A stretch of DNA of 22,177 bases, from positions 1 through 22,177 of IMG/VR virus record IMGVR_UViG_3300025086_000285, one strand, 5' to 3'. Origin of the DNA: a virus. The translations under genes and the position numbers were made by a program. Each line of letters begins with the position of its first letter. The first letter of the stretch is position 1. Positions 1 through 22,177 of the stretch are shown in pieces. The notes beneath the pieces were generated by a model that saw only the letters and a program-made list of their open reading frames with translations, was not told where the DNA came from and did not search any database.

Positions 1-1
1 A

Positions 2-1489
2 ATGAATCTCAAGGATGATGTGCAGATTGATGAAGCCATTGAACTTGATGAAGCAGTCGATCAGAAGCAACTTCTTGCGATGTACAAGAAACTCAAGAAG
101 GGCGACAAGATCGATGTCACCTTCGATTCCTCGGTTCGCAAGGGTAAAGATCCCATGACTCTCATTGTGACCAGTCCACACCGTGTGGTGGGTAAGTCCA
201 AGGTTGGTCGTATCATCTTCAAGAGTGTTGATAACATGGGCGGTGTAAAGTACTTCTGGTACAACCGTGATGATAAGATCAGCATGGCCCAAGGCGACAT
301 GGCCGTATCACCAAGAGAAGTCAAGATGTCAACCGATGAGGGTTTCTCAAGTGACGCTCAACGGCGTGCTGCTTTCGCCAGCGGATATAAGGCGAAAGAT
401 AAGAAGGACAAGAAGGAAGACACCGAACTCGAAGAAGGCAAGTTCGATGATGAGATGTTTCAGAAACGCTCAAAGGCATCGTCCGATTATGATAAGATGC
501 TGAAGAACTATGCTAAGAGCGAAGATAAGAAGGTCTTCGACATTCTCAAAAAGAACGGGTATCGTATGGGTGGCGAGCAGGATGGCACTCTTGTTCGCAA
601 CATGCTCAGGAAGTTCAAGGGCGATGTCAAGAAAGCAGCAGCATTCATCATGAAGTCCTATCCCGGTATGAAGAAAGAAGATGTGCAGATTGTCGAGGCA
701 TATGAAGTTACTTTTCAATTCAAAGGGTCAAAAACAAAATTTATGAGCCGAGTGAAAGAATTTCAAAATAGTGGTTCGATGACAGGGTTTAGTGAACTTG
801 ATAAAAGAATTGAGGGGCGACCCAATATGGTGAAAATGACTTTCAAGAGCAAGAGTGATTTCAATAAATTCTTTAGTCAAGGGGTTTCTGGTGGAGTCGT
901 AAAGGTTCAAGAAGATGTGCAAGAGGGCAAGAAGATGAAGGTCAAACTCGACCCCAATAAGTCGATGGATAAGGTTGTCGATACTCTCGAAGACAAGATG
1001 ACTGACGCTGAGATGGATAAGCGAGAGAAGATTGTCAAGTCCATGAAGAAGAAGAAGGATGACTTCAAGGCACGTTACGGTGATCAGGCAGACGAAGTGA
1101 TGTATGCGACTGCTACCAAGATGGCCATGAAGGAAAGTCATGAGATCGATGATGTGTCTTCAATCAACGAGTCGTTCGACAATGAGTTCCCTGTTAGTGA
1201 GGTAGAAATCCTTGCAGCAAACATGACTCCTGTCCTTCGTGATCGTTGGGTAATCAAGGAAGCACCATTCGATGACATCAAGAAGATTGTCGCTGATAAG
1301 AGTATGATGACTGTCAAGTTCCCTGATGGGAAGCAGAAGGTTGATATGATGACTGCGAACGTACTTATGACTGTCTATGATGCACTCAATGATAAGAACA
1401 AGAAGAAGTTCGTCGAGAAGATCAATGCAAAGATGGGCAACTTTATCAAGTTGGTTCAATTCGCATACTCGGCGGTCAAAGCCAAGTGA
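2..1489 (+). CDS. Modular lysine-rich phage protein, possible prohead-processed polyprotein (5' end may lie outside window)
   Basis: 495 residues if the ATG at base 2 is the start; upstream sequence is not visible, so it may be longer. No enzyme motif is seen. It is a chain of small charged modules: residues about 18-140 (KKGDKIDVTF... with a GVKYFWY strand), 146-231 (helical), 233-303 (beta-rich, different codon use), 309-390 (helical, with VMYATATKMAMKE at 367-379, a phrase I recall from marine T4-like phage hypothetical proteins) and 421-495. The modules are joined by short acidic linkers with hydrophobic-X-Glu followed by a small residue: IDE-A (9-12), LDE-A (15-18), LEE-G (143-146), IVE-A (230-233), VQE-G (306-309), INE-S (388-391), IKE-A (418-421). 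This resembles the cleavage consensus of T4 gp21 prohead protease. A role as an internal head protein cut during maturation is an inference. The coding region is certain; the function is not. Confidence 0.85.
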   Translation: MNLKDDVQIDEAIELDEAVDQKQLLAMYKKLKKGDKIDVTFDSSVRKGKDPMTLIVTSPHRVVGKSKVGRIIFKSVDNMGGVKYFWYNRDDKISMAQGDMAVSPREVKMSTDEGFSSDAQRRAAFASGYKAKDKKDKKEDTELEEGKFDDEMFQKRSKASSDYDKMLKNYAKSEDKKVFDILKKNGYRMGGEQDGTLVRNMLRKFKGDVKKAAAFIMKSYPGMKKEDVQIVEAYEVTFQFKGSKTKFMSRVKEFQNSGSMTGFSELDKRIEGRPNMVKMTFKSKSDFNKFFSQGVSGGVVKVQEDVQEGKKMKVKLDPNKSMDKVVDTLEDKMTDAEMDKREKIVKSMKKKKDDFKARYGDQADEVMYATATKMAMKESHEIDDVSSINESFDNEFPVSEVEILAANMTPVLRDRWVIKEAPFDDIKKIVADKSMMTVKFPDGKQKVDMMTANVLMTVYDALNDKNKKKFVEKINAKMGNFIKLVQFAYSAVKAK

Positions 1490-1497
1490 GGTAAACT

Positions 1498-1950
1498 ATG
1501 CTTGAGGGACTACTAACAACAGAGTTTCTATCTCTGGTTGGCGGCAGCGTCACGGGATTTCTTTTCAAGGCAATGGCCGAGAAGAGAGCGAACGAACAAG
1601 AACGCTTCAACCGAATGATCGAAGCATCTACCAAAAGAAACGAACACGCTAACGAGGCAGTGAAGCGTGTTGGAGTGGAGGCAGGCAAGTGGGTACGAAG
1701 AGTCATCGTTCTTGCAATCCTATTTGGCACTATCCTCGCTCCCTTTCTTCTACCATTCTTCGGGATTCCCGTGGTAGTAGAACTGACTGAAAGAAAGTAC
1801 GCACCACTTGATCTATTCGGTCTTTTCGGAACAACCGAGACAGTCTCCTTTGAAGTGATCAGAGGATATTTGTTCACACAAGAGAATAGACAGATTCTCG
1901 TGACCATTGTCGGTTTTTACTTTGGTGCTGCTGTAGGGAAAACACGATGA
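1498..1950 (+). CDS. Holin-like small membrane protein
   Basis: 150 residues. The start is supported by GAGG at 1488-1491, six bases before the ATG; the motif overlaps the stop of the previous gene. An N-terminal hydrophobic stretch (residues about 4-25) is followed by a charged amphipathic helix (27-66), a long membrane segment with two prolines (about 68-93, starting WVRRVIVLAILFG) and a C-terminal membrane segment ending IVGFYFGAAVGKTR. This layout and the GFYFG ending recall 3TM holins of the gene-transfer-release type, which make holes in the inner membrane to release endolysin. It is followed at once by two other small membrane proteins, which fits a lysis cassette, but no endolysin lies in the window. 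It could instead be a structural or envelope protein of unknown role. Confidence 0.75.
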   Translation: MLEGLLTTEFLSLVGGSVTGFLFKAMAEKRANEQERFNRMIEASTKRNEHANEAVKRVGVEAGKWVRRVIVLAILFGTILAPFLLPFFGIPVVVELTERKYAPLDLFGLFGTTETVSFEVIRGYLFTQENRQILVTIVGFYFGAAVGKTR

Positions 1951-2198
1951 AAAGAATCGCGATAAGTATGATGTGTTGTCTGATTGTCCTTGGATGTCAA
2001 GATGGCGTCAAGATTGTAGAATCAGTCCCAACGAAATCTATTCCGCCACTTGATGATGGTACTGTGATGGCACAGATTCCCGTTGAGACAACCACGGGGT
2101 GGTTGCCTATCGGGGCATACCTTCTTCTTCTTGGTATTGTTGGTTGGTTGACTTGGAGGGAATTCCGTGGAAGTACTGCAAAGTCTAATAGATCCTGA
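1947..2198 (+). CDS. Small lipoprotein with C-terminal membrane span, u-spanin-like
   Basis: 83 residues, start overlapping the previous stop as ATGA. The N-terminus (MKRIAISMMCCLIVLGC) is a lipoprotein signal with predicted lipidated Cys17; Gln follows it, so nothing argues against outer-membrane sorting. A proline-rich, strand-like segment of about 33 residues follows, then a membrane span at about 51-70 (WLPIGAYLLLLGIVGWLTW) and a basic tail (REFRGSTAKS). Lipid at one end and a membrane span with cytoplasmic basic tail at the other is the architecture of unimolecular spanins such as T1 gp11, which fuse inner and outer membranes in the last step of lysis. The periplasmic part is short for that job, so the assignment is tentative. 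The last 32 bases overlap the next gene. Confidence 0.7.
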   Translation: MKRIAISMMCCLIVLGCQDGVKIVESVPTKSIPPLDDGTVMAQIPVETTTGWLPIGAYLLLLGIVGWLTWREFRGSTAKSNRS

Positions 2199-2391
2199 AG
2201 CGATTATCACTGCTCTACTATTTGGACTCGTTGGGTTCGTGTGGAATATTTCACACAAGGTCACACAACTATCAACGAAGATCGATGACCTACGCAAAGA
2301 CGTTGATCGTCAACGCGAAGATATCCACAAGTTAGAAGAGCAAGTTGACCGACTCACTGAGAAGCATTGGTCTACCAACGGCGATCTCTAA
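2167..2391 (+). CDS. Membrane-anchored coiled-coil protein, possible i-spanin-like or holin partner
   Basis: 74 residues from a GTG start with a near-perfect ribosome site (GGAGGG at 2155-2160, six bases upstream), which supports GTG over any later start. Residues about 10-27 form one membrane span (AIITALLFGLVGFVWNI); residues 30-68 form a charged coiled coil with heptad leucines, isoleucines and valines (VTQLSTKIDDLRKDVDRQ). An N-terminal span followed by a coiled coil is the shape of inner-membrane spanins (Rz type), but many unrelated small phage proteins share it. It overlaps the lipoprotein gene by 32 bases, and its TAA stop overlaps the stop of the opposite-strand nuclease gene. Confidence 0.7.
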   Translation: MEVLQSLIDPEAIITALLFGLVGFVWNISHKVTQLSTKIDDLRKDVDRQREDIHKLEEQVDRLTEKHWSTNGDL

Positions 2392-2978
2392 GGGCCCCAC
2401 GTTCTCTTCTGCATGTTCTTCCATAGACACTTGCAGATATAGTACGCATCTACAACATCAGAAACAGGAGAGTCTACAACACTCTTCTTCGGAGAGATCG
2501 CCCCTTGTAGGTTGATCCCCGTCTCTGCATACCAAGCGGCGTGCATCGCATCTTTCTTGGCATTGCCCTTACCCGTTGCAACTTTCTTCACTGCTTGCGG
2601 GGGGATGATTTCAATCGGTATGGTAGCATCATAGAGTTTGTACTTTAGGATACCTGTGTTCTCTGCGATATTGAAAACACGGCCGGTTGCACCGTAGGCA
2701 TATCCCTCAATAGCAACTTCCTCACACCCTCTGAGTTTGTCCATTGCCCAGTCTGAGATAGTATCGTATCGAGACTCATCACATGAGTACTCCATGAAGT
2801 TCTCACCAAAGATCCGACTCTCGTACACCTTTGCTTTGGACTTGACATCTGTTAGAAAGTAAAACTGACAGTCTTTGTAACTGAACTGCCTAGAATCATC
2901 TCCAGTCCATATGCAAATGGCTGGTCCTCTAAGACTGTAGTCCACTCCCGCTATCACCACTTGCTTCATCTCGTTCAT
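2388..2978 (-). CDS. RuvC-like Holliday junction resolvase
   Basis: 196 residues. The RuvC/RNase H-like fold is shown by the four acidic positions: D13 in AGVDYS, E91 in AIEGYAYG, and D174 and D177 in SDVVDAYY. A PQAVKKVATGKGNAKK segment (127-142) also matches the DNA-binding part of RuvC-type resolvases. Such enzymes cut four-way junctions with two divalent metal ions and in phages debranch replicating DNA before packaging; many marine phages carry this in place of T4 endonuclease VII. The ATG is preceded by AAGGAG at a spacing of seven. The first 50 bases overlap the end of the upstream 70-residue gene. It is the last gene of the long leftward gene run. Confidence 0.9.
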   Translation of the reverse strand: MNEMKQVVIAGVDYSLRGPAICIWTGDDSRQFSYKDCQFYFLTDVKSKAKVYESRIFGENFMEYSCDESRYDTISDWAMDKLRGCEEVAIEGYAYGATGRVFNIAENTGILKYKLYDATIPIEIIPPQAVKKVATGKGNAKKDAMHAAWYAETGINLQGAISPKKSVVDSPVSDVVDAYYICKCLWKNMQKRTWGP

Positions 2979-3141
2979 CCTTACTCTCCTTGTATGGGAA
3001 AAAGTCGTTCAGCAACTCTCGTCTTTTCTGACAAGAGGAGCATGGGTGGACCTTCCCGAAGGTAGCACGATGGATGATACTTGCGAGTGTATCTCCGAGT
3101 CCTATGTGACGTAGTGTCTTTCTGAAACTCTTTTCGTCCAT
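2929..3141 (-). CDS. Small conserved phage protein with CxxC motif
   Basis: 70 residues, ATG start with AGAGGG five bases upstream. Function unknown. Visible features are an N-terminal helix with LGDTLASIIHRATFGKVHPC, a Cys-Ser-Ser-Cys pair at residues 34-37 followed by KRRELLNDFFPYKE, and a low-complexity acidic/serine tail (ESKDERDEASGDSGSG). Short proteins with a GDT...CxxCxxR pattern are, from memory, frequent in tailed phage genomes, sometimes as a possible single zinc knuckle; here only two cysteines are present. It sits between nrdJ (15 bases upstream) and the RuvC-like gene, which it overlaps by 50 bases, so the three are probably co-transcribed. Confidence 0.7.
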   Translation of the reverse strand: MDEKSFRKTLRHIGLGDTLASIIHRATFGKVHPCSSCQKRRELLNDFFPYKESKDERDEASGDSGSGLQS

Positions 3142-3156
3142 GTGTACCCTCTTTAT

Positions 3157-5097
3157 TTAGGAGGTTAGATCAACAACTTCACATGACTCACCAGAGCAAG
3201 CATATGTCTGAGTTCCAGACGTATTATCCTGCTCTTCGTATGACTTGAGTTTTGTCCAGTCAATATCAGTGGGCATCTTAGAACGAAGTTCGTGATAGTC
3301 GGACTCCACACAGTCTTGATATGGTGCCTGCTTGTATGTGTGATCCGAGAACGGAAGGAATGAGATACCAGAACATTCATTTAGGTGATTCCATACCCAC
3401 GCACCAACTTCCATCCACTCGGGTTCCTTGACCGTGATGGTAACAGAAGGCTTATGCTCACACCAGTGTCGTTGATACTGCAACCACATCTCCAACTGCT
3501 CAATGGCAGTCATGTCGGTTCGTGTCACACAACCCTTTGGTGATGCAATAGGGAACGAGAACACGGTGACATGATCTGGTTTCATTGCACATGGTTCGTA
3601 CGGGAATCCCTCATCCTTCATGAACTGACACAGAGGATCCTTGTTGTCTGCACGAACAGTACGAACATAGAAGTCATTGTGTCTTGCGTGGATACCAGAA
3701 GCAGCGTCTACCAACTGAGAAACCGTTCCTGATGGTTTCACACAAGTTGTAGCAGCAGACTGCTCGACACCGATCTTGTTTGCATGTTCTCGGTTTGTCT
3801 CGATGCAGATAGTACGCAACTTAGTCAAGTGTTCTGCGTTGGCGAGTCTAGTGGTTTCGCAATCCATGATCCCTGTGAGAGAAACACCAAGAAGTCTTTC
3901 TTCTTCGCAGTTCTTCTTCCACGACGAAGAGAGATAACGGAAGTCGGTAAGTGTTGACTGCCATGTGCCCAAAATCGTTGCAAGGCGAACCTTTCTCTTC
4001 AAGTCATTCACAGTATCACCATCACGACACACAACCTCTGTTAGATTACAGAACTCACAGTCGCGGAGAATAATCTCGGAGCAGGGGTTGGTTCCAAAGC
4101 GATGTTCGGAATCACGATGAACGTGTCCATCTCCTCGGATCTCAGCGAGTCTCTTACACTGATTCTTACTTGCTGTTCGATTGAAGATACCACGCTCACC
4201 ACTCTTCGACTCATAGAGTGCCATCCACTCACGCATGAACGTACCAATCTCAGTGGGACCACCATTGTACACGGCAGAGTTGTTTGCCAATGCACGTTGC
4301 GGTTCTGACATCCACCACTGACCGGACTTTGCATCACGCATACGGTCATCCATGAGAGATGACAATGAGATAAGAGCAGAACGGCGAACACCACCGACCA
4401 CGACGATCTCAGCGATCTTACAAACGATATCATGACACTCGATGGTGGTGAGTCTACGACCGGCAGCCTTCTTGAAGGTATTCACCGTGAAGTCAAATAG
4501 GTCTACAAGTGGTTCGGGACCAGAAGCACGACCACCAAAGGTCTTGAGTCTTTCACCTGCTGCACGAACCTTACTCACATCCCAGTTTGGAACCTGACCG
4601 TTCATGAGGAGAGCGATGAGTTCCTTGTATGCCTTTGACCATCCAATCTTAGAATCTGCAACAACGATAGTAGTATCGCTATCGTGGAAGTCCTCAGCCA
4701 AAACAGGAAGTTGATCTACTTCAGCACGTTCTACAGAAAAACCAACACCAGTACCACACATAAGAACATAAAGAATCTCATCAAACGCCCGCATACGATT
4801 TACCGCAACGTATGAGCAGTTGTAACCAGCAACATGATCTCTCGTGAGTGCTTCACCAGCGGTCATTAGTGCCCGCATAGAAGGCATGATCTCAAGATTG
4901 ATCACTGCATCTTCAAGTTCTTTTCGGTCCTTCTTAGATACCTTATGGTTATGCTTGTCCTCTAGGTGTTGTTCAAAGAAGTCAAAGTACCGCTTCACAG
5001 TTTCATCCCATTGCTCACGACGACCCTCCTCTGGCAACCAACGAGAGTAACGACTGAGATGAATAAAATCTTGATATAATGACGGTAGGTTCTTCAT
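3157..5097 (-). CDS. nrdJ: Adenosylcobalamin-dependent (class II) ribonucleotide reductase
   Basis: 646 residues, close to monomeric class II ribonucleoside-triphosphate reductases but slightly short. It reduces ribonucleotides to deoxyribonucleotides using a cobalamin-generated thiyl radical. Visible catalytic residues: C94 in GYNCSYV and C350 in EFCNLTE (the redox pair), C339 and E341 in NPCSEI (thiyl radical and acid/base), and a C-terminal shuttle pair C634/C639 in CSGESCE. PSMRALMTAGE and GVRRSALI also match the family. No N-terminal ATP-cone is seen, and there is no nrdA/nrdB in the window. Start: ATG with AAGGAA nine bases upstream. A consensus sigma-70 promoter lies just upstream. Dependence on host vitamin B12 follows from the class. 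Confidence 0.95.
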   Translation of the reverse strand: MKNLPSLYQDFIHLSRYSRWLPEEGRREQWDETVKRYFDFFEQHLEDKHNHKVSKKDRKELEDAVINLEIMPSMRALMTAGEALTRDHVAGYNCSYVAVNRMRAFDEILYVLMCGTGVGFSVERAEVDQLPVLAEDFHDSDTTIVVADSKIGWSKAYKELIALLMNGQVPNWDVSKVRAAGERLKTFGGRASGPEPLVDLFDFTVNTFKKAAGRRLTTIECHDIVCKIAEIVVVGGVRRSALISLSSLMDDRMRDAKSGQWWMSEPQRALANNSAVYNGGPTEIGTFMREWMALYESKSGERGIFNRTASKNQCKRLAEIRGDGHVHRDSEHRFGTNPCSEIILRDCEFCNLTEVVCRDGDTVNDLKRKVRLATILGTWQSTLTDFRYLSSSWKKNCEEERLLGVSLTGIMDCETTRLANAEHLTKLRTICIETNREHANKIGVEQSAATTCVKPSGTVSQLVDAASGIHARHNDFYVRTVRADNKDPLCQFMKDEGFPYEPCAMKPDHVTVFSFPIASPKGCVTRTDMTAIEQLEMWLQYQRHWCEHKPSVTITVKEPEWMEVGAWVWNHLNECSGISFLPFSDHTYKQAPYQDCVESDYHELRSKMPTDIDWTKLKSYEEQDNTSGTQTYACSGESCEVVDLTS

Positions 5098-5139
5098 GTA
5101 ACAACTTTCCTTTTTGAGTGCATGGTATTTAGTCTGATG

Positions 5140-5167
5140 ATTATAGGGTATTTGATTAGATTGTCAA
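5140..5167 (-). promoter_or_regulatory. Sigma-70 promoter upstream of nrdJ
   Basis: On the - strand TTGACA (5167-5162) and TATAAT (5145-5140) are both perfect matches to the -35 and -10 boxes, separated by 16 bases. The expected start near 5133 gives a leader of about 36 bases that contains the nrdJ ribosome site. The -35 box lies inside the last codons of the upstream adhesin gene. It would let nrdJ and the two genes after it be transcribed by unmodified host RNA polymerase early in infection. Confidence 0.75.
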
Positions 5168-8100
5168 GCCAAAACCAACTGATGGAGGCCGACTATCTTT
5201 GAATGATACGATGTCTTGAATGCCACCAGTGGTAACCCCACCAGTCGCAGCGTGTCCGCCTTCAGAGGTGACAAGTCCATTCACTACGAATTGAATAGTA
5301 TCGCCTGATGCGTTTTGTCCACCGACACCGGGATACAGATAGTTTTCTGGTCCGTTTCGATGTTCGTCCCACAGTGGTCCGGGTTCCGGTATGGTGTTGT
5401 ATGCAGACTTCGGAAGCACGGGGGCCCACGCAGGTTCGCCTATCATCGCGTCGATGTCCACCGTTCGATAAGATGAAGCATCGATCCTTCCTGACTGCAT
5501 GTTTAGGAAAACACTATCACCTTGGACCTCCCACCAAGTAACTCGATCTCGGAACGCTAGACTTGCGCCTGGGACTCGGGAGAAAATCGGATTGGCAGTG
5601 GAACCGCCTGAGAATCCTGTTTTATTCCAGTCGAAGATTTGTGCGTATCCCGAACCTTCAATGTAACCTGCTTGTCCGGGGGCAGTGACACCATCCACAT
5701 GTGTGAATTGTTTGTTGAACACACAGTGTGTGTGATCCCAGTAGTTGTACTCATAATCGGGATCGTAGTGACTGAACCAGTTGAAGCAGTATTGATCACT
5801 TGCGTCCAAAGTGATCTCGGTTCCCTCTTCGGGCACTCCGAAGAAACGATAAGTACCCCTACCAGATCCATAGACTGCACCACTAAATCCTCCGGGTGGA
5901 TTGCCCATACCGTTGACGAGACTCAGAGTTCGTAAGTCAGTTGGGTGGATTTGGAATTCCGTTTCCTCCTCTCCCTGTACAATGGTAATGCCATGGACTT
6001 GTGTCATTGGACCTGCCAGACCGACAATGAACCCATCGAAACTGCTCGGGATTGCGTCTCCTTGCTTACTTCCCTGTGGTGTTACCTCACAGTCATACTT
6101 GGCAGATATAGGACTTCCTGAGTTCCAACACCAACCTTTGGGAAATCCTGTCGCTGTTCCGCCTGACGTTGCTATGAAATCGGAGAAAGGGGGTCCATCA
6201 TAAGTTGCATTTCCAAAAGATGTCCCGCTTGCCATCAAAGTAGAACCCATGAAGTGCGGGAAGGAGAACGGCTTTGATACAATCAAAGCCTGCATACTAT
6301 TTTTACCAGCGTTTTGGCCGGTCATAATACCAGTCATCGCCCGGCTATGACTAACAACAACAGGAGGACAGAACCATGTATTCCCGCTATCATCCTCGTC
6401 GGTAAAGAGATACTTTTCCAGATCCTTATCGTATTCGGTGTTTGCAGGATATGTCCATCCGCCAGTATTGCTACTACTTCCTGTTGGTCCTGACGATCCG
6501 TATCTTCTCACCTGTGTATCGAGTAGTCTTTGAATCCCAACCGCGCCTGTAAGTTCCGGGTGTGCAGATTCGCCTCCTACCTCCCGAGGACTGACCGGCC
6601 CGGTGACTTGACCTGATCCGAAAGCACCCAACGCAACAATCTCAGCCTTGTATAGAGGTCTGTCTACCTCTGTTGTGATACCAGATGGTAGAGTTGGTTG
6701 TGGTGTGGTTGTCTCATCAACACACAGAACACAACCACCATTCCCATAACCGGGCTTGACTTCCAACGCTCGCATTCTTGCAGTCGCACCGGCAGGAACG
6801 GGGATTCTACGAATCGTTTGTGCAATGGAAAAAGCCATACCATTGGCGACTCCAAATTCATCACCATCACCAGCAGTTTCCAAGAAAGCAGGATGGAGTT
6901 CGTGATCTGGTCTTAGACATGAACCTTTGCCAGAAAGATCGACAAGGAAGGGTTGCTCACCAAGACCATCAGGCAAAGTCAGATTTGCAGTCGCAGTCAT
7001 GGCTTTTTCTTTGAATGTCATCCAGTTTGGATTAGTTGTGCTAGAAACCCGTGGAGGAATGGGTTTCATCTTTCTCCGTTGACCCCTATTCACCTCACTC
7101 TGCGTTACTTGATTTTCAACCTGAGTCCAAACATCAGCACCAAACAAGTTCCCCTGTTTGTCAATTGCCCAGACAACAACTCCCTGACCACCTGCACCAC
7201 CACCTGAAATTTGAACACTAGCAAAATTGTTGTTTGCGATTACGGCGGGAGTTCCATCTTCATTTGTGAAGAATCCGGCTGCTACATCATCTTTATCCCA
7301 ATAACAAAGAGAGGAGTATTGACTATTGGACGGAAAACTCGAAGGATCTGTTATCGCAAGAACCCTGATACCACCATCACTACAGAGAACAGCCAACGCT
7401 TGATCGGCAGCACGAGCAACTGAAATTGCTCTGATGTCGGGATCAAACCTTGGATCATCGGAGTTGAAGAACAGTTCACCAATTCGTGTGTCGATGGGAG
7501 CGAAGAAACCGCTATCCAGTGAAAATGGGCCGTTCGGGTCATAAATTTCAGAGAAGCATAAAGCATCATCAATTGGTGTCGCTACGCCAGGTTCGGGAGC
7601 GCCATACCCAACTGATATGTTGGCCTTTAGTTTACCTTCGTTGTCAATATACATTCCATTGTTGAATCCATGTGCAAAAGTATATTCTCTAGAACCTTGA
7701 ACTTGACTACCGTCCCAATGCACAAACTTTGTAATTGATGGTCTCTTGGTCTGGCGAGATGTACGTCCCAGACCACCAAATGGTTGTGCATCGATCACTT
7801 CACATTGATGATCATACCCGATGATCATGTTTCCGCCAGCATCGGGAACCTTACCTGCTGCACCCGCCCCGATTATGTAACCAGCGAATCCCTCACTGCC
7901 CAGTGAGTTTGTTTGTCGTGGTGCTGCGTTGAATCCGGTGTGGTGTGAGTTCGGCATAACACCAGTGGGCTCTTGGAATGGATATCTCTGGGTTCTTGGT
8001 TTTGCACGGAAGTCATCTCTGGTGGTATCATCATCATTCGACAAAATAACCAAACCATAGATGTCCCCATCTACCCAACGCTTGTAGTCTAGTGTATTGT

Positions 8101-8764
8101 TGAATTCAGTAGTTGCACCTGAGGCGCCGATAACATCATCACCGAGAGTGGGTTTGGGTTTTGTAGAGGCGGTTACACCTATCTCAAGTGCCGCCTGTCC
8201 TTTTCCACCCTCACCACCACCAACGTCAGTAGTCGCACCATCAGATTTCAGATTTACAATAGTCTGCCCGAACGCACCCGCTTCACCACCGGGAGCAACC
8301 ATAAACAAACCTCTAGCGAGTTTTGTAGTGGAGTTGAGGTCTGATCCACGAAGTTCCATCTCGTAGTGGTGGTTACCTTCGGGTAGTTCCTGTGCAATTT
8401 CAGAATCTAACTGGAAAACAATAGATCCATTTGTGGATGTATAGCCATTGCCCGAGAACCCAAAGTTTAGTGCTAGGAAACCATTACCGAATGTTCCATC
8501 AGTTCGATTGGTGAATCCTCTACCTCCGGTTGCGTATGCGGCATGGGCATCACTAATCGAACCATCAGAGTCGATGGTAGATCCAGAGACTTCAAGGATT
8601 TTATCGTCGTTGAATGGAGACCGTTTGACATCAAGTCTACCAATGTAGTTACTTAGATCTACTCCGGTAGCACCGCCGGGAAACCAATCAAATTGGTAAG
8701 CGACAGCGTTTCCTTTGATAATATGCAAATCTACATTGGCTGGATTATTACCTCTACGCGACAT
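5156..8764 (-). CDS. Large tail fibre/adhesin-like structural protein with N-terminal Ig-like baseplate domain
   Basis: 1202 residues, rich in Gly, Ser, Thr and Asn and poor in Lys, as is usual for phage receptor-binding proteins. Residues about 10-158 form a domain of the kind placed at the N-terminus of baseplate/tail proteins: GVDLSNYIGRLDVKRS, then a block ending IVFQLDSEIAQELPEGNHHY and a final strand TKLARGLFMV. The same domain makes up the whole 160-residue protein at 21060-21542. A glycine-rich linker (GGGEGGKG) follows. The remaining ~1000 residues are beta-rich with repeated Trp-Gly-Asn turns; a strand such as VVWAIDKQGNLFGADVW could belong to a propeller-like fold, but no enzyme motif is recognised. 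Start ATG with GGAG upstream. A T4-like tail or adhesin role is inferred from composition and the shared domain. It sits oddly between thyX and nrdJ. Confidence 0.85.
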   Translation of the reverse strand: MSRRGNNPANVDLHIIKGNAVAYQFDWFPGGATGVDLSNYIGRLDVKRSPFNDDKILEVSGSTIDSDGSISDAHAAYATGGRGFTNRTDGTFGNGFLALNFGFSGNGYTSTNGSIVFQLDSEIAQELPEGNHHYEMELRGSDLNSTTKLARGLFMVAPGGEAGAFGQTIVNLKSDGATTDVGGGEGGKGQAALEIGVTASTKPKPTLGDDVIGASGATTEFNNTLDYKRWVDGDIYGLVILSNDDDTTRDDFRAKPRTQRYPFQEPTGVMPNSHHTGFNAAPRQTNSLGSEGFAGYIIGAGAAGKVPDAGGNMIIGYDHQCEVIDAQPFGGLGRTSRQTKRPSITKFVHWDGSQVQGSREYTFAHGFNNGMYIDNEGKLKANISVGYGAPEPGVATPIDDALCFSEIYDPNGPFSLDSGFFAPIDTRIGELFFNSDDPRFDPDIRAISVARAADQALAVLCSDGGIRVLAITDPSSFPSNSQYSSLCYWDKDDVAAGFFTNEDGTPAVIANNNFASVQISGGGAGGQGVVVWAIDKQGNLFGADVWTQVENQVTQSEVNRGQRRKMKPIPPRVSSTTNPNWMTFKEKAMTATANLTLPDGLGEQPFLVDLSGKGSCLRPDHELHPAFLETAGDGDEFGVANGMAFSIAQTIRRIPVPAGATARMRALEVKPGYGNGGCVLCVDETTTPQPTLPSGITTEVDRPLYKAEIVALGAFGSGQVTGPVSPREVGGESAHPELTGAVGIQRLLDTQVRRYGSSGPTGSSSNTGGWTYPANTEYDKDLEKYLFTDEDDSGNTWFCPPVVVSHSRAMTGIMTGQNAGKNSMQALIVSKPFSFPHFMGSTLMASGTSFGNATYDGPPFSDFIATSGGTATGFPKGWCWNSGSPISAKYDCEVTPQGSKQGDAIPSSFDGFIVGLAGPMTQVHGITIVQGEEETEFQIHPTDLRTLSLVNGMGNPPGGFSGAVYGSGRGTYRFFGVPEEGTEITLDASDQYCFNWFSHYDPDYEYNYWDHTHCVFNKQFTHVDGVTAPGQAGYIEGSGYAQIFDWNKTGFSGGSTANPIFSRVPGASLAFRDRVTWWEVQGDSVFLNMQSGRIDASSYRTVDIDAMIGEPAWAPVLPKSAYNTIPEPGPLWDEHRNGPENYLYPGVGGQNASGDTIQFVVNGLVTSEGGHAATGGVTTGGIQDIVSFKDSRPPSVGFGLTI

Positions 8765-8795
8765 ACAGTCTCCATTCTTTGTTTGCTCGCTATTC

Positions 8796-8802
8796 TATTT
8801 AG
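8796..8802 (-). promoter_or_regulatory. Possible T4-like late promoter element upstream of adhesin gene
   Basis: The - strand reads CCTAAATAG here, 32 bases before the adhesin start. It resembles the single-box T4 late promoter (TATAAATA). Transcription starting 6-7 bases downstream would leave a leader of about 25 bases that includes the GGAG site. The TAA of the element is also the thyX stop codon, so it may be coincidence. Confidence 0.35.
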
Positions 8803-9530
8803 GAAACGAGGCAATCCCAAGAAAACGGAAATTGTGGTCTAATCAGTTCTCCAATAGCATGTGCATATTGTCGGATCTCCCATTGGGCATGTTCATCGAT
8901 TCTTTGCTTATAGAATCGAGCATACGCGGCAAGGGATCCAGTCCAATACCACTCAGTGTACATTGCTTGCGGAAGAACGAATCTAGCCTGTTCTGGAGCA
9001 ACACCCTTTTCGATTAGACTTTCGTATGCACGAAGACACTCATGGATTGCAAGGTGATATTCAGCATCGATATTAGGTTCGTTTGCCTTTGCGTTGTAGT
9101 CTAGAAGACCATCAGATCCTTGCTTTGCACCATCTGTTGGTGCAGCACGCCATTCTGGAAAGTAGAAGTCTGGTTCGAACGAAACATAACGTCTACTGAT
9201 TTCATTTTCTACAAACCCTTGCTTGTGCTTGAAGAATTGTGTTCGGATCGAGATTGGTGCCTTGATCCGAAGCATAATCTGTGGGTGTGCAAATGGAGTC
9301 CAGTGATTATGCTTCGCAAGATAGCGAATTAGTTTCTGGTCTTTATCTTTGAGTTGTTGGAGATCTTCGGTATGATATCGAGACTGTGTTTTGCTGAGTC
9401 TCTTTTCTGCCTCTTCATCTACTCCCCAGTCAGTCTCCTTAGCAAAGGAAACTCGGGCAGCATTACAAACTGTCAAGTCAGATCCCATACAATCGACGAG
9501 ATCTACCTTACCACAATCAAGTACGTCCAT
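8799..9530 (-). CDS. thyX: Flavin-dependent thymidylate synthase
   Basis: 243 residues. ThyX makes dTMP from dUMP with methylene-tetrahydrofolate, using FAD and NADPH. The signature region at 101-115 reads KHKQGFVENEISRRY; the classic form is RHRxxSxNExSxRY, so both flanking arginines are lysine and the serine is phenylalanine, while NExSRRY is intact. QARFVLPQAMYTEW (181-194) is the conserved dUMP-binding region and HNHWTPFAHP (74-83) matches the N-terminal flavin-site segment. ATG start with AAGG about eight bases upstream. It follows the transporter gene after three bases. With NrdJ and dUTPase it completes a dTTP supply set; no thyA or dihydrofolate reductase is seen, as expected where ThyX is used. 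Confidence 0.95.
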   Translation of the reverse strand: MDVLDCGKVDLVDCMGSDLTVCNAARVSFAKETDWGVDEEAEKRLSKTQSRYHTEDLQQLKDKDQKLIRYLAKHNHWTPFAHPQIMLRIKAPISIRTQFFKHKQGFVENEISRRYVSFEPDFYFPEWRAAPTDGAKQGSDGLLDYNAKANEPNIDAEYHLAIHECLRAYESLIEKGVAPEQARFVLPQAMYTEWYWTGSLAAYARFYKQRIDEHAQWEIRQYAHAIGELIRPQFPFSWDCLVS

Positions 9531-9533
9531 AAA

Positions 9534-10478
9534 TTAGCCTTTCGCATATTGGACAATAAGCACAATCAAAAGTGAAGCGGCGAGACCAACCATCAACTTC
9601 AAGAAGTCTTTGCTGACCATCGGGAATACCTTCTTCACACTATCTTTATTACGGAAGGATGCAATCGCAAGTTCTCGTCCCGTAAGAAGTCCAACGAACA
9701 CCCAAGTAGTGGACATTGGAATATCATTCATTTCCTTGAAGATGTACAACACAATGAAGTAGAACAAGTCAATCAAGGTTGCAGAGCGAACATATTTGGT
9801 GTTCTTCTTTTCAAGAACAATCTGCTGAATCTTACCACCTCGATGTTGCAGCATCCAACCAAGTCCCCCGACAAACACAACAGAGATGATGAGCATCACC
9901 TCTACAGAAAGTTGTCGAGGCAGGAAGACTGCGATGTTTGCCATATCATGAGACAACCAAGTCCACCAAAGGAAAGCAGTTGTCACCCACTGTGCAACTT
10001 TCCATTTCACTTTGTTTGACTCTTTGACTGGTTTACCTTCGTCAAGAAGGCGGGTGAGTGTAATCCAAATTACATAAGCGGCAACACCGGCAACACAATA
10101 CCCCATCATAGACTTCATCAGGACTTTCTCTAGCACCACCGTGGACGCGAACGCAGAAAGAACCAAGAATGATGTTGATACAGGAATACCGAAACGAGTG
10201 AGAATCAATAGGACTGCTGGTGCGAGTGCTTGATACCACTCTACTCCCGCAAACGGAATCTTGTTGAGTCTGCCGTATGAAATACTTCCATCATAGGCAT
10301 ACCATCCGTACCAGATTGCGAACAGAAGAACGGAACCTGCAAAGCCCCACATGATCTTCCAGTTTACTTTTCTGTTGCTTGCGATCCATGTTCCAAGAGT
10401 TTGGATTGAGTCGTTTGCAATTACACTATAAGCGGCGAGGAGAAACCCCACCCACATCCATAACGAAATATCACTCAC
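9534..10478 (-). CDS. PiT-family inorganic phosphate transporter
   Basis: 314 residues with about eight to ten membrane spans. The two inverted repeats typical of PiT/PHO4 sodium- or proton-coupled phosphate permeases are visible: first half SVIANDSIQTLGTW (18-31) and GIPVSTSF (97-104), second half WLSHDMANIAVF (174-185) and DIPMSTTWVF (252-261). The Asn-Asp pair and paired (I/V)PxST re-entrant motifs are the family's substrate-site features. At 314 residues it is shorter than bacterial PitA (about 500), consistent with a compact core. The start is GTG (10476-10478) with AAGGAA six bases upstream; an overlapping out-of-frame ATG runs straight into a stop. Likely role: raise phosphate uptake by the infected cell for DNA synthesis, as an auxiliary metabolic gene. 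The substrate is inferred from the family. Confidence 0.8.
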   Translation of the reverse strand: MSDISLWMWVGFLLAAYSVIANDSIQTLGTWIASNRKVNWKIMWGFAGSVLLFAIWYGWYAYDGSISYGRLNKIPFAGVEWYQALAPAVLLILTRFGIPVSTSFLVLSAFASTVVLEKVLMKSMMGYCVAGVAAYVIWITLTRLLDEGKPVKESNKVKWKVAQWVTTAFLWWTWLSHDMANIAVFLPRQLSVEVMLIISVVFVGGLGWMLQHRGGKIQQIVLEKKNTKYVRSATLIDLFYFIVLYIFKEMNDIPMSTTWVFVGLLTGRELAIASFRNKDSVKKVFPMVSKDFLKLMVGLAASLLIVLIVQYAKG

Positions 10479-10495
10479 ATCAAATTCCTTATGAT

Positions 10496-11254
10496 TTAGA
10501 TCTTCATAAAGGCATGTTTGCCATCTAGTTTATTGTTGACCCACAGTTGGTTGTATCCAACAATCCCAACAAGGGTAAAGTCTTCCTGTATAAGTTCGAA
10601 ACCGGGGTGGGCATCATCCCAGTGACCCAACTGGGTCATGAATTCCATCCACAGGAATTTTGTGTGTTCCTTGAGTGTAGTCAAAGCACCCTCAAGGAAC
10701 TCTTTCTCTCCGCCGTTTACATCAACGTGTATGAAGTCGATCATGTCAACGTCATCTTGCTGTTCAAACCATGTATCTAATTTGAGGGATGGGACTTTCG
10801 TTTCTTCGAATCCAACGTGTTTATGGTGAATCATGTGACCGCGAGGAAACTTGATTGTTCCTGATGGTGCATTCTCATTGGTTTCAATTATTCTACTCTG
10901 ATACCAAGTTAGTTCGCCATCAACATTAGATACCGCAGACTCGATCAAAGTCATGTGTCCATCTTCGATGAGTGCCTTGTGGTCTTTCTTGTACCAGTAA
11001 GCAATTTTTGGATCTGCCTCGAAAGAGAATACACGACACCTATCCCTACCAACATCATCAAGATATGCTGCCCCGTCGAGTCCGTTGTAGCAACCAACGT
11101 CGAGGACTACAAAGTCTTTATCTTGACTAAACCAATCTCTAGTTTGAATGGCTTCTGTTAGTGTGGGATTTTCCTCAAGGGGGTGACTCTCAGTGCTGCC
11201 GCCTAGCGTTTCTTCCGCAAATATATCTGCTGTTCCATCTTCGTTGACACGCAT
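10496..11254 (-). CDS. FkbM-family SAM-dependent methyltransferase
   Basis: 252 residues. The Rossmann methyltransferase core shows motif I VVLDVGCYNGLDG (49-61), acidic motif II FSFEADP (76-82) and an FkbM-type segment IDFIHVDVNGGEKEFLEGA in the second half (usual form IDVEGxExxVLxG; the Glu is Asn here). FkbM enzymes methylate sugar hydroxyls or small molecules; in phages they often accompany glycosyltransferases, so glycan modification is plausible but the substrate is unknown. The first ~35 residues look like a flexible extension with no motif. The start overlaps the primase stop as TAATG, indicating translational coupling; the nearest GGAG is some 13 bases away. A second, divergent FkbM gene lies at 19174. 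Confidence 0.85.
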   Translation of the reverse strand: MRVNEDGTADIFAEETLGGSTESHPLEENPTLTEAIQTRDWFSQDKDFVVLDVGCYNGLDGAAYLDDVGRDRCRVFSFEADPKIAYWYKKDHKALIEDGHMTLIESAVSNVDGELTWYQSRIIETNENAPSGTIKFPRGHMIHHKHVGFEETKVPSLKLDTWFEQQDDVDMIDFIHVDVNGGEKEFLEGALTTLKEHTKFLWMEFMTQLGHWDDAHPGFELIQEDFTLVGIVGYNQLWVNNKLDGKHAFMKI

Positions 11255-12333
11255 TAGTCACCAACTCTCCATCTTCCGAGGGCAAGCATACCACTCAGTT
11301 TCATGTGTGTATTTTGATCGATCTGCTTTTCGATCTCTCGCTTGGACATACCACCGAGAATCATATCATTCACATCCTTGAACACATTACTTCGTGGCCA
11401 GATACACACCTTGTGTCCGATCTCAAGAAGTCTTTCCATCAAGTTTGCGATTTGCCTATTACGAGGCTCATTGTCGAGGACGAATACCATGTCAGATGAT
11501 TTGAGATGATCTGGAACATTTCCAACACCACCAGCACCAACCATAGCAACTGAGTTGTTTAGGAAGAGACTATCAATCGGTCCCTCAACGACATAGATTC
11601 GCTTGGAAGGATTGACTCTCCATTGACCGTACCATAGTCGGTCGGATTCTCTGTTGGACTTGACCGTTAGATATCGAACACCACCTTTGGTAAATCCCTC
11701 GCGGTCGGCAGAACCAGTCATAGATCTCAACTCAAGAGTTCTACCCTGTGCTGCAACCACATTGCCCTTCTTGTCGAAAAAAGGCAAAACCAATCGTTGA
11801 TCAAACTCAATATAGCGAGCATCAGGATCGATTGACTTTGCAACCTTTCCCCAGTCTTTTGCATAGTACAGATACTTGTACATCTTTCTGGGAATCATTC
11901 GATGATCACAGAACATTCTGGCAGTGTGATCTGAATTCAAATCAGCAACACATACCATGTGTTTGAAGTTATCTCTCGGTTTGGGTTCTTTCTCCTTGAA
12001 GAACATGTCGTTCACTCCGGTGGTGATTGAGGATGAGTTATTTGGTGACGAACGATAGCGTTCGAGTCTATACTGTGAATGTAAAGTTGGTGAGTGCATT
12101 TCTAAAAATCGAGATAGAGATACACTAGCACCACAGTTATGACACTTGTAGTTATACTTACCTTTGACCTCATAGAAGAAACCCCTACACTTGTTTTGGT
12201 TCTTCTGTGAGTCGCCACAAAGTGGGCATCGGCAGTTTGCTAAGTTGTCTTTCTTCCACTTGAACCTATCAAGAGTTGGAGAGACAAGGTTGATATATTT
12301 TTTGTCCACATACGAGTTCATAACGAAGTTCAT
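11254..12333 (-). CDS. 61: DNA primase, T4 gp61 type
   Basis: 359 residues. An N-terminal zinc-binding domain has CPLCGD (C36, C39) and CHNCG (C64, C67); the catalytic TOPRIM domain shows VVEGPIDSLF (E250, D254), a second acidic site VFVLDNEP (D287) and DVNDMIL (320-326). This is the DnaG/gp61 plan: it makes RNA primers for lagging-strand synthesis and works with the gp41 helicase, whose gene lies just upstream. The ATG follows the stop of the 50-residue gene by two bases, and the closest purine-rich site is about 16 bases back, so coupling to that gene is likely. An in-frame Met at residue 5 is an alternative start without a better ribosome site. Confidence 0.92.
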   Translation of the reverse strand: MNFVMNSYVDKKYINLVSPTLDRFKWKKDNLANCRCPLCGDSQKNQNKCRGFFYEVKGKYNYKCHNCGASVSLSRFLEMHSPTLHSQYRLERYRSSPNNSSSITTGVNDMFFKEKEPKPRDNFKHMVCVADLNSDHTARMFCDHRMIPRKMYKYLYYAKDWGKVAKSIDPDARYIEFDQRLVLPFFDKKGNVVAAQGRTLELRSMTGSADREGFTKGGVRYLTVKSNRESDRLWYGQWRVNPSKRIYVVEGPIDSLFLNNSVAMVGAGGVGNVPDHLKSSDMVFVLDNEPRNRQIANLMERLLEIGHKVCIWPRSNVFKDVNDMILGGMSKREIEKQIDQNTHMKLSGMLALGRWRVGD

Positions 12334-12335
12334 TG

Positions 12336-12488
12336 TTAGTCAATCATTTCCTTCTCGTCTTGCTCTTTTTGTTCGGCAATCCACTTATCAGCCCACTCTT
12401 TCCACTCATTGAGTTCCTCTTGATCAATCTTTGCTTTATCAGTCGATCTGGAACTCTGTGAACTGTGCTTTCTTGAATTTGCTGTCAT
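12336..12488 (-). CDS. Small charged protein between helicase and primase
   Basis: A 50-residue reading frame, ATG to TAA. A GGAG ribosome site lies nine bases before the ATG. The start overlaps the last 50 bases of the helicase gene and the stop lies two bases from the primase ATG, so it fills what would otherwise be a 100-base gap and probably couples primase translation to the helicase gene. The first ~18 residues are basic and serine-rich (MTANSRKHSSQSSRSTDK); the rest is a strongly acidic helix with regularly spaced tryptophans (EELNEWKEWADKWIAEQKEQ). A role as a helicase-primase accessory peptide is only suggested by position. I do not recognise a family. Confidence 0.55.
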   Translation of the reverse strand: MTANSRKHSSQSSRSTDKAKIDQEELNEWKEWADKWIAEQKEQDEKEMID

Positions 12489-13833
12489 AATCGAAATCTC
12501 CATTTTGACCATTGTCTTGAGAGTTATCGTGAAGGGTTACATCGGAATCATCTACATCATACAGTTTCATTTTCGCTCTATTGATTCCAGTTACAAATCT
12601 CTTATTTGTAGTTACGTCATTATATCTATTCTTCAACTGCTTCACAAGAACCTGTCCATGCTCCTCTAGTTCCTCTGATGTCATCATTGCAAACATGAAG
12701 TCAGCAGTTTGAGGCAAACCGAATGATTCGCTGGTATCTTCGAGACCAACATCATTGCTTGAGAAACCTGTGCGGTTGGTTTGTGTTGCAGTGAAGATCG
12801 GAACATCATACTCAATCGCAAGTCCACGAAGTTCTTCTGCAATTGCTTTGATGATCGTATACGAGTTGAAGTTTGATCCTGCCTTGAATCTGCTTGAGGC
12901 ACAGATGTTGATGTAATCAATAAAGACAATATCAGGCGTGAACTTCTTCTTGAGTCGAAGTTCATCGAGGAGGTTCCTGAAGTGCTGTGCATTTGCAGTC
13001 GCAGTTGGATACTCCTTGACGATGAGTCGAGACTTGATGTTCTCTGTGACTCGCATCAGTTTCTTCTCATAGACCTTCTTGGTGAGGATCTTGAGATCAT
13101 CGAGGGTAATGTCCATCAGGTTCGCATCGATGCGTTCTGCGATTCGCTCCTCTGCCATTTCACAAGTGATGTATAGAACATTCTTGCCTTGCGAGTAGCA
13201 GTGTGCGGCGTGGTGACACATGAACAGAGACTTACCAACATTGGTGCCTGCCATAATCACATTCAGGGTCTTCCGTGGAATACCACCATTCGTGACCTTG
13301 TTGAATCCTTCGAGATCAAACGGCATACGATCTTCGACCTTGTGATAGGACTCGAATCGGGACTCTGCATCGTACAAGTAATCGTGTCCAATGTTCGTAT
13401 CGAAGGATACAGATAGTGCATCGGATAGGATAGAGGGCAGGGCGTTTGCTGTTTTATCCTTACTCTTTCCATCGATGATTTCAATGGACTGTAGGATCGC
13501 GTTATAGATCGCTTTGTCTTTACAGAACTTTTCTGTATGATCCACTAACCATGCGTTCTTGTCAGTCTCGACATCACCAGATTCAATATCATCGATTTTT
13601 TCAGAGGCAGACTTGAATTCACTTTCTGAAAGTGCGGTATCCTCGACGATAATTCTGAGAGCATCGATAGGTGGACATGTGTTGTACTCGGTGATGTGAT
13701 CTCTCGTAGCACGGAAAATCACTTTATCCACATTTTCTTGGAAGTACGAATCACGCAGGAAAGGGACTACCTTCCTTGCATAGTCTTCATTCCGAATCAG
13801 ATTCCGTAGAATTATTTTTTCCTGTGTGTCCAT
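12439..13833 (-). CDS. 41: Replicative DNA helicase, T4 gp41 type (DnaB family)
   Basis: 464 residues from the ATG at 13831-13833. The open frame extends to a TTG at 13851 and another ATG at 13839, but only the chosen ATG has a well-spaced site (GAGG six bases upstream). The N-terminal helical domain (about 1-150) is followed by the RecA-fold motor: Walker A AGTNVGKS (195-202), catalytic Glu in ITCEMAEER (E225), Walker B DIVFIDYINI (301-310, D306) and motif 3 FTATQTNRTG (Q351). It forms a hexameric 5'-3' helicase at the fork and loads the primase. The C-terminus (about 430-464) is acidic and Asn/Asp-rich. The gene order UvsX, gp41, gp61 is the same as in T4. A possible internal promoter lies about 90-120 bases upstream. 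Confidence 0.95.
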   Translation of the reverse strand: MDTQEKIILRNLIRNEDYARKVVPFLRDSYFQENVDKVIFRATRDHITEYNTCPPIDALRIIVEDTALSESEFKSASEKIDDIESGDVETDKNAWLVDHTEKFCKDKAIYNAILQSIEIIDGKSKDKTANALPSILSDALSVSFDTNIGHDYLYDAESRFESYHKVEDRMPFDLEGFNKVTNGGIPRKTLNVIMAGTNVGKSLFMCHHAAHCYSQGKNVLYITCEMAEERIAERIDANLMDITLDDLKILTKKVYEKKLMRVTENIKSRLIVKEYPTATANAQHFRNLLDELRLKKKFTPDIVFIDYINICASSRFKAGSNFNSYTIIKAIAEELRGLAIEYDVPIFTATQTNRTGFSSNDVGLEDTSESFGLPQTADFMFAMMTSEELEEHGQVLVKQLKNRYNDVTTNKRFVTGINRAKMKLYDVDDSDVTLHDNSQDNGQNGDFDYDSKFKKAQFTEFQID

Positions 13834-14116
13834 CGACATCCTCACTATCAAAGATCAGGTTATCAGTTTCAATCGAGTGATCAATGAGTTCTACAAGAAC
13901 ATCACCTAGAAACTCAACCAGTTCTGGAGTATTATCCTCTACATTGTTAGGATTGTCAAGTAGGATATACTCAAATTTCAAACCACATTCTTCTGAGTTT
14001 TCAATTGGTTCAAACCGAACAGGCCCATACGAAAGAACCAAGTTCTTGTATGGACCATCTTCGGTTATGCGAATCGCCTCCTCTTGTTCACGACTCGCTA
14101 CAAATTCAAATCTCAT
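13787..14116 (-). CDS. Hypothetical acidic phage protein
   Basis: 109 residues, ATG with GGAG nine bases upstream. No recognised family. It begins MRFEFVASREQEE and has beta-strand-like segments (LVLSYGPVRFEP, CGLKFEYILLD) followed by an acidic helix (ELVEFLGDVLVELIDHSI) and a Glu/Asp/Ser-rich tail that overlaps the helicase start by 47 bases. The layout recalls the short hypothetical proteins scattered through T4-like replication regions. Its start shares ATGA with the stop of the upstream PEP-CTERM gene. The gene is supported by its ribosome site, its overlaps and the lack of any alternative frame. Confidence 0.7.
   Translation of the reverse strand: MRFEFVASREQEEAIRITEDGPYKNLVLSYGPVRFEPIENSEECGLKFEYILLDNPNNVEDNTPELVEFLGDVLVELIDHSIETDNLIFDSEDVDGHTGKNNSTESDSE
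13931..13959 (-). promoter_or_regulatory. Possible internal sigma-70 promoter ahead of helicase gene
   Basis: On the - strand TTGACA (13959-13954) is perfect and GATAAT (13936-13931) matches five of six -10 bases, with a 17-base spacer. It lies inside the 109-residue gene, about 98 bases before the helicase ATG. One such match inside coding sequence can arise by chance. Confidence 0.35.
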
Positions 14117-14544
14117 TTTCTTCGTCTCCGAGAAGCAAGACCGGCAATGCCTAAAAGGGCGAATACTCCGGGTGCTGGAACAGGTGCGAATGTCTCAAAG
14201 GCACTGGCAGAACCAAAGATTTGATCATTGTAAATCGTTGCGGGGACAAGTTGATACCCCGTGTACGGAACTTCAATTGACCACAAGGCAAACTGACCGG
14301 GCGTATCTAGATTGAATTCGTAAGAGAAGTCGTTGTCTCCAAAAACCATTTCAAAATCAGTGACACCGATGTTCCCATCTGCAAGGTAAAACTTGTAATC
14401 AAATCGAGATCCGATCTGAGTTTCCGTATAGTCAACTGTGAAAGATCCCTCCCAAAACAAGTTGTTCCAGTTCCCACCGATCTCCTGTGTTGCAGGGAAA
14501 TCAACACCCGCAAGCATCGCACTAGCAATCATTGTTTCAATCAT
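14113..14544 (-). CDS. PEP-CTERM sorting-signal protein (predicted exosortase substrate)
   Basis: 143 residues from the ATG at 14542-14544, which overlaps the uvsX stop in ATGATTGA; a TTG start eight codons earlier (14568) would add a basic stretch (KRKWKIT) and make a better signal peptide but has no ribosome site. The N-terminus is hydrophobic (MIETMIASAMLAGVDFPA). The body is beta-rich and aromatic (YKFYLADGNIGVTDFEM). The C-terminus is diagnostic: VPAPGVFALLGIAGL followed by SRRRRK, i.e. motif, membrane helix and arginine cluster as in PEP-CTERM proteins, which are exported, cut by an exosortase and attached to the cell surface. No exosortase is seen here, so the host enzyme would be needed. 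The location between uvsX and helicase is unexpected. The function is unknown. Confidence 0.75.
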   Translation of the reverse strand: MIETMIASAMLAGVDFPATQEIGGNWNNLFWEGSFTVDYTETQIGSRFDYKFYLADGNIGVTDFEMVFGDNDFSYEFNLDTPGQFALWSIEVPYTGYQLVPATIYNDQIFGSASAFETFAPVPAPGVFALLGIAGLASRRRRK

Positions 14545-15592
14545 CGTTATTTTCCATTTCCTCTTCAACTGTTACATTCGCACTACCGTAGCAAAACTCC
14601 TTGGCTACTGCTGCGTCAATCTTCTTCATCACCTCATCAGTGAAGTACTTTGTTGGTTCCCTGTAGATCTGCTTCTCGTAGACCTTTGAACCATCGGCAA
14701 CTTGAACACGAGTTCCCAACTTCTCGAAGATGCCGTGGTCAAGGGCAATATCAACCAAACCGTAGTATGGATTGAGACCCTTCTCGTAGTCGAGCATCAC
14801 ATCAACCATCGAGTTCTCCTTTGTCATACGAGACTTGTGGAGTTTACAGTGGATGATGTTACCGATCACATCAGTCCCTTCTTTGACCTTCTTCTTCGTA
14901 AGATATACGATTGTAGAAGCGGCATACTTGAGACCGGAACCACCACCCATCTCCTTGGTCGGGAACATTGAACCGACAACAGCATAGGTGTGATTCGTCA
15001 TGACCATAGGAATACCAGCAGCACCCAGTTTGATTGTGAGTGTTCGGAAGGTTGACTTGACAATCTGTGCCCGAGTCATGTCTCTCGTAGTCTTACCATC
15101 TGCGGTGTCTGCCATTTCTTTTTCAGTCGAAAGCATACCGAGTGAATCGAGAACGATCATCATTGGCTTGCGATCCTTCTTTGGCAACTCACGATAGTTG
15201 TCAACCATCGAGATCGCTTGGTGACGGAACTTCTCAACCGTATCGATGGGAATCACAGCGACTCTTGCTGGATCAATACCTCGTTCGGTGAACATACTAG
15301 AAGTCACTGCCTGCTCAGAGTCAAAGTAGACTACGATACCTTCAGGACGATCTTGAAGGAATCGCTGCACCATTCCAAGTGTGAAGTAAGTCTTACCAGT
15401 AGCACTTTCACCAGCGATGGCAAGAATCTTATTGTCGGGGAACCCACCATGAATGGAACCCGAAAGGAGTGCATTGAATGTATACGATCCCGTATCAACG
15501 AAACCATTTACATCACCGATAACACCGTCGCCTACGCGACGAGCATCTTCATTCTTCGTCGCATCCATCATCATGTTTAGTAGATCACTCAT
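14537..15592 (-). CDS. uvsX: RecA-like recombinase UvsX
   Basis: 351 residues. The RecA core is clear: Walker A GESATGKT (61-68), catalytic Glu in VYFDSEQ (E93), Walker B MMIVLDSLG (144-152) and a DNA-contacting loop region followed by the IPMVMTNHTYAV strand. The segment GGGSGLKYAASTIVYLTKKK matches the T4 UvsX type rather than bacterial RecA. It forms filaments on single-stranded DNA and drives strand exchange for recombination-dependent replication and repair, normally helped by UvsY, which is not visible. Start ATG with AGAGGAG eight bases upstream; it overlaps the stop of the 60-residue gene by eight bases (ATGAGTGA). The C-terminus is acidic (EEEMENNDD). Confidence 0.95.
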   Translation of the reverse strand: MSDLLNMMMDATKNEDARRVGDGVIGDVNGFVDTGSYTFNALLSGSIHGGFPDNKILAIAGESATGKTYFTLGMVQRFLQDRPEGIVVYFDSEQAVTSSMFTERGIDPARVAVIPIDTVEKFRHQAISMVDNYRELPKKDRKPMMIVLDSLGMLSTEKEMADTADGKTTRDMTRAQIVKSTFRTLTIKLGAAGIPMVMTNHTYAVVGSMFPTKEMGGGSGLKYAASTIVYLTKKKVKEGTDVIGNIIHCKLHKSRMTKENSMVDVMLDYEKGLNPYYGLVDIALDHGIFEKLGTRVQVADGSKVYEKQIYREPTKYFTDEVMKKIDAAVAKEFCYGSANVTVEEEMENNDD

Positions 15593-15767
15593 CGTTTATT
15601 CTCCTCTGCAAATCCATCACTGTATCAAGTAACTCATGTAAGGCATCGATTACCACAATCGGCGACTCTTCGTGAGACTGTTCTTCTCTAATTCTTTTCT
15701 TGATAAACTGTTCATTGTATTCTAACAATGTTTCCAGTTTCATCAAGTCTGTTTTATCTAACTTCAT
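15585..15767 (-). CDS. Small helical protein between DNA polymerase and uvsX
   Basis: 60 residues from the ATG at 15765-15767, which overlaps the polymerase stop as ATGA and has GAGGG eight bases upstream. The frame stays open 14 codons further to a TTG without a ribosome site, so the ATG is preferred. The protein is all helical and charged: MKLDKTDLMKLETLLEYNEQ, a basic centre (FIKKRIREEQSHEESP) and a second helix (VVIDALHELLDTVMDLQRRI), suggesting a small helical hairpin. No family is recognised. The tight coupling to both neighbours suggests a role at the replication fork or simple co-expression. Confidence 0.7.
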   Translation of the reverse strand: MKLDKTDLMKLETLLEYNEQFIKKRIREEQSHEESPIVVIDALHELLDTVMDLQRRINDE

Positions 15768-18274
15768 ATGAATAAACCCTCTAATGTAGCAGTCTTCTCG
15801 GCGTACCAATTTCTTGCTTCCAAGATTGTCTTTAGTGGTTCCAAAAATGATACTGCAAATTGCTTGTTGTAATCAATATATTCATGAAGATCCAACTCGA
15901 CAGGTAACTTAGATGTAAAGGATACAACGGTGTCTCCAATCGGATTGGGTTCCTTCAGATACAAGAACTTCACCTTCTCACCATCTTTGATCGGTTCGTA
16001 CTTTCGAGATAGACCGTTCTGCTTGAGGTGATGATTGAACAGAAGGGCTCCCTTGACTGCGATTGGCGTGCCCTTCCTGTAGATCCTGTTTGCATCTCGA
16101 TACTTGGACATACCGTTACATCCTCTCGGGAATGCAACATCCTCCGGTGGAAGTTTCGTGAACTCTGTCTTGAAGTCGGCAATGAACTGCTGGATGGTTG
16201 ACTCATCAGATGACAACACAAGAGAGATCGCTTCTTTCAATTTTGTTCGAACCACCATTGGAGTAGACGAACGTGTGGTCTCGATGCCCATGATCTTGAG
16301 TTTTGGTTCGGCATATCGAACACCCTCAGAGTCCCAGACATTGAGCATGTATCTCTTCTTTGCTGTCCAGATGCCTTTGTCTGCAATAACCTCTCGACCC
16401 ATCACCATCTTGTTGGTGTATGCGTTCATTAGTCCTGCGAGTCGGTCGTATTCTCGTTCGATGAACGGTTCAAAGATTTCGCGACACGATCTATCGAGGA
16501 AGTCAACGACATCATCTGGCGACGAACCCTCACCATAGACACTAGAAACCAAATCACCAAGATGAATGTAAACACTGTCTGTATCAGATGCAAGAATGTA
16601 ATCCTTTCCTTCGGTCTTTAGGGTCTTGTTCAAGAAACCATTGAGTGACTCTTGAATCCAGCGAATTGACAACTGACCAGACAAGGTGATTGCCTCTGCC
16701 ATATCAACATCATAGTATCGGAACCACTGATTGCCAATCGCACCATAAGCAGAGTTCAATTGAATCTTACGGACCAACTGGAAGTTGTTGTACTTCGAAA
16801 TCTCGTAATCCAGTTTCTTGTTTGAAGGATCTTTTTCCTTCTGCTTCTGGCACTCGATCATCTTCTTCTTGTACATGCTACGTTCTTCGTACATCTTCTC
16901 CATCAACGCAGGGAGGAATCCCTGAACGTCTCGACGATAGCACGTTCCGTTAGCAGCAATCGATAGATTCTTCCTCTTCTGTTTAGACAATGACTCTCTG
17001 GTCTTGTCACTGTCGTTCAACACACCGTTTGGTGTAACGAAGAAGTCCTTGTCTTGATTTATCTTTGTCTCAGGACTGATGTTGTACTGCATGATCAAGT
17101 GAGGATAGAGACTGTTCAAGTCAAACGAAACAATCCACTCGTTGTAACCAAGAATAGGTTCCTTGACATAAGCACCTTCATACTGAGTATCTTTCGACGC
17201 ACCCTTCTTCATGGGGATCACAATATTCTGTTCTCGAAGGTGATGGTAGATAATCTGATCCCAAGTCCGAACTTGAGAAAAGACATCTGCATAGTTGACT
17301 TTTGCTGAATAGGCAAGAGCAAGTGCCAGTTCAATCATCTTCAACTTGTCCTCTAGTTTTCGAACTAGGTGAACATCATGATAGTTGTAGTCCATGAACT
17401 TCTGGAAATCATTCGTGTAGAATTCCTGAATGGAATCATGCTCTCCATAATCGACCTTGCGTTCACCCAACTCAACGAATGCAATGTGGTCGAGTTTGTA
17501 TGACTCTTGGTTTGAATATGTGAACGTGCGATAAAGATCAAGATAGTCAATGTTCGCGACACCAACAATATCAACTGCGGTCTTTTCGCCATGTCTAGTT
17601 TGGACAGTTAGATGTCTAGTCTTTCGGAAAGGCGATAGTCTCTTCGCTTCCTTCTCTGTGTAGACAGCAGCGATACGAGAGAACATGTAGGGCATGTCAA
17701 AGAACTTTGTGTTCCATCCCGTGATGATGTCTGGTTGTAGATCTTCCCAATAACTCAAGAACGACTGGATGAGATCCTCTTCTGATGAGCATTGGTGACA
17801 AACAGTATTCTCGTATTCAAGATCAAACTCACCACACCCAAAGACCGTAGTTGCTCCGTTGACTTCGATAGTGATCGCAATCAATCTCTCAATTGGATTA
17901 TCGACATCGGGGAAACCATGTTCACATGTTGTCTCAATATCAAGATTGGCAATCACAACCTTCGATGGGTCGTAATCAACTTCTCCATTGAAGTGGTCGC
18001 CAATAAACTGATAGATGTAGTCCGTGTTACCATAAATCGTAAACCCATCGACACCTTTGTATTGCTCGATAAATTGACGACAATCCCTCACTCCACCGGG
18101 GGAAAAGGGTTCGACAGGAATACCATCTAGTGTTTTGTATTCACTATCCTTGGTTGCACGAACAAACAAGGTAGGTCTGTAATCAACCTTGAAGTTCTTT
18201 CGATCACCATTCACAATCCCACGATAGTAAATGGTATTACCGACAAGTGCAACATTAGTGTAGAAATCAGACAT
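15764..18274 (-). CDS. 43: Family B DNA polymerase, T4 gp43 type
   Basis: 836 residues, close to T4 gp43 (about 900). Proofreading exonuclease motifs: Exo I NLDIETT (D112, E114), Exo II TGWNTKFFDMPYM (185-197) and Exo III YNYHD (296-300). Polymerase motifs: A FDLNSLYP (384-391), B KIQLNSAYGAIGN (503-515) and C ASDTDSVYI (562-570). It copies the phage genome with the clamp and loader, which lie outside this window. The sequence before the ATG has no Shine-Dalgarno-like site; instead a promoter -10 box ends six bases upstream, so the mRNA may be leaderless. No intein or exon break is seen, unlike many other phage polymerases. It overlaps the next gene by four bases. Confidence 0.97.
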   Translation of the reverse strand: MSDFYTNVALVGNTIYYRGIVNGDRKNFKVDYRPTLFVRATKDSEYKTLDGIPVEPFSPGGVRDCRQFIEQYKGVDGFTIYGNTDYIYQFIGDHFNGEVDYDPSKVVIANLDIETTCEHGFPDVDNPIERLIAITIEVNGATTVFGCGEFDLEYENTVCHQCSSEEDLIQSFLSYWEDLQPDIITGWNTKFFDMPYMFSRIAAVYTEKEAKRLSPFRKTRHLTVQTRHGEKTAVDIVGVANIDYLDLYRTFTYSNQESYKLDHIAFVELGERKVDYGEHDSIQEFYTNDFQKFMDYNYHDVHLVRKLEDKLKMIELALALAYSAKVNYADVFSQVRTWDQIIYHHLREQNIVIPMKKGASKDTQYEGAYVKEPILGYNEWIVSFDLNSLYPHLIMQYNISPETKINQDKDFFVTPNGVLNDSDKTRESLSKQKRKNLSIAANGTCYRRDVQGFLPALMEKMYEERSMYKKKMIECQKQKEKDPSNKKLDYEISKYNNFQLVRKIQLNSAYGAIGNQWFRYYDVDMAEAITLSGQLSIRWIQESLNGFLNKTLKTEGKDYILASDTDSVYIHLGDLVSSVYGEGSSPDDVVDFLDRSCREIFEPFIEREYDRLAGLMNAYTNKMVMGREVIADKGIWTAKKRYMLNVWDSEGVRYAEPKLKIMGIETTRSSTPMVVRTKLKEAISLVLSSDESTIQQFIADFKTEFTKLPPEDVAFPRGCNGMSKYRDANRIYRKGTPIAVKGALLFNHHLKQNGLSRKYEPIKDGEKVKFLYLKEPNPIGDTVVSFTSKLPVELDLHEYIDYNKQFAVSFLEPLKTILEARNWYAEKTATLEGLFI

Positions 18275-18280
18275 AGTGTA

Positions 18281-18308
18281 ACTGTATCACAAAAAGGGGG
18301 GTTGTCAA
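18281..18308 (-). promoter_or_regulatory. Sigma-70 promoter at the DNA polymerase start, predicted leaderless transcript
   Basis: On the - strand TTGACA (18308-18303) is a perfect -35 box; 16 bases later TACAGT (18286-18281) matches four of six -10 bases and is preceded by TGA, giving the extended -10 TGn. The expected start falls on or beside the polymerase ATG (18274). The -35 box overlaps the stop codon of the upstream lipoprotein gene. The 16-base spacing is the same as in the nrdJ promoter. Confidence 0.6.
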
Positions 18309-18448
18309 GGTGATTGTAAGTAGTAATACTCTATTTGTTGTTCGACACCAAACTTGTCACCGACACCGAAGAGTCCAATCCTGTACACAGGCTCTTTAGT
18401 TTTCGGAGTTGAGCATCCACATAAAATCGCTAGAAAGAACCACCTCAT
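18305..18448 (-). CDS. Small lipoprotein
   Basis: A 47-residue frame, start ATG overlapping the stop of the PEP-CTERM membrane-protein gene (ATGA). GAGGAG lies about nine bases upstream. The N-terminus MRWFFLAILCGC is a short lipoprotein signal with lipobox L-C-G-C and predicted lipidated Cys12, followed by STPKT. The mature part of about 35 residues (KEPVYRIGLFGVGDKFGVEQ) has no known motif and ends in a tyrosine-rich segment. It would be a small membrane-anchored peptide outside the inner membrane. Phage lipoproteins of this size can block superinfection or act in lysis; which applies here cannot be told from sequence. Its stop codon overlaps the -35 box of the polymerase promoter. Confidence 0.6.
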   Translation of the reverse strand: MRWFFLAILCGCSTPKTKEPVYRIGLFGVGDKFGVEQQIEYYYLQSP

Positions 18449-19149
18449 CGCCGGCGTCTCCTCATCACGGGAAACATTAGAAGAAAGGCAAGGGCAGATG
18501 GGGCAGGAATTACCACGGGATCATCTTCGATCATAAATTGATCTGGGTACACGGAGTCGAATGAGAATTCTATGAGTGATGGTGGGAACGACTGAATAAA
18601 ATCTGTGTACAACATTTCATCATAGATGTTCTCACTCACTATTCCCATTCCCAATCTGGTAAGGACACTGGATGGTTGCTGTGGATCATAGAAGATATCT
18701 TCATCGAGTACAGAGAGAACATCAGGAAAGTAAGGATCAAGATCAAAAGGAACAGTAGAAAGACCTGCGAGAGAGGGAATCTCCCACGCTTGTTTATCAT
18801 CGACTTTTTCTTCGTCCTTTTCATCATCCTGCTTGTCCTGTTCTGGTTGGGTTGTAGTCGCTGGTGTTGACATACCAATTGTTGTTGGTAGATCCAAACC
18901 AGTTGCATTGTTGAATGAATTGATATAGTCGGCAATACTATCAACAAACTCTTTACCAAGAACTGCTCCAGTTATAGCGGCAACGACAGTCATAGTCGTT
19001 ACCTTTTTCTGGAGTTGTGAGCGATTTTGCTCACATTCGTCAAGAAGACTCTTGACCTCTTTTGTTCTTTCCCGCTTGAGGTTTTCAACCTCTTCAACCA
19101 CTCTATCATAATCAGCACATCGCGGACAACTATTGCGATCCTCTGACAT
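18445..19149 (-). CDS. Membrane-anchored protein with C-terminal PEP-CTERM-like signal
   Basis: 234 residues, ATG with a strong AAGGAGG site. Order of parts: CPRC pair (8-11), charged coiled coil (about 12-48), one membrane span (about 50-66, TTMTVVAAITGAVLG), a low-complexity acidic linker (about 95-120, Gln/Asp/Glu/Lys), an aromatic acidic region (121-210) and a C-terminal PEP-CTERM-like tail: VIPAPSALAFLLMFPVM ending in five arginines. There is no cleavable signal peptide; the internal span predicts N-terminus inside and C-terminal part outside. Removal of the tail by a host exosortase would leave a protein anchored in the inner membrane and joined to the envelope at its other end. This topology is unusual for PEP-CTERM proteins. 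It heads a pair with the small lipoprotein gene. The function is unknown. Confidence 0.75.
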   Translation of the reverse strand: MSEDRNSCPRCADYDRVVEEVENLKRERTKEVKSLLDECEQNRSQLQKKVTTMTVVAAITGAVLGKEFVDSIADYINSFNNATGLDLPTTIGMSTPATTTQPEQDKQDDEKDEEKVDDKQAWEIPSLAGLSTVPFDLDPYFPDVLSVLDEDIFYDPQQPSSVLTRLGMGIVSENIYDEMLYTDFIQSFPPSLIEFSFDSVYPDQFMIEDDPVVIPAPSALAFLLMFPVMRRRRR

Positions 19150-19173
19150 GGGGCCTCCTTTTTAGAACCGTTA

Positions 19174-19929
19174 CTACGGTATGTAGGCGCCAGATGAAGC
19201 GAGTTGAAGTTGTTGAACAACATCAAGGTTTGTATAAGCATTTCTAATTGCTGGTGTTATATTTGGTGCAGTTAGAATGTAGTCTAATCCTGTATCTGCA
19301 AATACATAATATCCGTGTTGCTTTGTCCATTGTTCGATAAAGGGCTTTCCAACTATGGTGTGTTCTATGCTGACCACACGAACCCCCCATGTGTTTGGAT
19401 TGAAGGCAGGTAAGGCCAATTTTTCAGAACCTTCGATATCGATCTTTACAAAATCAATTGGTCTTCCAGTGTAGAACTTTGAGATAATAGTATCGAGCGT
19501 ACGCATAGGGACTTTGACTGGTCCCGATAAGGCCTGATTGCCGTCTTTACCTCTCGTTGGTTTATCTACGTTTCCAAAGTAGTAACCCTCGTAGGTTTCC
19601 GAGTTATCAAATTCCTCTCTGTAATCCACAAGAGAGGAAAGTGATCCACTGGCGTTGCTGTAGAAAGTAACTGAGTCCTTATCAGAGTCACCAACAGCAC
19701 AATGAATACAATGTGATTTTGGTCTATTTTGTTTTAGGAGTTGTGCATAGTCTGGATGTGCTTCAATGCAAATACCAGTCCAGCCTGCATTTTCTAGTTC
19801 GGCAGTATTACTGTGCCGAATCCCATCTAACGCACCAACATCAACAAAGGTTCCCTTCCCACCGAGAACATTTCCCAATAGGAAGTTTAGAATGTATGTT
19901 TGTTCATCTACCTGAGTCATCTTTTTCAC
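19174..19929 (-). CDS. FkbM-family SAM-dependent methyltransferase (second copy, divergent)
   Basis: 251 residues from a GTG; an in-frame ATG three codons later (19920) is equally possible, as neither has a clear ribosome site. SAM motif I GTFVDVGALDGIRHSNT (26-42), acidic strand GICIEAHP (52-59) and the typical FkbM block IDFVKIDIEGSEKLAL in the middle, with the Glu of DIEGSE intact, unlike the copy at 10496. It probably O-methylates a sugar or other surface substrate. The start overlaps the Nmad1-like gene by 26 bases. Apart from family motifs the two FkbM proteins are not similar, so they were probably acquired separately. Substrate unknown. Confidence 0.85.
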   Translation of the reverse strand: MKKMTQVDEQTYILNFLLGNVLGGKGTFVDVGALDGIRHSNTAELENAGWTGICIEAHPDYAQLLKQNRPKSHCIHCAVGDSDKDSVTFYSNASGSLSSLVDYREEFDNSETYEGYYFGNVDKPTRGKDGNQALSGPVKVPMRTLDTIISKFYTGRPIDFVKIDIEGSEKLALPAFNPNTWGVRVVSIEHTIVGKPFIEQWTKQHGYYVFADTGLDYILTAPNITPAIRNAYTNLDVVQQLQLASSGAYIP

Positions 19930-20230
19930 TCACATACGAGTGGAACAGAACCATGTAGTTTATGATGTCAACACAAGTATCCTCGAAACTCTCATCGCTT
20001 ACATGCAGTTTTCCAGACTCAACGAAAGAACTCAAACGACTCATCTTGTCGGTAAGTCGAACAAGGAATCCCTGTTCGGTTGAGCAGATACCCATTGCTT
20101 CACATCGAGTGAAGTTAGCGAATGGTTCTTGTCCACCGTTTCCGGCATAGTCTCTGTTCTTGAGGTTCATGAGTTCACGACCCTGCGTACAAAGCGTTTC
20201 GTGTCTCTTCAATAGTTCGTCTCTGTTCAT
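19904..20230 (-). CDS. DUF1599 / Nmad1-like protein
   Basis: 108 residues from the ATG at 20228-20230 (an in-frame TTG directly before it is less likely). AGGAG lies seven bases upstream, and the start overlaps the dut stop as TGATG. The sequence fits the phage family annotated DUF1599 or nucleotide-modification-associated domain 1: NLKNRDYAGNGG, NFTRCEAMG, then QGFLVRLTDKMSRLSSFVES and ESFEDTCVDIINYMVLF, a helical arrangement with conserved Asp/Glu residues reminiscent of all-alpha MazG-like NTP pyrophosphohydrolases. The family is thought to act on nucleotides, and adjacency to dUTPase fits that; the exact reaction is not known to me. Family assignment rests on recalled motif patterns. Confidence 0.75.
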   Translation of the reverse strand: MNRDELLKRHETLCTQGRELMNLKNRDYAGNGGQEPFANFTRCEAMGICSTEQGFLVRLTDKMSRLSSFVESGKLHVSDESFEDTCVDIINYMVLFHSYVSEKDDSGR

Positions 20231-20763
20231 CAATTTACTCCTGTACTTCCAAATCCACCAGAACGAGACCCGATTCTATCAGGTTTATCAGATATTTCAA
20301 CCAAATTTATAGCACAAACTTCCTCAAGTGACATCTGTGCCACTCGTTGGTCATGTTGAATAATTGCATTGCTTTTGTTTGTGTTGCGAAGCAGAATGAA
20401 TATTTCTTCGCGGTAATCAGAATCGATAATTCCGACTGAGTTTGCTAGGGGGAGGCCACGCATTGATAGACCGGATCGCCCATAGATCTTGACAACATGA
20501 CCGTCTGGAATATCGAGGATGATTCCGGTGGGGATCATGGCGGTATGACCCGGCAGAACACTAATGTACCTGCACCGTTCACTGTCAACCAAACCTTCGA
20601 TGACTGGAGTCAAGACCTTTTTGCCTCGATCATCAACACAGTCAACATTTTTTCTCGTACCGAGATAGCAACGTAGATCAAAACAAGCAGAACCCGATGT
20701 TGCTAACTCGGGATCCCGTACAAAACCATGTAGTTTATGATAACGCAACAGCACACTGCTCAT
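20230..20763 (-). CDS. dut: dUTP diphosphatase
   Basis: 177 residues, trimeric dUTPase type. All five motifs are present: I ATSGSACFDLR (21-31), II GRSGLS (95-100), III NSVGIIDSDYREEI (108-121, with catalytic Asp114), IV DQRVAQM (138-144) and V RSGGFGSTG (167-175). It hydrolyses dUTP to dUMP and pyrophosphate, keeping uracil out of DNA and feeding ThyX. It is longer than the usual ~150 residues because of a cysteine-containing insertion at about 36-66 (TRKNVDCVDDRGKKV). Start ATG with GGAG ten bases upstream. It follows the short tail-protein gene after 30 bases with no visible terminator. Confidence 0.95.
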   Translation of the reverse strand: MSSVLLRYHKLHGFVRDPELATSGSACFDLRCYLGTRKNVDCVDDRGKKVLTPVIEGLVDSERCRYISVLPGHTAMIPTGIILDIPDGHVVKIYGRSGLSMRGLPLANSVGIIDSDYREEIFILLRNTNKSNAIIQHDQRVAQMSLEEVCAINLVEISDKPDRIGSRSGGFGSTGVN

Positions 20764-20793
20764 AATAAATAATCTCCGTTGTCAAATATAGTG

Positions 20794-21048
20794 TTATGCT
20801 GATCCTGATGTGATCGAAGCAACTACGTTGCCTGAAGGATCCATGAAGTGAATAGTTCCAGACACATAGATGTCTTTGAAAGCATTTGTGGTTGATCCAA
20901 CAGCAAATTCTCTAGTTGCACTTGGAATCACATTGTTCACAAAGGCAGTTCCACCAATTGTGGCCCCGTCACTCTCTGAAATTGATCCTGTAGAACCCTG
21001 TGGTCCTCTGGGTCCGGGTACGCCGGGTCCGTTGATATTGATAGCCAT
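20794..21048 (-). CDS. Short tail-fibre protein with collagen-like stretch
   Basis: 84 residues, ATG with GGAG six bases upstream. Four collagen-type Gly-X-Y triplets (GVP GPR GPQ GST, residues 9-20) follow a short N-terminus; such stretches form triple-helical stalks in phage fibres. The rest is a beta-rich segment ending NAFKDIYVSGTIHFMDPSG, a pattern common in marine phage tail fibres. It is downstream of the Ig-like tail protein by 11 bases, so the pair probably belongs to the tail or baseplate. It is too short to be a whole fibre, so it may be a tip, a linker or a decoration protein. The structural role is inferred. Confidence 0.75.
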   Translation of the reverse strand: MAININGPGVPGPRGPQGSTGSISESDGATIGGTAFVNNVIPSATREFAVGSTTNAFKDIYVSGTIHFMDPSGNVVASITSGSA

Positions 21049-21059
21049 TTGTTACTCCG

Positions 21060-21542
21060 TTACTCTACGATTTCTCTTTTGACTTCGAACTCACCTGCTA
21101 AGAGGCTAACTGTACTACCAGCACCCGAAGACACATCGAGTGTGTATTGATGAGAACCATGTGGGACATTCTTCATGGTTTCTGAATCTGCGATCATCAA
21201 GATACCACCCGTGGTAGTTCCAGATCCAGTAAATCCTTCTCTGGTAACATTCAAAATAATTCCACCCTGACCGACAATACCATTTGCACTTGTGAATCCA
21301 GCATCGGCGGTTGAGGCAAGTGCTACAAATTCTGTATCTGGTGGTAGTCCAGTTGCCAGTTGTGCGGTAACTCCACGAAGATCTAGAAGTTTCAATCCCT
21401 CACTGAGATCCTCCGATGTTCGAGCAACACGAAAACTAGCACCATATGAGTCTAGATTTACACCTTCGTACTCGATGTGGAAACAGAACACTCCACCTTG
21501 AGGAACAGTCATATCGTATTTTCTTGTCGAGAACGATGTCAT
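21060..21542 (-). CDS. Ig-like baseplate/tail domain protein, paralog of adhesin N-terminus
   Basis: 160 residues, ATG with AGGAG seven bases upstream. It consists almost wholly of the domain found at the N-terminus of the 1202-residue protein (5156-8764). Shared features in the same order: GVNLDSYGASFRVART (27-42) against GVDLSNYIGRLDVKRS, a GFT at 82-84 in both, and an ungapped stretch of 28 positions from 106 on with the pattern G...T.G.I....DSE.....P.G.H.Y, then a final strand SLLAGEFEV. Similar Ig-like modules are used in baseplate and tail-tip proteins to hold receptor-binding parts. With the collagen-like gene it forms a small tail cluster. Confidence 0.8.
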   Translation of the reverse strand: MTSFSTRKYDMTVPQGGVFCFHIEYEGVNLDSYGASFRVARTSEDLSEGLKLLDLRGVTAQLATGLPPDTEFVALASTADAGFTSANGIVGQGGIILNVTREGFTGSGTTTGGILMIADSETMKNVPHGSHQYTLDVSSGAGSTVSLLAGEFEVKREIVE

Positions 21543-21574
21543 AGGTAAACTCCTAGTCTAGTGTATGTAGGATT

Positions 21575-22177
21575 TTATCTACGCGCCTTCGAACGCTTCT
21601 TGTTCTTCTTTTCCTGCATTCGCTTTCGCTTCAGAGCAAGTTTTTGCTTTTCATCTGCCTGCTGTGCCTTCATAGCCTGACGAATTTGGTCCTGCTGCTC
21701 GGCAAGCATTCTCTGTTGCTGCACTGCTTCTTCTGCTTTTCGCTTTTCCTCGTCAAACCAGTTCTGGTAATTTCTCCAGTTAGTAACGATTCGTTCCTCA
21801 TGCTCCTTCGGAAACTTCTTTTCTTCAAGCAACTTCATCGATGACTTGAGTCCGTCATGCTTCTGTTGGGCATACCATGCGGTGCTTGCCACTTCATCAA
21901 GACATGCCCAATTGTAGATGTCTTGTGTGATGAACAAGATATCATGTTCGGGGAAAGGAATTCTAGCAGCAGTGACGCCGAAGAGATATGCTGCGACGGG
22001 ATTTCCATTTAGTCGATGGAGTCGTGCCAAGTGGAACAGAGGTTCTGCTCGGTGTGGTCGAAGATTGTACGCTTGCAGGAAGACATCTTGTGCTTCATGC
22101 CACGGTCTTTCATCTTGCTGTGTGATACAAAGACCGACACGGAATACTGAGTACCAAACTTCTTCATCCCAACCACC
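21575..22177 (-). CDS. Glycosyltransferase C-terminal part (5' end outside window)
   Basis: 200 residues visible; the frame runs off the right edge, so the catalytic N-terminus is not seen. The visible part matches the TPR-like C-terminal region of phage and bacterial group 2-like glycosyltransferases: WHEAQDVFLQAYNLRPHR, AEPLFHLARLHRLNGNP, YLFGVTAARIPFPEHDILF and the YNWACLDEVASTAWY segment. Such enzymes add sugars to host surface glycans or phage structures. An unusual tail of about 60 residues follows: a Glu/Gln-rich coiled coil, then a Lys/Arg-rich end (KRKRMQEKKNKKRSKARR) that could bind nucleic acid or membrane. An in-frame Met at 22030 is internal. The assignment rests on this C-terminal pattern only. 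Confidence 0.7.
   Translation of the reverse strand, partial: GGWDEEVWYSVFRVGLCITQQDERPWHEAQDVFLQAYNLRPHRAEPLFHLARLHRLNGNPVAAYLFGVTAARIPFPEHDILFITQDIYNWACLDEVASTAWYAQQKHDGLKSSMKLLEEKKFPKEHEERIVTNWRNYQNWFDEEKRKAEEAVQQQRMLAEQQDQIRQAMKAQQADEKQKLALKRKRMQEKKNKKRSKARR

Follow-up and report, generated by a model that had tools for sequence, protein, structure and literature searches.

A putative exosortase sorting signal on a protein from the replication operon of a T4-like phage probably infecting Phycisphaerae

Can a phage protein carry the tag by which bacteria hand proteins to their own exosortase? The question is raised by CTERM1, a small protein encoded among the replication genes of a phage. 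In the PEP-CTERM model, proteins are exported, held transiently by a C-terminal helix with a basic cluster inside the cell, recognised by exosortase through a motif and sorted onward; in the founding description the PEP motif is near-invariant (PMC1569441). The DNA analysed, hereafter the window, is the whole stretch of 22,177 nucleotides of IMG/VR virus record IMGVR_UViG_3300025086_000285. Comparisons with related phage contigs and with bacterial genomes make it likely that CTERM1, and probably also a second protein of the window (protein 2), are phage-encoded substrates of the host exosortase, in a T4-like phage group that probably infects Phycisphaerae (planctomycete bacteria).

Position and architecture of CTERM1

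A sequence-only reading of this DNA had placed a tailed protein inside the replication operon, and the gene order confirms it. On the minus strand uvsX is followed by CTERM1, a 109-aa ORF and a helicase gene (Table 1), with overlapping starts and stops: the uvsX stop overlaps the CTERM1 ATG (ATGATTGA), and the CTERM1 stop and the ATG of the 109-aa ORF overlap as ATGA. CTERM1 itself starts with the ATG at 14544 and ends with the TGA at 14113-14115. An in-frame TTG at 14568, upstream of this ATG, would add MKRKWKIT and is absent in the related contig L002. The 109-aa ORF comes after CTERM1 in L001, L002 and L004.

Table 1. Features of the window and of related contigs (L numbers)
Feature	Position	Strand	Description
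CTERM1	14113..14544	(-)	143 aa; short hydrophobic N-terminus, low-confidence beta-rich body, PEP-CTERM-type tail
CTERM1 N-terminal hydrophobic stretch	14503..14544	(-)	MIETMIASAMLAGV; weak signal-peptide candidate, without positive charge
CTERM1 tail	14116..14181	(-)	VPAPG-VFALLGIAGLAS-RRRRK; TIGR02595 match at precisely these coordinates
uvsX (RecA-like)	14537..15592	(-)	Identified by similarity to cyanophage UvsX
109-aa ORF	13787..14116	(-)	Without assigned function; ATG overlaps CTERM1 stop
gp41-type replicative helicase	12439..13851	(-)	Next operon gene; homologues in relatives
Protein 2	18445..19149	(-)	234 aa; CPRC motif, charged segment, internal hydrophobic segment, acidic variable region, C-terminal tail
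Protein 2 tail	18448..18513	(-)	VIPAPSALAFLLMFPVMRRRRR; PEP-CTERM-like by pattern
Small consecutive ORFs	1498-2391		Membrane segments; one with lipobox-like LIVLGCQ start
FkbM-type methyltransferase genes	10496-11254; 19174-19929		TIGR01444 over cut-off
Membrane protein	9534-10478		Sub-threshold PHO4 phosphate transporter match (29.4 vs 33.7)
Dockerin-type C-terminus phage proteins	L024 188-3181; L026 828-2757; L040 4070-4693; L228 3361-4380		Near tailed proteins; Planctomycetota-type
19-contig family gene	L327 5355-6050		Adjoins T7-type terminase
Truncated ORF at contig end	L103 15758-15931		Tail IPEPGILLALFIPYIWQLITKRRRKK, PEP not PAP form
Three adjacent ORFs	L233 3509-5914		PAP-type tails; L233 only a putative phage contig

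The C-terminal end of CTERM1 reads VPAPGVFALLGIAGLASRRRRK (the longer stretch at the end is APVPAPGVFALLGIAGLASRRRRK) and carries a Pro-x-Pro motif, a hydrophobic helix and a basic cluster, in PEP-CTERM order and at the very C-terminus. Hydropathy peaks at both ends only, so that no further transmembrane segment lies between the signal and the tail. The body is predicted, with low confidence, to be beta-rich; two structure predictions gave mean pLDDT values of 40 and 43. The description of this end as a textbook PEP-CTERM tail is somewhat strong, given a motif that is PAP rather than PEP (Ala for Glu) and the weak N-terminal signal.

The score of CTERM1 against TIGR02595 is 14.8 bits by hmmscan and 17.4 bits in a six-frame search, the cut-off being 16, and against PF07589 it is 16.9 bits (cut-off 20.7). 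This copy alone is borderline, since its two scores straddle the TIGR02595 cut-off. A different allele of the same uvsX-gp41 slot, found in L004 and L009, passes both models (TIGR02595, 19.6 vs 16; PF07589, 20.9 vs 20.7). The profile score does not lie at background, an outcome which the sequence-only reading would have taken as a refutation. Several further phage copies of tailed proteins score below the TIGR02595 cut-off. Other C-terminal anchors were considered and rejected for CTERM1. The LPXTG/sortase type (PF00746, 11.7 bits vs cut-off 20) shares the three-part tail logic but has a different motif and enzyme; the MYXO-CTERM models TIGR03901 and TIGR03382 stayed under cut-off (17 vs 20 and 13 vs 15.85, respectively), and so did other CTERM models.

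TIGR02595 is a short model of 24 positions, and at E values up to 10 it yields weak hits in 12 of the 14 control genomes, exceeding the cut-off in two. The tails could accordingly have matched a short hydrophobic pattern ending in Arg by chance, or could lie on misclassified cellular contigs, L233 and L202 being only putative phage contigs. Several observations speak against this explanation, which is already disfavoured and which we regard as very improbable. In several assembled contigs the gene is flanked by phage replication genes, its frame is conserved at the protein level, and the controls by shuffling and with cyanomyoviruses were empty. For instance, a regular expression for the tripartite tail matched two ORFs in the window and none in 300 codon-block shuffles, and shuffling the last 36 residues of CTERM1 yielded the tail pattern in 2.5e-5 of trials. 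Likewise, TIGR02595 found nothing over cut-off in about 1.57 Mb from nine genomes of marine T4-like phages, of which eight are cyanophages; judged by DNA polymerase (about 51-53% identity), these phages count among the closest named relatives. By these sequence controls, the tail of CTERM1 is more than chance.

Exchange at the CTERM1 slot and a second tailed protein

The tail is kept in related phages, another point on which the sequence-only reading can be upheld. The L002 homologue of CTERM1 is 82% identical in protein and ends in FAPVPTPGTFALLGLAGFSARRRRR, and the tail pattern is retained in L002, L038, L039 and L040 despite changed letters. Across CTERM1 and its relatives the PxPG motif is constant despite variation in the letters of the helix.

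The slot also shows mosaic exchange. L004 and L009 have a UvsX 98% identical to that of the window, yet a different body stands at the CTERM1 slot. In DNA, the window and L004 are 97% identical as far as the start and 94% identical across the final 48 tail bases, with 37% identity in the body between. The L004 body is found again in L038, L039 and L040, where the surrounding genes differ. The L038 copy of this body matches that of L004 at 95% in DNA and 99% in protein, whereas DNA identity is 49% for the leader and 63% for the tail. From these two comparisons, leader and tail behave as separate modules of which the pattern, and not the sequence, is kept. Since bodies are swapped between ends that keep their pattern, selection would include the destination of the protein as well as the cargo. 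A replaced body and a tail that stays would also be compatible with a decoy role, in which the phage protein would tie up the host exosortase and so upset the sorting of the host's own surface proteins, and its body would count for little. However, the recurring bodies are strongly conserved, as the 99% figure illustrates, which is needless for a pure decoy, and we hold this explanation to be improbable.

Protein 2, which the sequence-only reading omitted, is flanked by gp43 and by one of the two FkbM-type methyltransferase genes of the window. No TIGR02595 match was detected on it by hmmscan, and it contains an internal hydrophobic segment near residue 55, whereas PEP-CTERM proteins are expected to have no extra transmembrane segment. 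For these two reasons protein 2 is called PEP-CTERM-like by pattern only. In the L002 protein 2 the middle has diverged (56% identity overall) and the end is still FIPAPSTLTMFLLPLSFARTRRR (PAPS...RRR). A possible remote homologue with CPxC, LGKE and a PAP tail occurs in L233. A search of cellular genomes gave weak matches in 3 of 397, each of which extended to the model's C-terminal end, and these were rejected as cellular relatives.

The internal segment of protein 2 and the weak N-terminal signal of CTERM1 would suit a tail that is a plain C-terminal anchor in the inner membrane, for example of an Imm-like exclusion factor or an accessory membrane protein, with exosortase uninvolved; a hydrophobic helix and a basic cluster are enough for insertion. 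The constancy of PxPG beside a variable helix argues against such an anchor, which is in our opinion an unlikely explanation.

Elsewhere in the window, the consecutive small ORFs at its beginning, the first of which is kept in relatives, may be holin- and spanin-like lysis genes, judging from their sequences. The window also encodes a membrane protein with a weak likeness to phosphate transporters (Table 1).

Tailed protein families in related phages and the probable host

IMG/VR contains further phage families of proteins with a hydrophobic N-terminal leader and such a tail; they occur in the T4-like group of the window phage and, in one instance, next to a T7-like terminase. A 212-aa protein of this architecture is present in L024, L026, L035 and L036 (partial), and in L024 and L026 proteins with a dockerin-type C-terminus are encoded directly upstream of it. 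Another family surfaced in DNA-pattern scans of IMG/VR, whose patterns fixed an Ala and thus covered PAP but not PTP tails, and similarity search found it in 19 contigs. One member is interrupted; all 18 intact members have a signal-peptide-like leader, a P[AT]P[GS] motif and an RRR-type end. Several members, again from the T4-like group, adjoin the gene of a class II ribonucleotide reductase (66-69% identical to that of the window). The copy of L327 beside a T7-type terminase suggests, from its gene neighbourhood, transfer between unrelated phages. A PEP-type tail was seen on a truncated ORF of L103.

The window phage has no recorded host; its host, probably Phycisphaerae, is deduced through its relatives (UvsX 62-63% identical) and the genes shared with them. 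The dockerin-type C-termini of relatives have their cellular matches in Planctomycetota (8 of 8 loci), mostly named Phycisphaerae or Phycisphaera and including TMED9, TMED75 (named Planctomycetes) and MED835. The dockerin-type protein of L228 is over the cut-off of PF00404 (Dockerin_1; 33.8 vs 22.9), and NF041540, the model of GC-type dockerin-anchored proteins, scored 17.8 on a phage dockerin-type protein, below its cut-off of 29. Proteins of these dockerin types occur beside tailed proteins in related phages and are absent from the window.

Exosortase was found in all seven genomes behind the dockerin-type matches, and in 194 of 198 sampled Phycisphaerae genomes as against 1 of 14 controls. 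The enzyme which the sequence-only reading needed in the host lineage is therefore almost universal in the host class deduced here. The tails of Phycisphaerae proteins usually combine PAPG or PTPG with a cluster of Arg residues (PAPG/PTPG...RRRR form, as in the phages), and PAP tails of this class pass TIGR02595. That phage tails share the form of host exosortase substrates again argues against a plain anchor. So does the 19-contig family, which is homologous along its length to host PEP-CTERM proteins: homologues occur in 10 of 397 Phycisphaerae genomes, and the best of them, about 30% identical, align over the full span of leader, body and tail and carry tails such as IPAPGALALLGMGGLIAGRRRR.

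Beyond the tail, no cellular relative of either CTERM1 or protein 2 was recognised. For the CTERM1 body, none appeared in cellular genome contigs (two peptide patterns only), nor with a body-only profile among the host loci compared. Profile A5 responds in 225 of 251 host genomes, apparently mainly through the tail, because the body searches found no cellular relatives.

Proposed function and relation to known systems

The system described here shares with PEP-CTERM/exosortase (EpsH; TIGR02595, PF07589; PMC1569441) the PxP motif, the hydrophobic helix and the basic cluster, as well as bodies without known homologues and, in several phage families, a signal-peptide-like leader. It differs in being phage-encoded, in a motif that is PAP or PTP in place of PEP (a trait shared by most tails of the probable host class), and in the borderline score of the window copy.

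The proposed sequence of events is as follows. CTERM1 would be made from the phage replication operon and would then cross the inner membrane. Its C-terminal helix would hold it there, with the Arg cluster inside, and the host exosortase would recognise the PAP motif, so that CTERM1 would finally sit on the infected-cell envelope or be set free from it. The infected-cell surface would be changed as a result; for instance, further phages could be excluded or receptors masked. The sequence-only reading had suggested superinfection exclusion or release from aggregates as possible purposes. We infer the host of the window phage, and the export, cleavage and surface location of CTERM1, from the comparisons described above; the routing of the phage protein to the surface by the host exosortase, as proposed in the sequence-only reading, is the best interpretation of the sequence. 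The borderline score and an N-terminus without positive charge are caveats to CTERM1 as a substrate. Although speculative, altering the surface of the infected cell is the likeliest purpose, since the exchange of bodies between retained ends resembles that of surface-exposed proteins. A wider proposal, to which we give slightly better than even chances, is that aquatic Phycisphaerae phages, T4-like ones and at least one T7-like phage, share exchangeable exosortase-using surface-display proteins that, together with dockerin-type proteins, remodel the infected-cell surface.

The T5 Llp protein is a phage protein that acts in superinfection exclusion at the envelope, and proteins of this kind use lipoprotein sorting or simple membrane insertion. 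CTERM1 is likewise small, and its sequence suggests a location at the infected-cell envelope. INPHARED named phages contain no convincing homologue of CTERM1 or protein 2; two of the other tailed families were without a match there. The statement that no phage case had been described agrees with the papers searched, among which there was none on a phage PEP-CTERM protein, subscription journals and preprints lying largely outside this coverage; a Microcystis paper was rejected as such a case, as it deals with PEP-CTERM genes of the host. The tag and the enzyme are already known, and the use of both by a phage appears to be new.

If this proposal is true, a bacterial sorting system that is poorly understood yet widespread would be tied to phage infection, and the tail would help to recognise Phycisphaerae phages from sequence. 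The tailed proteins, as small and defined substrates whose bodies and tails are swapped, would help to probe the action of exosortase and the destination of its products. If the tailed proteins exclude other phages, they would represent a new route of superinfection exclusion.
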